A DNA stretch of 64,000 nucleotides from a bacterium (GTDB taxonomy: Bacteria > Bdellovibrionota_C > UBA2361 > RFPC01): contig JAUIBK010000006.1 in assembly GCA_030428205.1 (NCBI GenBank), forward strand, positions 1 through 64,000, given 5' to 3'. The notes beneath the pieces were generated by a model. The model was not told the origin of the DNA. It made no database searches and saw nothing but the letters and a program-made list of their open reading frames with translations. The translations under genes were made by a program, and so were the position numbers. Each line of letters begins with the position of its first letter. Position 1 is the stretch's first letter. Shown in pieces: positions 1 through 64,000 of this stretch.

Positions 1-66
1 TAGTGTAACAGCTGTCCACTTGAATTGATAATTATAAAAGGTGTGTTTGTTCGAAAGGGTCTTCAT
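1..66 (-). CDS. Transposase OrfA, N-terminal 22 residues (partial)
   Basis: ATG at 66-64 on the minus strand is preceded by AGGAGG with a five-base spacer, and the frame stays open to the window edge. The residues seen (MKTLSNKHTFYNYQFKWTAV) have the basic/aromatic start followed by an 'FK.TAV.L' segment. That is the usual beginning of the helix-turn-helix OrfA of IS3-family transposases. Only 22 residues are visible, so this is a family-level guess supported mainly by the adjacent terminal repeat. Confidence 0.5.
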   Translation of the reverse strand, partial: MKTLSNKHTFYNYQFKWTAVTL

Positions 67-118
67 TTTGCCTCCTAATTACAATTTAGGAGGTGTCCAC
101 TTTTTGGGGGGAGGTTCA
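1..118 (-). mobile_element. IS3-family-like insertion sequence, left part only
   Basis: On the minus strand the element would begin at 118 with TGAACCTCCCCCC followed by AAAAAGTGGACA, which resembles terminal inverted repeats of IS3-family elements. A ribosome-binding site (AGGAGG) and an ATG follow within 55 bases, as expected for the first transposase gene. The rest lies beyond the left edge, so neither the other end nor a target duplication can be checked. The element abuts a truncated integron attC site. Family assignment rests on the terminal sequence and the start of OrfA and is moderately certain. Confidence 0.55.
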
Positions 119-142
119 TCCCTCTCAACTTGCTTGTTAGGC
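119..142 (-). other. Truncated integron attC site (R'' and L'' only)
   Basis: Read on the minus strand, GCCTAAC (142-136) matches the R'' consensus RYYYAAC. A five-base spacer and AGTTGAG follow, in the L'' position. The other half of the site is missing because the IS-like terminus begins at 118. It sits 8 bases past the stop codon of the acetyltransferase gene, where the attC of a gene cassette belongs. Confidence 0.55.
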
Positions 143-149
143 AGCCCAT

Positions 150-677
150 CTAATGCCGAGTGCCCGAAACGGTTTCACGACTATAGATAGAAAACCCGAA
201 TTTTTCATAGAAGTTTGGCACTCTCGGGTCGTTAGTCGATCTGGTGCTAAGCCAGATAGAGTCAGCCCCATTGTCCAGCAATCGTTGGACGACCATTGGG
301 AAGAAGACAGTCCCGTAGCCAAGCCCGACCTTGTCAGGTGGAAATCCAAAATCTGAGACTTCAACCCGCCTATTCTCGTCCATTTCCGTAAGGCTGTACC
401 CGACCACATTGCCATCAAGCTTCAAAAGACACAGTTCCGTGTCGTCTTGAGCAAGCAAATCTTCGATAGCCGAACGGTCGTTGATTCGAGCTCGGGTGTG
501 CCAATTGTAAGGACGCCCTACTTGGTCGTGCCACTCACGATATTGCTCGTAGGACGGATTCTCGATTCGCTCAACCGTTGCCCGCGCTACCAAAGCAGCG
601 TCCGCCTCGGGGATCTTCAGCTCACCAGGGTGTAGCTCTAGGAAGATCTTTTCGAATGATTGTTGAGGTTCCAACAT
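150..677 (-). CDS. GNAT-family N-acetyltransferase in an integron-type cassette
   Basis: A 175-residue protein with a GNAT fold signature. The central acetyl-CoA region is 'DKVGLGYGTVFFPMVVQRLL' (about residues 114-133), a variant of the R/Q-x-x-G-x-G/A pyrophosphate loop. The C-terminal 'NFYEKFGF' is typical of these acyltransferases; the substrate cannot be inferred. The ATG at 677 lies only 27 bases after a GTTAGGC core site, and the stop is 8 bases before a GCCTAAC core. This tight fit between attC core sites is the layout of a mobile gene cassette. The protein is unrelated to the adjacent ATP synthase operon. Confidence 0.75.
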   Translation of the reverse strand: MLEPQQSFEKIFLELHPGELKIPEADAALVARATVERIENPSYEQYREWHDQVGRPYNWHTRARINDRSAIEDLLAQDDTELCLLKLDGNVVGYSLTEMDENRRVEVSDFGFPPDKVGLGYGTVFFPMVVQRLLDNGADSIWLSTRSTNDPRVPNFYEKFGFSIYSRETVSGTRH

Positions 678-697
678 GTCTAGTTATTCGTATCGCT

Positions 698-760
698 GCC
701 TAACAGTTGAGTAAATAACCTCAGCCTGATTGTTTATTGGCTGGTTATTACAACATAGGC
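698..760 (-). other. attC-like recombination site upstream of the GNAT cassette
   Basis: Read on the minus strand the site runs from GCCTATG (760-754, a degenerate R'') to GTTAGGC (704-698, a perfect GTTRRRY core). Between them ATAACCAGCC pairs with GGCTGAGGTTAT, giving the imperfect hairpin with unpaired bases typical of attC sites. The 63-bp length is within the usual attC range. No integrase gene is visible. Confidence 0.6.
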
Positions 761-1089
761 AAGTATAACCGCTTGCTTTTACTTGTCAAAAAAATTACTG
801 AGCTTACCTTCAAGCTTGTTATCAAACCTCATGCTGTTGTTCCCAATAATCCGAGGAACAATTGAAATACGTATTACTAGATGCCCCCTGATTCTCTTTT
901 GCTCTTTGAGAGGATGTTCTCTGTCCGAGATTCTTGCCTCTGTACATGATTCTTGTTTCCATCCTGGAGCAACAACAGAAGTAGCTCTTTGTACGTTTTA
1001 TAAATTGATCCCCTCAACTATAAGTATGAGATTAGGTGTGCTCCTTGAGATCGGAGCAAGAAGTAGGGCAAGAGCAAGAATAGGTTCGC
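761..1089. other. Intergenic, no supported gene
   Basis: The 329 bases between the attC-like site and the end of atpC hold no reading frame that I would defend on either strand, and no clear terminator. If the attC-like site is real, this could be an ORF-less cassette or the edge of an integron platform. Confidence 0.4.
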
Positions 1090-1497
1090 TTAATGCGAAA
1101 TAAGCTTATCTATGGCCTCGATACGGGCAAGTTGTGTCCGGGCATGCACACACTCAGGCTCATCATAAACACCATTGGCAACAAGTTCAGTGTACTCAGA
1201 ACGCTTTTCTGCGTAATTGTTGCGATCGACCTCATCGAGGAGATCGATTGAATCGGCGAGGATGGTAACTTTGTTCTCAGACACATTGGTAAAGCCACCA
1301 GAGAGCACAAGTCTCTTTGGTTTCTTCTCGTCTGTTGAGTAGTACTCAAGGAGTCCGGTGCCAAGGAGCCCCGTGTAGCGGATGTGGTCAGGTAATATAC
1401 CGATTTCACCGTTTTCAGCAGGCAGTGTCACCTGGCTTGCGCTATCTTGGAGCGCAAGCCCAGCAGGAGTAAAGATTTCAAGCGTTAAGTTCGCCAT
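1090..1497 (-). CDS. atpC: ATP synthase F1 epsilon subunit
   Basis: Epsilon subunit of the F1 rotor stalk, which couples gamma to the c-ring and can inhibit ATP hydrolysis. The N-terminal beta-sandwich is visible ('LTLEIFTPAG', then 'GEIGILPDH') and a short C-terminal helical hairpin follows; about 135 residues is normal. I start at the ATG at 1497, because GAGG lies seven bases upstream. A TTG codon just before it is less likely. It is the last gene of the atp operon, 16-18 bases after atpD. Confidence 0.95.
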   Translation of the reverse strand: MANLTLEIFTPAGLALQDSASQVTLPAENGEIGILPDHIRYTGLLGTGLLEYYSTDEKKPKRLVLSGGFTNVSENKVTILADSIDLLDEVDRNNYAEKRSEYTELVANGVYDEPECVHARTQLARIEAIDKLISH

Positions 1498-1515
1498 CAA
1501 TGTGCCTCAACAAAA

Positions 1516-2979
<1,464 letters not shown>

Positions 2980-3004
2980 TTATAATTGAGTAAGAAAAAT
3001 ATGT

Positions 3005-3895
3005 TTAATCAACTGCCTCGGCACCACCAATGATATCAAGTAGCTCAGCGGTAATAGCACCTTGGCGAAGTTTGTTATGTTTGAGCTGAAGCTTGTTGCC
3101 TAGCTCTCCTGCATTCTTTGTAGCAGAGTCCATAGCGACCATGCGGCTTCCGTGTTCACTTGCTTTTGCGTCAAGGCCACCTTGGCGAACCTTTGTACGT
3201 AAAATACGAGGAACAATTTGCTCAAAAACTTTCTCCGGTGAGGGCTCAAAGAGTGTAAGCCCAGTAGGGCCAAACTCGGTGCCTTCCTCTTCGCTTGAGC
3301 TACTGTCCATCGGCAAGAGTTTTTCTACTCGAAGTGATTGAGACATTGCTGAGCGAAATTGGGTGTAGAGAAGGTATGCCTCGTCAATTTCTCCTTTGAG
3401 AAAGTCAGACTCTAGGCTGAGACAGATATCGTCTATAGGCCAAAGATTAGCGTCTTCTGGAAGATCCTCGTGTGAAGCGATGTACTTCATCCCACGGAGC
3501 CGGTAGAACTCAGCTGGCTTCTTGCCCAGTATTACCGTTTCAATGATGGCGCCAGGATGCTTCTCTCCGAGCTCATCGAGCGCCTTTACGATCCGCTTGT
3601 TGACGTTGGTGTTATACCCACCACATAGACCTCGGCTCCCTCCAACAACAACGAGTCGAACTTTCTTAACCTCCGTGTGGGCTTCCATAAGGGGGTGAGA
3701 AAAGTCAGCCCCTTCACATTCACGTGAAAGGTTTGCAAGAAGCTCTCCGAGCGCATCGGTGTATTCACGAGAAGCTTTTACGGCGTCTTGAGCTTTTTTC
3801 AGCTTTGCTGCTGATACAAGCTTCATAGCGTACGTAATCTTCTTTGTGTTTTTGACCGACTTAATGCGGCGTTTAATGTCTTTTAATCCAGGCAT
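3005..3895 (-). CDS. atpG: ATP synthase F1 gamma subunit
   Basis: Central rotor shaft of F1. It begins 'MPGLKDIKRRIKSVKNTKKI', the conserved N-terminal helix, and ends with the conserved C-terminal helix ('NKLRQGAITAELLDIIGGAEA'). 'GGSRGLCGGYN' is the usual surface signature. At 296 residues it is of normal bacterial length. It lies 31 bases after atpA and 37 bases before atpD. Confidence 0.97.
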   Translation of the reverse strand: MPGLKDIKRRIKSVKNTKKITYAMKLVSAAKLKKAQDAVKASREYTDALGELLANLSRECEGADFSHPLMEAHTEVKKVRLVVVGGSRGLCGGYNTNVNKRIVKALDELGEKHPGAIIETVILGKKPAEFYRLRGMKYIASHEDLPEDANLWPIDDICLSLESDFLKGEIDEAYLLYTQFRSAMSQSLRVEKLLPMDSSSSEEEGTEFGPTGLTLFEPSPEKVFEQIVPRILRTKVRQGGLDAKASEHGSRMVAMDSATKNAGELGNKLQLKHNKLRQGAITAELLDIIGGAEAVD

Positions 3896-3926
3896 TGAAG
3901 TTTTATCCCTTTAGGAATTGGTCTCC

Positions 3927-5516
3927 CTAAGCAGAAGCTTGAGCTTGTGAACTTCCGTGAGAAAGTGTTCCAGCTCCGTTTGTAGAAGCAGCGCCAACGG
4001 TGCCTATTCCAGCTTGAAACTCCTTTGCAAAATTTGCAAAGACGTTTGAGAACTCTTCGGCAAACTCGTCTGTGAGCGCTTTGCTCTCGCGGAAGCGGTT
4101 AAGGAGATCTTGGTGGTTTGCTTCGAGATGCTTGTGAAGCTCAGCTTCAAAAGGACGAACTTGAGAAACATCGAGACCGTCGGTGTGTCCTTGGTTTACG
4201 GCAAGGATTGAGATGACCTGCTTAATGTCTTCCATCGGTTGGTATTGACCCTGTTTGAGGATCTCAACGAGCCGCTCACCACGAGCAAGTTGTGCTTGTG
4301 TGGTGGCATCAAGGTCAGAACCAAACTGAGCAAAAGCCTGCATCTCACGGTATTGAGCGAGGTCAAGACGGAGCGTTCCAGCTACCTTCTTCATCGCTTT
4401 CACCTGAGCAGCACCACCAACCCGCGATACCGAGATACCTACGTTAACCGCTGGGCGTACACCGGAGTTAAAGAGATCTGTCTCAAGGAAGATCTGACCA
4501 TCGGTAATGGAGATAACGTTTGTTGGAATATAGGCCGATACGTCACTCTCTTGGGTTTCAATAACAGGGAGAGCCGTAAGAGAACCTGCGCCCATATCAT
4601 CACTGAGCTTTGCTGCACGCTCAAGGAGTCGGGAGTGAAGGTAGAAAACGTCTCCAGGGAAAGCCTCACGTCCTGGAGGTCGTCGAAGGAGAAGTGACAT
4701 AGAGCGGTAAGCAACAGCGTGCTTTGAGAGGTCATCGTACACGATAAGAGCGTGTTGGCCTTTCATCATGAAGTACTCACCCATGGCGCAACCAGCAAAT
4801 GGTGCGAGGAATGAGAACGGTGCAGGCTCAGAGGCAGAAGAGGCCACAACGATAGTGTGGTCCATCGCACCTTCTTCTTTGAGTTTCTCAACAACTTGAG
4901 CAACCGAAGAACGCTTTTGACCAATAGCAACGTAAATACAGATAACACCGTTGCCCTTTTGGTTGATGATGGTATCAAGCGCCACGGCGGTTTTTCCCGT
5001 CTTTTTATCGCCAATGATCAGCTCACGTTGACCACGGCCTACAGGAATCATGGAGTCGATAGACTTGAGTCCTGTTTGAAGAGGCTCGTGTACCGACTTA
5101 CGTTGAATAATACCGGGAGCCTTAATCTCAATACGGCGGGTTTCCGTAGCATTGATTTCGCCGAGCCCATCAATTGGCTCACCGAGTGCGTTCACAACAC
5201 GGCCAACCATGGCTTCACCAACAGGAACACTAGCGATAGAGTTTGTACGCTTTACAGAGTGTCCTTCTTCAATGGTGCGTGTTTCACCCATGAGTACGAC
5301 CCCAACGCGGTCTTCCTCAAGGTTCAAGGCGATACCTTTGACACCATTTTGAAACTCAACAAGCTCACCAAGCGCTACGCCTGAAAGCCCATGCACAAAA
5401 GCAACACCGTCAGATACTGAGAGAACTGTTCCAGTCTCACTAAGCTCTTGAGACGCACTAAAGTCACTGATTCTCTCTTTCAGAATCCGACTAATCTCAT
5501 CTGCTTTCATCGCCAT
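3927..5516 (-). CDS. atpA: ATP synthase F1 alpha subunit
   Basis: Non-catalytic nucleotide-binding alpha subunit, 529 residues. The P-loop '[13 protein letters not shown]' and the signature '[14 protein letters not shown]' are both present. The ATG at 5516 is chosen because AAGGA lies seven bases upstream; a second in-frame ATG follows two codons later. The C-terminus has an extra low-complexity Ala/Ser/Gly tail of about 25 residues after the usual end. Such a tail is not part of the conserved fold. Confidence 0.97.
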
Positions 5517-5564
5517 CTCTGTTTCCTTCTCGTTACATACACGAATTAAAAATTAGTTGTTCAT

Positions 5565-6110
5565 CTACGCAAGTAAATGAGCCTTTGCTCGGTGGAGACC
5601 ACCTTGGATAGAGCTATCAAGAACTCTATCGCCGACTTTTACTCTGAGCCCCCCGATCAACTCAGGTGTAACTGCCCACTCAATAGAAGCAAGAGAACCG
5701 TACTTATCTTGGACCTCTTTCTGAATTGCATCCTGTTCCTCTTGAGGAACTGGGTACGCAGAAGAGATTTCCATCGCTAAACGGTTACGAAGCTCATCAA
5801 CAAGAGCGGTAAATTCGTCGTAGATCATCGCTACCCCTGAAAGCCTGTGGTTTTCAAGAAGCAAGCTAGCAAAGTTCTTAAAGTGTGCGTCGGCTGGACG
5901 TAGGTTCTCACAAATGTCGGAAATAACGTTGAGTTTCTCTTGTTGGGTCACAGCAGGGCTAAGCAGTGCATCACGCAGTGATTGACTCTCTTGCCATGCT
6001 TCAACGAGCTCAGTAAGAGCACTTTGGGTGTCTTCAAGCTTTGTAGGCTCGAGAGACTCAAAGAAAGCTCGTGCGTATCGCTTTGCTGTTTTTCCGTCTA
6101 TCTTACTCAC
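5565..6110 (-). CDS. atpH: ATP synthase F1 delta subunit
   Basis: Delta subunit linking the peripheral stalk to the top of F1. The N-terminal 'AKRYARAFFE' helix and the C-terminal 'ELIGGLRVKVGDRVLDSSIQGGL' strand are hallmarks of the OSCP/delta family. At 181 residues the length is typical. It sits between atpF and atpA in the standard order. Confidence 0.96.
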   Translation of the reverse strand: MSKIDGKTAKRYARAFFESLEPTKLEDTQSALTELVEAWQESQSLRDALLSPAVTQQEKLNVISDICENLRPADAHFKNFASLLLENHRLSGVAMIYDEFTALVDELRNRLAMEISSAYPVPQEEQDAIQKEVQDKYGSLASIEWAVTPELIGGLRVKVGDRVLDSSIQGGLHRAKAHLLA

Positions 6111-6125
6111 GCTCTCTCCTCGTCA

Positions 6126-6695
6126 TTACTGTCGTAGCAGTCCACTTAGTCCACCAAGAGCAGCTTGGCGGCGCTCTCTGTCGTTACCTTCGTTTGATTG
6201 GTTTTTGAGAAGGCTCTCCGCTTGTTCGATAACGTGTTGCGCAAGCTCTTTGCGGAGTGAGACCTCAAGGGCTTTTTGCTCTCCAGCAATCGAATCCTGT
6301 GCTTGTGAGGCAATTCTTTGTGCGCGCTCTTTAGCTTCGGAACGAAGGACTTCCGACTCTTTTCCGGCTTCTTCTTGAATGGATTTTCGAAGTTCTGCAA
6401 TTTCGTGGTCTAGTCGAGCAAAAGTGTCACGCGCTTCTTGAAGACGGAGCTCGGCTGCTTGCATCTCCTGTGCGCCTGCATTGACCGCATTCTGAATCTC
6501 TTCTCGTCGGTCAGCCCAGTAGCGGCGAAATGGATCGCGTAACAGGAAAAAAAGTATGCCACAGAAGAGGAGGAAGTTTGGCCAGAAGAGAAAGGTGTCT
6601 GAGAGTGCAGGTTCGTGCCCTGGAGCAGACGCAAGAGCAGCACTTGGTGCAGCAAGACTAACAAATAAGAGAGAAGAGACGGTTTTTATGAACAT
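6126..6695 (-). CDS. atpF: ATP synthase F0 subunit b with N-terminal signal-like segment
   Basis: Peripheral stalk subunit, 189 residues. There are two hydrophobic segments: a cleavable-looking signal peptide (about 1-23, ending 'ALASA') and then the membrane anchor 'FWPNFLLFCGILFFLLRDP' (about 37-55). A long charged coiled coil dimerises along F1. A signal sequence on subunit b is known from several deltaproteobacterial ATP synthases. It pairs with the b' gene directly upstream, so the stalk is probably a b/b' heterodimer. Confidence 0.93.
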   Translation of the reverse strand: MFIKTVSSLLFVSLAAPSAALASAPGHEPALSDTFLFWPNFLLFCGILFFLLRDPFRRYWADRREEIQNAVNAGAQEMQAAELRLQEARDTFARLDHEIAELRKSIQEEAGKESEVLRSEAKERAQRIASQAQDSIAGEQKALEVSLRKELAQHVIEQAESLLKNQSNEGNDRERRQAALGGLSGLLRQ

Positions 6696-6722
6696 TCTTC
6701 GAAAATACTCCTCTTAAAATCT

Positions 6723-7217
6723 TTAGTGAGCCGTTTGGTGAGAATATACAAGCGGCTTTTGCAGCTCTTTAGCCAGCTCTTGTGCCATAGCATCAGCATC
6801 TTGGAAGAGCTCTGAGCGAAGCTTCTCGCGTGACTCCTCAAGTTTTGCTCTTGCCGAAACGATCTCGTCTCGAGCAGCGTCTTCTGCCTTGCCTAAAGTT
6901 TCATTAGCGTCTTTTGAAGCGATGCTGAGGATTTCGAGTTTTTCCTGCATTGCTTGAATACGTGCTTCAGTTATTTGAGCTTCGTATTCTTTTTCTAGGT
7001 TTTCGGCCTCAAGTAAGCTCTCGGATGCTGAGCTCTCAGCTCCAACGGTTGCCTGTTCCCGTGCTTCGTAAAGCTTGAGAAGTGGGCCAAAGAGAGTCTT
7101 CGAAGCGATGACGGTATAAATATAAAAAATGACTGCGCAAACGAGGATCATTTGGAAGTCAAGAACGGAGAGATCAAATAGTGCTAGAATTTCAGCTGCG
7201 TTCCCTTGTTCACTCAT
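6723..7217 (-). CDS. atpF': ATP synthase F0 subunit b'
   Basis: Second b-type stalk subunit, 164 residues, with a single N-terminal membrane helix ('MILVCAVIFYIYTVIA', about 23-38) and a long acidic/alanine-rich coiled coil. It lacks the signal-like leader of its partner. It is the first atp gene of the operon, with bactofilin upstream. The genes for subunits a (atpB) and c (atpE) are not in the window; in comparable genomes they form a separate operon. Confidence 0.9.
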   Translation of the reverse strand: MSEQGNAAEILALFDLSVLDFQMILVCAVIFYIYTVIASKTLFGPLLKLYEAREQATVGAESSASESLLEAENLEKEYEAQITEARIQAMQEKLEILSIASKDANETLGKAEDAARDEIVSARAKLEESREKLRSELFQDADAMAQELAKELQKPLVYSHQTAH

Positions 7218-7316
7218 AGTTTCTATCTTTATATTTTCTCTCTTGGGTCAATACTTGTTTGTGGCGATGAAAGCTTATGAAGCCTCGTTATTGTACAGTG
7301 CTTAGGGCTTGTGAAA

Positions 7317-7745
7317 CTACGCTGTCGCTTTTTGTGGCACAGAGCCTGCGACTTTACCTGCACCCTTCATGGAGCAAGTCCCCTCGAAGATAACTCCCTC
7401 TTCGATGCTCAAGTTGTTGCTTGTGATGTTTCCGACAACTTTCGCAGGTTTAAGGAGAGACAACCTCTCAGAGGCCTCTATGTCCCCGTTGATTGTTCCA
7501 CGAACGATAATCTCTGTACCGTTAACCTTGGCATTCACAACAGCAGCTTGCCCAATTTCAAGGCGGGCTTTTGAAGTGATTTCACCTTCAACGTATCCAT
7601 CGAGCTCAACGGGACCAGTGAAGGTTAGGTTTCCGACAACCTTTGAACCTTGCCCAAGAAAGGCCTCAACGTTCTTTCCACCAGCAAGCGGTTTTACTGT
7701 AGCTCCACTTTGATTATCGTCTTCTTTTGGTTTTCCAAATGACAT
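7317..7745 (-). CDS. Bactofilin-family cytoskeletal protein
   Basis: A 142-residue protein with a flexible N-terminus and a right-handed beta-helix core of short G-x-I/V repeats ('VVGNLTFTGPVELDGYVEGEI', 'VRGTINGDIEASERL', 'VVGNITSNNLSIEEGV'). This is the DUF583/bactofilin pattern. Such proteins polymerise without nucleotide and act in cell shape, stalk or chromosome-end organisation. Its place between parB and the atp operon is common in deltaproteobacteria, where bactofilins can interact with ParABS. Confidence 0.9.
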   Translation of the reverse strand: MSFGKPKEDDNQSGATVKPLAGGKNVEAFLGQGSKVVGNLTFTGPVELDGYVEGEITSKARLEIGQAAVVNAKVNGTEIIVRGTINGDIEASERLSLLKPAKVVGNITSNNLSIEEGVIFEGTCSMKGAGKVAGSVPQKATA

Positions 7746-7903
7746 GGTGTGTTGTCCGAGTAATTATTTAGAGTAAACGTGCGCGAAAAGGTACAATACC
7801 CCCACCCGCAAGCAGCGTTAAATTACCTTCTTCACTGAGAAAAAGTCAAACTTCTTCAGAAGCACTAGCCAACAAAAACAAACAACGTTCTAGGAGAAGG
7901 TCA

Positions 7904-8941
7904 CTACTCTCCACAAACCTTCTCAATGATGCGATCTAATTCGCTTTCTGAGAAGTATTCCACCTCGATTCGCCCCCTCCCAGAAGGGTGATGTTTGATT
8001 CTGACTTTTGTGCCTAAGGCCTTGCGAAGCCTGTCGGTAACGTCTGGAAAATCGGTCTTCTCGGTGGTTGGAGTTGCTTTCTTTTCGCGGGGCGGTTTGT
8101 TGGACTTAAGAACGACAACTCGTGAAACAATACCTTCAAGCGCTCTGACTGATAGGCCTTCATCAACAACCTTATTTGCAAGGCTAATCTGGGCGGTCGG
8201 CTCCTTGACTGTCAAAATAGCCTTTGCGTGGCCCATGGAGATCTTTTCTTGGGCAAGGAGTGTTCTTACTTTCTTTGGAAGCTTCAGCAGGCGCAGGTAG
8301 TTTGCGATGCTGGCCCGATCCTTGCCTACTTTCTCAGCTACTTCGCGCTGGTTGAGCGAGAACTCATCAATCAGCCTTTGATAAGCCTCGGCTTCTTCCA
8401 GTGGTGAGAGATTGGAGCGTTGTACGTTTTCAACGATTGCTACTTCGAGAGTTTCTCGATCGTCGAGCTCACGGATTATTGCGGGGATTCGTGAAAGGCC
8501 AGCCTTTGTTGCCGCGCGAAAGCGTCGCTCTCCAGCAATAATCTCGAATTTCCCCTCATCCGCTTTTTTGGGTCTGAGAAGAACTGGTTGTAAGACGCCG
8601 AGGGTTTTAATTGATTCACAGAGCTCTTCGATCTCTGATTCATCGAAGTGCTGTCGAGGTTGGTTTTCTTGGGCAACGACAGAGCTGAGCTCGATGTACT
8701 TTATCCGCTCTGAGATGCCAAGTCCGGAGGGGATCTCTTGCCTTGTTGTTTCGCTTTGAGATTTGTTCGAGGTAGCGGTTGTCTCTCTGCTTCGGGGGCC
8801 AACTGGTTCCTCTACTCCTTGTTCCTCGTTTGTCTCGTCTGGTGAAACAGGGACAGGCTTTGCTGAAATAAGCGCGCTTAACCCTCGACCAAGCCCACGT
8901 TTAGGCTTCTTTGCTGGTTTGTTGCGAGCGGCATTATCCAT
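7904..8941 (-). CDS. parB: Chromosome partitioning protein ParB (CTP-dependent parS clamp)
   Basis: A 345-residue ParB. The 'KRGLGRGLSALI' N-terminal box that stimulates ParA is at about residues 14-25. The CTPase/ParB domain follows with 'ENQPRQHFDE', 'GVLQPVLLRPK' and 'IIAGERRFRAATKAGL' (the GERRxRA motif). A central helix-turn-helix ('NQREVAEKVGKDRASIANYLRLLKLP') reads parS, and a C-terminal dimerisation domain closes the protein. It is co-directional with parA, 44 bases downstream of it. Four parS sites lie just beyond parA. Confidence 0.97.
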   Translation of the reverse strand: MDNAARNKPAKKPKRGLGRGLSALISAKPVPVSPDETNEEQGVEEPVGPRSRETTATSNKSQSETTRQEIPSGLGISERIKYIELSSVVAQENQPRQHFDESEIEELCESIKTLGVLQPVLLRPKKADEGKFEIIAGERRFRAATKAGLSRIPAIIRELDDRETLEVAIVENVQRSNLSPLEEAEAYQRLIDEFSLNQREVAEKVGKDRASIANYLRLLKLPKKVRTLLAQEKISMGHAKAILTVKEPTAQISLANKVVDEGLSVRALEGIVSRVVVLKSNKPPREKKATPTTEKTDFPDVTDRLRKALGTKVRIKHHPSGRGRIEVEYFSESELDRIIEKVCGE

Positions 8942-8985
8942 GTCGTGTACCTCAGATTAGTTTAATTAACTTAAAGCAAGTTTGT

Positions 8986-9792
8986 TTATCCGTTTGCTAC
9001 TTTTCCCTGTCCACTAGGGCCGTGTAGTGCCATGAGTCTCTCATCGAGCTCAACTGCAAGCTCGTGGTAAGCAATGGCACCGCTAGAGTTCGGGTCATAT
9101 AGGCAAATAGGTAGACTGTGGCTTGGGCACTCAGAGAGTCGGATGTTCCTAGGTATCCGAGTTTTAAATGACACCTCAGGGAGGTGTTCTTTAAGCTCAT
9201 TTTCAACCTGTGCTGAGAGGTTGGTGCGGCTATCGTACATAGTGAGAAAGACCCCTAAGATCGCTAGTTGCGGGTTGAAGGTGTTCTGCACAAAATCAAT
9301 CGTACGCATCAGGGCTGAGAGTCCTTCGAGCGCGTAGTACTCAGCTTGAAGAGGAATTAAAATATAGTCTGAAGCTCCAAGAGCGTTAAGCGTAAGAAGG
9401 CCAGAAGATGGTGGGCAATCGATAAGGACATAATCATAGTGAGTACTAAGTCGTCCTAGCTGGCTTTTTAGAATAAGCTCTCTCCCGGGGGTCTTTCCAA
9501 GCTCAAGCTCAATGCTCACAAGATCGCCGGACGAGGGGGCAACGTCGAGTCCTTCAATCATCGAGGGTCGTACAATCTCTGTTAGAGAGACTTCGCCAAA
9601 GAACATGTCGTAAAGATCTTGGCCCTCTTCCGGGAGCTCTACCCCAAGGCCGCTCGAAGCATTGCCTTGAGGATCCAGATCGATAATAAGAACCTTTCTC
9701 CCACCTAGGGCGAGCTCTGAGCCGAGACTAACAGCGCTTGTAGTCTTTCCTACGCCACCTTTTTGATTGGAGATAGCAATGGTAAATGCCAT
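8986..9792 (-). CDS. parA: Chromosome partitioning ATPase ParA
   Basis: Deviant Walker A ATPase of the ParA/Soj family, 268 residues. It shows 'SNQKGGVGKTTSAVSL' at residues 8-23 (the signature lysine KGGVGKT), 'DLDPQGNASSGLG' and 'DYVLIDCPPSSGLL'. It drives origin segregation with ParB. It is the first gene of a parAB-bactofilin-atp block, and its start faces the parS cluster. Replication initiation genes usual in this neighbourhood (gidA/gidB) are not adjacent here. Confidence 0.97.
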   Translation of the reverse strand: MAFTIAISNQKGGVGKTTSAVSLGSELALGGRKVLIIDLDPQGNASSGLGVELPEEGQDLYDMFFGEVSLTEIVRPSMIEGLDVAPSSGDLVSIELELGKTPGRELILKSQLGRLSTHYDYVLIDCPPSSGLLTLNALGASDYILIPLQAEYYALEGLSALMRTIDFVQNTFNPQLAILGVFLTMYDSRTNLSAQVENELKEHLPEVSFKTRIPRNIRLSECPSHSLPICLYDPNSSGAIAYHELAVELDERLMALHGPSGQGKVANG

Positions 9793-9886
9793 GGAGAAAC
9801 CTCAGTGGTTATAGTTCTAATCTGTGTCCAAACTACCACGAAAGATTCAGAACTCAACTTTAAATGCGCTAAAGTCTGTAAGGTGT

Positions 9887-9902
9887 TGTTCCACGTGGAA
9901 CA
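9887..9902. promoter_or_regulatory. parS centromere site 1
   Basis: Perfect 16-bp palindrome TGTTCCACGTGGAACA, a variant of the bacterial parS consensus TGTTTCACGTGAAACA. It lies 95 bases upstream of parA. Confidence 0.93.
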
Positions 9903-9936
9903 TTTCTTTGTGTTTTGGAAGGGGAGGAGAGAAAAG

Positions 9937-9952
9937 TGTTCCACGTGGAACA
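9937..9952. promoter_or_regulatory. parS centromere site 2
   Basis: Identical 16-bp palindrome TGTTCCACGTGGAACA, 50 bp from site 1. Confidence 0.93.
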
Positions 9953-10040
9953 TCGAAGGGATTGGCGGGGCTGGATAAAAGTTATGACTCTGCCTTCCTT
10001 TCGGAGTAGAAACTCGTACCGCAGGTAGTGGAGAGAGAGG

Positions 10041-10056
10041 TGTTCCACGTGGAACA
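10041..10056. promoter_or_regulatory. parS centromere site 3
   Basis: Third identical TGTTCCACGTGGAACA palindrome, 104 bp from site 2. Confidence 0.93.
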
Positions 10057-10173
10057 CCTTGTTTCGAAAATCTCCAACCAAGGCATAGTCTTTTCGAGAG
10101 GCCTAGCGGCCTATCAGCCTGGTGTTAGGTAGTATTGAGAAAGTCATGGAGTGCTCTGTTGTGACTCATGAGG

Positions 10174-10189
10174 TGTTCCACGTGGAACA
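10174..10189. promoter_or_regulatory. parS centromere site 4
   Basis: Fourth identical TGTTCCACGTGGAACA palindrome. Apart from the four parS sites, I see no gene and no DnaA-box cluster in the 9793-10273 gap. Confidence 0.93.
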
Positions 10190-10273
10190 TTTATTACTTA
10201 AAGGTGGGGTAGGAGGGGTAGGGAGGCTGTGGTACTTTATTATGGATTACGTTTCAGAGTGGAGCTTATACAA

Positions 10274-11269
10274 GTGAGTGAGTTAACATCCCCGGATATT
10301 ACCATCTTCATTCGCGCCAGAAACGAGGCCTCTCTCATAGGCGAATGCCTGAGCGCCATCTATTCCCAGGAAACAAAGTACACCCATGAAGTGGTTCTCC
10401 TTGATTGTGAATCAAGCGATAGAACGGTTGAAATAGCCAGTGGGCATCCTGTACGGATTTACTCAATCCCCCCAAGGCTTTTTACTTATTCGAGTGCTTT
10501 AAACTTTGGAGTTAAGCTTGCCCGTGGGAAGTTCTTTGTCCCGCTCTCAGCCCACGTTGTTCCATGTGATAACCGTTGGCTCGATAAGCTGGTAGAGCCG
10601 GTTGCTTCAGCAGAAGTCGCAGCTTCTTTTTCGAGGCAGATCGCGTGGCCATCAGCACCGCCTCAAGAGCAAGAGAGTATGGCCAGAGGCTATCCAGAGG
10701 TAGATAAATTTTTTAGTCGTGAGACCTTTCTGGGGCGAGTGGGGGCCGGAAGTAGCCCATATAGTGAGATAGCTTATTCAAACGCAAGTAGCTGTATTTT
10801 GCTTGAAGTGTTTGAAAATATTAGTTTTTTAGAGTTGCCGTTTAGTGAAGACAGAGCTTTTGCCTTGGAGCTCCTGAAGAATGACTTGTCTTATAAGTAC
10901 TGCTCTGGGTCCGTTTGTTACCACTCCCACCCCCCAACGTTTCGTGAGTATCGTTGGGTAGCAAAGGCTGCCACATTGTCTCGGGACTACTTAGAGAAGA
11001 GAGTCGAAAGAGACTTTTCCCTGTCGTTTCCTTTGAGCGCTCAAGGCCTACCAGTGCTTCTCTTTAAAGTTCTTCTTCTCTCTGGTTGGGGAGGCTTAAG
11101 TTATGTTCTTTCCAGAGGAGGGTTGATTTCTAAGGAATCAGGAGATTTTTATCTAGCTTCAATTGGCACCTCGCTTGGTAAACTAGAAGCGGCGATGAGT
11201 GAGCCGCTTGTTCATATTGAACGAGCTTCAACAGAAGCGATTGAGCGCGAGGTGAAAGAGCTTTCTTGA
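10274..11269 (+). CDS. Family 2 glycosyltransferase
   Basis: About 331 residues with a GT-A fold: 'DITIFIRARNEASLIGECL' at the N-terminus, then 'EVVLLDCESSDRTVEIA' as the nucleotide-sugar binding part. The usual DxD is replaced by 'LSAHVVPCDNRWL'. The frame opens at a GTG at 10229 with a poorly spaced GGGAGG. I prefer the GTG at 10274, because GGAG lies nine bases upstream and the protein then begins just before the conserved strand. It overlaps the next gene by four bases. The acceptor is unknown; surface polysaccharide or lipid glycosylation is likely. Confidence 0.8.
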   Translation: MSELTSPDITIFIRARNEASLIGECLSAIYSQETKYTHEVVLLDCESSDRTVEIASGHPVRIYSIPPRLFTYSSALNFGVKLARGKFFVPLSAHVVPCDNRWLDKLVEPVASAEVAASFSRQIAWPSAPPQEQESMARGYPEVDKFFSRETFLGRVGAGSSPYSEIAYSNASSCILLEVFENISFLELPFSEDRAFALELLKNDLSYKYCSGSVCYHSHPPTFREYRWVAKAATLSRDYLEKRVERDFSLSFPLSAQGLPVLLFKVLLLSGWGGLSYVLSRGGLISKESGDFYLASIGTSLGKLEAAMSEPLVHIERASTEAIEREVKELS

Positions 11270-12555
11270 GCAAAAAACAACTCCTCTATTTTCTTTCAGG
11301 CCAGTTAGGAGTAATGCTCCTTGCGCGTTTTTTCTTTCAATGGATTGTTAGCTTTTCCAGTGGGACGGGAACAAGCTCTGAGCCCTTATTTTCAGCAGCT
11401 TTAGTCGGTATTGTACTTCTTGTTTTTCGACTCTTTGATGGCATTACAGACCCTGTAGCAGGTGCGTTAAGTGATCGTTGGGTTTCAAAAGGAAAGGAGA
11501 GGAGGCGACTTCTTTGGTATTGGTTTCTTGTGCCCGCAATAGGGCTTTTTCTCTGTTTTTTACCGACGTCCACCATGCCTTCCGCCGTGCGTTGGGGGGT
11601 GCTTCTGGTTGGAATGCTGCTCTTTTTTCTTGGGTATACCTTTTACGCTATCCCTTACTGGAGCCTCATTGGTGATTACTCCCTTGGAAAGGAGTCAAAT
11701 CGGAGACAACTTTCAAATCTCCTTGGCTTAGGCTTGATGGTTGCCACAGCGATAGGCTTTGTTGTCTCACCTTACCTCGTGCATTATCTCGGCTACGTAG
11801 CTTCTGCAACGCTCTTTGCTGTTATCGGAAGTGCGCTCATGATTCTTCCATATTACGCTCAACCAGAAGGGCTCCCCCCCGTACAGGGAGGCGAAAAGCC
11901 AGTCGCAACAGTAAAGACTCTGCTTCAAGATCTTATTGAAGTGCTCAAACACCGAGATTTTGTGGCTCTTCTTATGATCTATGGGGGATCACAGATGTCT
12001 CTTACCGTGATGACCGCAGCATCCCCCTTTATCGCTCAATCGCTTCTTGGGGGCACAACGGCAGACGTTGCACTTTTGATGGGGCCTCTCTTAGTGCTTT
12101 CCATCCCAAGTTTTTGGCTCGTTCCATACTTCTCAAAACGGCTTGGTTGGGAGCGGGTAAGCCTTATTGCTGCACTTATGCTTGCTGTGGTTTACGGACT
12201 TTCTGCATTTGTCGGATACGCCATTATTGGGTCTCCGATGACAACAGCTATGATTATCTTTGGCCTTGCTGGTCCAGGTGTCGCAATTTTACTTGGTGTT
12301 GAAGGTGAGGCGATTACGACCTGTGCAGAACGCACCGGAAGTAATCAAGTAAGTATGTATTTTGGAGTGTACAACTTTATCGTCAAAGGCTTAAACGGCG
12401 TGGCAATTGCTGCTACGGGTATTTTAGCGGATCTTTCTGGTGGCGCACTTGGTACGTGGGCTGTTCGTGCGATGCCCTTTTTTGCGGGGGGCAGTCTCGT
12501 TTTTGGGGTGCTTCTTTACTCGAGGTTAAGAGTGGGGAAGGTGCATAGTAGTTAA
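11266..12555 (+). CDS. MFS transporter, GPH sugar:cation symporter type
   Basis: A 429-residue membrane protein with about 12 hydrophobic segments. The 'RLFDGITDPVAGALSDRW' signature near residues 55-72 is characteristic of the glycoside-pentoside-hexuronide family, and 'YTFYAIPYWSLIGDY' is its usual second motif. It starts with TTG inside the stop codon of the glycosyltransferase (TTGA overlap), so the pair is translationally coupled. It may export or import a sugar or lipid linked to that enzyme; the substrate is unknown. Confidence 0.8.
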   Translation: MSKKQLLYFLSGQLGVMLLARFFFQWIVSFSSGTGTSSEPLFSAALVGIVLLVFRLFDGITDPVAGALSDRWVSKGKERRRLLWYWFLVPAIGLFLCFLPTSTMPSAVRWGVLLVGMLLFFLGYTFYAIPYWSLIGDYSLGKESNRRQLSNLLGLGLMVATAIGFVVSPYLVHYLGYVASATLFAVIGSALMILPYYAQPEGLPPVQGGEKPVATVKTLLQDLIEVLKHRDFVALLMIYGGSQMSLTVMTAASPFIAQSLLGGTTADVALLMGPLLVLSIPSFWLVPYFSKRLGWERVSLIAALMLAVVYGLSAFVGYAIIGSPMTTAMIIFGLAGPGVAILLGVEGEAITTCAERTGSNQVSMYFGVYNFIVKGLNGVAIAATGILADLSGGALGTWAVRAMPFFAGGSLVFGVLLYSRLRVGKVHSS

Positions 12556-12583
12556 GCAAAAGTGGTTTAGTGCCCTAATATTA

Positions 12584-14503
12584 TTACAAATCTAAGGCAG
12601 GATCTTCCATGGCTTTTGCTGCGAGAACCAAAGATGGGCGCAGCTCTACCGAACAACCAGCTTTTATAGTCTTTTTGCATTCTTTTGCGAGGTCTTGAGA
12701 AGCGAAGCGAGAAGGCGTTCGTGAACTTTCAAAAGAAAGTCGAATTGAAACCGTACCTTTGTGTATTTGAGAAAACTCTCTTGAGAGAATTTTCCATTTT
12801 CGTTTTTTTGCAAACGAGTCGACCATCCGTGTCATGCTCTCGATCTGTTTTTGAGGCAGTGAGTGAGTTGATGCTACCTGCGCCACAAACACAGAGCCGA
12901 GTGGAAGAGAGAGCGCGAGAGCGCCAAGGAGTAGCCCGAGAAAGATCCTGCGCACCCAGAGAACCCCTCCGTGCTCTGATTTTTTTCCGCGTATTCCACC
13001 TGCATAGAGGCTCGTTGCTGCGCCCAAAATAATAGCAATCACGTTTGTGCCAAACAGTAGCGCTGCACCTTGCGCGGCATTAAGATTGCCAAGGGAAGTT
13101 GCAATCCCCATGGTAGCAATTGGTGGAACAAGAGCAGCAGCGATAGCAACGCCGGCAAGAGCAGCAGACAAGTTTGGTCGTGCAACGCAATAAGCAGCAG
13201 CGAGACCAGAGAGATACGCTATCGCTAAGTCCATAAGAGTAGGTTGTGTTCTTGCGAGAAGCTCAGGTGTAAGTGCCGAGACACTTGAGAGCGTCCCAAT
13301 AACTGCACCAACTACAAAAGAGAGTAAAAACCCCATAAAAACAGCCTTAGCGGCTCGTTTTACAAGTGGAAAATTCCCCTGTGCAATTGCTAATCCAGCA
13401 CCGAGCAGGGGAACCATGAGAGGAGCTACAAGCATCGCTCCAATCACAACCGCAGTGCTGCTCTGAAGTAAACCTAAGCTGGCAATTGCTGTTGAGAGGA
13501 TAAGGAGTGCCATAAAGTCAAAAGACCACCGAGAGCCAGATTCAAGAGATTCAAAAACGGAGATCCTATCTTCTCTATTGAGCTGGGGAACAGTCACAAG
13601 CAAAAGGCGCTCAAAGCGTTCTGCGATACGCTCACGGAGCGTCTTTCCTGCGCGTAAAATCCCAACCGTAAGGCCTGTTTCTTGACGTAAGAGCGATGCA
13701 GAAAGAGAGCCGAAGAGATATTTCTGCACATTTCCTGTCCCAGAAGCTCCGAGAAGCATGAGATCATAACCCTGTGTGGTAACAGAGTGAATCCCCTCTT
13801 TTACATCATTTGACACAACAACTTGTGGAGTAACGTGCTCGTTGTCGTGCATGCTCGCTTTACGAAGCGTTTTTGCTAAGATCTTTTGACCCACTTCTAA
13901 CGCTACTTCATCGTGATCTGACTCGATAAAGAGAGGAGTCGTTTTTGCGCCTGTATTTTTAGAGAAAACGTCGGCGAGTTTTAAGGCGTGGAGAGCGTGA
14001 GGGCCACCGGCAGCGGGGACAAGAATGCGGGGAGGAAACGAGCAAGACTCACTCGCCGGGCGAAGAAGAAGAACGTCACACAAGGCGCGTTCCATAATGC
14101 GCTCAGCCATTTTCTTTTGTTGCTCATCATGCTCGAGGTGATAAAAAAGTATGAGTAAACGAGGAGAGAGCTCTTTGCTTACCTGTAAGATTTTAGAAGA
14201 TTTCTTTTTTGCTGTGCTACGTAGGAGGGATATGTCAGGTTGCGCGAGTTGCTGTTGAATGTTTGAGCTCTCCCAGAGCTGCTCGCTTTCTTGGAGGTGT
14301 TTTGATAGTGGTCCTAAGACTGGATCGTCGGAGTTGTATGATCGAAAATCGTAAGTCTCGTTTTCTTCAAGCTTCTTTTGTTCTTTACCAGGCTCAAGAG
14401 TCAAAATGACAAGCTCTTGCTCAAGCGCACGTGCAAAAAAATAGGCGTATCTGACAGCTTCTTTCTGTAACGTTTGGTGGTCAAAAACGACGAGTAATGA
14501 CAT
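12584..14503 (-). CDS. DUF389 membrane protein with two N-terminal Usp-like domains
   Basis: A 639-residue fusion. Residues 1-150 and about 155-285 look like two universal-stress-protein domains; the second ends with a GASGTG...GSLSASLL nucleotide-binding loop. The C-terminal half is a DUF389 (TIGR00341-type) membrane domain starting near 'SFDFMALLILSTAIASLGLL'. It carries the conserved 'GAMLVAPLMVPLLGAGLA', 'AALVPPIATMGIATSLGN' and 'GTNVIAIILGA' segments. Usp-DUF389 fusions are known but functionally uncharacterised. A role as a stress-responsive transporter or channel is only inference. The end lies 28 bases from the convergent transporter gene. Confidence 0.8.
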   Translation of the reverse strand: MSLLVVFDHQTLQKEAVRYAYFFARALEQELVILTLEPGKEQKKLEENETYDFRSYNSDDPVLGPLSKHLQESEQLWESSNIQQQLAQPDISLLRSTAKKKSSKILQVSKELSPRLLILFYHLEHDEQQKKMAERIMERALCDVLLLRPASESCSFPPRILVPAAGGPHALHALKLADVFSKNTGAKTTPLFIESDHDEVALEVGQKILAKTLRKASMHDNEHVTPQVVVSNDVKEGIHSVTTQGYDLMLLGASGTGNVQKYLFGSLSASLLRQETGLTVGILRAGKTLRERIAERFERLLLVTVPQLNREDRISVFESLESGSRWSFDFMALLILSTAIASLGLLQSSTAVVIGAMLVAPLMVPLLGAGLAIAQGNFPLVKRAAKAVFMGFLLSFVVGAVIGTLSSVSALTPELLARTQPTLMDLAIAYLSGLAAAYCVARPNLSAALAGVAIAAALVPPIATMGIATSLGNLNAAQGAALLFGTNVIAIILGAATSLYAGGIRGKKSEHGGVLWVRRIFLGLLLGALALSLPLGSVFVAQVASTHSLPQKQIESMTRMVDSFAKKRKWKILSREFSQIHKGTVSIRLSFESSRTPSRFASQDLAKECKKTIKAGCSVELRPSLVLAAKAMEDPALDL

Positions 14504-14630
14504 AGGTGGCTCGTTTGAGGCGTTATTTTGTGTCTCGCGGTCTAGCCTACGTTAAGACAGAGAGCTCTTGTGTGGTAGGGGAAAATTGGAGCACAATAGT
14601 GGATAAGTACTACAACCAAGGAGAACTGTT

Positions 14631-15131
14631 ATGGGAACGTGTCAATCTGAGAAAGGCTCTTGTGGATTTTGTTGTCCTCTAACAGGCCTTCCCCTCTGCC
14701 CGAGTAAGCGATTTATCAAGTGTTTTATCGTAATGCTTGTATGGGTCAATGTGTTTTCGTGGCTCTGGCACAGCGTTGTTATGGGAGAGATGTACCAAGC
14801 AACCGCCTCTTTATGGAGAGGACCTGATGCAATGATTGGTTGGAGTCTTCACGTTGGGCTTGCTGTACTCGCCTTTTTTTCCGCGGCCATATTCTTGAAA
14901 GGATATGAGGACGCTGGGTGTAGAGAGGGGTTACGCTTTGGAATAATTATCACTCTCTTTTTCTCAGGCATCGCGTTCATTACGTATGCCACTCAGCCGA
15001 TGCCCACAAATATAATCCTTTACTGGGTCCTTGGTGATTTTATCATGTATTCCATTGGAGGAATGCTCATGGGCGCTCTTGCAAGCAAAAAGGGGTGCTG
15101 CTCGAAAGACACTTCAAGCTGCTCCAGTTAA
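14631..15131 (+). CDS. Four-helix membrane protein with cysteine-rich ends, function unknown
   Basis: A 166-residue protein that I do not recognise. A Cys-rich N-terminus (CQSEKGSCGFCCPLTGLPLC) precedes about four membrane segments, and the C-terminus (GCCSKDTSSCSS) again carries several cysteines. The clusters might bind a metal or take part in thiol chemistry. The start ATG is preceded by AAGGAG. It stands alone between a divergent DUF389 gene and the gspE-like gene. Confidence 0.65.
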   Translation: MGTCQSEKGSCGFCCPLTGLPLCPSKRFIKCFIVMLVWVNVFSWLWHSVVMGEMYQATASLWRGPDAMIGWSLHVGLAVLAFFSAAIFLKGYEDAGCREGLRFGIIITLFFSGIAFITYATQPMPTNIILYWVLGDFIMYSIGGMLMGALASKKGCCSKDTSSCSS

Positions 15132-15331
15132 TGCGCTCTTTTTATTTCTCTATGAATCCTATCTTGTGGTATAAGAGCCTTGTGGCTGGGACTGTTCCTT
15201 TTTGTTAATCAATACGTTTACATTTGACTTTGTACAACAAAGCGCTTTGTAGTGGGGGCACTTTGTAGAGATACAACTTGTAAGGTGCATAGGAAGTACG
15301 GGGTCCATGTGATCTCTACAAGGAGTATCCT

Positions 15332-17281
15332 ATGTTACACGGCCCAGATGACTCTGCGCATGAAGGGGGTAGTGCCGATCCGCTAGGCGAAAGTGGAGCC
15401 CCAATTTTTCATTCTGCTCACGAGATTCCCCAACAGTGGGACGGCCTGGAGTTTTCAGGAGTTCAGCCAACAGCTCAAGATAGAGACCCGAGCACTTTTA
15501 CACCCCTTGAGACTTTTGCAGCTGCATTAGAGTCAAATCTTCAAGAATCGGTCAAAGGGGTCCGTGTCTTTTCAATGGATGGAGCTGATACCCCATTTGT
15601 AGGCATCAATCACATTATCGAAACTATTCAAGATGGAGGAGAAATCCCTGATGGTATCAGAGAGAAACTCCACCGTTTCTCTGCCGAGCGAGAAATGCTC
15701 CCACTGCTGGTTCAGCGAGGGGTTGAGCTTGTTCACCCCGAGCTTGGAAGTAAGGTTAAGAGAGATGTTATTGTTATTGCATTAAGAGCTACAGAATCAG
15801 ATGGGCAAGACACCAAGAATCCGATTGTTTTCTCGCTTCCGCTGATTGATACCATTCTGCCAGGTGTGCGAAATGACCTTCCGCAGGTAAAGCCCTATCG
15901 TTACCATTTTCTCGCCGTTGATGGTGATACGTTCGATAAGCTCAATGACCTCGTTTATGATAAGGACGCTAGGCTCCAAGCGCTTGAGAGGCTCGATCCA
16001 GAAGTGACGGCCAAAGAGGCGCTCACGCAGTTTTTCCGTTCTGCACTGCTATCTGGAGCGAGCGATATTCACATTGAACCAAGTGGGCTTGGAGACTACC
16101 GAATTCGCCTGCGGGTCCATGGTAATCTACAAGATAGATTTTCTCTTCAAACTCAAACGGCAACCAGGCTCCTTGCACAGCTCAAAATCCGTGCAGAAGC
16201 GCAAGTTGATGAGAAACGACGTCCTCAAGATGGTCGAATTGATTTTCAAGAGCATGAAGTTGCTCTCGAGCCAAGACTGAAGAACATGAGCGCGCGCTTG
16301 TCGATAATACCGACTATCAAGGGAGAAAAAGCTGTATTACGGATGCTTAACGAGGATCCAGACCAAACATCCTACCAGCTCGATAAGCTTGGTCTTCACC
16401 CCGATGTGCTCACGAAGGTAAAACGTTTAATCCAAAATCCAGACGGTATAATCCTGATTACCGGTCCCACTGGCTCAGGAAAAACAACAACGCTCTACTC
16501 TATTCTCCAACATCTCAATACTGGAGAACGAAACATAAGTACGGTAGAAGACCCAGTTGAAGTCCCGTTGGAGAATATTGCTCAAACACAAATTAACAAA
16601 TCGATAGGACTTACTTTTCCAGAAATGTTGCGAGCGCTGTTACGTCAGGATCCAGACATTATTTTGATTGGTGAGATTCGAGATAAGGAGACAGCTGATA
16701 TCGCTTCTCATGCTGCACAAACAGGACACCTTGTGTTCGCAACACTTCATACCAATGATTCTTTTGGAACGGTTGAGAGACTTCGTGATCTCGATGTAGA
16801 AAAATCGACAATTCGAGAAACACTGAGGGGAGTGCTTACACAACGCTTGGTACGAACACTGTGTGATGAGTGTAAAGAGCCGTATGACGCTAAAGATGAT
16901 TTAAATCAGGCACTTGGAACAGAAGAAGACCCTATGCCATTTACAGAATCTGTAATGTTACATCGAGCAAAGGGGGTTGATGAAAGTGGGGCTCCGTGTA
17001 GCTGTTGTAGTGGTCTGGGGTACACCGGCCGAATTCCAATAACTGAAATTTGGGTGCCAACTCCAGAAGAAAGAGATTTTATCTCTCAGCCAGATCTCAA
17101 ACTCGAAGAGCTCTATAAGTTAGCGAGGAGCCACGGTATGGTTCCTATGTTGTTTCATGCTCTTGAGGAGATGAAAAAAGGACGTACGAGTTTAGAGGCT
17201 TGTAGCGGAAAAGCTATTTCAGTCGACGAGCTTATGTTTCGTCGTGATGAAGTTATAGGTTTCCTTAAGGGAGAAAGTTAA
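15332..17281 (+). CDS. GspE/PilB-family secretion or pilus assembly ATPase
   Basis: A 649-residue T2SS/T4P-type ATPase. An unusual 200-residue N-terminus is followed by the N1E-like and ATPase domains. These include 'SDIHIEP', Walker A 'GPTGSGKTTTLYSIL' (about residue 379), 'DPVE', 'LLRQDPDIILIGEIRDKETA' (Asp and Walker B boxes) and the His box 'TGHLVFATLHTND'. A four-cysteine zinc module (CDEC ... CSCC) follows, as in GspE and PilB. No partner genes of a secretion or pilus system are adjacent, so its machine cannot be named. AAGGAG precedes the ATG by six bases. Confidence 0.88.
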   Translation: MLHGPDDSAHEGGSADPLGESGAPIFHSAHEIPQQWDGLEFSGVQPTAQDRDPSTFTPLETFAAALESNLQESVKGVRVFSMDGADTPFVGINHIIETIQDGGEIPDGIREKLHRFSAEREMLPLLVQRGVELVHPELGSKVKRDVIVIALRATESDGQDTKNPIVFSLPLIDTILPGVRNDLPQVKPYRYHFLAVDGDTFDKLNDLVYDKDARLQALERLDPEVTAKEALTQFFRSALLSGASDIHIEPSGLGDYRIRLRVHGNLQDRFSLQTQTATRLLAQLKIRAEAQVDEKRRPQDGRIDFQEHEVALEPRLKNMSARLSIIPTIKGEKAVLRMLNEDPDQTSYQLDKLGLHPDVLTKVKRLIQNPDGIILITGPTGSGKTTTLYSILQHLNTGERNISTVEDPVEVPLENIAQTQINKSIGLTFPEMLRALLRQDPDIILIGEIRDKETADIASHAAQTGHLVFATLHTNDSFGTVERLRDLDVEKSTIRETLRGVLTQRLVRTLCDECKEPYDAKDDLNQALGTEEDPMPFTESVMLHRAKGVDESGAPCSCCSGLGYTGRIPITEIWVPTPEERDFISQPDLKLEELYKLARSHGMVPMLFHALEEMKKGRTSLEACSGKAISVDELMFRRDEVIGFLKGES

Positions 17282-18084
17282 GCAAGCATTAAGCACTGCA
17301 CAAAGGCTTCATGAACTCCCGGTGCTGTAACAACCAGGTCTGTCCCGTCAATCTCTTCGGGGAGGTCGGGGTTTTTGTTGTCTGAGAACCGTGCGCGCAA
17401 CGCTCCAGCTTCTTTGGCAATAAGCAAGCCTGCCGCGACATCCCACGGGGAGAGGTTTTCATAAAAAGCATCAAGCCGCCCACAGGCGAGCCAAGAGATA
17501 TCAATCGAGGCAGCGCCAGCACGTCGCACATCTCGGCAGTGAATAAGCGCACGTTCTATGCGAGCGAGGACGCCACCAAGGTTCTCTCTTTCATAAGGAA
17601 AACCAGTGCTAACAAGCGCTTTTTCGAGGGCGTCGCACCTTGAAGCATCTATCGGCTGACCATTGAGCTTCGCGCCCTGTCCTCGAATAGCTGTAAAGGT
17701 TTCATCAAGAAAAGGGGCGTGAACAACACCTACTTGAGTGAGGCCGTCTTGCATGAATGCGATGCTTACCCCTACATGCGTGTGTCCGTGAGCATAGTTG
17801 GTGGTGCCATCTATCGGATCGACGACCCAAACGGGGCCAGCGTAGAGGTTGTGCGTGTCGGTTTTCGAAGATGATTCCTCAGAGAGAATGTAGTGATCGG
17901 GGAAGGCCGATAGGATCTTTTCACGGATAATCTTATCCGCTGCTAAGTCGGCTTCCGTGACGAGATCGACTCTGCCTTTGTATTCAACCTTTAAGTTTTT
18001 ACGTTCACGGATACGCCGCGCGTGGGCGCCTGCCAAAAGGGCTGCTTCCTTTGCTACGGAGAGGATTTCATTCTGGTTTATCAT
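17278..18084 (-). CDS. suhB: Inositol monophosphatase family protein (SuhB-like)
   Basis: About 268 residues, a lithium-sensitive Mg2+-dependent phosphatase fold. Motifs: 'DLVTEADLAAD', 'ILSEESS' (catalytic Glu), 'VWVVDPIDGTTNYAHG' (metal-binding DPIDGT) and 'SPWDVAAGLLIAKEAGA' (WDxAAG). The open frame extends upstream to a TTG at 18243, but I start at the ATG at 18084 because this gives the normal family length and N-terminus. The stop overlaps the end of the convergent gspE-like gene by four bases. Substrate may be inositol-1-phosphate or another sugar phosphate. Confidence 0.9.
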   Translation of the reverse strand: MINQNEILSVAKEAALLAGAHARRIRERKNLKVEYKGRVDLVTEADLAADKIIREKILSAFPDHYILSEESSSKTDTHNLYAGPVWVVDPIDGTTNYAHGHTHVGVSIAFMQDGLTQVGVVHAPFLDETFTAIRGQGAKLNGQPIDASRCDALEKALVSTGFPYERENLGGVLARIERALIHCRDVRRAGAASIDISWLACGRLDAFYENLSPWDVAAGLLIAKEAGALRARFSDNKNPDLPEEIDGTDLVVTAPGVHEAFVQCLMLA

Positions 18085-18284
18085 GAACAAACTGTGGCCT
18101 GTTCTTTCCGGAAATACAAGGGCTATCAAAGTTAGTGGTGCTGAGCATGAGAGGAGAGTCGTACGAGCTTTTCCGAAAATGCTCTGCTCTTTGACTCTCT
18201 TTTGGTGGTACCATTGTTGGTAAAGGTCGAAAGTCGAAGTCAAAGAGCCGGTGATTGAAGTGCTTTTGGAGATTTTGGAAGGAG

Positions 18285-19079
18285 CTATCCTACCGCAGGT
18301 ACAACAGCGGAACGAATGCGGTCTTCGAGCGCGTTGACATATTCGGCCATATTTTTGGCGGCGATATCTATGGCATCAAGTGCTTGGTGAGTTGTTTCCG
18401 CAACCTCGCCAGCTTGTTGGGCAACAAAGACCATAGCGACAATTTCTTGAAGTGGATTATTGAGATCGTTTCGAATATCAGCACCGAGAGTTTTGACCTG
18501 TTTTCGTACAATTGTCTTGCGATGAGATTTTTCAGAGTCGTTTGCTCTGGCTTTTCGATCAGCAGGTGTTGGTTTATTGCCAATCCGCTTCCAAGAGGCG
18601 AAATGATAGCCTAAATCTCCAAGAGCGGTAACATTCTCTGTTGATACTTTTCCAACCACTACGAGATCTGGAGGACTTTGGATGGCCGTAAGCTGTTTTC
18701 GAAGGCGATCGATTCCTCCATCCGGGAGTCTTGGGCTTGAAACGATGAGATCAACCTTTCGACGCTTGAGTATCCACCCTGCAAGCTCAATGCTTGGTGC
18801 ATACGTCATCGAGCATCCAGGCAGACTAATGGTCAACTGGTGAGTGATCTCTTTAGCCATCTCTTGACTTGAATTGAGTACGAGGACTGAGCATGGGGTA
18901 TACTCTTCGACGTGAATAATTTCAGTTGGCTTCTTTTCCACAGGCGCGGGAGAGGTATGGGGGGTGTTCATCGCTCGGGGGCTATCCTGGTTTTTGTTAT
19001 TGCTTGGTGCAGGCGAGAGAACTAGCGTTCCACGCCGTATAAGAGAGGGCCTAGTTTTTTTGTCTTCAAAACGCACCAT
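18285..19079 (-). CDS. Degenerate receiver / histidine-kinase-like protein
   Basis: A 264-residue protein. Residues 62-163 resemble a response-regulator receiver ('SVLVLNSSQEMAKEI', 'VDLIVSSPRLPDGGID'), but the phosphoacceptor Asp position is Ser (S115). Residues 197-250 resemble the dimerisation helices of a histidine kinase ('RNDLNNPLQEIVAMV'); the usual 'H-D-L-N-N' has Asn in place of the phospho-His. No kinase ATPase domain follows. It could be a dimerising scaffold or an inactive partner of a phosphorelay. The assignment comes from motif alignment by eye. An internal ATG at residue 37 is an alternative start. Confidence 0.5.
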   Translation of the reverse strand: MVRFEDKKTRPSLIRRGTLVLSPAPSNNKNQDSPRAMNTPHTSPAPVEKKPTEIIHVEEYTPCSVLVLNSSQEMAKEITHQLTISLPGCSMTYAPSIELAGWILKRRKVDLIVSSPRLPDGGIDRLRKQLTAIQSPPDLVVVGKVSTENVTALGDLGYHFASWKRIGNKPTPADRKARANDSEKSHRKTIVRKQVKTLGADIRNDLNNPLQEIVAMVFVAQQAGEVAETTHQALDAIDIAAKNMAEYVNALEDRIRSAVVPAVG

Positions 19080-19200
19080 TACAACCTGCTAGGAGAACCC
19101 ATTCTCAATAACGATGCGTTAACAGACTTAAAGTTGCGGATTAATTTTCTCTAAAGGTTAGGAAGGTTTTTCACTGAGGATACACGTCAAAAACGACGTT

Positions 19201-20835
19201 TTATTTGACGTTTGGTCGCGGTAGGATATACGGAGTGACCCGCTCTTCGTCCTTGGCCTGAAGCTCAAGGTTTCGAACAAGAATTGCCGGCGAAATTGTT
19301 GTAACTGGAATAAACCCTGATTCAGCCCCACACCAACTGTTGTCGAGTTCGAGCTCGTTTCCAACAGCAACGATATTGCCAAGTGCCTGCATAGGGGTGC
19401 CGACATAGTTTACGCCTTTGACGCACTCTTCTCTGCCATCAGCATATACTAGAGTTGCGTATGAAATTTCTCCATAAAAGGCCTGAAAGTCATAACTCGT
19501 GGTGTCTGTCTCACCACCAGAAGTCTCATATACAATCATGCCAAACGGCTTCTTTTGGCGTTTGATTTCTTCGATCAGGAGTGCCTTTAAGTAATCCATA
19601 TTGTAGGTTTCTTTTCCTTCAATAATGGTTACTCCCATACGTGAAATGGGGCGTTGAAATTTTCTATTTCTGGCATGGCCATTTGACTGGTGGCCCTTCT
19701 TGTTAATAGCAGCTCGAGTGGTGAGAAACCCCTTCAATATTCCTTCTTCAATAAGAAGGGTGTCTTGAGCAGGAACTCCTTCATCATCAAAATCGTAGGC
19801 TCCAACACAGCTTTGGCCGCGAAAGGTCTTGAGAGTCGGATTATCTCGGATAGTTATCTTCTCGTTGATAACTTTATTTCCTACGTGGCCTTTGAAGGTT
19901 TGTCCTTCACCAGTGGAAAGAAAGCGCGATCCCTCGAGTCTGTGACCGATTGCTTCATGAAAAAGTACACCAGCAGGGTTTGGACAAAGGAGAACAGGGC
20001 CGGAGAAAGAGTTAATCTTTTTGGCATTAATGAGGTTAAGGAGTTGTTGGTGTTTCTGTAGCGCGAGCTTTTTAAACTCAGCGAAAGAAGGAAGATCTCT
20101 TTGGGTTCCAACGTTAATCACGAGATCCTGTTCGATGTGAAGACCTTCTTGGGTGAGCTTTCGCATATGGGCAGTCAGCGAGAAGATCTTCTTGTGCTGA
20201 ACGATTACGCTGCCCTCCGTGCTCACGAATATTTGACTTGATTGAGAAGCATCAAACTCACACCAGTTCCCAGTTACGTGCTTTAACGTTGAAAGCCACT
20301 TTGAGGCGCGCTTACAAAAACGTACCCATTTGACCTCATCAACCTTTTCTGGACGGGCGTATTTAACGTGCTTAACAGATTTTACCTTGGTAAATGATGG
20401 GAGTTTCTTATTGATGTCTACCATCGAAAGGCTGGAAGACTTTCGATCGCTATAATCAGAGAGTGCTTCACGAAACTTTGCTTCTGAGAGGCGCCACAGT
20501 GCTATTCTCAGCCCACCGTGATCCTTGTCATCAATAGGAACAGAGACATGTGCGTATGATTCGCGCTCGTCATCGTTATCAAAAAGCCCGCCATCAGTAA
20601 TCTGGTCGTAACGATAACTTCCCACACGCAAGTCACAGTATACGTTTCTGGTGTGATTCGAACGGCGCCGGTACATGGAGCCAGAGCTTGCCCAGGTATT
20701 AAACCACTTTGTGTCACGCATGAGAAAGGAGCAGTAGTACGGCTTTGGAAATCCAGGAACACGCATACGCAGTGCGCGACGACAGTCTTTGCGTAGAATT
20801 TCTATAAGTGCATCAACATGCTTGCGTGGAAGCAT
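19201..20835 (-). CDS. TldD/PmbA family metalloprotease homologue
   Basis: About 544 residues. The zinc motif HExxGH is present in 'LFHEAIGHRLEGSR', and the C-terminal 'YETSGGETDTTSYDFQAF' and 'PMQALGNIVAVGNELE' segments fit the TldD side of the family. TldD/PmbA proteases process modified peptides and some antitoxins. The frame opens at 20910, but I start at the ATG at 20835 ('MLPRKHVDALIEIL'), where homology begins. The protein is longer than E. coli TldD (about 480 residues), mainly in the N-terminal half. No PmbA partner is visible nearby. Confidence 0.8.
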   Translation of the reverse strand: MLPRKHVDALIEILRKDCRRALRMRVPGFPKPYYCSFLMRDTKWFNTWASSGSMYRRRSNHTRNVYCDLRVGSYRYDQITDGGLFDNDDERESYAHVSVPIDDKDHGGLRIALWRLSEAKFREALSDYSDRKSSSLSMVDINKKLPSFTKVKSVKHVKYARPEKVDEVKWVRFCKRASKWLSTLKHVTGNWCEFDASQSSQIFVSTEGSVIVQHKKIFSLTAHMRKLTQEGLHIEQDLVINVGTQRDLPSFAEFKKLALQKHQQLLNLINAKKINSFSGPVLLCPNPAGVLFHEAIGHRLEGSRFLSTGEGQTFKGHVGNKVINEKITIRDNPTLKTFRGQSCVGAYDFDDEGVPAQDTLLIEEGILKGFLTTRAAINKKGHQSNGHARNRKFQRPISRMGVTIIEGKETYNMDYLKALLIEEIKRQKKPFGMIVYETSGGETDTTSYDFQAFYGEISYATLVYADGREECVKGVNYVGTPMQALGNIVAVGNELELDNSWCGAESGFIPVTTISPAILVRNLELQAKDEERVTPYILPRPNVK

Positions 20836-20972
20836 TGTGTTTCCCAGTAGTAGAATGCCCCAAAAAGAGCCCGCAGTGGTGAGCGTAAAGCACCCTAAAG
20901 AATGGAACAATAGAGAACTCGCCTATTTCTTTATTGTACCGTGGAAATACAAAAACGAGTTGTTTTAGTGTG

Positions 20973-21602
20973 TTACGAGCAGTTGGAGCACTTTAAATCA
21001 AGTTCGGCGAGAGTTGCCTTTACCACAGGTGCATCCACATCTTTGGGCTCAAAGAAGAACTCAGCAAGCCCAAAAGGTTCAATTTTATCGGGGCCACGCA
21101 ACTGAAACTCTTTTCCGTTACCTGGCCGGTAGTAGACAACAGGCTTATGTGCCATGACTGATTTTTCGTTTCGGACAATCACAGAAAAAAGACCGTTCGG
21201 AGTTAAATCAGTTACGTGTGAGATGCTGAGTTTAGGGCTGTTGCAGCTCAGACGGTAGCGGGTATCAGCCTTTCGAAATCCATCTCGGCAGATCGCTGAG
21301 CCGTCAGTGTCAGGACCAGCTTGGCAATCTATTCCGCCATGATTCTTACAAGAAGTTCGAACCTGTTTAACAATTTTTACTTCCCCATGCATGAGCTCTG
21401 GAAGATCGGCTGGTTTAGCCTCCTTGAAGGGTTTTTCTGTCGTAAAATGTACAACGCCGTTTTCGTCTTTCCATTTGTAAATTCCACTTTGTGTTGTTGA
21501 TGACTTTGAGGTGGAGCTGTCTGAGGGCTTTGCGGACAGGAGAGCTGGAAAGCACAAGAGGAGAGCAAAGAGAAAGAATAAGGTGCTTCTTGCAACAGAC
21601 AT
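20973..21602 (-). CDS. Secreted DUF4124-domain protein
   Basis: About 209 residues. A clear signal peptide (about 1-24, 'FFLFALLLCFPALLSAK') is followed by 'GIYKWKDENGVVHFTTEKP', the hallmark of DUF4124 ('.YKW.D..G..hfsd.P'). Four or more cysteines in the middle and the terminal 'KCSNC' suggest disulfides. The ATG at 21602 is favoured over 21614 because GGAG lies six bases upstream of it. Divergent from ccmE. Function unknown; periplasmic or envelope location is inferred from the signal. Confidence 0.72.
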   Translation of the reverse strand: MSVARSTLFFLFALLLCFPALLSAKPSDSSTSKSSTTQSGIYKWKDENGVVHFTTEKPFKEAKPADLPELMHGEVKIVKQVRTSCKNHGGIDCQAGPDTDGSAICRDGFRKADTRYRLSCNSPKLSISHVTDLTPNGLFSVIVRNEKSVMAHKPVVYYRPGNGKEFQLRGPDKIEPFGLAEFFFEPKDVDAPVVKATLAELDLKCSNCS

Positions 21603-21743
21603 AAAAAACTCCATGATTTCTGTATACTATCGAGATGCTCCTACTGATCTCGTCGGCAGATAATGTATCACAAAATCCTCCTAGGTCCCTTCTTTTCCTA
21701 TGAGAGATCTCGTTATACTGTCCTCATTGCGGAGGCAGTTGAA

Positions 21744-22208
21744 ATGAATAAACTTTTTGTAAGTATCGTAGTCGGATTTTTCCTTATAGGCGGACTACTC
21801 CTCTTCCAGGCGACTCAAACCGGGACATCACTTGTGCTGTCGCCCTTGGAGCTTCAAGAGGCTCACGCTGAAGGAAAGTCACTTCAACGGATCCGTGTCG
21901 GAGGAAGAGTTGCTGATTCCTCAATTGATTATCAACTTGAACCTGAAATTCGTCTTTCATTTACTATTCAAAATCCTGGCCCTCCAGATAGCAAAAGCCC
22001 CGAGTCTCTGACGAAGGTTGTCTATGAAGGCCTGAAGCCGGATATGTTTGCTCCTGGAAGAGATGTTATCATTGATGGTGATTTTACTAATGGGGTGTTG
22101 TACGCAAGTACTCTTCTTACACAGTGCCCGTCGAAGTATGAACCCCCTTCACCCGTCGCCACTTCCGAGCAAGAGTCTGCTGCGCCTCAGTTGAGTAATG
22201 CCTCATGA
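21744..22208 (+). CDS. ccmE: Haem chaperone CcmE, cysteine (CxxxY) type
   Basis: About 154 residues, with an N-terminal membrane anchor (about 5-22) and an OB-fold haem chaperone domain. The haem attachment motif is C128-P-S-K-Y132, i.e. CxxxY instead of the HxxxY of E. coli. Cysteine-type CcmE is known from archaea and deltaproteobacteria (System I*, studied in Desulfovibrio). The ATG at 21744 is chosen because GGAGG lies eight bases upstream. The stop overlaps the ccmF start (ATGA). Confidence 0.9.
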   Translation: MNKLFVSIVVGFFLIGGLLLFQATQTGTSLVLSPLELQEAHAEGKSLQRIRVGGRVADSSIDYQLEPEIRLSFTIQNPGPPDSKSPESLTKVVYEGLKPDMFAPGRDVIIDGDFTNGVLYASTLLTQCPSKYEPPSPVATSEQESAAPQLSNAS

Positions 22209-24181
22209 ATGAATTTGGAAATTTTACGCTTGGAATCGCTTGGTTTCTGACTCTTGTCGGTATGTTTTGTGGAGCTCGCTCTGCTTTCGCTTCAAACGAT
22301 CGGACACAGCTTGTTTGGTTGCGTTCGAGCCAGCGTGCTGTGCTTGGTTCTTTTTTAGGAACGACGCTCTCGATAGCAGCCCTTGCTGCGCTCTTCTTTG
22401 CTGCTGATTACTCAAATCAATACGTTTGGCAGTACTCAAATCGAGACATGGAGTGGTACTACCGGGTTTCTGCTATTTGGGGAGGAATGAGTGGCTCGAT
22501 GCTCTTATGGGCGTTTTTTCTTGCTGTAAGTTCTGCTGCTGTAGCCTTTCGAACTTTCGCCTATCCACGAAAGCTTATGCCGTGGACGCTTGTTATTGTT
22601 CACTCTTCTCTCTTTTTCTTTCTCACCATAGTTTTTTTGGTAACCAATCCTTTTGAACATATCCAAGCCCCATTTATTCCACCAGATGGCAACGGGCTTA
22701 ATCCCCTCTTACAAAATCCTTACATGGCAATTCATCCGCCAACCCTTTACCTCGGGTTTACTACCTTTGCTATTCCCTATGCGTTTGCTCTTGGTGCACT
22801 TCTCTCAAAAGACACTTCAAGTGAGTGGATCAAGTTAAGTCGTTATTGGACGCTTGCTGCCTGGGGCTTCCTTACCGTTGGGATTGTGCTTGGTGGTTAC
22901 TGGGCTTATATCGAGCTTGGTTGGGGAGGTTTTTGGGCATGGGACCCTGTTGAGAACTCTTCGTTTCTACCGTGGCTCACAGGAACTGCGTTTCTGCACT
23001 CCGTTATGGTTCAAGAACGAAAAGGCATGCTCAAAATGTGGAACATTTGGCTTGTCGTCTTAACCTACGGACTGACGGTGTTTGGCACGTTCTTGACCCG
23101 TTCAGGTATTGTGCAGAGTGTTCATGCGTTTGCTTCTACCGATGTTGGCTGGGTCTTTCTTGTATATCTTTCCATTATTTTTGTCGGCACGCTCATTCTT
23201 ACGATTCGAAGAAGAGAAGAGCTCCGCTCCGAGCGAGCTCTTGAGAGCTTTTTTTCGAGAGAAGCAGCATTTATTATCGGCAATTTGCTTTTTTTGAGCA
23301 TCATGTTTGCAACACTTTGGGGAGTGATGTTTCCCGTCTTTAGTGAAGCGCTGACTGGAACGAGGCAAGCCGTAAGCATTCCCTTCTTTAATACGGTAAA
23401 TATGCCACTCTTTTTGGCTGTACTTTTCTTCATGGGAGTAGGGCCATTGCTCTCTTGGAGGCGTGCAACGTTAGGGAGTCTCAAAAAAACATTTCTTATC
23501 CCGTTTTTCCTTGGCGTGTTTGCGAGTATCGCACTGCTTTGGGCGGGGATTGCAAGTTATCTCGCTGTTGTTTCGTACGGGCTCTGCTTTTTTGTTGCCT
23601 TAACACTGATGGGCGAGTTTCACCGTGGAATGAAGGTTCAGCGCCGAACAAAAAAACAGTCGTATGGCAAAGCTGCAATTGAGCTTGTTCGGCGACATAC
23701 TACACGTTATGGAGCGTATCTTGTCCACTTTGGGGTACTCGTTGCTGCTATTGGTATTACGGCTTCTATGGCCCATAAGACAGAGGTTGAGTTTGCCCTT
23801 TCGCAAGACAATACGTATGAGATTGGACGCTTTGCGCTAACACTCAAAGAGGTAGGAGAGCGAAATACTGCAAACTACGGCTCGCTTTATGCTACGCTCG
23901 AGATCGCTCAAAGGAGCACGACGAAGAAAATAGGGGAGCTCCACCCGGAGCTTCGTCGATACGTTAAGACAGGAGAAACGACGACAGAAGTTGCCCTCCT
24001 TCGTGGTTTACGTGAAGACCTCTATGTGGTGCTCGCTGGCCTTGATGATACGGGCCAGAGAGTGACCTTTAAGCTCTTCATCAATCCGCTCCAAGCGTGG
24101 CTCTGGATCGGTGTGGGGATTATGGTTCTTGGTGTATTGCTGATCTTCTCTGCAAAACCGAGACGAAAACAACTTCATTAA
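22205..24181 (+). CDS. ccmF: Cytochrome c haem lyase subunit CcmF
   Basis: A 658-residue polytopic membrane protein with the haem-handling tryptophan motif 'WGGFWAWDPVENSS' near residue 240 and conserved histidines ('MAIHPPTLYLGF'). It ligates haem from CcmE to apocytochrome c on the periplasmic side. It has the standard order after ccmE, overlapping by four bases, and length is normal. The c-type cytochrome encoded at 56387 is a possible client. Confidence 0.95.
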   Translation: MNEFGNFTLGIAWFLTLVGMFCGARSAFASNDRTQLVWLRSSQRAVLGSFLGTTLSIAALAALFFAADYSNQYVWQYSNRDMEWYYRVSAIWGGMSGSMLLWAFFLAVSSAAVAFRTFAYPRKLMPWTLVIVHSSLFFFLTIVFLVTNPFEHIQAPFIPPDGNGLNPLLQNPYMAIHPPTLYLGFTTFAIPYAFALGALLSKDTSSEWIKLSRYWTLAAWGFLTVGIVLGGYWAYIELGWGGFWAWDPVENSSFLPWLTGTAFLHSVMVQERKGMLKMWNIWLVVLTYGLTVFGTFLTRSGIVQSVHAFASTDVGWVFLVYLSIIFVGTLILTIRRREELRSERALESFFSREAAFIIGNLLFLSIMFATLWGVMFPVFSEALTGTRQAVSIPFFNTVNMPLFLAVLFFMGVGPLLSWRRATLGSLKKTFLIPFFLGVFASIALLWAGIASYLAVVSYGLCFFVALTLMGEFHRGMKVQRRTKKQSYGKAAIELVRRHTTRYGAYLVHFGVLVAAIGITASMAHKTEVEFALSQDNTYEIGRFALTLKEVGERNTANYGSLYATLEIAQRSTTKKIGELHPELRRYVKTGETTTEVALLRGLREDLYVVLAGLDDTGQRVTFKLFINPLQAWLWIGVGIMVLGVLLIFSAKPRRKQLH

Positions 24182-24191
24182 CGAGGACCTT

Positions 24192-24455
24192 ATGTTTTTT
24201 ACACTCGCTGCGCTCTGTTTTGCTCTTGCTATGGCCCTTTGGCTTATTGAGCCTCACTTTTCTTCCGCAAGTTCTGTGACTCATCGACGAGATGTGAACA
24301 CTCTTGAGACAGATAGGCACCTCTATAAGGAACAGCTGCGCGAACTTGAACTCGATTTCGAAACGGGAAAAACAACAGAGCAACAGTATCAACAAACAAA
24401 ACAAGAGCTTGCAAGAAAGCTTGCTGCTGTTTTAGAAACTCTTGAGGAGCACTAG
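24192..24455 (+). CDS. Short CcmI/CycH-like membrane protein
   Basis: An 87-residue protein with one N-terminal membrane helix, then a helical segment 'DRHLYKEQLRELELDFETGKTTEQQYQQTKQEL'. This matches the N-terminal domain of CcmI (the '..Y..QL.ELE.D...G..s..ey...r.EL' pattern) without the TPR half. GAGG precedes the ATG. Position inside the ccm operon supports a role in haem ligation or apocytochrome delivery. No CcmH or CcmG is present in the cluster. Confidence 0.7.
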   Translation: MFFTLAALCFALAMALWLIEPHFSSASSVTHRRDVNTLETDRHLYKEQLRELELDFETGKTTEQQYQQTKQELARKLAAVLETLEEH

Positions 24456-24464
24456 AGCGTTCTT

Positions 24465-25127
24465 ATGCTATCTACGCAAAGTGTCTCAAAGCAGTTCTCC
24501 AGCCGTGTGCTCAAAGAGATCTCTTTTGAGCGCCAGCCTGGTTCTGTGACACTTTTGCTTGGAGCAAATGGTTCTGGAAAAACAACCTTGCTTAAAATTC
24601 TCGCCCACCTCTCAACTCCAACCAGCGGGAAGGTGACGCTTTTTGGAAAAGAGGTAACCCCACAAGACGTAAGCTATGTTGGACACCAGCACATGCTCTA
24701 TGACGAGTTGTCTCCTCGTGAAAACCTAGAGCTCTATCTGTCTCTTCGAGGGGTATCGTATGACCTGGATGTTGCTTTTGATGAGTGGAATCTCAGAGAG
24801 AAAGACACGCGTGTAAAAGAACTTTCAGAAGGAAGCAAAGTAAAAGTTTCGCTTATTCGTGCTTTTTGTATTGAGACTCCTCTACTCTTTCTCGATGAGC
24901 CTTCATCTTCACTCGATAGCGTTGCTACAGAGATTGTACAACGAAAAATTCAAGAAAGGCGTGAAGCGAAAACGATTACGGTTCTCTCCTCCCATGATCT
25001 TGAACGGCTCTCGTTGGTAGCCACTTCTGCGTTGTTGCTCCATCAGGGAGGGATTGCCATAGATTCTTACATTCAAGAGGGCTCTGTGAAAGAGGTTGTT
25101 GAGCAGTATCATAGATATAATAGGTGA
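24465..25127 (+). CDS. ccmA: Haem exporter ATP-binding protein CcmA
   Basis: ABC ATPase of 220 residues. Walker A is GANGSGKTT (about 33-41), the signature region is 'LSEGSKVKVSLIRAF' (a variant of LSxGQ), and Walker B is 'LLFLDEPSSSLDS'. It powers release of holo-CcmE together with CcmB and CcmC. It ends one base before the ccmB start codon. Confidence 0.92.
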   Translation: MLSTQSVSKQFSSRVLKEISFERQPGSVTLLLGANGSGKTTLLKILAHLSTPTSGKVTLFGKEVTPQDVSYVGHQHMLYDELSPRENLELYLSLRGVSYDLDVAFDEWNLREKDTRVKELSEGSKVKVSLIRAFCIETPLLFLDEPSSSLDSVATEIVQRKIQERREAKTITVLSSHDLERLSLVATSALLLHQGGIAIDSYIQEGSVKEVVEQYHRYNR

Positions 25128-25128
25128 C

Positions 25129-25806
25129 ATGACCAAACTTTGGATTCTTCTTCGTAAAGAGATTCGTTACGAATGCCGCTCACTTCAAACGGTCGTTGCG
25201 GTTGTGTCCCTTTCTTTGCTCCTTTCAACGGTTGTTGCCTTGGGGCTAAGCGGTGCGTTTCTCTCACCAAAAATAACAGTAAAGATTTTTCCAAGTCTGA
25301 TTTGGATGGTTTTTCTTTTTTCTTCCACAATTGCAGTTGGAAGAGTGTTTGAGCCTGAAACTCGTGATGGTGCGCTCCATGGGCTTATCCTCTCTGGTGT
25401 TTCACTATGGAAGGTATTCACCGCGAAATGTCTTGTTCTCTGGCTCCTTATCTCTGCTGTGCAAATGATAAGTATCCTTTTGCTTTCGGTGATGCTCAAT
25501 GTGCCGATATCACACGCCTTGGGATCTTTGGTTGCTCTTTCACTTCTTGTCAGTTTTGGATACGCACCACTAGCGCTTCTTCTCGCTGCGATGAGCAGCA
25601 CTTCCCGGCTGAAAGGAATTCTCCTCCCACTTCTTCTCTTCCCTCTTCTTTTCCCACTTTTTTTTACCGCAATAGAGCTTACGATTCAGGTGCTTACCAC
25701 AAATGGTACATGGACAGAGAGTTTTTGGTTTACGTTTTTGCTAGGGATTGATGCGCTCTATTACCTGGTCGCTATCAATCTCTTTGATCACGTTGTTGAG
25801 GGTTAA
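25129..25806 (+). CDS. ccmB: Haem exporter membrane protein CcmB
   Basis: About 225 residues with six hydrophobic segments and the CcmB-type N-terminus ('LLRKEIRYECRS') and 'FEPETRDGALHGLILSGVS'. The ATG at 25129 directly follows the ccmA stop, so I prefer it to an upstream in-frame codon at 25096. The last 66 bases overlap the end of the convergent histidine kinase gene. ccmC and ccmD are 8.7 kb away. Confidence 0.92.
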   Translation: MTKLWILLRKEIRYECRSLQTVVAVVSLSLLLSTVVALGLSGAFLSPKITVKIFPSLIWMVFLFSSTIAVGRVFEPETRDGALHGLILSGVSLWKVFTAKCLVLWLLISAVQMISILLLSVMLNVPISHALGSLVALSLLVSFGYAPLALLLAAMSSTSRLKGILLPLLLFPLLFPLFFTAIELTIQVLTTNGTWTESFWFTFLLGIDALYYLVAINLFDHVVEG

Positions 25807-27729
25807 ATCGTGAACGGCTCGAGTAAGATCAAGTAAGCTATACGGCTTGGTCACTACGGCAGAAAATCCATAGTCGGCATAATTGGCCATCACAGGATCG
25901 TTACTATATCCACTTGAAACGATCGCTTTAATTTGGGGGTCAAGTTTTTGAAGCTCTCGGAGAGTTTCTAGCCCTCCGATTCCTCCTCGAATGGTAAGAT
26001 CGAGAATGACAACATCAAATGGATAACCATATTCAATTGCCTTAGAAAAACAGGCTATCGCTACTTCCCCACTCGATGCGAGTGAAACTTGGTAGCCGTG
26101 CATCTCAAGAGAGCGTTTTGCGAGATCGCAAATGAGCGCCTCATCATCCATGACAAGCACTCGTGCTGTACCAGAAAGGTTATTGGATTCGAGCAGTGGG
26201 GCTTCCACGATTTCGTCGGAGGTTGCAGGAAGGAGTACGGTAAACGTTGTTCCTTCTGAAGAAGTAGAGCTTACTGAGAGAAGCCCGTTGTGTTTTGAGA
26301 TAATTGAGTGTGAGGTGGCAAGCCCCAATCCTGAACCATCAGGCTTTGTCGTAAAATAGGGATCAAAAATTTTTGGAAGAACCTCATCGGGAATACCGCA
26401 TCCCTGGTCAGACAGGGTGATGGCGACATACTCCCCTTGCGGTAGACGCTCTTTGTTCTTCGTCGGCAGTATTCGATTTTGTAGTTGTATGGTTATCTTG
26501 CCACCATGTGGCATAGCTTGGATCGAGTTCACAATAAGGTTGTGCAATACTTGAGACACCTGGCCAGTATCGATTGAAGTTCGAGAGAGATTTTCCTCTG
26601 ATTGGATAGAGTATGAAAGAGAGCTCCCATGAAGGAGAAACGAGGCTGTTTCTCGCACAAGCTCTTCGAGAGAGGCTGCGCTTCGGACAGGATCTCCTCC
26701 CTTAGCGAAAGTAAGAAGTTGTTGAGTGATGTTCTTTGCTTGTAAAACTGCATCTTTAGCGAGACAAAGCTCCTCATGAGGTGAGGCATTCTCAGGTATT
26801 TCATCTAACGAGAGGGTGAGGCAACCAAGCAGGCCGGTGAGGATGTTATTAAAGTCATGTGCAATGCCTCCTGCAAGGAGGCCAACAGACTCAAGTTTCT
26901 CGAGTTTACGGAGCTCTTCTTCAGCACGTTTTGCTGCTGTGATATCAACAACGTATCCCAAATAGTGGGTAATTTCTCCTTCATTGTCCCGCAAAATATT
27001 TGTGTGATCGTGTAGCCAGATGACCTCGCCATCTTGTCTTGTTACTCGATAAACTTCGTGTTGAAAGGTTGTCACTCCATTTTCACTTGCTGAAACAACC
27101 TCTTGGGCTACTTTTTCAAGGTCGTGTTCGTGGATAATCGTTGCGTAAGAGACAGAGCCTGTCAGAAACTCCTCAACAGAGTACCCGAAAACCTGTTCAA
27201 CGTTTGGAGAAACGTACTCAACGGGCCATCCCTCTTCATTTCTCCATTTAAAAACAACAGCATTGCCTTTTACAAAAATATTTCGCTCATCAATGAGTGT
27301 TCTTTGAGCTTTTGCCTCTGCTTCTTCGGCCTCTTTCCGTTGTTGGATGTTGACCATGATTCCTTGAAGAAAAGGATCTTCTCCTGGACGTGAGACATAG
27401 GTGACGAGATCTTTAAACCACGTCAGTTCTCCGTGAGGGCCAACAAAACGGTACTCAAACTGTACGGTGTTTTTGTTCTTTATAACCTGATCAATGTGAG
27501 CAAAGACCCGCTCTTGGTCTTCTTGGTAAATATGTTCTCTCCACGAGTGAGGGGCTGAAAGCCACTTAGTATTGGGAAAGCCTGTAAGTTCTTCTGCATT
27601 GTCGCTTATGTAGGTGAATTGAACGGGATCAAGACTTGCTTCCCATATAAGCCCGCGAATACACGTCAGCGCATTCTTTAGTCGTTGGCGGTTTGGATCT
27701 CCGATTTCGCCCATGCGATCGCCCTTCAT
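25741..27729 (-). CDS. Hybrid sensor histidine kinase (PAS-PAS-HisKA-HATPase-receiver)
   Basis: A 662-residue, apparently cytoplasmic kinase with no membrane segment. Two PAS/PAC domains cover about 15-130 and 145-270. The phosphoacceptor helix contains 'GGIAHDFNNILTGLLG' (His near residue 289). The ATPase domain has an N-box ('LIVNSIQAMPHGG'), 'DQGCGIPDE' and 'GSGLGLATS'. A C-terminal receiver has 'DDEALICDLA' and the phospho-Asp in 'VVILDLTIRGG'. Signal unknown; PAS domains often sense redox, light or small ligands. The 3' end overlaps ccmB antisense by 66 bases. Confidence 0.92.
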   Translation of the reverse strand: MKGDRMGEIGDPNRQRLKNALTCIRGLIWEASLDPVQFTYISDNAEELTGFPNTKWLSAPHSWREHIYQEDQERVFAHIDQVIKNKNTVQFEYRFVGPHGELTWFKDLVTYVSRPGEDPFLQGIMVNIQQRKEAEEAEAKAQRTLIDERNIFVKGNAVVFKWRNEEGWPVEYVSPNVEQVFGYSVEEFLTGSVSYATIIHEHDLEKVAQEVVSASENGVTTFQHEVYRVTRQDGEVIWLHDHTNILRDNEGEITHYLGYVVDITAAKRAEEELRKLEKLESVGLLAGGIAHDFNNILTGLLGCLTLSLDEIPENASPHEELCLAKDAVLQAKNITQQLLTFAKGGDPVRSAASLEELVRETASFLLHGSSLSYSIQSEENLSRTSIDTGQVSQVLHNLIVNSIQAMPHGGKITIQLQNRILPTKNKERLPQGEYVAITLSDQGCGIPDEVLPKIFDPYFTTKPDGSGLGLATSHSIISKHNGLLSVSSTSSEGTTFTVLLPATSDEIVEAPLLESNNLSGTARVLVMDDEALICDLAKRSLEMHGYQVSLASSGEVAIACFSKAIEYGYPFDVVILDLTIRGGIGGLETLRELQKLDPQIKAIVSSGYSNDPVMANYADYGFSAVVTKPYSLLDLTRAVHDLTLNNVIKEIDSDQVIERINP

Positions 27730-27877
27730 TACTACCCTACGTTCCTCCCTTAACGCTCAGGGTTAAGACTAACACAGATCTCAAGATTAAATTTAGTTTG
27801 AAGAACAGGGAGTTAGAAAAGAAAGTAGAGTTTACATAAAAAAAATGAAATAAACCCTTTTCAAACGCATCCTAAAA

Positions 27878-27893
27878 ACACTACATCTTGTGC
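27878..27893. promoter_or_regulatory. NrdR box 1
   Basis: ACACTACATCTTGTGC matches the NrdR operator consensus (ACACWATATMTTGTGT-like). Its centre is 32 bp from that of box 2, three helical turns, as in known NrdR operator pairs. Located 78 bases before the nrdJ start. Confidence 0.8.
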
Positions 27894-27909
27894 TTGTGGG
27901 GGCTTTAAG

Positions 27910-27925
27910 ACACAAAATGTAGTGT
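27910..27925. promoter_or_regulatory. NrdR box 2
   Basis: ACACAAAATGTAGTGT, the near-inverse complement of box 1 (14 of 16 positions read in the other orientation). The pair makes an inverted repeat upstream of nrdJ and predicts repression by the ATP/dATP-sensing regulator NrdR. Confidence 0.8.
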
Positions 27926-27970
27926 TTTGATCAACTACTCGACCTTAACAACCTTTGGAGCAGCGAAGAC

Positions 27971-30748
27971 ATGGAGCACGCAGAATCACTACCTCAACAA
28001 TCCCCTCAAACCCTCCCACGTCAGAAGAAAATGAAGCGAGAGAAGCGTCGGGGCCGCACCATTGGCCGACTCTTTACCACTGAGGTTGATCCTTTTTCGC
28101 TCGTTGAGTGGGATAAGAGAATCGTTGAGATTACAAACGATCGAGGGGAAGCTATCTTTTCGCAGCACGACGTAGAGGCCCCTCAGTTCTGGAGTCAGAC
28201 CGCGGTTAATGTTGTCGCTTCAAAATACTTCCGTGGTGAAAACGGTTCGCGAATAAGAGAATCGAGCATTCGAGATCTTATTTCTCGTGTGAGTAACACA
28301 ATCTCAGAGTGGGGCATGAAAGATGGCTACTTTGCAAAGGCCGAAGACGCGCAAGCGTTCCACGATGAGCTCACACATATTTTACTCCACCAAAAAGCCT
28401 CTTTTAATTCTCCTGTCTGGTTCAACGTCGGTGTAGAGCCCCGCCCTCAGTGTAGTGCGTGTTTTATTCTTTCCGTTGATGACTCACTTGACTCACTCCT
28501 TGATCTGCAAAAAACGGAAGGAAGACTCTTTAAGTACGGTTCAGGCGCTGGAACAAATCTTTCGAGCATCCGTTCAACAAAAGAAAAACTCAAAGGCGGA
28601 GGAACGCCATCAGGGCCAATCTCATTTATGAAAGGATACGATGCCTGGGCCGGCATCATTAAGTCAGGGGGAAAGACAAGACGTGCTGCAAAGATGCAGA
28701 TTCTCAATGTGAACCACCCTGATATTCTCGACTTTATCGCTTGTAAATCGCGAGAAGAGAAAAAAGCATGCGCTCTCATAGAGCAGGGATATGACGGTGG
28801 TTTTGCCGTTGAAGGTGGAGCGTATGACTCGATTGCATTTCAAAACGCAAATTTAAGTGTTCGCGTTACCGATGAGTTTATGGAAGCTGCCCTACAAGAT
28901 AAGGGCTACTTTACGAAAGCTGTCTCAACAGGTGAGCAGATAGAGGAGCTTCGTGCAAAAGAGGTCCTCATGAAAATCGCTGAGGCCACCCACCAATGCG
29001 GTGACCCGGGATTGCAGTTTGATGACGAGATTAACGATTGGCACACTTGCCCGAACTCTGGCCGCATTAACGCAAGTAATCCTTGTAGTGAATACATGTC
29101 ACTTGATAACTCAGCGTGCAACCTCGCAAGCCTGAACCTCTTACGCTTCTTTACGGAAGAGGGAGAATTTCTCCTTGAGGAGTATCTTCACTGTGTTGAT
29201 ATCCTTATTACCGCTCAAGATATCTTAATCGATCGGTCAAGTTACCCGACTGAAGCGATCGGCGAGTGCGCACGAGCATTTCGTCAACTCGGATTAGGAT
29301 TTGCCAATCTCGGAGCAACGCTGATGTCTCTTGGGGTTGGATACGATTCGCCAGAGGGAAGAAATTGGGCCGCTCACCTGACTTCCTTGATGTGCGCACA
29401 GGCATACCTCACCAGTGCCAACCTTGCAAAAGCTAGAGGTGTTTTTGATGGGTATGAGATGAACAAGCTTGAGATGTTGGCGGTTATTGAAAAGCATAAA
29501 AAGGCCGCCTCTGTCTTAACAAATGGCTCTGTGCCTCGCACACTCCTTGAAAAATCTGATGAACTTTGGACACAGGCATTGAGCGAAGGATCACAGTACG
29601 GATACCGCAACTCACAAACCACCGTGCTCGCGCCAACGGGAACTATCTCGTTTATGATGGATTGTGACACAACGGGAATTGAGCCCGATCTTGCACTCAT
29701 CAAGTACAAGCGGTTAGCTGACGGCGGTTTCCTGAAGCTCGTCAACCAAAGCGTTGCTCGCGCTCTCAAGAAACTCTCTTATTCTCCAGAGAAAATAGCA
29801 TCCATCCTCTCCTATATTGATGAACACGATACCATTGAAGGGGCTCCAGAGCTCAAGCAAGAACACCTTGCAATCTTTGACTGTGCGTTAAAACCATCAA
29901 AGGGCCAGCGGTGTGTCTCGTATGAAGGGCACCTCAGTATGATGGGCGCCGTTCAACCGTTTCTCTCAGGTGCTATCTCTAAAACGGTCAATCTTCCGGC
30001 AGAAACCACCGTAGAAGAGATCTATAACGTCTACGCCGCTGCCTGGCGAATGGGGCTCAAAGCTGTGGCACTCTACCGCGATGGCTCAAAACAAACGCAA
30101 CCACTCTCTGGAAACGTAAAAGTCAAAGAAGAAGGCACTCAAGAAAATGTGGCTCCTGTTCGTAGGCGATTAGAGGATGAACGTAGCGCCATTACTCACA
30201 AGTTTAGCGTCGCAGGGCTTGAAGGGTACCTCACGGTAGGTATGTTTGAAGATGGCACGCCAGGTGAAATCTTCCTGGTTGTTGCTAAAGAAGGCTCGAT
30301 GCTTTCTGGGATGACAGACGCCTTTGCAACCTCTATTTCAATGGCGCTGCAATACGGTGTGCCACTCAAAGCGCTTATCCGTAAATTTAGTCACATGCGC
30401 TTTGAGCCCTCCGGTTTTACGCACCATCCAGATCTGCCGATGGCTAAGTCTATTGTCGATTATGTCTTTCGTTGGATGGCGCTGCGATTCCTTAGTGATG
30501 AAGAGCGAGAGGAGCTTGGCCTACGTGCGAGAAAGCCCGAAGAAGAGCAGCCTCATGTTGTGGCACAAGTGGCAAAGCCTGTTGCGATGGGGACGAATGG
30601 AAAGAAGAGTGGGGACGAGCTTCTTCTTTCGACTTTCCAAAATAGTGAGGATGCGCCGCCTTGTACGAATTGTGGGTCTAGTCTTATGGTTCGGCAAGCG
30701 GGATGTTATGTTTGCCTCAATTGCGGCTCCCAAGGCGGCTGCGGGTGA
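27971..30748 (+). CDS. nrdJ: Vitamin B12-dependent (class II) ribonucleoside-diphosphate reductase
   Basis: A 925-residue adenosylcobalamin-dependent reductase that makes deoxyribonucleotides with or without oxygen. Conserved parts include 'KASFNSPVWFNVG', 'CSACFILSVDDSLDSLL' (a catalytic-pair cysteine), 'GSGAGTNLSSIR' and 'NPCSEYMSLDNSACNLASLNL' (active-site Cys and Glu, about residue 368). The C-terminus holds 'VLAPTGTISFMMDCDTTGIEP' and a final Cys-rich tail (CTNCGSSL ... GCYVCLNCGSQGGCG) that can serve as zinc site or redox shuttle. GGAG precedes the ATG by about ten bases. Two NrdR boxes lie upstream. No other RNR is in the window. Confidence 0.96.
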   Translation: MEHAESLPQQSPQTLPRQKKMKREKRRGRTIGRLFTTEVDPFSLVEWDKRIVEITNDRGEAIFSQHDVEAPQFWSQTAVNVVASKYFRGENGSRIRESSIRDLISRVSNTISEWGMKDGYFAKAEDAQAFHDELTHILLHQKASFNSPVWFNVGVEPRPQCSACFILSVDDSLDSLLDLQKTEGRLFKYGSGAGTNLSSIRSTKEKLKGGGTPSGPISFMKGYDAWAGIIKSGGKTRRAAKMQILNVNHPDILDFIACKSREEKKACALIEQGYDGGFAVEGGAYDSIAFQNANLSVRVTDEFMEAALQDKGYFTKAVSTGEQIEELRAKEVLMKIAEATHQCGDPGLQFDDEINDWHTCPNSGRINASNPCSEYMSLDNSACNLASLNLLRFFTEEGEFLLEEYLHCVDILITAQDILIDRSSYPTEAIGECARAFRQLGLGFANLGATLMSLGVGYDSPEGRNWAAHLTSLMCAQAYLTSANLAKARGVFDGYEMNKLEMLAVIEKHKKAASVLTNGSVPRTLLEKSDELWTQALSEGSQYGYRNSQTTVLAPTGTISFMMDCDTTGIEPDLALIKYKRLADGGFLKLVNQSVARALKKLSYSPEKIASILSYIDEHDTIEGAPELKQEHLAIFDCALKPSKGQRCVSYEGHLSMMGAVQPFLSGAISKTVNLPAETTVEEIYNVYAAAWRMGLKAVALYRDGSKQTQPLSGNVKVKEEGTQENVAPVRRRLEDERSAITHKFSVAGLEGYLTVGMFEDGTPGEIFLVVAKEGSMLSGMTDAFATSISMALQYGVPLKALIRKFSHMRFEPSGFTHHPDLPMAKSIVDYVFRWMALRFLSDEEREELGLRARKPEEEQPHVVAQVAKPVAMGTNGKKSGDELLLSTFQNSEDAPPCTNCGSSLMVRQAGCYVCLNCGSQGGCG

Positions 30749-31090
30749 GCGTCCAGCTTTTAACCGCCCGTGGCGGTTTACGCGACCCTCAGCTTGCCGC
30801 TTATTCTTATGAAGAAGCTACGCTGAGGGCATCGTCAGGATGATTTTTCCGTGCTCGGTGTACTAGAAGTACACCTCCGCGCGTAAAAATCATCCTTCCT
30901 CGACACCGAAAAAAATCTGGACGCTCATAGTGGCGGATTTTGATTCCGAGAAGAGGCTTTGTGTGCTGCTAGATGCCTCCGCGCTAGCATGGCGCTCCGC
31001 TAGCTGGCGTCATGAGTGGAAACTCGCTCCTCTGTCGCGATCTCGACCTCGGAAAAAAAATGGACGCTTACAGTAGTGGGTTTTGATCTT
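30747..31090. repeat. Hairpin-dense non-coding block with two related modules after nrdJ
   Basis: Module 1 is closed by GAGCGTCCAG (30747-30756, overlapping the nrdJ stop) pairing with CTGGACGCTC (30917-30926). It encloses three hairpins: AACCGCC/GGCGGTT (30762-30778), CCCTCAGC/GCTGAGGG (30786-30829) and a 60-bp palindrome at 30837-30896. Module 2 is closed by TTCCGAG (about 30951) and CTCGGAA (about 31048) and also encloses smaller hairpins. A TGGACGCT-containing segment of about 35 bp follows module 1 and recurs after module 2 (30918 and 31061) with small changes. There is no coding potential. It may be a structured RNA or a palindromic repeat element. Confidence 0.6.
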
Positions 31091-31188
31091 GAGGATAGGT
31101 GTTATAAAATTATTTGCTTTTTGAGGGGCTCTGATATGATGGTCGAGCTTGTTTATGGGGAAGCGTGTTGTTTGTTGAGCAGCGGTTC

Positions 31189-31862
31189 ATGAAATTTCTT
31201 TGGTCATTTGTTTCTCTATTCTTTTTGTTTCCTTGTTTGCTTTTGGCCGAAAGAGGTGAACCGTACCGTATAGGGGCTGTATTGGCGCTTACTGGACCGA
31301 TTAGTATTGTTGGTATGCCGATGAAAAATGCCATGGTTTTGGCTGAGGAGCGGTATGATACGGACAATAAGATTGAGCTATTGTTTGAAGATGATGGCTT
31401 TCTTCCAAGAAATACGGTCTCAGCGGCAAAGAAGCTCATTGAACAAGATAAAGTTGATGCACTTGCTGTTTTTGGAACGAACCAAGGATTAGCCATAATT
31501 GATTTTGTTGAACGAGCAAAAGTTCCGTTTATTTCACTCAATGTCAATCGTAGTGTTGTTGATGGAAGAAAGTATGCTGTCCTCTTTATGCCTACGATCG
31601 AAGCGTTGACCGACGTCAATATACAGCAGATCCGTTACCGAGGGTATAAAACAATAGCGACAGCAGCCTCTATGCTCACGATGCGATAAAGCTTCTCCTC
31701 CAAGCTGTAGAAACCGAGAACGTCAATACATTTCTCCATACTGTACAAAACTTTAAGGGCGCTGCCGGAACATACAGCTCAGATGGAAAAAATGGCTATA
31801 CCTTTGAAGTCGCTTCAAAACAATTTACGAAAAATGGCTTTCGCTATATAGATCTTCGCTAA
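31189..31862 (+). pseudogene. Decayed ABC-type amino-acid/branched-chain substrate-binding protein
   Basis: The N-terminal part (ATG 31189) has a signal peptide ('FLWSFVSLFFLFPCLLLAE') and the start of a periplasmic binding protein (LivK/receptor-ligand family): 'RIGAVLALTGPISIVGMPMKNAMVLAEE', 'LLFEDDGFLPRNTVSAAKKLI'. It runs about 160 residues and stops at 31689. The other half of the family continues in a different frame from about 31665: 'AHDAIKLLLQAVE', then 'FKGAAGTYSSDGKNGYTFEVA', stop at 31862. Roughly half of the ~370-residue family is absent from the middle. An internal deletion plus a frameshift explains this. No transporter genes are nearby. Confidence 0.7.
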
Positions 31863-31868
31863 GCGAGA

Positions 31869-32438
31869 TTAAAAAACATCTGCGCAGATAGTATATACTT
31901 TCACTATTGACCCACCAAATAGCGATCCTGAAGTATTTCGAGCTCGGCATCTCCATCCCTCGTTAATGGGTGAAGGTAAGCTATCAACAAGCATGACGCT
32001 ATCAGGAAAAAGTACGGTACAACCACCTGAGAGAATGGTACGTCCTTCAGTGCAGTTCGAGGTGTAGGAGGCCAGCTCGTTAGCATTTAAGATGTCATTA
32101 AATTGCTCTTCAGTGCGGAGATAGTTTGAAACTCCCGGATCGCCTTGCAGTCCCTGTTCTCCCTGTGGCCCAGGCTGTCCAGCGCCTCCTTGTGAGCCTT
32201 GAATTCCTTGTGGCCCCTGAGGGCCAGCCTCGCCCTGAATGCTTGTAGCTATATCAAGGAGGTTCAGCGGACTCTCCTTCTTGTTCTCTCGACACCGACG
32301 TTTGATGACAACACGACCATCTTCTTTGACGCATGCTTTCTGGCGGGCAGCCAAGGCTGCAGGGGGAGTTGTTACGATAAGTAAGCTGGTGGCTGCGAGG
32401 GTAATGAAGAGCTGGAGGCGGAGTGCTTGGAATTTCAT
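31869..32438 (-). CDS. Secreted protein with a short collagen-like Gly-x-y tract
   Basis: A 189-residue protein with a signal peptide (about 1-30, ending 'PAALAA'). A Cys/Arg/Lys-rich stretch follows, then eleven Gly-x-y triplets ('GEAGPQGPQGIQGSQGGAG...', about residues 70-105) typical of bacterial collagen-like stalks. The C-terminal domain of about 80 residues with four cysteines is likely the globular head. Such proteins usually form surface trimers. It lies seven bases from the convergent pseudogene. Function unknown. Confidence 0.7.
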   Translation of the reverse strand: MKFQALRLQLFITLAATSLLIVTTPPAALAARQKACVKEDGRVVIKRRCRENKKESPLNLLDIATSIQGEAGPQGPQGIQGSQGGAGQPGPQGEQGLQGDPGVSNYLRTEEQFNDILNANELASYTSNCTEGRTILSGGCTVLFPDSVMLVDSLPSPINEGWRCRARNTSGSLFGGSIVKVYTICADVF

Positions 32439-32616
32439 CGATTATTCCTAGTAATACATTGAAAGAACAATTGCGACTCGGATGCTATCAACGACATGCT
32501 TTGAGATCAAATAGAAAAAGGAGCCCCTGAAACGCTGAAGCTGTGAGCAGACTGATGAATCTTGAGCTTAAGCTTTAGATTGGTTAGCTTCTTTCAATCT
32601 TACACAGTGACATCTT

Positions 32617-33228
32617 ATGAAAATATTAGAGCAAGTTTCCGAACACAGAATGGTAGCAGACTTTGTTGGAGCGGAATTAACATCTGCTCGCTTTGGACCT
32701 CAAACCAGAGCTGCTGTCGCTGAATTTGATGTCGATTCCAGAATCCTCGAACAACCGAATCTTAACTCCCCCAAAGAGAATATGCTTCGAGCAAATATCC
32801 TTAATTCGTGTCGGGGGTATCTATCCCGCACGAAGAATTTCGAGGGATTTCCTAAACGTACAAAGTGGTTCTCTGTTGAGCTCGATAAAGCCGATTTCGA
32901 GAAGCTGCAATATATCGACAATCCCGGAAACTGGAATGATCTTTCCAAGGGTACTCGATTTGTTCGAGATGGCTGTGATCACATTTTTGGAATGCCCAAG
33001 AGATCTAATCCAGCAAGATTTGTCCGATCTATGTACGCAGAGCTAAAACGTGGAGTGAGAATGCCTCCAATTATTGCTGTTACCGATCCAAAGCGTACTC
33101 GGCTCGTGATTCTTGAGGGAGCCTGCCGCTCGACAGCTAGTTACAAAGCGTTTCAACACAAGTATATTCGAAAGGTTGCCGGTTTGCTCGGAGTCTCAAA
33201 ACGTATCGATAACTGGAAACATTTTTAG
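32617..33228 (+). CDS. Uncharacterised protein with a ParB-nuclease-like segment
   Basis: A 203-residue protein that I do not recognise as a whole. The segment 'MPPIIAVTDPKRTRLVILEGACRSTASY' (about 149-176) resembles the ParB/sulfiredoxin core ('PPIIV...LVILEGHHRLTA'). In ParB-type CTPases the corresponding box is GERRxRA; here it is EGACRSTA. The upstream 'GTRFVRDGCDHIFGM' may supply another pocket. It stands alone between a collagen-like gene and a convergent acetyltransferase. A nucleotide-binding or nuclease role is inference. Confidence 0.55.
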   Translation: MKILEQVSEHRMVADFVGAELTSARFGPQTRAAVAEFDVDSRILEQPNLNSPKENMLRANILNSCRGYLSRTKNFEGFPKRTKWFSVELDKADFEKLQYIDNPGNWNDLSKGTRFVRDGCDHIFGMPKRSNPARFVRSMYAELKRGVRMPPIIAVTDPKRTRLVILEGACRSTASYKAFQHKYIRKVAGLLGVSKRIDNWKHF

Positions 33229-33276
33229 TAGGCAAGGAGAGTGCTCAAAGAGGAGAACCTTCTGAATTCAATACTT

Positions 33277-33690
33277 TTAGAGAGCTTTGCGGTACCCTAA
33301 CCGCTTGTGCCCTTTAGGAAAGTCATCAAACTCTGAGAACCTTTCATAACCGAGTTTTTCGTAGAAATCCGCTGCTTGCCAACTCTGCGTCCAAAGCCAA
33401 ATGCCTGAGAGTGATTCTGAAGCGGCGTATTGTTCGACTTCTTGCATGAGTTTTGTGCCAAGCCCCTGGCCACGAAGCTCATCTGCAACCCAAAGCTCAT
33501 CGATATAAACCCAATCCCACAAAATATCAGCTGTTGCAGCTCCTACGAGGATATTCTCCTCGTAAGCAAGCCAATTGAGCGCCTCTTTATGGTACGGCGG
33601 TGCACTTGCAGCGTTCGTATGCTTGGCAAAGCCAGCATTGATAACATCATTCTCGTCCTGTGAGAGCTCGACTCTTCGTATTATATCCAC
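33277..33690 (-). CDS. GNAT-family N-acetyltransferase
   Basis: A compact 137-residue GNAT protein. The acetyl-CoA loop is 'DELRGQGLGTKLM' (RGQGLG, about residues 71-83), after the beta-4 strand 'VYIDELWV'. The C-terminal 'AADFYEKLGYERFSEFDDFPKGH' is characteristic of the subfamily acting on small molecules. It is 13 bases downstream of the methyltransferase gene, probably co-transcribed. Substrate unknown. Confidence 0.85.
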   Translation of the reverse strand: MDIIRRVELSQDENDVINAGFAKHTNAASAPPYHKEALNWLAYEENILVGAATADILWDWVYIDELWVADELRGQGLGTKLMQEVEQYAASESLSGIWLWTQSWQAADFYEKLGYERFSEFDDFPKGHKRLGYRKAL

Positions 33691-33703
33691 TTTGGTTCTT
33701 TCC

Positions 33704-34372
33704 TTAGTAATAGAAGAGGGTTGTTTCTTTTACCCCATAGTTACACGGACAACACCCGACGCACCTCGTAACTTTTTTGGCACAATTTGCCGTAAGCAAC
33801 GATGTATACCACTGAGCATCATCAACAATAATAAGACCTCCCTCAGGTACGTTTGCTTCTGCTACCGCAAAGCAAGCTTCTCTAAGCTCTAACGGTGATT
33901 TGTTTTTTTGAGGAATCTGTAAATGGCCCTGCTCATCATACACAATCCCATCAATGAGGAAGACGGAGAAGTCCTCTGCAGGAAGACTTAAGTACTGTGT
34001 TGGATTAAAGTCTCCGTTTGTGTCTCTTTCGAGAGGTTCATAAGAAAGAGTAACGTGAGGCTCGTGAGAGATCTCGTGTTGGAGGAGCTCAAACCAGTGT
34101 GAATCTGTTTCTTTGGAATAAACGCGCCCAACGCGTGAGGCAAAGTACCGTGTGGATCCTCCAGCACCCCACTCAAGCACACGGTGTTGTTCCGTAAGAA
34201 AAGAAGAAAGCTCTGCGATGGCTGGATATGTTAACCATGGAAGAGAGAGAGAAAGTGGGGTTGAGGATTTCCATAGGGGTAGTGTCTGAATGTAGCGTGG
34301 TATGTCTTGCGGTCGAGCCAGAAGAGAGCTAGCTGTTCTCGTTGCTTTTTGAATATACCGAAGAGGATCCAT
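33704..34372 (-). CDS. SAM-dependent methyltransferase-like protein
   Basis: A 222-residue protein with a Rossmann methyltransferase motif I ('RVLEWGAGGSTRYFASRVGRVYSKE', about residues 62-86) and an acidic second site ('FSVFLIDGIVY'). 'GGLIIVDDAQWYTSLL' resembles post-motif III in FkbM- or TylF-like O-methyltransferases. The C-terminus has a CxGCCPC cluster. It starts 122 bases from the divergent ccmC and precedes a GNAT gene. Substrate unknown. Confidence 0.6.
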   Translation of the reverse strand: MDPLRYIQKATRTASSLLARPQDIPRYIQTLPLWKSSTPLSLSLPWLTYPAIAELSSFLTEQHRVLEWGAGGSTRYFASRVGRVYSKETDSHWFELLQHEISHEPHVTLSYEPLERDTNGDFNPTQYLSLPAEDFSVFLIDGIVYDEQGHLQIPQKNKSPLELREACFAVAEANVPEGGLIIVDDAQWYTSLLTANCAKKVTRCVGCCPCNYGVKETTLFYY

Positions 34373-34494
34373 CGCTGTGCTCTCTAAACGCTCTACGTTT
34401 CATCATAGACTCCGTTTGTACCCAACGCCAGATGTTGACCTTTGGGCGTACCTCCAAGATAATCATGAGAATCGAGTAGAGAGAAAGGATTCCT

Positions 34495-35154
34495 ATGCTC
34501 AAACGAGCTCAGCCGCTTATCACACTTGGTGTTTTTGCGCTTGTCGCGTATGCGCTTTACCTCGCATTTCTTGTGGTTCCCAATGAGCGTGTGATGGGTC
34601 CTGTACAACGTATTTTCTACTTCCACGTTGGTAGTGCATTTGCAGCCTACTGTTCGATTGCTGTCGTTCTTGTATCAAGCATCGCCTACCTGGCGACCTA
34701 TAGGCCCTCTTTTGATATCGTCAACCACGCTGCTGGAGAAGTTGGATTCCTCTTTTGTACGATTGTTTTATTTACTGGAATGATTTGGGGCTATAGCGCT
34801 TGGAATACTCCGTTCCGTTTAGAGCCGCGACTCATCTCTTTCCTTCTTCTGTGGCTCCTCTTTCTCGGATTTAATTTGCTTCGGCTCTTTGGAGATGAAG
34901 AAAAGATGGGCAAGCATTGCGCAGTGCTCGGTATTCTCGGCGCAATCACTGTGCCGTTGATGGTCTACTCTATTAAACTGCTCCCTCAATTTGCTCAACT
35001 CCACCCGCAAGTAGTTGAGCGAGGAGGGTTGCACGATGCTTCTATGAAACATGCCTTTGCTTTTGGTTCGCTTGCTGTCATATCACTGCAGTTTTTACTT
35101 CTTTGGATACGTGCACGTATTGGCTTTCTTGAACACACACGGAGACTTCTCTAA
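34495..35154 (+). CDS. ccmC: Haem-handling membrane protein CcmC, with altered tryptophan motif
   Basis: A 219-residue protein with six membrane segments and the conserved haem-ligand His in 'RIFYFHVGSAF' (H44). CcmC loads haem onto CcmE. The tryptophan-rich haem-binding loop, usually WGxxWxWD-like, reads 'WGYSAWNTPFRLEPRL' (about 98-112) and lacks the WWxW core. It is followed immediately by ccmD (TAATG overlap) and engB. It lies apart from ccmEF-ccmAB. Confidence 0.85.
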   Translation: MLKRAQPLITLGVFALVAYALYLAFLVVPNERVMGPVQRIFYFHVGSAFAAYCSIAVVLVSSIAYLATYRPSFDIVNHAAGEVGFLFCTIVLFTGMIWGYSAWNTPFRLEPRLISFLLLWLLFLGFNLLRLFGDEEKMGKHCAVLGILGAITVPLMVYSIKLLPQFAQLHPQVVERGGLHDASMKHAFAFGSLAVISLQFLLLWIRARIGFLEHTRRLL

Positions 35155-35291
35155 TGGATACACCAAACACCTTTCCCGGCCTTTTTTGGGGATATCTCGT
35201 TGTCTGGGGGCTCTTAAGTGCTTACATCATTTCTTTAGGCGCACGACTTGCGCGCCTTGAAAAAAAGAATGAGGACTCCCCTTCTTCATGA
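35154..35291 (+). CDS. ccmD: Small haem exporter protein CcmD
   Basis: A 45-residue single-helix protein. It begins 'MDTPNTFPGLFWGYLVVWGL', continues through the membrane helix and ends in a basic/charged tail ('ARLARLEKKNEDS'). The length and topology are those of CcmD, which stabilises CcmC-CcmE and helps release holo-CcmE. Its start overlaps the ccmC stop (TAATG) and its stop overlaps the engB start (ATGA), so the three genes are translationally coupled. It is recognised mainly from context and topology. Confidence 0.8.
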   Translation: MDTPNTFPGLFWGYLVVWGLLSAYIISLGARLARLEKKNEDSPSS

Positions 35292-35899
35292 TTCAAGTTC
35301 TCGATTCACAGTTTGAAAAAGGGGCTTCATCCCTTGACGGACTCCCTGATAGCACTATTCCTGAAATTGCCTTCGTTGGTCGCTCGAATGTAGGGAAATC
35401 GTCGCTTATAAACCGCCTTACAAAACGAAAGAATCTGGCACGTACCAGTGGAACACCAGGAAAAACGCAAGAGCTCAATTACTATGCATTAACTCTCCGC
35501 TCAGAAGATCAAGCAAAGTTCCCGCTCTATTTTGTCGACCTTCCGGGCTTTGGATACGCAAAGTTCTCAAAAAAGAAACGCCAATATGTGAGTCGTCTTA
35601 CCGTTGAATATGTCCAACAACGGGAACAACTTCGTGCTATCTGTCTCCTTAATGATTGTCGCAGACTCCCAGAGGAAGATGAGCTCGCTCTGCGTGAGCT
35701 GGCGTTTGATGCCGGTGTGCACTGCCTTGTTGTGCTCACCAAGTTCGACAAACTCAAGCAGTCTCAAAAAATGAAAGAGATAAACCGTATTAGTAAGGCG
35801 TATGGTCTCGAACCTGAAGACCTGGTCAAAAGTGGGCTCAAAGAACCTACGCATCTTCTTTGGGAGCGGGTGATGCCGCTGGTTGATGCTCCTCAGTAG
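35288..35899 (+). CDS. engB: Ribosome-biogenesis GTPase EngB (YihA/YsxC)
   Basis: A 203-residue TRAFAC GTPase needed for late assembly of the 50S subunit. G1 is 'GRSNVGKSSLIN' (about 31-42), G3 is 'DLPGFGYAKFS', G4 is 'VLTKFDK', and the G2 region carries 'TSGTPGKTQEL'. Length is typical. It overlaps ccmD by four bases. A strong hairpin with a T-tract follows at 35960-36042. Confidence 0.95.
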   Translation: MIQVLDSQFEKGASSLDGLPDSTIPEIAFVGRSNVGKSSLINRLTKRKNLARTSGTPGKTQELNYYALTLRSEDQAKFPLYFVDLPGFGYAKFSKKKRQYVSRLTVEYVQQREQLRAICLLNDCRRLPEEDELALRELAFDAGVHCLVVLTKFDKLKQSQKMKEINRISKAYGLEPEDLVKSGLKEPTHLLWERVMPLVDAPQ

Positions 35900-35959
35900 T
35901 GTGAGCAATCGTAGAGATTTTGCTCGAATGCCCTTTGCTGACATCTAGGAAAGAAATAT

Positions 35960-36042
35960 AACGCGAAGTACGCGAAGTACGCGAAGTACGCGAAGGGAGT
36001 TGATCTTCGCGTACCTCGCGTACTTCGCGTTATAATTTTTTT
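35960..36042 (+). terminator. Rho-independent terminator with tandem CGCGAAGTA arms
   Basis: The left arm (35960-35986, extending to about 35996) is four copies of CGCGAAGTA; the right arm (36005-36031) is its near-perfect complement. ATAATTTTTTT follows. It ends the ccmC-ccmD-engB transcript. The arms are tandem 9-mers, a style shared with other palindromes of this window. Confidence 0.75.
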
Positions 36043-36057
36043 AATCTTGAAATGCCA

Positions 36058-37407
36058 TTAGTAGCTTATCTCATAATCTTTAATCTTATTGAGAAGAGTC
36101 TTATAGCTGACCCCAAGCACCCGGGCCGCCTGACTCTTATTTCCACTCGTCTGTCTGAGAACCTTATCAATAATGTCGATCTCAGCACGCCTTGTCGCCG
36201 CTTGAGCTATCTCTGGGAGTGTTAGTGTTGTTTCACTGAGCGCGCTATAATCAAAATTCATGGTGAGACCAAGGTGTTCTGGTTTGATGGAGCCTTCTGC
36301 CAGTATGACAGCACGCTCAATCACATTTTCAAGCTCTCGTGCATTACCAGGCCACGGATATTTTCTAATAAGATCTGCGGCTTCTTTGGAGAGCGAAAGT
36401 TTGTCTCTTCCTTCGTGACTACAAAAATATTCAATAAAATAATTTGCAAGTGAGAGTAAGTCAGATGGTCGTTGTCTGAGTGGTGGAATATTAAGCGTGA
36501 CAACGGCAATGCGGTAGTAAAAGTCTTCTCGCATCTTTCCACTATCCATCGCAGCTTCGACATCAACATTCGTTGCTGCAATGATACGTGGATTAACTTT
36601 ACGTGGTTTATTTCCACCAACAGGTTTGATCTCTTTTTCTTGAAGAGCTCGAAGAAGTTTTACTTGAAGAGTTGCTGGCATGTCGCCTATCTCGTCGAGG
36701 AAAACAGTGCCTTCAGATGCTAATTCAAAAACCCCAATTCGATCCTGGGTTGCTCCGGTAAATGAGCCTGCAACATGACCAAAAAACTCACTTTCTAGGA
36801 GATCTGCAGGAAGAGCTGCGCAGTTAATAGCAACAAATGGTTTGTCTGCTCTTGGGCTATGCTCGTGTATGTAGCGAGCAATAAGTTCTTTTCCTGTCCC
36901 GCTTTCACCAAGCAATAGCACCGAAGAATCAACACGAGCAACTTTCTTCGCTTGGTGGAGCACCTTGAGTGTTGCGGAATCTTCTGTGAGAAACTTACGA
37001 ACACGCTTCGTTTCTTTTCCTAATGATCGATTGATGATTCGTCGGTGTTCGATGACTTCTGATAAAACTGAGCAGAGATGAAGAGGTTCAAATGGTTTGG
37101 TAATGAAGTCGTTTGCTCCCTCTTTCATCGCAGCAACGGCGATATCAATAGAGCCAAATGCGGTCATGATAAGGTAAGGAATGTCGGCACTCTCTTGACG
37201 AATATCTTGCAAAAGCTCAATACCATTCTTTTGTGGAAGTTTAAAATCAGACAGAACGCATGAGTATGAATGTGCACGAAAAGACTCAAATGCCTCTTCA
37301 GCCGTAGCAAAGCTATCAACCTCATACCCCTCTGCTTCAAGCACGGAAGCAAGTACTTCACGGAGTGTGTCAGCATCTTCTACGACAAGAATTCGTTCAT
37401 TCTTCAT
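36058..37407 (-). CDS. NtrC-family sigma-54-dependent response regulator
   Basis: A 449-residue activator with three domains. The receiver has acidic 'VVEDADTLRE' and phospho-Asp in 'CVLSDFKLPQKNG' at about residue 54. The AAA+ domain has Walker A 'GESGTGKELIA', sigma-54 loop 'GSFTGA' and Walker B 'GTVFLDEIGDMP'. A C-terminal Fis-type helix-turn-helix ('SGNKSQAARVLGVSYKTLLNKI') completes it. The loop reads GSFTGA rather than the usual GAFTGA, a rare natural variant. No cognate kinase is adjacent. Confidence 0.95.
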   Translation of the reverse strand: MKNERILVVEDADTLREVLASVLEAEGYEVDSFATAEEAFESFRAHSYSCVLSDFKLPQKNGIELLQDIRQESADIPYLIMTAFGSIDIAVAAMKEGANDFITKPFEPLHLCSVLSEVIEHRRIINRSLGKETKRVRKFLTEDSATLKVLHQAKKVARVDSSVLLLGESGTGKELIARYIHEHSPRADKPFVAINCAALPADLLESEFFGHVAGSFTGATQDRIGVFELASEGTVFLDEIGDMPATLQVKLLRALQEKEIKPVGGNKPRKVNPRIIAATNVDVEAAMDSGKMREDFYYRIAVVTLNIPPLRQRPSDLLSLANYFIEYFCSHEGRDKLSLSKEAADLIRKYPWPGNARELENVIERAVILAEGSIKPEHLGLTMNFDYSALSETTLTLPEIAQAATRRAEIDIIDKVLRQTSGNKSQAARVLGVSYKTLLNKIKDYEISY

Positions 37408-37773
37408 GGTTTCTTAGCCCATCAATGAGTAGAGGTGTGAACTGCGTTACCCACTTGTTACGTAGTAATCTATCGGCAAGAGAAGCGGGCTACTTAACCG
37501 CTTTGCGGTGTGTAACCCCCTGGAAATATAAAGAGATAAGGATTTTTCTCAGAAAGAAAAATGCCTGAGGAGAATCAGGTGACACAATATTTTTGCGGAC
37601 TTGTCGGAGTAGGAGAACCCTCGACGGTTGTTTTGTTCTTGTTTCCTTTTTCTCATCCTTCTCCTGCACCTATCTCCTCACCTTGCTCCAATAGAGAATG
37701 ATAAGGAGCTTGGTGCAGGTGCAGGTGCAGGAGGAAGATGAAGAGAAGGGGGAAGAAAAAAGCGGGGATTGGG
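37408..37773. other. Intergenic region with one long inverted repeat
   Basis: No defensible gene in 366 bases. It contains an imperfect inverted repeat with TCCTGCACC arms (37654-37670 and 37724-37740), one of three family members. The right arm includes three tandem GGTGCA units. Confidence 0.5.
37654..37740. repeat. TGCACC-type long inverted repeat, copy 1
   Basis: Left arm 37654-37670 and right arm 37724-37740, with two mismatches and a loop of about 53 bp. It shares the core TCCTGCACC / GGTGCAGGA with copies at 43501-43629 and 52903-53035. Confidence 0.7.
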
Positions 37774-38454
37774 TTACTCACTGACCTTCGGAACGGCGAG
37801 AGTAAACGTCTCTCCAATAAGTCCATAAGAGAGGCCACCGAGTCTTCCTACGGTACGGTATTTTGAGAAATCAATGCGACCTTTTTCATAACAGTCTGAG
37901 GCGATATGCGCATACACGATTTCACCGATAACAAGTGTCGAAGACCCAGGTCCTCCATCACCAAGCGAAACAGTTTGTGTAAGTTTGCATTCCATCTGCA
38001 TTGCCGATTCGGCAACGCGGGGAGGAGAAACCCTGGTAGAAGGGGCAGGTGTAAGCCCAGCTTCTTCCATCTCATTTATCTCCTTTAAGAAATCTCCAGC
38101 ACAGTGCACGACAGGTTCAATCATCCACTCATTGGCACTATTGACGACAAACTCTTGTGTCTCTTTGATGTTTGCTAAGGTGTCTTTCTCTCTCCCGTCG
38201 GGTGGCGTGCCAACGGAGAAAACAACACTTGGAGGACTACTTGAAACCCCGCTAAAAAAACTAAATGGGGCAACATTAACGACCCCGTCTCGGCTGATGG
38301 TGCTTACAAATGCTATTGGCCGTGGAACAATCGCTCCAATAAGAAACTTATAGCGTTCTTTTTGTGAAAGCTCAGCGAGATCAACTCCTGTCACGTCTGA
38401 GAAAGGGGTTGTTATTTTTGATCCAGGCTTCCATTCGGGGTGTGGAGAGGTCAT
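37774..38454 (-). CDS. Flavin reductase-like, FMN-binding split-barrel protein
   Basis: A 226-residue flavin reductase-like protein. The signature is 'GAIVPRPIAFVSTISRDGVVNVAPFSFF' (about 37-64), followed by 'GREKDTLANIKETQEFVVN'. These proteins bind FMN and often supply reduced flavin or act on flavin-linked substrates. The physiological partner is unknown. It is 22 bases downstream of the unknown gene at 38477 and likely co-transcribed with it and dam. Confidence 0.88.
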   Translation of the reverse strand: MTSPHPEWKPGSKITTPFSDVTGVDLAELSQKERYKFLIGAIVPRPIAFVSTISRDGVVNVAPFSFFSGVSSSPPSVVFSVGTPPDGREKDTLANIKETQEFVVNSANEWMIEPVVHCAGDFLKEINEMEEAGLTPAPSTRVSPPRVAESAMQMECKLTQTVSLGDGGPGSSTLVIGEIVYAHIASDCYEKGRIDFSKYRTVGRLGGLSYGLIGETFTLAVPKVSE

Positions 38455-38476
38455 AGAGAATCCTTAAAACTTTTGG

Positions 38477-39004
38477 TCAGGCAGAAAATGCCACTTGTAC
38501 TCGTTCGCAAAAGAGAGAATACCTGTCAGCTACCTTGGGCATGGCAAGCATGAGTTCACGGGTTGTAAAAGCGTCAGTCTCATTATCTGGCATTTCTACT
38601 TCTCCAACACTTTGCACTATTTCGCGGAGAGGATCGAGGTCCTCTTGGCCAACCGAAAGATAGTAGTACGGCACGATCTGATCTGAGACGATCAATTGAG
38701 CCTGCTTTAAGTCTCCCCCAACAAAATCTTGAACTGAAAGGAGGGTTACATCAAGTTGACCCCACCAGGGCTTGTCGACGCCCCATTCAAGAGGTTGACA
38801 TGAGAGCTCTCGCGACCAAACCTGCTTGAAGACAGATTGTAGCTCAGCCAGAGTTTCCTCAACAGGTACAGGTTTATGAGGAAGGTGTAGATGAGCAAAA
38901 TGAGATGGGAGAATTATTCCCCCGGGAGAAAGTTCGAAAGCTTCTTCGTTGAGGGGGGGATCTTGATCTGATCCAAATTTCTGTTCTTCAGGTTCGAAAC
39001 TCAT
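38477..39004 (-). CDS. Conserved-looking acidic protein of unknown function
   Basis: A 175-residue acidic cytoplasmic protein that I do not recognise. It has no signal or membrane segment. An aromatic patch ('LEWGVDKPWWGQLDV') and 'VSDQIVPYYYLSVGQEDLDPL' are the most distinctive parts. It lies between the dam and flavin reductase genes with short gaps on both sides (24 and 22 bases), so it is probably in one operon with them. No role can be assigned. Confidence 0.6.
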   Translation of the reverse strand: MSFEPEEQKFGSDQDPPLNEEAFELSPGGIILPSHFAHLHLPHKPVPVEETLAELQSVFKQVWSRELSCQPLEWGVDKPWWGQLDVTLLSVQDFVGGDLKQAQLIVSDQIVPYYYLSVGQEDLDPLREIVQSVGEVEMPDNETDAFTTRELMLAMPKVADRYSLFCERVQVAFSA

Positions 39005-39028
39005 AACAATACTTCAAGGGGGGGCGAA

Positions 39029-39898
39029 TTAGTAATTTCGTATAAGAAGTTCTTTTACTTTGCCTCGCTTAGCTCCCTTTGAGTTGATAGCTCTCGTTGC
39101 TCCAATGCGCTCAACGCGAAACTCATGAAAGAGGTCCACGATCGCAGGGTTTGACGAGTTCGAAAGAAGAAAGCGTGCCCCACGAGAGTCAAGCTCACGG
39201 CAGGTGTCACGAAGCGCTATATGTTCTTCAAAGGGAAAGCCGTCTTTGGTGTAGGCCGTAAAGTCACTTGTTTCATTAAGCGGAGCATAGGGTGGGTCAA
39301 AGTAGACAAAGTCTCCTTTTCCTGCGCGTGAAACAAGGCTGCGAAAATCTTCCTGAAAGATGCCAGCGGTTTGAAGCGCTTGGCTACACGCACGTAAATT
39401 TATCTCATGAAGGATTGTCGGATTGGTGTAGCGGCCAAAGGGAACATTAAACTGTCCTTTAGAATTTACCCGGTAGAGGCCGTTGTAGCAGGTTTTGTTG
39501 AGAAAAATAATACGACTCACTCGCTCAACAGCCGAGAGCGACATAAATCCTTCTTCTCTGTCTCGGGCCCGTACTTTGTAATAGTACTCTTTTTCGTAGC
39601 GGTGTTGCTTGAGCGACTCTATGAGCGCATCAACATCGTCGCGTACCACCTCGTACGCTTCTATAAGATCACGGTTTACATCAGCAAGGAGCGCAACTTC
39701 TGGTTGAAGACCAAAAAAAACTGCTCCACCTCCGACAAACGGCTCAAAATAATTTTCGTAATCTTTGGGTATACGTTTAAGAATTTCAGTTAAGAGTTGC
39801 GACTTTCCCCCAGCCCACTTTAAAAATGGTCGACAGTTAAGGCGAGATGGAATACTCGTTGAAGAATCGTCTAGGAGAACAGCGGTTTGATCTGACAT
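39029..39898 (-). CDS. dam: DNA adenine methylase, D12 class
   Basis: A 289-residue Dam-type N6-adenine methyltransferase. The SAM motif is 'PFLKWAGGKSQLL' (about 24-36) with 'YFEPFVGGGAVFF', and the catalytic motif IV is 'FVYFDPPYAPL' (DPPY). The 'NKTCYNGLYRVNSKGQFNVPFG' segment is typical of Dam enzymes recognising GATC. With no restriction enzyme nearby it is probably an orphan methylase, for example in mismatch repair or regulation. GATC specificity is inferred from family only. Confidence 0.93.
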   Translation of the reverse strand: MSDQTAVLLDDSSTSIPSRLNCRPFLKWAGGKSQLLTEILKRIPKDYENYFEPFVGGGAVFFGLQPEVALLADVNRDLIEAYEVVRDDVDALIESLKQHRYEKEYYYKVRARDREEGFMSLSAVERVSRIIFLNKTCYNGLYRVNSKGQFNVPFGRYTNPTILHEINLRACSQALQTAGIFQEDFRSLVSRAGKGDFVYFDPPYAPLNETSDFTAYTKDGFPFEEHIALRDTCRELDSRGARFLLSNSSNPAIVDLFHEFRVERIGATRAINSKGAKRGKVKELLIRNY

Positions 39899-40095
39899 GA
39901 TTCGAGAATTCTACCGCTTGAGATCTCTAAAATCAAAGCAAAAAATGAGGCGCCATTGGCGCGGAGAAAAGAGCAGACAATGTCAGTCGCGAGTCCAACT
40001 CGTTGAACTTGAGTGGTTTGATCGATAGCTACCTCAAAGGTAAGACCCTGTTGTTTGGCAACAGAAACCGCAACAACAGCAGGCGCTCCGCACAT
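39871..40095 (-). pseudogene. Possible gene remnant upstream of dam
   Basis: An open minus-strand frame from about 40196 to 39871 reads plausibly as protein for about 107 codons (ending '...VCSFLRANGASFFALILEISSGRILESCQIKPLFS'). It has no usable start codon before the ATG at 40095 and overlaps the dam start by 28 bases. I do not recognise it. It may be a truncated remnant or a chance frame. Confidence 0.25.
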
Positions 40096-40233
40096 CTCTG
40101 CTAAGCAGCGAGCGAGGACTGGATAGTGCGCTTGAAGGGCGATATCAAGTTGGAGGGAGTGGGAAGTACGTTTGGAAAAACCTTCTGATGTTTCTTAAGA
40201 AGTGCTGAACCTCTCTATGACCAGTGAAAGGAT

Positions 40234-40263
40234 GGGCCGCTCTAACCGAAGCTAGAGCGGCCC
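40234..40263. terminator. GC-rich perfect hairpin downstream of the GC-rich gene
   Basis: GGGCCGCTCTA (40234-40244) pairs perfectly with TAGAGCGGCCC (40253-40263). There is no T-tract on the minus side, so termination is probable rather than certain. It closes the 3' side of the gene at 40285. Confidence 0.5.
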
Positions 40264-40284
40264 TCCTGCAGGAACGAATGGGTT

Positions 40285-40749
40285 CTACGCCGTGATGTGA
40301 TCGTGTACGTGCTGACTGACGAAGGCGTTCAAGCCGTTGTCGTCCAGCTCCCTGGTTTCACGGTCGTCGCGCGAGGTCCGCAAGTGAATCTTGCAGGTCT
40401 CGAGCGCCGAGCTCCCATTACGCCACCTCATGACTTCACGTGCGAGCACGCCGAGTTCTCCATCGGTCAGGACCTCGGAGATGTCGACATACTTGCCGTT
40501 GGTGAGGTTGAGGTGAACGTGGCCCCCCTGCAGGTGAAAGACCATGTGGTCGTTCCCCTGACTTTCGATCAGGGCTTCGCCGAGGGCTTTGCCCTTGCCG
40601 AACTCGTCGATCAGGATCACCTCCTCGCCTCGCACGTATGCGATGTGGGAGATGGCGGCGACGAAGCTGCGGATAGTTGGCGCGTTGGGGACAGTAGAAG
40701 GAATTCGATCCTGTAGTGCGGTGATGTACCGCTGGTGTGTGCTGGCCAC
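40285..40749 (-). CDS. GC-rich orphan gene of unknown function, probably acquired
   Basis: A 154-residue protein that I do not recognise. It has 'FVAAISHIAYVRGEEVILIDEFGKGKALGEAL' and His-rich 'DHMVFHLQGGHVHLNL', ending 'VSQHVHDHITA'; histidine clusters could bind a metal. The gene is visibly richer in G+C than its neighbours, with many GCG/CGC and third-position G/C. It is bracketed by strong hairpins at 40234-40263 and 40813-40863. This suggests recent acquisition as a self-contained unit. Function unknown. Confidence 0.65.
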   Translation of the reverse strand: MASTHQRYITALQDRIPSTVPNAPTIRSFVAAISHIAYVRGEEVILIDEFGKGKALGEALIESQGNDHMVFHLQGGHVHLNLTNGKYVDISEVLTDGELGVLAREVMRWRNGSSALETCKIHLRTSRDDRETRELDDNGLNAFVSQHVHDHITA

Positions 40750-40812
40750 TAAAGGCCCTCCTCTCGGTTAGGGGTGATGTGATTCCTTGGAGATTCAAGG
40801 CCGACGCGCGAG

Positions 40813-40863
40813 AATGCGCATCTTAGTGAGTAGCGTGAGCTCACTACCCTCTAAGATGCGCAT
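40813..40863. repeat. Long hairpin upstream of the GC-rich gene
   Basis: ATGCGCATCTTAG (about 40814-40826) pairs with CTAAGATGCGCAT (40851-40863), with an inner GTAG...TGAGCTCA...CTAC stem. The rest of 40864-41093 has no gene I can support. Confidence 0.55.
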
Positions 40864-41093
40864 CTGGTCTCACATTCCAAACGAAGTAGGAGGAGAAAAA
40901 AAAAGTAAGTACCTTTGAAAACGTACTTCTCACAGCACAAGCTCACGATCGCAGCCGTGTCGAACCTCTAATGTGAGAAGAGTTAAATAGTAACTTCTAC
41001 AAAGATGTGACTGTGGGAAAAGAGCGCTAACCAAACGTAAACATAACAATAGTCGAGTGAGGTTTACTAGTAAAGAAACCTTCCGCCCAGACT

Positions 41094-41558
41094 CTACTTG
41101 GTCCTACGTTCCTGAAAAAACTGTCGAATAAGTGTTCGACATCTCTCTTCCTCGAGGCCACCGGCAACCTCAGCGAGGGGCCCCCAGCTCTGATCTCCGG
41201 TGAGATCGTACTTAGACCCTGCTCCCCCCATCCGTTGGTCAAATGCTCCAAAGACGACTCGCTTGAGGCGAGCAAGGCGAATTGCGCCCATGCACATAGG
41301 ACACGGTTCGAGAGTCACGTACAGCTCACACCCCGTGAGTCTCCAGTTGTTGATACTTTTGCTGGCTTCTTTGATTGCGAGTATCTCAGCGTGTGCACAC
41401 GCATCACCAAGTTCTTCAATTTGATTTCTTGCCTTGGCGATGACTTGGCCATCATGTACGACCACAGCTCCGACAGGAACTTCGCCTGCGGAGTATGCTA
41501 GCTCAGCTTGTTTGTAGGCTAATTCAAAAAAGGCGTGGTCTTCAGGAGAGAAAGTCAT
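41094..41558 (-). CDS. tadA: tRNA-specific adenosine deaminase TadA
   Basis: A 154-residue zinc deaminase that converts A34 of tRNA-Arg(ACG) to inosine. The zinc and proton-transfer motif is 'ACAHAEILAI' (HAE, about 55-64) and the second motif is 'LEPCPMCMGAIRLAR' (PCxxC). Length and motifs are typical. Its substrate, tRNA-Arg(ACG), is encoded 1.7 kb away at 43229. Confidence 0.95.
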   Translation of the reverse strand: MTFSPEDHAFFELAYKQAELAYSAGEVPVGAVVVHDGQVIAKARNQIEELGDACAHAEILAIKEASKSINNWRLTGCELYVTLEPCPMCMGAIRLARLKRVVFGAFDQRMGGAGSKYDLTGDQSWGPLAEVAGGLEEERCRTLIRQFFQERRTK

Positions 41559-41611
41559 GAGAGGGGGGGATAACGTTTGAAGCAGTAATTCTTCGCTTAT
41601 GTGAAAAATTT

Positions 41612-41684
41612 AACCACCGAGTACACCAACGGCACCGAGATGTTTGAGCCTTAGTTCTCGGTGCCCCCGGTGTACTCGGTGGTT
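41612..41684 (-). terminator. ACCGAG-type palindrome, probable terminator of the tRNA-Ser cluster
   Basis: Arms 41612-41640 and 41656-41684 are complementary except for three central positions. They contain CACCGAG and its complement repeatedly. On the minus strand the hairpin is followed by AAATTTTTC, and on the plus strand by TTTTT. It could therefore stop transcripts from both sides. Confidence 0.6.
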
Positions 41685-41720
41685 TTTCTCTTGAGACCTA
41701 GGCTAAGACGGAGACTGAAG

Positions 41721-41796
41721 CACGGGTTCGAACCCCCCGGGACTCATCTTGTTTCAGATAAACCCCCACTCTGTGCTTATACTACATAAAACAACC
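41721..41796 (-). repeat. Partial third tRNA-Ser(GGA) terminal repeat
   Basis: The 58-bp spacer (41739-41796) is essentially the same as that at 42017-42074. It is followed by an inverted T-arm (GGGGGGTTCGAACCC on the minus strand), where the unit breaks off. Confidence 0.7.
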
Positions 41797-41934
41797 TGGC
41801 GGAGAGGAGGGGATTCACCATTTGCGTGCGCAAATGGTATTCGAAGCAGTCTTTTCTCAGGGGGTTCGAATCCCCCTGTAAACAAAGCTTCGCAATGAAA
41901 CCACTTCCAGGCGTATCCGCCAAAAACTACAACC
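41797..41934 (-). repeat. tRNA-Ser(GGA) terminal repeat, copy 2 (138 bp)
   Basis: On the minus strand: 58-bp spacer (41934-41877), inverted T-arm GGGGGATTCGAACCCCC, about 13 bases, then CTTCGAAT. The palindrome ACCATTTGC/GCAAATGGT follows, and then GAATCCCCTCCTCTCCGCCA, the last 20 bases of the tRNA with CCA. Confidence 0.85.
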
Positions 41935-42074
41935 TGGCGGAGAGGAGGGGATTCACCATTTGCAAAATTGCAAATGGAATTCGAAGCAGACTTTCCTCAG
42001 GGGGTTCGAATCCCCCGGGACTCATCTTGTTTCAGATAAACCCCCACTCTGTGCTTATACTACATAAAACAACC
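41935..42074 (-). repeat. tRNA-Ser(GGA) terminal repeat, copy 1 (140 bp)
   Basis: Directly downstream of tRNA-Ser(GGA). It has a 58-bp spacer (42074-42017) and an 82-bp core (42016-41935) with the same plan as copy 2. The palindrome is CCATTTGC/GCAAATGG with a different loop. Confidence 0.85.
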
Positions 42075-42164
42075 TGGCGGAGAGGAGGGGATTCGAACCC
42101 CCGATACGCTTGCACGTATACACGCTTTCCAAGCGTGCGCCTTCAACCGCTCGGCCACCTCTCC
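42075..42164 (-). tRNA. tRNA-Ser(GGA)
   Basis: 90 bases including encoded CCA. The acceptor GGAGAGG pairs with CCTCTCC, the long variable arm of class II tRNA is present, and the T-arm is GGGGGTTCGAATCCCC. The anticodon loop TTGGAAA gives GGA. Followed on its 3' side by two full terminal repeats and one partial. Confidence 0.95.
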
Positions 42165-42209
42165 GAAATCACCAAAATTTTGCATGCAAAATTTTTCGTG
42201 ATTTCGGAG
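42161..42209 (-). repeat. 5'-leader palindrome of tRNA-Ser(GGA)
   Basis: CTCCGAAATCAC (42161-42172) pairs with GTGATTTCGGAG (42198-42209) around an AAAATTTTGC/GCAAAATTTT core. The stem includes the first bases of the mature tRNA. The same structure is present at tRNA-Ser(GCT) but not at tRNA-Ser(TGA). Confidence 0.75.
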
Positions 42210-42278
42210 ACCACGCCGTAGCCTGAAAGGCGAAGGCGGGTACTCAAACTAAAAAAAACCTACAAGGATCATGAATAA

Positions 42279-42384
42279 ATGCAAATGGATTCGAAGCAGT
42301 GTTGTTTTCAGGAGGGTTGAATCTCCCTGTACAAATAGCTTCAGTAGAAACCGCTTCCAGGCGTATCCGCCAAAAGCTATAACC
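42279..42384 (-). repeat. Degenerate tRNA-Ser(GCT) terminal repeat, copy 3
   Basis: The 57-bp spacer (42328-42384) is followed by a mutated inverted T-arm (GGGAGATTCAACCCTCC on the minus strand) and CTTCGAATCCATTTGC. The unit then breaks off inside the palindrome. Confidence 0.7.
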
Positions 42385-42521
42385 TGGCGGAGAGGAGGGG
42401 ATTCACCATTTGCTTACGCAAATGGTATTCGAAGCAGTGTTGTTTTAGGGGGTTCGAATCCCCCTGTACAAATAGCTTCAGTAGAAACCACTTCCTATAA
42501 GCTTCGCCAAACGTAAAAACC
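42385..42521 (-). repeat. tRNA-Ser(GCT) terminal repeat, copy 2 (137 bp)
   Basis: 57-bp spacer (42465-42521) plus 80-bp core (42385-42464): inverted T-arm, CTTCGAAT, palindrome ACCATTTGC/GCAAATGGT with a TAAG-type loop, and the tRNA 3' end with CCA. Confidence 0.85.
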
Positions 42522-42660
42522 TGGCGGAGAGGAGGGGATTCACCATTTGCGTGCGCAAATGGTATTCGAAGCAGTCTTTCCTCAGGGGGGTTCGAATCCC
42601 CCTGTAAACAAAGCTTCGCAATGAAACCGCTTCCAGGCGTATCCGCCAAAAGCTATAACC
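42522..42660 (-). repeat. tRNA-Ser(GCT) terminal repeat, copy 1 (139 bp)
   Basis: 58-bp spacer (42603-42660) plus 81-bp core (42522-42602) with the standard plan. It directly follows the CCA end of tRNA-Ser(GCT). Confidence 0.85.
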
Positions 42661-42750
42661 TGGCGGAGAGGAGGGGATTCGAACCCCCGGTACGGTAACC
42701 CGTACACTCGCTTAGCAGGCGAGCACCTTCAGCCACTCGGTCACCTCTCC
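42661..42750 (-). tRNA. tRNA-Ser(GCT)
   Basis: 90 bases with encoded CCA. The class II long variable arm is present, the anticodon loop CTGCTAA gives GCT, the acceptor is GGAGAGG/CCTCTCC and the T-arm is GGGGGTTCGAATCCCC. Confidence 0.95.
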
Positions 42751-42795
42751 GAAATCACCAAAATTTTGCACGCAAAATTTTTCGTGATTTCGGAG
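42747..42795 (-). repeat. 5'-leader palindrome of tRNA-Ser(GCT)
   Basis: Nearly identical to the leader palindrome at 42161-42209 (one or two loop changes). It also overlaps the first four bases of the mature tRNA. Confidence 0.75.
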
Positions 42796-42849
42796 ACCAC
42801 GCCCGAGCTCGAATGAGCGGAGGCGGGTAAAGAGAAGTGCTAAAAAAAC

Positions 42850-42989
42850 TGGCGGAGAGAGGGGGAACCCCATTTGCATAAATGCAAATGGAATTCGAAG
42901 CAGTATTTCTCTAGGGGGTTCGAATCCCCCCGGGGAAACAAAGTTAAGAACCTCGCTCCGTCCTGTAACATAATCAAAGTTACAACAGT
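42850..42989 (-). repeat. tRNA-Ser(TGA) terminal repeat (140 bp)
   Basis: 58-bp spacer (42932-42989) with a sequence unlike the other spacers, plus an 82-bp core (42850-42931). The core has an inverted T-arm, CTTCGAAT, palindrome CCATTTGC/GCAAATGG and the 3' end of this tRNA (CTCTCTCCGCCA, as in this gene and not the other two). Confidence 0.85.
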
Positions 42990-43079
42990 TGGCGGAGAGA
43001 GGGGGATTCGAACCCCCGATACCCGTTAAGGTATGCTGGTTTTCAAGACCAGTGCCTTCAACCGCTCGGCCACCTCTCC
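42990..43079 (-). tRNA. tRNA-Ser(TGA)
   Basis: 90 bases with encoded CCA. The anticodon loop CTTGAAA gives TGA, and the class II variable arm is present. Its wobble uridine would be a substrate for the CmoA/CmoB enzymes encoded at 53947-55997. Followed by one terminal repeat. Confidence 0.95.
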
Positions 43080-43228
43080 ACACGTTTTGTATGCCCCAAG
43101 AAAGCTTCGGGCATGGGCCAAGAGATTAGATCAAAAAGGAAAAGTGTTGCAAGATGGGGAGCTTCCATTTTTTTTTCTTGAAAATTTTGCCTTAAACGTC
43201 CAGATTTGCTACCAATTCACCCTGGTCA

Positions 43229-43305
43229 GCACCCTTAGCTCAGCTGGATAGAGCGTCTGACTACGAATCAGAAGGTCGGGAGTTCGAATCTCTCAGGGTG
43301 CGCCA
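43229..43305 (+). tRNA. tRNA-Arg(ACG)
   Basis: 77 bases with encoded CCA. The acceptor is GCACCCT/AGGGTGC, the anticodon stem TCTGA/TCAGA has loop CTACGAA (ACG), and the T-arm is GGGAGTTCGAATCTCTC. A34 is the TadA target. Convergent with the tRNA-Ser genes. Confidence 0.96.
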
Positions 43306-43446
43306 CCAGTTTTTTGGTCCTTTTCTGGGCATTTTTCCCCACTAAAAATAGCAAATCTCAAAGTGAGAGATTCGAACTCTACCCCGTAGGGACAAAACAG
43401 CGAATCTTTACATTCACGAAGTGAATGTAATCCTCAGGGTGCGCCA
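43306..43446 (+). repeat. tRNA-Arg(ACG) terminal repeat (141 bp)
   Basis: 59-bp spacer (43306-43364) plus an 82-bp core (43365-43446). The core has inverted T-arm GAGAGATTCGAACTCT, then CGAATC, palindrome TTACATTCAC/GTGAATGTAA, then the last bases of tRNA-Arg with CCA. The first ten bases of the next spacer (CCAGTTTTTT) recur. Same plan and length as the Ser units but different sequence. Confidence 0.85.
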
Positions 43447-43500
43447 CCAGTTTTTTAGTTGTTGTAGCTCCTTGTGCGTTTCTCACAGCTCCTTTTCCTC

Positions 43501-43629
43501 CTCATCATCCTGCACCTTCTCCTGCACCTGTCTCCAAATCCTTCTCAAACGACTGTTGTTTAAGTTTTATTATGATCTCGCGGAGCGAAGGGGAGGAATT
43601 AGGTGCAGGAGAAGGTGCAGGATGATGAG
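43501..43629. repeat. TGCACC-type long inverted repeat, copy 2
   Basis: Perfect 29-bp arms (43501-43529 and 43601-43629) rich in TCCTGCACC, with a 71-bp loop. The rest of 43447-43716 has no gene that I can support. Confidence 0.8.
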
Positions 43630-43716
43630 AAGGAGTACTTGCCTTTTTGCTTTCAAGAGAACTCTTGATAGTATTCCCTTCAAGAATAACAACGACTCTT
43701 CTTTAGGCCTCTCCCT

Positions 43717-44475
43717 ATGATCGAATCCGGAACACTTCAAACTTCCACCCAAAACGCAATTGGAACCATTACTTTTGCTCACCCAAAAGGAAACTCCTTA
43801 CCTGGTGAACTTCTCCGACAGATTGCCTCTCAGATAGATACACTTGGAGACGATAGTAATGTACGAGTCATTGTGTTGCGTAGTGAGGGAGAGCGGGCCT
43901 TTTGTGCCGGCGCTTCGTTTGATGAGCTTCTTGCTGTCTCAACCCTAGAAGAGAGCCGAGAGTTTTTTAGCGGCTTTGCAAAAGTTATTTTAGCCATTCG
44001 AAGGTGTCCAAAATTTGTCGTGGCTCGAGTACAGGGGAAATTCGTAGGTGGCGGTGTAGGAGTTGTCTCTGCTTGTGACTACGCGCTGGCAACAGAAAAT
44101 GCTCTAGGAAAGTTAAGTGAGATAGCACTAGGTTTTGGCCCGTTTATTATTGGTCCTGCTGTAGAGCGTAAAATTGGTAAAGCTGCCTTTTCTGTAATGG
44201 GTATTGATGCTGAGTGGAAGGATGCCCAGTGGTGTAAAGAGAAGGGCCTTTTTGCATCAGTCCATAAAGACATCTCTTCGCTTGATGCCGCAGTTCATGA
44301 GCTTCTCACCAGGCTTTCAGGGTATAATCCAGAAGCTATTGCTCAGATGAAATCTATTCTCTGGGAGGGGACTGAGCACTGGGAAAAGCTGCTGGCTGAG
44401 AGAGTTGAGATTACAGCTAACCTTGCGATTAGTGAATTTGTCCAGGCGAAGGTGCAAAGCTTTAAGGCCCAATAG
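43717..44475 (+). CDS. Enoyl-CoA hydratase/isomerase family protein
   Basis: A 252-residue crotonase-fold protein. The oxyanion-hole segments are 'AFCAGASFDELL' (about 68-79) and 'GKFVGGGVGVVSACDYALA' (about 108-126). The Glu pair that does hydration in E. coli FadB or rat ECH is not clear: 'LSEIALGFGPF' holds one candidate Glu. The exact reaction, whether hydration, isomerisation or another, cannot be told. It stands alone downstream of the tRNA region. Confidence 0.88.
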   Translation: MIESGTLQTSTQNAIGTITFAHPKGNSLPGELLRQIASQIDTLGDDSNVRVIVLRSEGERAFCAGASFDELLAVSTLEESREFFSGFAKVILAIRRCPKFVVARVQGKFVGGGVGVVSACDYALATENALGKLSEIALGFGPFIIGPAVERKIGKAAFSVMGIDAEWKDAQWCKEKGLFASVHKDISSLDAAVHELLTRLSGYNPEAIAQMKSILWEGTEHWEKLLAERVEITANLAISEFVQAKVQSFKAQ

Positions 44476-44644
44476 AGTCTAACTGTTTGTAATCATATGG
44501 TTTTGCCATAGGAGATCTTCCTAGTTTTTTTCAAGCACGTTAGCAAGCTAACCCCCCATAACTATAGATAGAACGTAGGACTCGATAAAGCCGTTTTGCT
44601 TTTGCGAAGGGAGAAGGTGACATCGAGCATAGGGGATACTTTAC

Positions 44645-46741
44645 ATGGCGCATTTCAATCCGAAGGTTGCAGCGGCAGCTGCGGCAATTGCACTTGGCGG
44701 TGTTGGCACAGCTGACGCAGAACAACAAGCAGGTCCAGAAACAACTCCAGAGAAAACCGCAGAAGTTGCTAAAGAGACGGCTGATACCATTGAGCTCGAC
44801 AAAGAAGAGCTTAAGACAAAAGCTCCAGAACTTTCTTCTGTTGAGATAGCTGCAAAGAAAATTGATCCTGACTCACTCTTTGCGCATCTGACCAACGATG
44901 CGAGTAAGCCTGTAGACGGAAGTGAATCTAAGGTAGAGGTTCTGCCAACTCAAGCGGAAAAAAGTGCTGAAACGAAAGCCGAAACACCTCCATCGAGGGA
45001 ACCATATTCACGTGCGGCGGCATTGGCATACTTAAGAGGCGCCGAGCCAGCCCATAGATCTGATCCCTCAAAGGTAGCCGTGAGTGGTCCTTGGGGTGAA
45101 AGTGCAAGTCCTGGAGCTACAAGAGATCCAATTGGAGCAGCACCGTCTAGCCCCGGTGCCGTTGTTGAGCAAGTAGAAGTGCTCTCCTCTGGAAGTGGTA
45201 AGTGGGCCGATCCTAGCCAAGATCTCAGGATCTCCTCAGTTCACGACCAAGAGCTCTATCAGACGTACCAAGCAATGAAAAATGCTGGTGTTGTTATTAC
45301 GTATCGTAATGCCGGTGATAAAACTCTCAGTGCGTCATATCCCATTGAGCCAGCTCTTGAGCAATCCTACAGAGACGCCGCTACGGCGCTAAGAAATAAA
45401 GCAGGATTTGAACTGAGAAGTGATGCAAATGGGAATCTCGTGGCTGTTTTTGAGACGGTTACCATTGCGCAAAGTGATTGGCGTGGAAATACGCTTTCTG
45501 CCCATGATCATCAACTCAAAGCGAAAGAGGAGCTGACAAAGCTCTTACAAAGCGCACGTAATACACTTATGAAAATTGAGGTCGATCCGGGATCAATCCA
45601 GCATGTTGGTGTTGATCGAAGTGGCGCTCTTACACCACAAACTATGACTCGAGAACAGTTAGAGGCTGCATTTGTTGGATTAGCCCAAGAGTCTGTTGTG
45701 GCCCAAGCTCAAGCCGAAAGATTACAGCTTCTAGAACAAGAGCTCCGCTCTGTTGATCCAGGTCGGTACCGTAGTGAACAAGATTATGAGCGAGAAGTTG
45801 AGAGGCGCCTCGGACGATGGGAGGAAGGGGTTCATCGTAATGAGCAAAAACATCAAAGAGAGCTTGATACAGCTTTAGCAAGAGCACAAAGAGACTATAC
45901 GCGAGAATATGGAAGAGCTGTTCAAGGAGCACATCAACTAGAAAAACGAAAGATCCAAGCGCAAGCCGAGGTAACTAAAATCGCTGAGCGTATGCGTGGG
46001 GACCAGAATAAATTTGCGAATGATGTTAGGAGAGTTGCAGGATTAACAAACATAGAACAAGCCTGGAATAAGATAGGTGAAGTGAATATTCCACAGGAAA
46101 ACAAGGCTCCTATTGAGACCTATCTCTCCGAAGATGTGTATATTGTACGGGATCAATTTATTGCTCAGATTGAAGAAGGATATGTACCATTTCTGGCCGT
46201 AACAGAGAGAGACTTTTCCTCCCCCGAGGCAATTGTTCAGGGGATGAGTGATGAAGAATTGCGTGAAATGCTCACTCAGCTACAAGATCAAAAGTATCAA
46301 GCCCTCGATCGATATGATGCAACACAAGAACGTTTAGAGAAGCATTCTACTGGTGATGCTTTTGAAAATGTTATTGCTGGTGCAATGTCTCAAGTAGAAC
46401 AAACGGCTATCGCAACATCACTAACAGAAATTACAATTCGTGAGATCTCAGATGAAATCAATGTCCTCAAGGATAATAAGATCGAAACACAATCAGCGAG
46501 ATTAAGTGCGGATAAGGCCAGGGCCCTTCTCAGAGCCTACGAGACGAAGGTGAGAGCGCAAAGGGATGCAGCAAGAGGGGCTCTTAGAAACTGGAAAGAT
46601 GGGCAAGACAAGAGCATTATAGGAGGTGTAGGAAAAGAAGTAGAAAAACAAGGGAAGGACGTTATTGAAGGTGGTATTGAAAAAGTTGGCAAAGAAATTG
46701 GAAAAAAAGTAAATGAAAAGATCGGGGATATCTTTAAGTAG
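44645..46741 (+). CDS. Large coiled-coil protein, paralogue A of a tandem pair
   Basis: A 698-residue protein that I do not recognise. The N-terminus 'MAHFNPKVAAAAAAIALGGVGTADA' looks like a weak signal or membrane segment, followed by an acidic, Pro/Thr-rich linker to about residue 190. A short domain starts at 'LYQTYQAMKNAGVVITY' (about 203). From about residue 335 to 670 it is long charged coiled coil, ending 'ALRNWKDGQDKSIIG'. The second half is collinear with the next gene. The C-terminus is Lys/Glu-rich. Possibly a structural or envelope-spanning protein. Confidence 0.65.
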   Translation: MAHFNPKVAAAAAAIALGGVGTADAEQQAGPETTPEKTAEVAKETADTIELDKEELKTKAPELSSVEIAAKKIDPDSLFAHLTNDASKPVDGSESKVEVLPTQAEKSAETKAETPPSREPYSRAAALAYLRGAEPAHRSDPSKVAVSGPWGESASPGATRDPIGAAPSSPGAVVEQVEVLSSGSGKWADPSQDLRISSVHDQELYQTYQAMKNAGVVITYRNAGDKTLSASYPIEPALEQSYRDAATALRNKAGFELRSDANGNLVAVFETVTIAQSDWRGNTLSAHDHQLKAKEELTKLLQSARNTLMKIEVDPGSIQHVGVDRSGALTPQTMTREQLEAAFVGLAQESVVAQAQAERLQLLEQELRSVDPGRYRSEQDYEREVERRLGRWEEGVHRNEQKHQRELDTALARAQRDYTREYGRAVQGAHQLEKRKIQAQAEVTKIAERMRGDQNKFANDVRRVAGLTNIEQAWNKIGEVNIPQENKAPIETYLSEDVYIVRDQFIAQIEEGYVPFLAVTERDFSSPEAIVQGMSDEELREMLTQLQDQKYQALDRYDATQERLEKHSTGDAFENVIAGAMSQVEQTAIATSLTEITIREISDEINVLKDNKIETQSARLSADKARALLRAYETKVRAQRDAARGALRNWKDGQDKSIIGGVGKEVEKQGKDVIEGGIEKVGKEIGKKVNEKIGDIFK

Positions 46742-47160
46742 AGTCGCGTCAAATGAATTTTGCCTCGGATAAATAAAGAGTAGCCACTTGATTAATCGAT
46801 AAGAACGAAGTTGTTGTCATGCTCGTTTATGGTTCATATTTGTGAACTAAGATCTTTAAAACATTTTTTACGTGCCTCTTCCCATAACTGTCTGTTTGAA
46901 TTGATTGAAACCTCTCTTTTCCTGTCCTTGGAAAAGTTTTGATATAATACATCCCTCATCTCGCACAAGGCTGCCCCGCTGATTCCCCATTGATACAATC
47001 TCTCTCATTCTGTCCAGAGGTGCTCTCTGATGACTTCCACACACCAAGGAGAGTGGCCTCTCTAAGCCGTTGATATCTCTACAGTAAAGACATTTGCACA
47101 AATAGTGCACCTGGTGTGCGAGGAGCCCATAACACTTCTTAGAGTAGTTACCTAAGAGAG
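46742..47160. other. Intergenic, no supported gene
   Basis: About 420 bases with no convincing reading frame. A TATAAT hexamer at 46953-46958 could be a -10 element, but the upstream -35 is weak. A transcript for the downstream gene or a small RNA may start here. Confidence 0.3.
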
Positions 47161-49158
47161 ATGGGAAGGTTTATGTCTGATTTTGAAGAGGTCCAGGACG
47201 TATCTTCACGATATGCAACAGATCAAGAAGTTGCTGAAGTGCAAGATATTCGAAGAAGAGGAGGGCTTGATAGAGCTGAGCTTCCAGCTCAAAGCCGCGA
47301 GGTCGTGTCTCGTGAAGAGTGGGCACAGATGTCTCAAACACAGGCGGGGGATCTCTTTAGTGCAATACTAGAGGATCCGCATTCTTCTGTACTTCAAGAC
47401 GGCGAGAATCAACAAGAATTAACATTACAACAGCAACTTGGTGTTGAACCGAAAGGACGTCAAAATACCTTAGCTCAACAACTTGGTGTTGAAGAGAGAG
47501 AGCTTACTCGCCTAAGCACTTCTCAAGCAAACCATGAATACGACGCATCAGGTAGTGGCGCAATGTCACAAGGACCGTGGGGACAGGACGCACTAAATGT
47601 AAGTGGTTCATCCAATACTTTTCAAGCAAGACATGAGAATGCAAGCAGAAATGGGGCTATGCCACAAGGACCTCGGGGGCAAGGCACCACCAATGAAGGT
47701 GGTACGTCAAAAATTGTTCAAGCAAGACATGAAAATTCAGGCAGAAGTAAGGCAATGCCACAAGGAGCCCCGGCGCAAGACGCCCCAAAGCAGGGCGATG
47801 GCCCACGGGCGCAACTTGCAGTGACCCTCAAACCAGAAGGTCGTCTTTTTGGTACATATGGAGATTTAGTGCTTGATCCAACCCGATCCCCAGCGCTTTA
47901 TCAAACGTACCGTGATGCGAGCGAAGCTGGAGTCATAACGGAATACCACTTAAGTGAGCGTTCTGGAGTTGGTGAGTTTCGCTTGAGCTATCAAAACCTC
48001 ACTGTAGATATTGAAGTGAATATCGAAGGGAATTGGCAACAAGAACTTCTTGATGGCTATAATGAACTGAGTCGTAGGGCGAGCCACGCCACATCAGCTA
48101 CACACACAGCGCAGTCGCGTAACGTTGACTTGGCACAAGCTTCACGAACTGAACTCGAACAAGAGTTTCTCGAGCTTTCGCAAGAGGCAGCAAGAGAGCG
48201 TATCGAAGCAGAGCACCTTCTGACACTTGAACAGCAGCTTAGTACCATCTCACGATCGAGGTATCGCTCCGAGGGTGAGTATCAAGCAGCTGTTCAAGCT
48301 GAAATGCAAAGGTGGAGTAGGGAGGTAGAAAGAACAGAGTCGCGTCACACAACTGATATCACAAGAGACCTCTCCCGTGCTCGACAAGATTATGAACGGG
48401 CCTACACAGCGGCCGAGAGAAAAACGCTCAAGATTGAACGTGAGCAGGAGAGGATCGAGACGAGAATTGAAAACTCTGCTGAACGTTTAATTGCGAGACA
48501 AGAAAACTTTGAAAACGATCTGGCAGAAGTAACGGGATATACTCGACTTGGTGGTCTCTTTAAGAAGGTGCTCGATCTCGACATCCCTAAGAAAACTCGT
48601 AACCGAGTTGACGCGTATAGAAATGCTGACATCGAAGGTCGAAAACAGGAGTCCCTGGAACTTGTCGACGGAGAGCTAGGAAAATTTACCCGCATTGAAA
48701 AACTTCATTTTGAAGATCCATCCGCAATGTTTTCACAAATGAGTGATGAGAAGTTGCGCGGAATGCTCAGTGAGATCCAACGGCAAAGAGACAGTTCAGT
48801 AGATCGATCTCGCGATGTTCGTGAGCGGTTAGATGGGTATAGTTTTGGTGCACGCTTTGATGACACTCTTGAGAGTGCAATGGAGCGTGTACAATCAACA
48901 GCTGTTGCGACACAAACAGAGCTCGCAACGCTTGAAGCGATACGCGCAGAAGTCGATGAGTTGCAAGCATTAACGAGCGACGCTGAGCTCGCCATCGTTC
49001 AAGCAAAAAGTGCTGGAGACGACTTTTCCACCTACGAGGAAGAAATGAAAGGAAAGGAGAGGACTGCACGTGAAGCGTTAAAAAACTGGGAAGAGGGACA
49101 AGATAAGAGTCTCATGGGACAAATCTTTAAAGATACTGTTCGAATACGGAGGAGATAG
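47161..49158 (+). CDS. Large coiled-coil protein, paralogue B of a tandem pair, with internal peptide repeats
   Basis: A 665-residue protein, no clear signal. It shares with the preceding gene the 'LYQTYRDASEAGVITEY' domain (about residue 246), 'RYRSEGEYQAAV' at the coiled-coil start and the end motif 'ALKNWEEGQDKSLMG'. The N-terminal region is different. It contains two 'LAQQLGVE'-type copies (about 85-110) and three copies of a roughly 32-residue repeat (about 123-215, built on 'QARHEN...AMPQG'). An alternative ATG lies four codons later. Function unknown. Confidence 0.65.
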   Translation: MGRFMSDFEEVQDVSSRYATDQEVAEVQDIRRRGGLDRAELPAQSREVVSREEWAQMSQTQAGDLFSAILEDPHSSVLQDGENQQELTLQQQLGVEPKGRQNTLAQQLGVEERELTRLSTSQANHEYDASGSGAMSQGPWGQDALNVSGSSNTFQARHENASRNGAMPQGPRGQGTTNEGGTSKIVQARHENSGRSKAMPQGAPAQDAPKQGDGPRAQLAVTLKPEGRLFGTYGDLVLDPTRSPALYQTYRDASEAGVITEYHLSERSGVGEFRLSYQNLTVDIEVNIEGNWQQELLDGYNELSRRASHATSATHTAQSRNVDLAQASRTELEQEFLELSQEAARERIEAEHLLTLEQQLSTISRSRYRSEGEYQAAVQAEMQRWSREVERTESRHTTDITRDLSRARQDYERAYTAAERKTLKIEREQERIETRIENSAERLIARQENFENDLAEVTGYTRLGGLFKKVLDLDIPKKTRNRVDAYRNADIEGRKQESLELVDGELGKFTRIEKLHFEDPSAMFSQMSDEKLRGMLSEIQRQRDSSVDRSRDVRERLDGYSFGARFDDTLESAMERVQSTAVATQTELATLEAIRAEVDELQALTSDAELAIVQAKSAGDDFSTYEEEMKGKERTAREALKNWEEGQDKSLMGQIFKDTVRIRRR

Positions 49159-49244
49159 ACGCCTGCTGCATTCCTCTCTCGCGCAATCAGACCTAAGGGA
49201 TTATACTGCGTGCCACAAAGGAATTCGTTTGAAGGAAGAGCATT

Positions 49245-50180
49245 GTGGCAGACGAGAGCCCTCTCATAAGTATCATTATCCCAACATACAATGAAGCCGA
49301 GGCCATAGGCGACACCGTCTCCGATTTACAAGCTCTTAAGCTCCCCTCATGCGAAATTCTTGTTGTGAACGATGGAAGCAGTGATGAGACAGCCAAAGAG
49401 GCTGAGAAGGCTGGGGCACGTGTTCTTTCACATCCGTATAATATCGGAAATGGTGCGGCCGTTAAAACCGGTATACGAAATGCTCGAGGGCAGGTATTTG
49501 TTTTTCTTGACGGTGATGGTCAACACGATCCACAAGACATTCCACGTCTCTTAAGCCATATCTCTCGTTACCACATGGTTGTTGGTGCACGCACAAAAGA
49601 TTCACAGACGCATCTCCACCGAACTCTGGCCAACTTTGTCTATAACACCCTCGCATCTTTTATTGCAGAATTTAAGATTGAAGATCTCACCAGTGGGTTT
49701 CGAGCAATGAGACGCGAAGATGCGCTTCGATTTTGTGATATGTTTCCAAACCGGTTTTCGTATCCAACGACTTCTACGTTGGCGTTTCTCCGTTCCGGTC
49801 GCTCTGTAAAATATATTCCGATAACAACAAAGTATCGTCTTGGAAAAAGTAAGATTAAACTTATTCACGATGGTTTTGAGTTTCTCCTTATCATTATTAA
49901 AATAGCGATGTCATTTTCACCGCTTCGTATTTTTATCCCGGTATCATCGTTTCTCTTTTTTGTTGGTTTCTTGAGGTATATCTATACGTTTGTCTTCTTT
50001 CATCAGTTTACCAACATGTCTGCGCTGCTCATGAATTCAGCTGTGATTGTCTTTTTGCTTGGTCTTATAGCTGAACAAGTTGCCTCGCTAAGGCTAGAGA
50101 AGGGAAATGAGCTGTACCGAAGTGGTGACGAGGAGAGGTACAAAGAGTTCGCAACACTCTTTCCGCTCTCTAAAGATTAG
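49245..50180 (+). CDS. Polyprenyl-phosphate sugar synthase (DPM1/GT2 type) with membrane tail
   Basis: A 311-residue GT2 enzyme resembling dolichol/polyprenyl-phosphate mannose or glucosaminyl synthases: 'ISIIIPTYNEAEAIGDTV', 'VVNDGSSDETAKEA', 'NIGNGAAVKTGIRNA' and 'VFLDGDGQHDPQDI' (DGD metal site). The acceptor-loop segment is 'EDLTSGFRAMRREDAL'. Two C-terminal membrane helices anchor it. The GTG start has a GGAAGAG-type site upstream. The next gene is a polytopic GT-C-like protein that could use its lipid-linked sugar. Confidence 0.85.
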   Translation: MADESPLISIIIPTYNEAEAIGDTVSDLQALKLPSCEILVVNDGSSDETAKEAEKAGARVLSHPYNIGNGAAVKTGIRNARGQVFVFLDGDGQHDPQDIPRLLSHISRYHMVVGARTKDSQTHLHRTLANFVYNTLASFIAEFKIEDLTSGFRAMRREDALRFCDMFPNRFSYPTTSTLAFLRSGRSVKYIPITTKYRLGKSKIKLIHDGFEFLLIIIKIAMSFSPLRIFIPVSSFLFFVGFLRYIYTFVFFHQFTNMSALLMNSAVIVFLLGLIAEQVASLRLEKGNELYRSGDEERYKEFATLFPLSKD

Positions 50181-50192
50181 TATCGAGGAGAG

Positions 50193-51851
50193 ATGGAATT
50201 TCCACCATTAAAAGATAGGAGTTTGAGCGCCCTCCTCTTTGTGTTGAGTATAGGGATGTATATCTCAACTCTCTCGTACGGCTTTACGTATGACGATCTT
50301 ATTCATATTGTAACCAATCCTTACATTCGCTCCTGGAGTGGATTGAGTGGGGCTTTTTCAGAACCGATGTTTCCAGGAGATCTCTATCGCCCACTTGTCG
50401 TGGCTTCTTATGTTCTCAGCTATCAGCTTGTCGAGTTAGAGCCACTGTTGTATCACGGTGTAAATATCCTAGCGCATGCGTTCGTGGTGATCGTTCTTTT
50501 CTCCTTGTTACGCACTGTGTTTTCGTCTTCTTTTGCATTTGTTACCTCACTCCTTTTTGCTCTCCATCCGATTCATACAGAGACGGTAACCAATATTAGT
50601 GGTCGAGCAGAGCTTTTTGCTGCGCTCTTTGGGTTGCTCTCCTTGTTGTATGCTGTGCGAAAGGATGAAAAACGAAGTACGTGGTTGAGTCTCACATTCT
50701 TCTTCATGGCGCTTCTTTCAAAGGAGAGCGCGCTTGTTTTTTTTCCTCTTCTTGCCGTATTCGCCTATTATCGGGGTGCTTTTCTAGCGACGAAGCTCAT
50801 AACTTACTTCCTGCCTCTTCTTGCCTATTTGAGCCTACGATTTGTTGCTGTTGGATCTTTGCTTGGTGGGAGAACAATTGATGCGATTGATAATCCAATT
50901 GCTGCTCTTCCATTTTTTGAAAGGGCGACAAACGCACTATGCCACCTCTTTCATTACCTCTCTCTTTTGTTTGTTCCTCGGGAGCTGAGTGCTGATTACT
51001 CGTTTGCTCATATAGTTCCTCTGCCGCTGTTTCACTCTGAAATGTTATTGCCTCTTATTGGCATCGTGGTGGTGTTTCTGCTTGCATGTGTATTGCTCTT
51101 TTATCGAAAACGAGAGGGGCTGTTTCTTGCTTGGTTTTTTGTGGCATTTTCTATCACCGCGAATGTCATCATTCCTATTGGAACAGTTTTCGCTGAACGG
51201 CTAGCGTATCTTCCGAGTATTGGGGTAGTTGGAGTTCTTACCTCTCTTCTTTTCTTACTTGAGCGCAGGTGGTTTCGTATATCTTTGATTTCGCTGTTGT
51301 CTCTTGTTTTTGCTGCAAAAGGAGTGCTGTATCAGCAGTTTTGGGAAAACAATGAGTTACTTTTTTCACGTCAATTTGAAGTTTCACCACAAAGTATAAA
51401 AACGAAGCTAAATTACGCTGAGATTCTCCGTTCACATCAACAACACGAGCAAGCAAGAGAGGTGCTTTCTGAGGCACAAGCTCTTGTGCCACGTTCTGCT
51501 GACGTGCTGTTTGTGCTTGGTCTTGTCTCTTTGGACGTGGAAGAAATGTCGGAAGCTAAGCAGCTTTTTCAGCGAGCACTCAGAGAGAATCCAGATCACC
51601 TAGCTGCTCGAAACGCCCTTGCGCGATTGTACCTCAATCAACAGCAATATTCAGAGGCGTTGCGTGAGGCGCAGGGTATCCTTGCTCGAAATCCGTATGA
51701 TGAAAAAGCTCTTGTAACACGTTTTGCCTGCGCACTTCTCTTGCAAGACGCAGCGCTTGCTCAAAAAACACTGCATACGATAGAAGCTCTTAAAATCAAG
51801 AACAGAGATCTAGATCGACTCATGAAAATCTATCGGGAGATTGTTCAATGA
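50193..51851 (+). CDS. TMTC-like polytopic glycosyltransferase with C-terminal TPR repeats
   Basis: A 552-residue membrane protein with about ten hydrophobic segments. Signatures are 'FTYDDLIHIVTNPYIRSW' (acidic DD in the first loop, as in GT-C enzymes), 'LYRPLVVASYVLSYQL' and 'LLFALHPIHTETVTNISGRAELFAA', which is typical of TMTC/DUF1736 proteins. Residues 410-545 are TPR repeats. TMTC proteins are O-mannosyltransferases in animals; bacterial members are mostly uncharacterised. It is 12 bases from the upstream synthase gene and overlaps the next gene by four bases. Confidence 0.8.
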   Translation: MEFPPLKDRSLSALLFVLSIGMYISTLSYGFTYDDLIHIVTNPYIRSWSGLSGAFSEPMFPGDLYRPLVVASYVLSYQLVELEPLLYHGVNILAHAFVVIVLFSLLRTVFSSSFAFVTSLLFALHPIHTETVTNISGRAELFAALFGLLSLLYAVRKDEKRSTWLSLTFFFMALLSKESALVFFPLLAVFAYYRGAFLATKLITYFLPLLAYLSLRFVAVGSLLGGRTIDAIDNPIAALPFFERATNALCHLFHYLSLLFVPRELSADYSFAHIVPLPLFHSEMLLPLIGIVVVFLLACVLLFYRKREGLFLAWFFVAFSITANVIIPIGTVFAERLAYLPSIGVVGVLTSLLFLLERRWFRISLISLLSLVFAAKGVLYQQFWENNELLFSRQFEVSPQSIKTKLNYAEILRSHQQHEQAREVLSEAQALVPRSADVLFVLGLVSLDVEEMSEAKQLFQRALRENPDHLAARNALARLYLNQQQYSEALREAQGILARNPYDEKALVTRFACALLLQDAALAQKTLHTIEALKIKNRDLDRLMKIYREIVQ

Positions 51852-52441
51852 GAAGAGCGGTGTTCTTGATTCTTGTTCTCGTTTTGTTGCTCGCCCCACT
51901 GTTCTATCGGGCATATACCGAGAGTAGAGTTTCATATCTATTGGGGAAAAAATATGAGCAACAGCAAGATATTGTGGCAGCCGCACGTGCTTATAACGAC
52001 TCTGCCTCTTGGAGAGCGCTGTTTGTGGTTCCTGCAAGAGCATCTCTTGAGCGACTCCGCGCGCTTGTTCAGGATTCAGCTTTATCCCCAGGCGAGCGTC
52101 ATGAGGTACAGGTGCAGCTTTACCAAACATTAATGAGGTCGAGAACGCTTTTTGACAACAAAGAAGAACAAGAGCGCCTAGCTCTTGAGCAGCAGTTACT
52201 TACGTATGCCAGTGACAATAAAGGGAGTTCTCTTGTTCGACGTAAACACGATTTCGCTGTTCAAGAAGAAGTGCAGCTCTTTGTGCAGCTTGCTTTTTGG
52301 TGTTGGGTTCTCTCGGTAGCTGTTATGATTCGATATGGCTTTACTTCCGATGGGCGCCTAGTACCAAGGCCTTTCGTGAGCTCAGGGGGAGTTGCCATTG
52401 TATGCTTTAGTCTCTGGTTGTATTTCCTCACACTTGCTTAG
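51848..52441 (+). CDS. Membrane protein with TPR-like middle, function unknown
   Basis: A 197-residue protein with an N-terminal membrane helix, a helical cytoplasmic or periplasmic middle ('GKKYEQQQDIVAAARAYNDSASW...') and two C-terminal membrane helices. It overlaps the TMTC-like gene by ATGA and is probably part of the same glycosylation operon. Not recognised otherwise. Confidence 0.65.
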   Translation: MRRAVFLILVLVLLLAPLFYRAYTESRVSYLLGKKYEQQQDIVAAARAYNDSASWRALFVVPARASLERLRALVQDSALSPGERHEVQVQLYQTLMRSRTLFDNKEEQERLALEQQLLTYASDNKGSSLVRRKHDFAVQEEVQLFVQLAFWCWVLSVAVMIRYGFTSDGRLVPRPFVSSGGVAIVCFSLWLYFLTLA

Positions 52442-52455
52442 AGTTTGGTGACGAC

Positions 52456-52875
52456 ATGAAAGCTTTTCTTCAACGACTTGGTTTGCGTCGATTAAAGATC
52501 AAAGACTGTATGACAAAAGACCCAACGACATTACGGCCAACGACGCATGTGATGACTGCTCGTAGGATTATGGGAGAAGAAAATATCCGCCATTTACCAG
52601 TTGTTGATGGTAAAGAGCTCGTTGGAATTATTTCAGAACGCGATCTCGACCACTATGCGACTGTTTATAAGAATAAGGATATTGATCGTGAGGTTACCGT
52701 TGAAGAATTGTGCATCTTTGAGCCATACACGGTTGACGAGAACAAACGCTTGATAAAGGTTCTTCCTGCCATGAGGGAGAATAAATACGGCTCTATTCTC
52801 GTGACCCGAAACGGAGAGCTCAGCGGTATTCTTACTAGTATTGATATTTGTCGGGTGTTGGAGAGGGTGCTTTAG
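52456..52875 (+). CDS. CBS-domain protein
   Basis: A 139-residue protein with two CBS motifs in tandem ('IKDCMTKDPTTLRPTTHVMTARRIM' and 'VEELCIFEPYTVDENKRLIKVLPAM'), each ending in a 'GIIS/GILTS.D' strand. CBS pairs bind adenosyl ligands such as AMP or ATP. It is 14 bases after the previous gene. Role unknown; it could sense energy state. Confidence 0.85.
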   Translation: MKAFLQRLGLRRLKIKDCMTKDPTTLRPTTHVMTARRIMGEENIRHLPVVDGKELVGIISERDLDHYATVYKNKDIDREVTVEELCIFEPYTVDENKRLIKVLPAMRENKYGSILVTRNGELSGILTSIDICRVLERVL

Positions 52876-52902
52876 GTCCAAAGATTCCCCATAATGCAAG
52901 AC

Positions 52903-53035
52903 TTCCTCATCCTCATCCTGCACCTATCTCATTTTCCTTTTTCCCCTGAGCTCAATAATTTCACAGAAGAGCTCTGAACTGGCGATATATAACAGGATGA
53001 TGATGAGGAGTTAGGTGCAGGATGAGGATGAGGAA
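52903..53035. repeat. TGCACC-type long inverted repeat, copy 3
   Basis: Perfect 24-bp arms (52903-52926 and 53012-53035) built on CATCCTCATCCTGCACC, loop 85 bp. It lies between two convergent CBS genes, a position that could serve as a bidirectional terminator. Confidence 0.8.
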
Positions 53036-53061
53036 AAGGAATAAAAGGAGGGTTAAGGACG

Positions 53062-53907
53062 TTAAACCCACAACTCTAACGGCGCTTTATTTACAACCGT
53101 CCGTAAAATATCACTTCGGGTAATGATCCCAACAAGCTTTCCGCCCTCTTCCACGATAGGCATGGCACCTATACGCTCCTCGAAGAAAACGCGAGCAATA
53201 TAGCGAATTTCAGTATTTGGGCGGGCACTGAGCACATTGGTGGTCATGATTTTTTCGACACGTGAATTGGTACTTTTCTGCGAGAAGAAATCTCTGTCGG
53301 ATACAATACCAATTAAAATATCATTCTCTTTAACAACCGGAACGTGCCGAAAACGTCTATCTTGAAAGAGCTTTGAAGCTTTTCGGATCGTATCTGATTT
53401 CTGCAGTGTTTCAACGGGAGAGGTCATGATCTGGGAGGCGAGAATCGCTTTTTCCCTTGGTGGAGTTGGGGTGTCGAGTCGTTGGTACGGATTCGCGCCT
53501 GGTCCACGTGATTCAAATTCTACAGGCTCTGAAGGATCGCGTTTGATATGTAAGCTTGGTCGCACTTGTGAGATCTCTTGACGGTGAGGATCGTGCTTTT
53601 GATGGGGTGAATGTGTTTCTCGCTCACTTGGATCGTTTGAAGTTGTCTTTCCTTCAGCACCCTTTTGCAGCATGGTAGCGCCTGCCATACCTGTGGCTAC
53701 TTGAGAAGCGCCAGCTGGTGTTGCTGTTGGAGATGTTGTGAGTGAACCCTCTTCGCTGCCGCCGTCCAGAGTAAAGTCGATAGGAGTAGCAGTTGCCTCA
53801 GCTGCTCGTTCTGTTTGGAGTAATTCAACGGCCTGTTCGCGTTGGATACGGGCAAGTTCTTCAGAGTACAGACTCTGGGCACCGGTGATGTCAGAGACGT
53901 AGAACAT
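53062..53907 (-). CDS. CBS-domain protein with long disordered N-terminus
   Basis: A 281-residue protein. The first 150 residues are Ser/Thr/Ala/Gly-rich and probably disordered. A CBS pair follows at about 158-278 ('ASQIMTSPVETLQKSDTIRKASKLF', 'GIVSDRDFF', 'VEKIMTTNVLSARPNTEIRYIARVF', 'GIITRSDIL'). It faces the other CBS gene convergently. Domains are clear, partner unknown. Confidence 0.82.
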   Translation of the reverse strand: MFYVSDITGAQSLYSEELARIQREQAVELLQTERAAEATATPIDFTLDGGSEEGSLTTSPTATPAGASQVATGMAGATMLQKGAEGKTTSNDPSERETHSPHQKHDPHRQEISQVRPSLHIKRDPSEPVEFESRGPGANPYQRLDTPTPPREKAILASQIMTSPVETLQKSDTIRKASKLFQDRRFRHVPVVKENDILIGIVSDRDFFSQKSTNSRVEKIMTTNVLSARPNTEIRYIARVFFEERIGAMPIVEEGGKLVGIITRSDILRTVVNKAPLELWV

Positions 53908-53946
53908 AGAGCCTATCGTATCAAGATCAGAACAAACGAAAAAGGA

Positions 53947-54918
53947 CTAAGAAGCCTTTCTTGCTCGTACTATAGTTCGACAAGGCGCTGGGAATCCTTC
54001 AATTGTTTTTGTCTGATCTTTAGGGTCGAGAAAATCCTCAAGGCTCTCATACGGAGCAAGAGGCGTTTTTCTCTGTTCTTCCATTGTTACAACACTGGTT
54101 GTAATCTCATCAATTTCTCGAAAGCCCGCTTTGTGGAGCCAGACTTTTAGGCAGGAAACGGTGGGCACATACCAGACATTTCGCATCTTAGCGTATCTAT
54201 CAGGAACACAGAGGGCGTGCGGTTCTTCTCCTGGAATAACCAGTGTTTCCAGAAAGAGCTCCCCCTTTTTCTTGAGGCAATCATACAACATTCGACATGT
54301 CGTATACGGATCTCTGCGGTGATAAATCACTCCAAGGCAAAGTGCTACATGGAAGAATTCGGGAAAAATTTCAAGGTGCTCGACGCCAAGTGGTTCATAG
54401 CACACACGTGGATCGGGGAAGAGGCGTGAGAGGAAGTCGAACTGGTAGTAACACCGGCTACTTGGATCGAGACCAAGCAGTAGCTGAGGGTTTTGATCAA
54501 GCATACGGTACATGTAGTAACCGTTGTTACATCCTATGTCTGCGATAAGTTTGTTCGTAAGTGGTGGAAGAGCATCTACAAAGCGATCCCACTTCAGGTC
54601 GCTCCTCCATTCAGCATCAATTTCAACCCCGAGAAGATTAAAGGGGCCTTTTCGCCAAGGAAGGAGCCCTTGGACTATTTCACATGTTTGATCTCGGTAT
54701 TGATCTTCGAGCTGCTTGGAGCCACGAATGGAGACGACTGAGTTGTTTGTCAAGGTAAGTCCCGTGAGCTCGTCAAATGGAAATGACTCTATGAGGGCGT
54801 TGTGTTTGTCCCAGTGGTTAATCTTCAAAAGCGAGGTAAACTGCTGCTCACGAAGCTTTTGGAAGGTGTGGTAGTCGAACTGCTCCGCCCACGGAGCGAG
54901 CATGCTTTTAGGTGTCAT
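53947..54918 (-). CDS. cmoB: tRNA uridine-34 carboxymethyltransferase CmoB
   Basis: A 323-residue SAM-fold enzyme that transfers the carboxymethyl group of carboxy-SAM to ho5U34 of tRNAs, giving cmo5U. Motifs: 'LPWRKGPFNLLGVEIDAEWRSDLKWDR', 'IADIGCNNGYYMYRML', 'VALCLGVIYHRRDP' and the CmoB-type 'RYAKMRNVWYVPT'. Length is normal. It is divergent from cmoA. tRNA-Ser(TGA) at 42990 is a likely substrate. Confidence 0.93.
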   Translation of the reverse strand: MTPKSMLAPWAEQFDYHTFQKLREQQFTSLLKINHWDKHNALIESFPFDELTGLTLTNNSVVSIRGSKQLEDQYRDQTCEIVQGLLPWRKGPFNLLGVEIDAEWRSDLKWDRFVDALPPLTNKLIADIGCNNGYYMYRMLDQNPQLLLGLDPSSRCYYQFDFLSRLFPDPRVCYEPLGVEHLEIFPEFFHVALCLGVIYHRRDPYTTCRMLYDCLKKKGELFLETLVIPGEEPHALCVPDRYAKMRNVWYVPTVSCLKVWLHKAGFREIDEITTSVVTMEEQRKTPLAPYESLEDFLDPKDQTKTIEGFPAPCRTIVRARKAS

Positions 54919-55244
54919 ATCAGATAGTTATAGGTACGATGTTTAGCTCTTGATAGACGAGAGTAGCAGATATTTGGTTGTAGTCCAAAAGTTCCAAGGC
55001 GTCCTCGGGGACGCCGAACGGGAAGTATGCTGCGCTAGCAGTGTATTTCCCTGGGGAAAACAAATATACCCCGTGAAAAGAAGCGCCAAAATCGATCAGA
55101 TTTTGACCCAGGAGTATGACAAACCTACGTTCACGGGGTATATACTCACCTGCCCTCCCATTTCTTTTGAATTTTTTTCAGTGGTTGTAACCACTCAAAA
55201 AAATTGAAAAGAAATGGCAACGACTTTGAGACAAGAGCTAGCCT
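54919..55244. other. cmoA/cmoB divergent intergenic region with four hairpins
   Basis: The 326-base gap has no gene. It holds GGCGTCC/GGACGCC (54998-55015), a long stem ATATACCCCGTGAA/TTCACGGGGTATAT (55064-55077 and 55130-55143) enclosing CAAAAT/ATTTTG (55087-55105), and a 60-bp palindrome (55158-55217). A divergent promoter region with this much structure is unusual. Confidence 0.55.
55158..55217. repeat. CCATTT...AAATGG long palindrome, copy 1
   Basis: A CCATTTCTTTTGAA-rich left arm and a GAAAAGAAATGG right arm with an inner CAGTGGTT/AACCACT stem. The sequence style matches the palindrome at 63708-63764. Confidence 0.7.
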
Positions 55245-55997
55245 ATGACTCCCCCAGAAATATCACTCCTTGATACCGCACGACGTGACCGGATCTATAC
55301 ATTGGCCGAAGCCCGCAGCTTTGCCTTTGGTGACGAGGTGGCTGAAGTCTTTGATGATATGATCTCGCGCTCGGTGCCGTGTTACCTTGAGTCTCAATTG
55401 CTCATTAGTTCATTGGCTTCTCAGTACTATAAGCCTGGGACAACGGTGTACGATCTTGGATGTTCCACAGGAACAAGTGTTGCGCTTGTGGCAAAACGAC
55501 TCCGTGAGCTTTCACCTCAGATTGTTGGTGTTGATAGCTCGGGCCCAATGCTTCAAAAAGCAGAGAAGAAATTAACTGCACTAGAGGTTGCTGGGTTTAT
55601 TCGTTTAGAGCAAAAGTCTATTGAAGAAGTTGACTTTAACGCCTCTTCGCTTGTTCTCTTAAATTATACCTTGCAATTTCTCGATCTTGTTGCCAGAGAA
55701 GAGCTCTTAAAGCGAATTTACGCTTCGCTTGTTCCAGGCGGAGCACTTTTTCTCTCAGAGAAAACACGCTGTCTTGACGAGCAAGAAGGCGAAATCGTTC
55801 GGGTCTTACACGAAGACTTCAAACGCCAGCACGGTTATAGTGATAGTGAGATTGCTAAAAAACGAGAGTCGCTTAAGGGAGTGCTCGTTCCGCTGACACC
55901 GGAACAAAACGAAGCGCTCTTGCATAAAGCAGGCTTTGAGCGTGTCGTGCGTGTGATGCAAGGGTATGGCTTTATCTCTTGGGTTGCTATTGCTTGA
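55245..55997 (+). CDS. cmoA: Carboxy-SAM synthase CmoA
   Basis: A 250-residue SAM-dependent enzyme that makes carboxy-S-adenosylmethionine from SAM and prephenate for CmoB. The signature 'FGDEVAEVFDDMISRSVPCY' (about 28-47) is diagnostic, followed by motif I 'VYDLGCSTGTSVALVAKRL' and 'SSLVLLNYTLQFL'. Length is typical. Divergent from cmoB. Confidence 0.93.
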   Translation: MTPPEISLLDTARRDRIYTLAEARSFAFGDEVAEVFDDMISRSVPCYLESQLLISSLASQYYKPGTTVYDLGCSTGTSVALVAKRLRELSPQIVGVDSSGPMLQKAEKKLTALEVAGFIRLEQKSIEEVDFNASSLVLLNYTLQFLDLVAREELLKRIYASLVPGGALFLSEKTRCLDEQEGEIVRVLHEDFKRQHGYSDSEIAKKRESLKGVLVPLTPEQNEALLHKAGFERVVRVMQGYGFISWVAIA

Positions 55998-56041
55998 TCT
56001 TTTCTGGCTTGCCTAAGACCTTTAGATAGACCTTGGAAGGG

Positions 56042-56118
56042 TTTTAACCGCAGAGACGCAAAGCCGCAAAGATCATTGTGCAAATTTCTCTTTGCGCCTT
56101 TGCGTCTCTGCGGTTAAA
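56042..56118. repeat. AACCGCAGAGACGC-type palindrome
   Basis: Left arm 56042-56072 and right arm 56088-56118 are nearly perfect complements made of CGCARAG-type units. AAAA/TTTT flanks could make it a terminator for cmoA. Palindromes of this kind occur in many environmental genomes. Confidence 0.7.
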
Positions 56119-56173
56119 AATTTATCTTAGAAAACACAGCGCAAATGCTCAAATAGATGAGATAATAGAGAGT

Positions 56174-56386
56174 ATGAGCACAAAGAAACTGTCTGTGACT
56201 GTGGTTCCGCTTCAGCAAGAGCAAGCACCCCTCTCTCATCAAGATATGACTCCGCAAGAGAGAATTAGGCTTGCATTGAAGCTTACATCAGCCGCTTGGG
56301 CGATAAGGAGAGCAAGAGGAGAACGAATCCCTGACAGAATGGAGAAAGTTGTTAAGGTTAGAGACCTTAAAGACAACCGAGGATAG
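56174..56386 (+). CDS. Small basic protein, function unknown
   Basis: A 70-residue protein with ATG at 56174, preceded by AGAG; the frame extends upstream through the palindrome, which I exclude. The sequence ('VVPLQQEQAPLSHQDMTPQERIRLALKLTSAAW...') has a helical middle and a basic C-terminus (RRARGER...MEKVVKVRDLKDNRG). It ends next to the convergent cytochrome gene. Not recognised; plausible but unproven. Confidence 0.45.
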   Translation: MSTKKLSVTVVPLQQEQAPLSHQDMTPQERIRLALKLTSAAWAIRRARGERIPDRMEKVVKVRDLKDNRG

Positions 56387-57088
56387 CTACTCCAGCAGCG
56401 GACTTCGCCCAATCTGTAAGTATGCTGTTAGGTCAGCCAAATCCTGATCCGGAAAAACATCTTCTGTGAAAGACATAGGAGAAGGGGAGATTGCTTGTCG
56501 AAGGAGTGGCATTGTTGGACGATAGCGCTTTTCATGGCAGTCGAGACAGGTATTTTGAAAGATGACTTCCCCAACGAACGCATTGGCTGTTGTCTGAGAA
56601 GGAATTTCAAAGACCTCTTTTCCTAATGGTGTCACGTCTCCATTTGCGAAAAAGTAAGTGTCTTGAGGATTTTCATCAGAGCCACCACTGCCGTCTTCTG
56701 GGTCTTGGCCTTGTTCGGGATCTTCGTTGTTTTGCAATCCTTCGCATACAGGGGTGGCAGCATTCGAGAGGTTTTTAAAGGACTTTTGCTTTTTGCCGAA
56801 CTTTTTCTTGAGTATCGCGTCGTTTGCTTGTTTTGCTTTCTTCTTTTTCTTTCGAAATCTCGTAACAAGATCGTCATAGGGAATAAATACGATAGAATTA
56901 TTTTTTTTGATCTTCTTTTTTCCCGCGACCTCTTCTAAGCACCAGGCTATCCAGGTGTCACTTCCGATTTGTACCTCGATTTCGGTCAGATCCCCTTCCT
57001 CAACTGCAGTTTTTGCACCCATCAAGACAAGAGCTATGGAGCAGAAGATGCTAAAGAGAAGCAACCGGTGTAAGCAAGAGTGTTTCAT
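56387..57088 (-). CDS. Secreted c-type cytochrome-like protein with one CxxCH
   Basis: A 233-residue protein with a signal peptide (about 1-24). A Lys-rich stretch (about 80-110) and an acidic Gln/Asp/Gly linker ('NNEDPEQGQDPEDGSGG') precede a haem motif CLDCH (about residue 184) in 'VIFQNTCLDCHEKRYRP'. A Met near the C-terminus could be the sixth ligand. It would be a substrate of the CcmABCDEF system. Last gene of the DUF1800-DUF1501 operon. The N-terminal part resembles that of the DUF1800 protein. Confidence 0.75.
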   Translation of the reverse strand: MKHSCLHRLLLFSIFCSIALVLMGAKTAVEEGDLTEIEVQIGSDTWIAWCLEEVAGKKKIKKNNSIVFIPYDDLVTRFRKKKKKAKQANDAILKKKFGKKQKSFKNLSNAATPVCEGLQNNEDPEQGQDPEDGSGGSDENPQDTYFFANGDVTPLGKEVFEIPSQTTANAFVGEVIFQNTCLDCHEKRYRPTMPLLRQAISPSPMSFTEDVFPDQDLADLTAYLQIGRSPLLE

Positions 57089-57097
57089 TTCAGAACT

Positions 57098-58357
57098 CTA
57101 AAGGAACAGACTTAAGTTCGTTGTATCGTATCCGCTGTCTTGAATGACAGGAGCAGCAGAATAGCCCATGGCAGCAATAACCTGTGCAATCACATTTCTC
57201 GTATCAACTGCGGGGCTTGTGAGGTATGAACCTGAAGTGCTCGCGATCTTTTGATTTGTTGGGGCAGCAGTGACCTGTCGACCATTGACTCTTCCACCCA
57301 TGATTGCCATAGGATGAATATGTCCGTGGTCGTCCCCTTGCGATGAGTTTTCAAATGTGCGCGCGAACTCGCTTGTGACTAAGATGATAGTACGATCCCA
57401 AAGCCCGAGTGCTTTGTTCACTTCCGCAAGATAGCGTACTCCTTGGTTCACGTTTGCGAGATTTCCAGGGAGTGAGTTTCGTTGATTAGAGTGCGTGTCG
57501 AACCCTCCATGCTCAAGGTAGAAGGCCTGTGTGCCAAGAACGTTATTGGCCATAGTGAGCTTTGCTGCATCACGGTAATCATTATTTGGTGGATTCACAC
57601 CAACATTTGGAGGATCAGCTTGAGTGGCGTCCTGAATAGCTTCTGCAGCTGCTTCCATATTGGAGATAGAAGTGCTTACAGCGGCCTGTGAGGAGGCACT
57701 TGAAGCGCTCGTTCCGTTATTGAAAGCTGTACGTTGCATATTCAGCCACGTCGTTTCATCAGTACTGTAGAGAAAGCTGGAACCATTTAAGCTAGAGAGG
57801 CTTTCTAGCGCTCTCGTTCCAGGGCATCCTCCTTGAACAATTGGATCTGAACCAGCAAGTGATACAGCAGCATAAAAACCGCTCATCTGACATGAGAGCG
57901 TATTCATCCATCCGGCAGTAACGGCTCCCATAGGATTCCCTGATGCTTTCATCCACATCTGTGCTGCGGTGCTGTGAGAGCGGCTAAAGATGTCATTCGG
58001 AAACCCTACTTCGTTGATGAGCGCAAGGTCGCCGTCATCAAAGAGTTGTTTGAAATATGAAAGTGATGGGTGAAAGCCTTGTTCTGCATTAAAGGGAAGA
58101 GACTCCGCTTCACTCAGTGAGATAATAGGATTCTTGTCTCTCCAGGCTGAGTGATAAATGGGGTACATATTGTATGTTGCACCACCACCAAGGTTAATGA
58201 CGTAAAGGAGCGCATCATTAACCGCAGCTCTTTGAGTTGGTGCAGCAAGAACTTGTGATGAGAATCCAGGGAGAAATCCCTTATGGATGGCAGCGCCACA
58301 TGTCCCATAGGTAAGATACTTAAGAAAGTTACGACGACTAACTTTTTTTCTACACAT
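57098..58357 (-). CDS. DUF1501 protein with Tat signal
   Basis: A 419-residue DUF1501 (sulfatase-like superfamily) protein. It begins with a twin-arginine signal 'SRRNFLKYLTYG', and features include 'FHPSLSYFKQLFDDGDLALINEVG', 'GGFDTHSNQRN' and 'GLWDRTIILVTSEFARTFENSSQGDDHGH'. This DxHxxHG-type ending is typical. DUF1501/DUF1800 pairs are common in Planctomycetes, Bacteroidota and proteobacteria; the reaction is not known. Exported folded by Tat, so a cofactor is likely. Confidence 0.88.
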   Translation of the reverse strand: MCRKKVSRRNFLKYLTYGTCGAAIHKGFLPGFSSQVLAAPTQRAAVNDALLYVINLGGGATYNMYPIYHSAWRDKNPIISLSEAESLPFNAEQGFHPSLSYFKQLFDDGDLALINEVGFPNDIFSRSHSTAAQMWMKASGNPMGAVTAGWMNTLSCQMSGFYAAVSLAGSDPIVQGGCPGTRALESLSSLNGSSFLYSTDETTWLNMQRTAFNNGTSASSASSQAAVSTSISNMEAAAEAIQDATQADPPNVGVNPPNNDYRDAAKLTMANNVLGTQAFYLEHGGFDTHSNQRNSLPGNLANVNQGVRYLAEVNKALGLWDRTIILVTSEFARTFENSSQGDDHGHIHPMAIMGGRVNGRQVTAAPTNQKIASTSGSYLTSPAVDTRNVIAQVIAAMGYSAAPVIQDSGYDTTNLSLFL

Positions 58358-58390
58358 TTCTATAAAACTCCTTTAAAACCCAAACCCAGA

Positions 58391-60424
58391 TTATTTTAAT
58401 TGATAGTCCACTGTTGTTGCGAGAAGTACGAGAAGTCCTCGTATTTTATTTCTCATGAGATGGTGAGGTGCATCCGGTGCCGGATCGAAAGCCTCTCGCT
58501 TAGCAAATTTCTCTCCTGGTGTACATCCGAACTCGTCGGGTTCGCCACCATTACAAGTTTCCCAGTTGTAGTTAAGATATTCTACAAGGAGATCTCTCTG
58601 AGAATTGTTATCACGTACTCCCATTCGTTCTGTGAGGCTATCCACTAAAGCTTCGGCCGGAAGTGCACCTGGATCAAGGTCGGCGACAAACTCATCGTAG
58701 AAAGAATATTCGTACACTTCGTGTGGAAGCGTATGAATAATTGAGATAAACGCGTTACGTCGAGGTACAACAAATGGCTCTGTTGCAAGCTCTGGAATGA
58801 GCCAACCAAAAATTCTACCTGCGGGATTATTGCCAGGTTGACCAAGATGTTGACCGATAGCATTAATGCGATCTCTCACATTTCGGTGACTAAAGCGGTA
58901 GTTCGTAGAGCGTAAGAATCCAATAATGAGATCTATAGGGCTCTTAATGAGTGTCTTTTGGTTTGATGGTAGATACTGTTCCGTCGCTTGCATTAACGTG
59001 CGGATAGCGTTCTCAAGATCACCTCCATCGGCTTGAATCATATCAGCAATAAACTGGATAGATGCTTCGTTTGGATTAGGATGCAAGAAGTGAGTGATGA
59101 GCTCTTCAGCCATATGAAAGTATGTTTCAGGGTGACTCAAGATAGCATCTGCGAGATCAGCCCCATCTTCAATCGTCTGCTGGAATGGTGTTCCTAGGAA
59201 AATTGTTTTTGGTCCAGAGATGTGTGCAGCTGGAATAAGAGCTGGAGACTCGATGGTGACGTACTGCATATCACCCTCATCGTCTGGACCAATAGGAATC
59301 CCTTGCTGGTTATAACCTCTTCCCGAGAGGGAAAGTGCCGCACTCGCAATGTCGAATGGGCCGTAGTTCGGAGTACCTGCAAAGTTTTCAGGGCTCATCG
59401 TCGTAAGTTCGAGAACTTCACGAGCATAATCTTCATTTGGTGCTTGTAGTGGATTGAAGACTGAGTTTTCACCAAGGTTAAGGTTATGAAAACCAACGAG
59501 TCCATCCATCTGTTGATTTCTTACAAACCAAGCATAATCTAAATTCTTTGCAAAATCTTGAAGGAAGATGAAGTGATCGCGTGCGAAGTGCCTGCGGTAC
59601 GTTGGAAGTGTGTCGATCTGAGCTGCCGAACGTTCACTGTGGATGAATGTCATGAATTTATAGAAGAATGGATTAGGACCGTGCATAAAGGCGTGGTACC
59701 AAGATTCCACAAGCCCACTCATATCGAAGTCACGAGGGTTCAGGGGATTACACTCGCGGTTGTCATCATTGGGATCGTCGTCGTAGAGCAGCTCTTCGGA
59801 CTGAAGGTAACGATCGCACTGAATATCAAGCATATCTGCATCAAGTTGAGGGCTATTGACCCAGGTCAGAAGCTTATTCACAGTTCCTTGAAGGCCAAGA
59901 GCTACGGCTTGTTCGAGCTCTTCTTTTGAAGCCCCAAAAGCAAAACGAGAGTAAAGAATCTCAGCCTCACGCATTCCAAAGTTGCCTGAATATGTACCAA
60001 AGTTAAGGAGGGTCGGTGGAGTATCGTCATCCTCGCCATTCTCTGGATCATCGCCATTGAGAAGTTCGGCACAGATTGGAGCACCTAACTTCTTTCTTTT
60101 CTTGTTGGCTTTCTTTTTCTTCTTTAGTTTTTTGAGATTACCACTACGCTGTTTAATCTTCTTCGTGATAGTTTTAATCTGCTTCTGAATTGGACGAACT
60201 TGAAGATTTCCCTTTCTTGTCCTCTTCTGCACAACTTCGCCAGCGTGACAGTACGCTTTGAGGGTCACAACCTTCCCACTCTTCTTCGTATACGAGATTT
60301 CAATCTCTTGAACAGAATCAGTCGCATTCTTCCAGCCATTTTTGGCAGCTAGAGCCGGAGTAGTGAAGGCAAAGAATGAAATGGAAAAAACAAGGAGGAG
60401 AGACGAGACAACACGGAAATGCAT
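58391..60424 (-). CDS. DUF1800 protein with Lys-rich secreted N-terminus
   Basis: A 677-residue exported protein with a signal peptide (about 1-26). A Lys-rich stretch follows (about 80-112, many KK pairs), then 'GAPICAELLNGDDPENGEDDDTP', then DUF1800 from about residue 145 ('REAEILYSRFAFGASKEELEQAVALG'). Conserved DUF1800 pieces include 'NPLNPRDFDMSGLVESWYHAFMHGPNPF', 'ARDHFIFLQDFAKNLDYAWFVRNQQMDG' and 'EDYAREVLELTTMSP'. It is first in a three-gene operon. Enzymatic role unknown. Confidence 0.88.
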   Translation of the reverse strand: MHFRVVSSLLLVFSISFFAFTTPALAAKNGWKNATDSVQEIEISYTKKSGKVVTLKAYCHAGEVVQKRTRKGNLQVRPIQKQIKTITKKIKQRSGNLKKLKKKKKANKKRKKLGAPICAELLNGDDPENGEDDDTPPTLLNFGTYSGNFGMREAEILYSRFAFGASKEELEQAVALGLQGTVNKLLTWVNSPQLDADMLDIQCDRYLQSEELLYDDDPNDDNRECNPLNPRDFDMSGLVESWYHAFMHGPNPFFYKFMTFIHSERSAAQIDTLPTYRRHFARDHFIFLQDFAKNLDYAWFVRNQQMDGLVGFHNLNLGENSVFNPLQAPNEDYAREVLELTTMSPENFAGTPNYGPFDIASAALSLSGRGYNQQGIPIGPDDEGDMQYVTIESPALIPAAHISGPKTIFLGTPFQQTIEDGADLADAILSHPETYFHMAEELITHFLHPNPNEASIQFIADMIQADGGDLENAIRTLMQATEQYLPSNQKTLIKSPIDLIIGFLRSTNYRFSHRNVRDRINAIGQHLGQPGNNPAGRIFGWLIPELATEPFVVPRRNAFISIIHTLPHEVYEYSFYDEFVADLDPGALPAEALVDSLTERMGVRDNNSQRDLLVEYLNYNWETCNGGEPDEFGCTPGEKFAKREAFDPAPDAPHHLMRNKIRGLLVLLATTVDYQLK

Positions 60425-60738
60425 GGTTTTACGACACCTTTAACAAAAAAACCTCTTCAACGTTTCTCCCCAAATGAGAAAAGCTGATAAATAAACCTGT
60501 TTTTCTAACCCGCAACAATTACTTGAGTGAAAAGCAAGAAGCGATCCAATATGCTCTGTCCTTTGATAGGTAACCAGAAATTCCTATCATTCTAAGGGAG
60601 TTAACCGAGTGCTCTGTAGCAACCTGAAGTTTGTTTTGGGTGCCACGACTTTAAGACTCTGGGAACTACAGTTAGTCTTGGATATGAAAAGAGTGCAGGG
60701 TGAACCTGGAAAATTAGGTTTGAGAATTTTTGCGAGGC
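60425..60738. other. Intergenic, no supported gene
   Basis: 314 bases upstream of the DUF1800 operon and downstream of the TPR gene. I see no gene and no strong hairpin; the promoter of the operon should lie here. Confidence 0.35.
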
Positions 60739-61845
60739 TTACTTGGTGGCCCCAACCGTGAAGCTTCCAAGTTCAGCATTCGTATGTGAATCAATGAAGA
60801 GGATGCTACTTATATCTTGTTGTGGATTCTCAATAAGAAATTCTCTTATTGATTGATAGAATTTCTCTTTTGCTGCCGTTGGCATCTTGTCCATAGGAAA
60901 GTTGTTGAGGTAGAGCGAAAATGAGCCATCGGTATAGCTATGTCTCTCTACCTTAGGACCAACAATGGGGTGCGAGAGGAAGAACCCTTCCAAGGAGTTT
61001 GGGAGGGGGGGGTGGTTCGGCTCAGATCTATTGAGTGAGTCGAGAAAGAGCTGAAAGCGGGCTCGAGATTCGTCTGAAGGAGCAAAACCTAGTGCTTTGG
61101 TTCCTACCTCAAGGGCTTTTTCTTTGTTGCCACTTTGAGCGTAGGCAATCGAGAGAAAAGCGTGGCCTTGGAAATGTTCTGGGTGATTGGTGATAAGTTC
61201 AGAGAGAGCTTCTATGGCTCTCGTGTGTTCTCCGAGAAAGGTAAGTGTGCTTGCGTATCTTCCTAGTAGCTCAGGGGTTTGAGGGGAAGAAGTGAGGAGT
61301 TTTGCGTAGTATTCTTCGGCCTTGGCAAAAGCGCGCTGCTCAAAAGAGAGGTCAGCAAGAAGGAGGAGGGTGTCTTTGTCGTTAGGACGAAGATCGAGCG
61401 CTGTGCCAAGAGCGTCGATCGCCTCAAGAACTCCTTGGTTAGATGGAACAGTTTTATTGCGGACTTTTTCTATGAGTAGTTTTCCCAGAGAGATCCACGC
61501 GGTTGCGTCGTCAGGAGAAGCTTTGGTGGCTTTTCGTAGCCGCTCGACTTCTGGGTCATTGTATGTCTGCGTTGTGCCTCGGGGAGCAAGAGAGGTGTGT
61601 GGCGTTTGAGAGGTTGGTGAGTACGTTTCAGTTGGTTTTGGGCCGAGCATGCCTGATTGATTAAACCAGATAGCGGCCCAAACGAGTGAGCCAGTAGCGC
61701 ACGACAGGAGAATATATTTCGGAGAGAAGAGGTGGCTACGATCTTCCAGGATGGTTTTTGAACCACACTGTGAGCAGAAATGGGCGTCTTCAGAAAGGGT
61801 TGCTCCGCAGCTTTTGCAGTTTTGTGTTGGTTTGGTGTTGTTCAT
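60739..61845 (-). CDS. Zinc-ribbon membrane protein with periplasmic TPR repeats
   Basis: About 368 residues. It starts with a zinc ribbon ('CKSCGATLSEDAHFCSQCGSK', two CxxC), then a membrane helix ('LSCATGSLVWAAIWF'), a linker and about four TPR repeats (about 95-285; 'AWISLGKLLIEKV...', 'ALDLRPNDKDTLLLLADLSFEQ...', 'ELITNHPEHFQGHAFLSIAYAQSG'). A C-terminal domain follows. The ATG at 61845 is preferred to 61887 because the ribbon then sits at the start. Function unknown; a membrane scaffold is likely. Confidence 0.7.
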   Translation of the reverse strand: MNNTKPTQNCKSCGATLSEDAHFCSQCGSKTILEDRSHLFSPKYILLSCATGSLVWAAIWFNQSGMLGPKPTETYSPTSQTPHTSLAPRGTTQTYNDPEVERLRKATKASPDDATAWISLGKLLIEKVRNKTVPSNQGVLEAIDALGTALDLRPNDKDTLLLLADLSFEQRAFAKAEEYYAKLLTSSPQTPELLGRYASTLTFLGEHTRAIEALSELITNHPEHFQGHAFLSIAYAQSGNKEKALEVGTKALGFAPSDESRARFQLFLDSLNRSEPNHPPLPNSLEGFFLSHPIVGPKVERHSYTDGSFSLYLNNFPMDKMPTAAKEKFYQSIREFLIENPQQDISSILFIDSHTNAELGSFTVGATK

Positions 61846-61879
61846 GGTTGGTAGTGAGGGAAGTGTCTCTTTTTGAATT

Positions 61880-61958
61880 TTGAGCAAGAATAAGACAAGG
61901 ACTAAGCCAAGGAGCTCAAAATATTCCTGGGCTTAGTCTTTGTCCTAGTCTTGCTCAA
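61880..61958. repeat. TTGAGCAAG palindrome
   Basis: Left arm 61880-61913 (TTGAGCAAG, then TAAGACAAGGACTAAGCC) and right arm 61925-61958 are complementary with a few mismatches. Located between the TPR gene and the Spy-like gene. Confidence 0.65.
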
Positions 61959-62030
61959 GCCGTAAAGAATGTAAACCACTCAGGAGTTTGATTTCTTGAG
62001 CAAATGGGAATGCTAAACTCTCTCGTAATT

Positions 62031-62654
62031 TTATAGCCCCATTTCTTCCATACCACCACGGCCTCGCGGTCCACCCTTTCTACCTTTATGCCCCGGCCTC
62101 ATTCCTTGGTGGCCTTTTGGCCCTCTTGGTCGTCCCATACCACCTCCACGTTGCTCTTTGAAGTTTTCCATAAGGCGAACGGCTTTTGCTCGTTGTTCTT
62201 TGGTGAGGTGTTCTTTGATCTCAAGGAGCATTGAAATGCGATTTTTGTGGAGCTTTGAAGAGAGGTCTGTCACACGGTTGAGCAAAGGCGTAGCTTCACT
62301 TCTGCCTTGGTCTGGGTCTCTTAAGGATGAACGAAGTGCTACTTTTGCTGATTGGAGCTCTTCGTGGATTTGAGAGACTTCCTCGCGGTGATTCTCTTTG
62401 ATGGTCTTAAGAGTTTCTTTTTGCTCATCGGAGAGGTTGAGCTCTTCAAGGAGTCTTTTCTTTCCTTGATCCATTCGTGCTCGAATATTTCTCTTTATGT
62501 GCTGTCCCATTGGCCGGCGCTGCATTTCACGCTCTTGCATAAAACGTCCGCCACCAGGTCCTGGACGTTCTCTTTGCGTTGGTTGGCTGAGTGCAGTCGC
62601 AGGAAGGACTAAAAGAAGTGATGCAAAAGTAATGAGAGAGTGTGTTCTAATCAT
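62031..62654 (-). CDS. Spy/CpxP-like periplasmic protein
   Basis: A 207-residue protein with a signal peptide (about 1-24). It has a helical core with 'LNLSDEQKETLKTIKENHREEVSQIHEEL' and 'ISMLLEIKEHLTKEQRAKAVRLMENFKE', an LTxxQ-like pattern of the Spy/CnrR-type periplasmic stress or metal sensors. The C-terminus is rich in Gly/Arg/Pro/Met ('RGGGMGRPRGPKGHQGMRPGHKG'). Four bases overlap with the upstream membrane protein gene. Likely involved in the envelope response run by the sigma factor. Confidence 0.7.
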   Translation of the reverse strand: MIRTHSLITFASLLLVLPATALSQPTQRERPGPGGGRFMQEREMQRRPMGQHIKRNIRARMDQGKKRLLEELNLSDEQKETLKTIKENHREEVSQIHEELQSAKVALRSSLRDPDQGRSEATPLLNRVTDLSSKLHKNRISMLLEIKEHLTKEQRAKAVRLMENFKEQRGGGMGRPRGPKGHQGMRPGHKGRKGGPRGRGGMEEMGL

Positions 62655-63052
62655 AGCGTTTCCTCCAAAAGGAGCCAGTCGTCTCCTTCGAGCTCGATGT
62701 CTTCGAGATAAATCTCTTCATCAAGCGCAATGTCTTCAATAAAGTAAGCAAGTTCTACGAGATCTGTTTCGCTCAGTGTGTTTTGAGCAACAATCTGCTT
62801 GCTTCGAGCTGTTTCTTGTGGCGTTCGACCAACAAAGAAAAAAAGCACAAGAGCAAGTGCGGGTAAGGCAAGTTTCATTCCTGTTGCGAGCTGAGAGCGA
62901 GAGGTAGGGCTCGAAAAATCTTTTCGTAAGATGCGCTGTTTAAGCTCTTTTGAGGCAGTGACAGAGCCCAGTTCGCCAAGCGCTCTTTCAAGCGGACCTC
63001 CTGACTCTAATTCTCCTTTCCAGGCTTGTTTTGTATCGTCATCAAGTTTCAC
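62651..63052 (-). CDS. Anti-sigma-factor-like membrane protein
   Basis: A 133-residue protein with one membrane helix ('LATGMKLALPALALVLFFFVG', about 55-75). A cytoplasmic N-terminal segment contains 'ASKELKQRIL', and the outer C-terminus is acidic with the tail 'LEDIELEGDDWLLLEETL'. Position directly after an ECF sigma gene and before a Spy-like gene is that of an anti-sigma or co-regulator, but no zinc anti-sigma motif (HxxxCxxC) is present. The role is inferred mainly from context. Confidence 0.55.
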   Translation of the reverse strand: MKLDDDTKQAWKGELESGGPLERALGELGSVTASKELKQRILRKDFSSPTSRSQLATGMKLALPALALVLFFFVGRTPQETARSKQIVAQNTLSETDLVELAYFIEDIALDEEIYLEDIELEGDDWLLLEETL

Positions 63053-63066
63053 TGTATTTCTACTCC

Positions 63067-63606
63067 TTAAGATAGAGACGACTTCAGGGGTTTATTGGTT
63101 GACGAGTTGTGTGTGAACTCGTCTCGTGCTTCAAGTTCTCTCCGTAGGCTGTCAACAGCGCGCTTGAGGTGGGTTTTGACGGTACCACTACTCAGAGAGA
63201 GAAGTGAAGCAACTTCAGCGGTAGAAAAATCGTGCCAGTGGCGGAGGATAAAAACCTCGCGTTGTTTTGTAGGAAGTGCTTGGATAAGTTCAAGGAGTCC
63301 TTTTCCAAGAGCGGTGAGGCGTGGCTCAACAAGTGTATCAGGTTGAACTGCAGGAAGGAGCTGGAGAAACCGTTTCCAGCGGCGTGTTTTATCGATGCAC
63401 ACATTACGAGCTATAGAATAGAGCCATGCTTTGAGCGAGGCTTCTTTTTGCAGTGAGCCTAGAGATTGGTAGGCTTTGAGAAATGCTTGCTGCGTAGCAT
63501 CCTCTGCATCAGCCCGATTGCCGTGAAACTGATAGCAGTAACGGTAGAGAGAGTCGTAGTACTGCTCAACGATGGTGTCCCAGTCTCTGTTTGTGTTTTC
63601 GTCCAT
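63067..63606 (-). CDS. ECF-family sigma factor (RpoE-like)
   Basis: A 179-residue sigma-70 family extracytoplasmic-function factor. Region 2 is 'YDSLYRYCYQFHGNRADAEDATQQAFLKAYQSL' with the -10-binding helix 'KAWLYSIARNVCIDKTRR'. Region 4 is 'LPTKQREVFILRHWHDFSTAEVASLLSLSSGTVKTHLKRAVDSLR' (helix-turn-helix for the -35 element). It heads an operon with the anti-sigma-like and Spy-like genes, a classic envelope-stress layout. Confidence 0.93.
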   Translation of the reverse strand: MDENTNRDWDTIVEQYYDSLYRYCYQFHGNRADAEDATQQAFLKAYQSLGSLQKEASLKAWLYSIARNVCIDKTRRWKRFLQLLPAVQPDTLVEPRLTALGKGLLELIQALPTKQREVFILRHWHDFSTAEVASLLSLSSGTVKTHLKRAVDSLRRELEARDEFTHNSSTNKPLKSSLS

Positions 63607-63707
63607 GTTTTCCTTCTTAGAAGATAAGACGAATACCCTGTTTTCTGGGTTTACTCAAAAGAAGAGGAGTAACCAATTAGAATTACATAAAATAATTCAT
63701 TGAGATT

Positions 63708-63764
63708 CCATTTTCTTGAACTTTTTTGCCGTGAAAGTTCACGGAAAAAAGTTCAAGAAAATGG
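63708..63764. repeat. CCATTT...AAATGG long palindrome, copy 2
   Basis: Left arm 63708-63735 (CCATTTTCTTGAACTTTTTT, then CCGTGAA) and right arm 63738-63764 are almost perfectly complementary with a 2-base loop. Same style as 55158-55217. It lies in the promoter side of the sigma gene; the rest of 63607-63829 holds nothing I can support. Confidence 0.7.
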
Positions 63765-63829
63765 TAGGTCATCTGAGTACGTTGTTCCAGCAAGAGCTCC
63801 ACGACCAAAAAGTCTAAGAAAATGGGAGT

Positions 63830-64000
63830 TCATTCGGGAGAGTGCCACAATTCTACCTCAGCTGCTGCCGATTGAGATTCTTGTTCAACGTATGAATCTA
63901 ATTGCTCCTCGCTTAAGACATCACCTAGCTTCTCTCTGAGAAGCTTCCTGCGTCGTTTCGTCTCTTCAAAGAAAAGCAAGGTTCGAGCTTGAAGGCTTTG
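63830..64000 (-). CDS. C-terminal end of an unidentified protein (partial)
   Basis: A minus-strand frame is open from the window edge to a TGA at 63830-63832, giving 56 residues. They read 'QSLQARTLLFFEETKRRRKL', then 'REKLGDVLSEEQLDSYVEQES', ending 'AAAEVELWHSPE'. Composition is that of a charged helical protein. The start lies outside the window. Not recognised; 'LSEEQLDSYVEQE' vaguely recalls Spy-like helices. Confidence 0.55.
   Translation of the reverse strand, partial: QSLQARTLLFFEETKRRRKLLREKLGDVLSEEQLDSYVEQESQSAAAEVELWHSPE

What the first reader, a model, noticed from the sequence alone, without database searches (positions are those of the whole stretch)
41721..43446. tRNA-terminal 140-bp repeat arrays behind three tRNA-Ser genes and one tRNA-Arg gene
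Each tRNA gene is followed by one to three near-tandem units. A unit is a 57-59 bp spacer, an inverted copy of the T-arm, about 13-20 bases, a partial T-loop (CGAAT), a palindrome, and the last ~20 bases of that same tRNA with CCA. Core length is 80-82 bp and total 137-141 bp in all six full copies. The Ser(TGA) and Arg versions differ from the others in almost all sequence outside the tRNA part. Conserved length and plan with changing sequence implies selection or a copying mechanism rather than one recent duplication. The only precedent I can name is the E. coli tyrT 178-bp repeat (rtT RNA), which also carries the tRNA 3' end. Here four unrelated tRNAs share the plan.
Basis: partly seen in the sequence, partly recalled or inferred. 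Interest (0 to 1): 0.93.

Follow-up and report, generated by a model that had tools for sequence, protein, structure and literature searches.

The report
tRNA-end repeats with built-in guides
Behind four transfer-RNA genes of this uncultured bacterium, and behind others in its relatives, sit short repeats that each carry a backwards and a forwards copy of the gene's own end, a plan also found in a long-puzzling repeat of E. coli; they are likely small mobile pieces of DNA that would find their place by base pairing with the tRNA gene.

Summary
The window has six full units (137-141 bp) and two partial ones behind Ser-GGA, Ser-GCT, Ser-TGA and Arg-ACG tRNA genes. It is not local: among 163 tRNA genes examined in five genomes of the phylum, 38 are followed by an inverted copy of their own T-arm plus a copy of their own 3' end; re-pairing downstream regions gave 1.06 on average, at most 4. 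Unit length is not constant outside the window: behind nine other tRNAs of this genome the tail match ends at +101 to +156. The E. coli tyrT/tyrV (rtT) repeats have the same hidden plan; so do lysQ and lysV of K-12, and seven more K-12 Lys/Arg genes have a shorter version. Rfam's RtT model does not match these genomes. Hairpin tips in the units are mostly of types stable in DNA, on the tRNA-sense strand (25 of 38; 2 of 38 on the other strand), though predicted energies show no strand bias. My best reading: small non-autonomous elements acting as folded single-stranded DNA, the inverted arm serving as a guide, as in IS200/IS605. The enzyme is unidentified; a processed-RNA role is the main rival.

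The parts
42075..42164 (-). tRNA-Ser(GGA), host of array 1
41935..42074 (-). array 1, unit 1 (140 bp)
42000..42016 (-). inverted T-arm of unit 1 (16 of 17 to the tRNA)
41956..41977 (-). palindromic hairpin of unit 1
41935..41954 (-). copy of the tRNA 3' end (20 of 20) closing unit 1
41797..41934 (-). array 1, unit 2 (138 bp); inverted T-arm 41860-41876, tail copy 41797-41816
41721..41796 (-). array 1, partial unit 3 (spacer and inverted T-arm only)
42661..42750 (-). tRNA-Ser(GCT), host of array 2
42522..42660 (-). array 2, unit 1 (139 bp); inverted T-arm 42586-42602, tail copy 42522-42541
42385..42521 (-). array 2, unit 2 (137 bp); inverted T-arm 42448-42464, tail copy 42385-42404
42277..42384 (-). 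array 2, partial and degenerate unit 3
42990..43079 (-). tRNA-Ser(TGA), host of array 3
42850..42989 (-). array 3, single unit (140 bp); inverted T-arm 42914-42930, tail copy 42850-42869
43229..43305 (+). tRNA-Arg(ACG), host of array 4
43306..43446 (+). array 4, single unit (141 bp); inverted T-arm 43365-43381, tail copy 43427-43446 (16 of 20)

Best explanation
The arrays are tandem copies of a tRNA-3'-end repeat with the same plan as the E. coli rtT repeat, and each copy is likely a small non-autonomous mobile element that acts as folded single-stranded DNA, its inverted T-arm predicted to be a guide that base-pairs with the copy of the tRNA 3' end. Shown: on the tRNA-sense strand each unit reads spacer, inverted T-arm (the would-be guide), linker and hairpins, then the tRNA 3' end that is complementary to the guide; the guide and tail follow the adjacent tRNA, whereas the linker (own-genome form AANACTGC or a near variant, often after a CCC-GCA-GGG hairpin) is shared between units of different tRNAs. 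Inferred: a Y1 (HUH) transposase of the IS200/IS605 or REP type, supplied in trans, would cut where guide and tail pair, as IS608 does with a 4-nt guide 5' of its hairpin; carrying the tRNA end would keep the tRNA gene whole; units would spread by insertion next to tRNAs and arrays would grow by re-insertion or by recombination between repeats. Unexplained by this model: why the spacer behind the tRNA is often duplicated as well.
For: Plan tied to the adjacent tRNA: 38 of 163 tRNA genes, control mean 1.06, max 4 in 50 re-pairings; inverted copies cover the T stem-loop (about 61 of 163, control about 13) and direct copies run from the T-loop to the 3' end (about 48 of 163, control about 2-5). 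Tips: 25 of 38 unit hairpins with loops of 3-4 nt have DNA-stable tips on the tRNA-sense strand (17 cGNAg triloops, 4 cGNYAg, 2 cGNABg, 2 gCNNGc), none is GNRA or UNCG; 2 of 38 on the other strand; background 4 of 130 readings (tetraloop motifs from the title of Nakano 2002 seen in a reference list and the GAA triloop from passages of PMC5090098). Paired strands that left the tRNA sequence together: Met (L018) and Cys (L021) units (by eye). IS608: guide 5' of the hairpin pairs with the cleavage site and can be extended to retarget (PMC5934647 passages); REP GTAG as guide (PMC8266576 passages). Y1 genes in 32 of 37 genomes, own included; two of 23 Y1 loci fetched lie directly behind a tRNA on the same strand. 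Same plan in E. coli, which also has a Y1 match (control list).
Against: No enzyme is linked: Y1 was not found in G033, whose Ser locus has a unit-like inverted arm; only 3 of 23 Y1 loci have any tRNA in the fetched flanks, and whether Y1 and units go together across genomes was not tested. Predicted folding energy shows no strand preference (DNA parameters: 22 top, 19 bottom, 2 equal; RNA: 19 and 24; of 43). Some tips are of the RNA-type GNRA: GAAA in the L074 unit and GCAA in the argZ and argV units of K-12, both outside the counted set. GNA triloops also occur in RNA (recalled). Nine of 43 units have no perfect hairpin of 5 bp. Guides of 8-17 nt are far longer than the known 4. The duplicated stretch often reaches beyond the tRNA end into the spacer, which a simple insertion 3' of CCA does not give. 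No movement was seen.
Confidence: 0.4

Rival explanations
1. The units are RNA elements: they are transcribed with the tRNA, fold by pairing the inverted arm with the tail, and are cut out as small RNAs ending in CCA, as annotated for RttR in E. coli.
For: All units counted lie on the tRNA strand, though only that strand was scanned; K-12 annotates ncRNA rttR (171 nt) over one E. coli repeat; the Rfam RtT consensus structure pairs inverted arm and tail; shorter versions lie inside E. coli tRNA operons between tRNAs.
Against: No GNRA or UNCG tips among the 38 hairpins counted; spacer length and sequence vary; presence differs between relatives for the same tRNA; no RNA data for these genomes.
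Confidence: 0.27
2. The units are cassettes of a tyrosine recombinase: the T-arm is its attachment site and the folded core is an attC-like single-stranded site, so arrays behind tRNAs would be integron-like.
For: T-loop and anticodon loop are classical integrase targets (recalled); in the Trp unit an inverted anticodon arm (20 of 25 matches; best of 200 shuffles 18) takes the place of the T-arm; this genome has an integron integrase (431 bits); folded attC sites are strand-specific (PMC2727003 abstract).
Against: Integron integrase is over cut-off in only 12 of 37 genomes and not in G002, G005, G006, which have units; none of the five PF00589 genes lies on the window's contig and ARAGORN finds no tRNA in their fetched flanks, although a weak Rfam tRNA match (29.1 bits, G000:C79:1385-1456) lies beside one of them; no proximal-to-distal gradient in 21 arrays (5 against 3, 13 equal; one search sorted by eye).
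Confidence: 0.15
3. No dedicated enzyme: the units are tandem duplications with snap-back (template-switch) copies at tRNA genes, spread within arrays by gene conversion.
For: Duplication often reaches into the spacer; Ser-GGA and Ser-GCT share a 96% identical unit and one partial unit looks like a mosaic of two types.
Against: A linker motif shared between different tRNAs and genomes, and tail copies that stop at or near the tRNA end in some cases, are not expected from random template switches; by eye the inverted copy is not preceded by an inverted spacer.
Confidence: 0.15

Closest known systems
RtT repeat of E. coli tyrT/tyrV (Rfam RF00391, ncRNA rttR)
   Same: Behind a tRNA, about 60-nt spacer, inverted T-arm (14 of 17), hairpins (GCA tips in the tyrV repeat), tail copy of the tRNA 3' end with CCA, in tandem.
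   Different: Sequence unrelated to the Rfam model (0 of 5 genomes at E up to 1); behind many isotypes; tail matches at +101 to +156 behind the nine other tRNAs of this genome instead of a 178-bp period.
IS200/IS605 (IS608) ends and REP/REPIN elements
   Same: Hairpins with a guide 5' of them that pairs with a site; tiny non-autonomous copies (passages).
   Different: Guide 8-17 nt copied from the tRNA instead of 4 nt; no GTAG noted at the guide's place (by eye); no Y1 match on the window's contig among the four of this genome.
Integron attC cassettes
   Same: Tandem cassettes ending in a folded single-stranded site.
   Different: No GTTRRRY/RYYYAAC boxes seen by eye, tRNA in place of attI, integrase often absent.

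Membership tests
RtT (RF00391) | directly behind a tRNA, with a copy of the tRNA 3' end | tested here: met
RtT (RF00391) | inverted arm complementary to the tail around inner hairpins | tested here: met
RtT (RF00391) | score of the Rfam covariance model | tested here: not met
   0 of 5 genomes at E up to 1; no RtT hit in the window at gathering score
RtT (RF00391) | processed RNA product | not testable with these tools
   no RNA data
IS200/IS605 or REP-type element | guide 5' of a hairpin complementary to a site 3' of it | tested here: met
   geometry
IS200/IS605 or REP-type element | Y1 transposase in the genome | tested here: met
   4 matches in this genome, 3 of them over cut-off; 32 of 37 genomes; none in G033
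IS200/IS605 or REP-type element | strand-specific fold | tested here: inconclusive
   tips favour the tRNA strand, energies do not
IS200/IS605 or REP-type element | cleavage and transfer by the transposase | not testable with these tools
   needs biochemistry
Integron cassette array | integron integrase present where units are | tested here: not met
   G002, G005, G006 have units but no match over cut-off
Integron cassette array | attC R boxes | tested here: not met
   read by eye in the units; what look like ordinary attC sites are seen in L066

The most novel reading that the evidence does not exclude
A class of guide-programmed single-stranded-DNA elements lives at tRNA 3' ends in at least two distant bacterial groups, the E. 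coli rtT repeat being one: each element carries an 8-17-nt DNA guide copied from its host tRNA gene, and changing the guide moves the element to another tRNA.
Probability: 0.28. Interest if true: 0.92.

Novelty: new variant of a known kind. Interest (0 to 1): 0.76.

Why it matters
The E. coli tyrT repeat has stood as an oddity of one tRNA (recalled). Here the same arrangement is found behind 38 of 163 tRNA genes examined in five genomes of an uncultured phylum and, in full or short form, behind Lys and Arg tRNAs of K-12, with an inverted T-arm that was only implicit in the Rfam structure. That turns a curiosity into a class whose parts can be tested in E. coli, and, if the guide reading is right, would show a natural element that uses a long DNA guide to reach a chosen tRNA gene.

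Tried and rejected
Constant unit length as a sign of selection: rejected, lengths vary in the same genome. Rfam families for the units: (window; window and nine loci) only tRNA and one RNase P match reached gathering score; the RtT model does not match; the below-threshold microRNA, plastid and sX4 hits overlap tRNAs or an inverted repeat and are taken as noise. Integron link: this genome has an integron, but integrase and units do not go together. A collection-wide DNA pattern gave 2 viral and 11 genome stretches; on reading only L074 and L079 are units, the other 9 and both viral ones do not look like units. Orphan cores: one structured core without a tRNA nearby (G000:C8, L083). Polarity of arrays: the printed test (31 pairs: 17 against 3, 11 equal) counts noise-level second hits; among the 21 arrays that I judged by eye to have a real second copy it is 5 against 3 with 13 equal, so no polarity. 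Fold energies: no strand bias. Spacer repeat: the pattern found one place only. Prior description of tRNA-end repeats: the listings (open-licence papers) show none on this plan; subscription papers on rtT are not held, so this is no proof of absence.

Census limits: six Thr(GGT) rows were dropped because their T-loop did not fit my pattern; examined were G000 30 (33 matches), and of the matches G002 33 of 34, G005 39 of 43, G011 41 of 44, G006 20 of 35 (not all stretches were fetched). E. coli: 54 tRNAs in 13 stretches chosen from memory, not all K-12 tRNAs; one ARAGORN call was dropped and tRNAs with under 40 nt before the next tRNA were not scored. Background hairpins used stem 6 or more, units stem 5 or more. 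In one search the printed context of matches near a contig start (L112, L120) is shifted; these were not read from it.

Full report
What is in the window. Three serine tRNA genes and one arginine tRNA gene lie at 42075-43305. Reading each on its own strand, the DNA behind the gene repeats a unit of 137 to 141 bp: six full units and two partial ones. A unit reads: about 58 nt of spacer; an inverted copy of that tRNA's T-arm; a linker; a partial copy of the T-loop; a palindrome of 22-23 nt with a short loop; and a copy of the last 20 nt of that tRNA through CCA. The Ser-GGA and Ser-GCT arrays share a 96% identical unit, one partial unit looks like a mosaic of two spacer types, and Ser-TGA and Arg units are distant in sequence.

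It is a property of the lineage, not of the locus. In the same genome (33 tRNA matches) the same parts follow Tyr, Met, Arg-TCT, Ala-TGC, Ala-GGC, Asn, Pro-TGG, Leu-CAA and a second Met tRNA under strict criteria, and by eye Cys, with a degenerate one behind Thr-GGT. I then fetched tRNA surroundings from four more genomes and tested 163 tRNA genes: 38 have both an inverted T-arm (14 or more of 17) and a copy of their 3' end (11 or more of 14): G000 13 of 30, G002 11 of 33, G005 3 of 39, G006 4 of 20, G011 7 of 41. Pairing each tRNA with the downstream DNA of another gave a mean of 1.06 and at most 4 in 50 rounds. A position-by-position profile shows that the inverted copy covers the T stem-loop and fades into the acceptor stem, while the direct copy starts in the T-loop and runs to the 3' end. 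The same isotype can have a unit in one genome and none in another. A covariance model of the core finds it in 10 of 37 genomes, own included; the 45 genomes that a phylum-wide search returned are all of one class.

What varies and what is kept. Spacer and unit length vary (tail matches end at +89 to +283). A perfect hairpin of at least 5 bp with a 3-5 nt loop lies between inverted arm and tail in 34 of 43 units (a looser set), with quite different sequences. The linker is shared: AANACTGC or near variants in this genome, often after a CCC-GCA-GGG hairpin. In the second Met and the Cys unit the inverted arm and the partial T-loop differ from the tRNA at the same positions and still pair with each other (by eye). 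In the Trp unit an inverted anticodon arm replaces the inverted T-arm (20 of 25 matches; 18 was the maximum in 200 shuffles).

Which strand, DNA or RNA. Of 38 hairpins with loops of 3-4 nt in those 43 units, 25 have tips of kinds stable in DNA: 17 cGNAg triloops, 4 cGNYAg, 2 cGNABg, 2 gCNNGc. None is GNRA or UNCG. Read on the other strand 2 of 38 qualify; in 84 kb of background 4 of 130 readings do. The four tetraloop motifs are those in the title of Nakano et al. 2002, which I saw only in a reference list; the stability of the GAA triloop is from passages of the same citing paper, PMC5090098. This speaks for a folded single strand of DNA with the sense of the tRNA. Against it, predicted energies show no strand bias, and GNRA tips do occur outside the counted set: GAAA in L074, GCAA in argZ and argV of K-12.

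E. coli. In K-12 the tyrT and tyrV repeats carry an inverted T-arm (14 of 17) at +59 and +62 and tail copies ending at +175 and +178; the tyrV repeat has hairpins with GCA tips. The Rfam RtT consensus structure pairs the inverted arm with the tail. Among 54 K-12 tRNAs in 13 stretches, lysQ and lysV also have the full plan, and lysT, lysW, lysY, lysZ, argQ, argZ and argV have a perfect 14-nt tail copy with a shorter inverted stub and a similar hairpin string, including CCC-GAA-GGG or CCC-GTA-GGG (stubs by eye). A 56-nt composite of the Lys core matches 5,264 of 5,426 E. coli genomes, median 7 places; in 50,697 phage records 7 match. Yet the Rfam RtT model finds nothing in five genomes of this lineage, so I file the window arrays as a new variant of the RtT kind, not as members of that family. 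Whether the likeness is descent or convergence is open.

How it may work. IS608 and its kin move as single strands; a guide just 5' of a hairpin pairs with the cleavage site, and longer pairing has been engineered to retarget it (PMC5934647, passages); REP elements and their Y1 proteins follow similar rules (PMC8266576, passages), and REPINs are tiny non-autonomous elements (PMC3116915, passages). The units have this geometry with a guide copied from the tRNA. Y1 genes are found in 32 of 37 genomes, and two of 23 fetched Y1 loci lie directly behind a tRNA on its strand. But I saw no Y1 gene inside a unit, one genome with a unit-like arm lacks a hit, and the duplicated spacer is not explained. 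I therefore hold this at 0.4, with the RNA reading at 0.27, a tyrosine-recombinase reading at 0.15 and enzyme-free duplication at 0.15.

Limits. The lineage is unnamed: two of its genomes appear to be MAG records titled only 'bacterium'. Only open-licence papers could be searched, and the original rtT papers were not seen.

Noticed in passing
L066:9940-13710 (G000:C22): This genome carries an integron: an integron integrase gene (TIGR02249, 431 bits) followed by genes separated by what look like ordinary attC sites (by eye).
   Followed up: partly
L260, L262, L264 (E. coli K-12): tRNA-Lys and tRNA-Arg operons of K-12 carry RtT-like cores behind and between their tRNAs; 5,264 of 5,426 E. coli genomes match a composite of the Lys core.
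   Followed up: partly
L009 and L008 (second units), L011, L014: An insert of about 80 bp (like GAATCAAGGCTCGCC ... GGGCTCGACCC) sits inside the inverted T-loop behind Ala-TGC and Arg-TCT, and similar pieces lie behind Gly-GCC and Pro-TGG (by eye): a second small element that may target the inverted T-loop.
   Followed up: no
L010, L024, L003, L044, L217 just behind the tRNA: Many spacers begin with a shared stretch like TTTTCCGCTCGSCGCTCNGGCCCAGGGG ... TTCACCC, in several genomes and isotypes, also where no unit follows (by eye).
   Followed up: partly
L101 (G000:C53) and L239 (G036:C80): A Y1 transposase gene lies directly behind tRNA-Arg(CCT) and, in G036, another (RAYT-like, recalled) with inverted ends GGTGACAGTT.../...AACTGTCACC directly behind tRNA-Ala(GGC).
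   Followed up: partly
L054 and L050 behind Ser tRNAs: A different tandem repeat (about 74 bp, copies ending in CATCCGGT, like the tRNA end) follows serine tRNAs in G021 and G026.
   Followed up: no
window 42160-42210 and 42746-42796: Palindromes just 5' of two serine tRNA genes include an inverted copy of the tRNA 5' end (TCTCCGAAATCAC ... GTGATTTCGGAGA).
   Followed up: no
window 41094-41721; L074: The Ser-GGA array ends next to a gene that looks like tadA (recognised by eye, no family search), and an orphan Ser unit lies next to a similar gene in L074.
   Followed up: partly
window 43496-43634: A 34-nt inverted repeat (97% complementary) with a 71-nt gap between tRNA-Arg and the next gene.
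   Followed up: no
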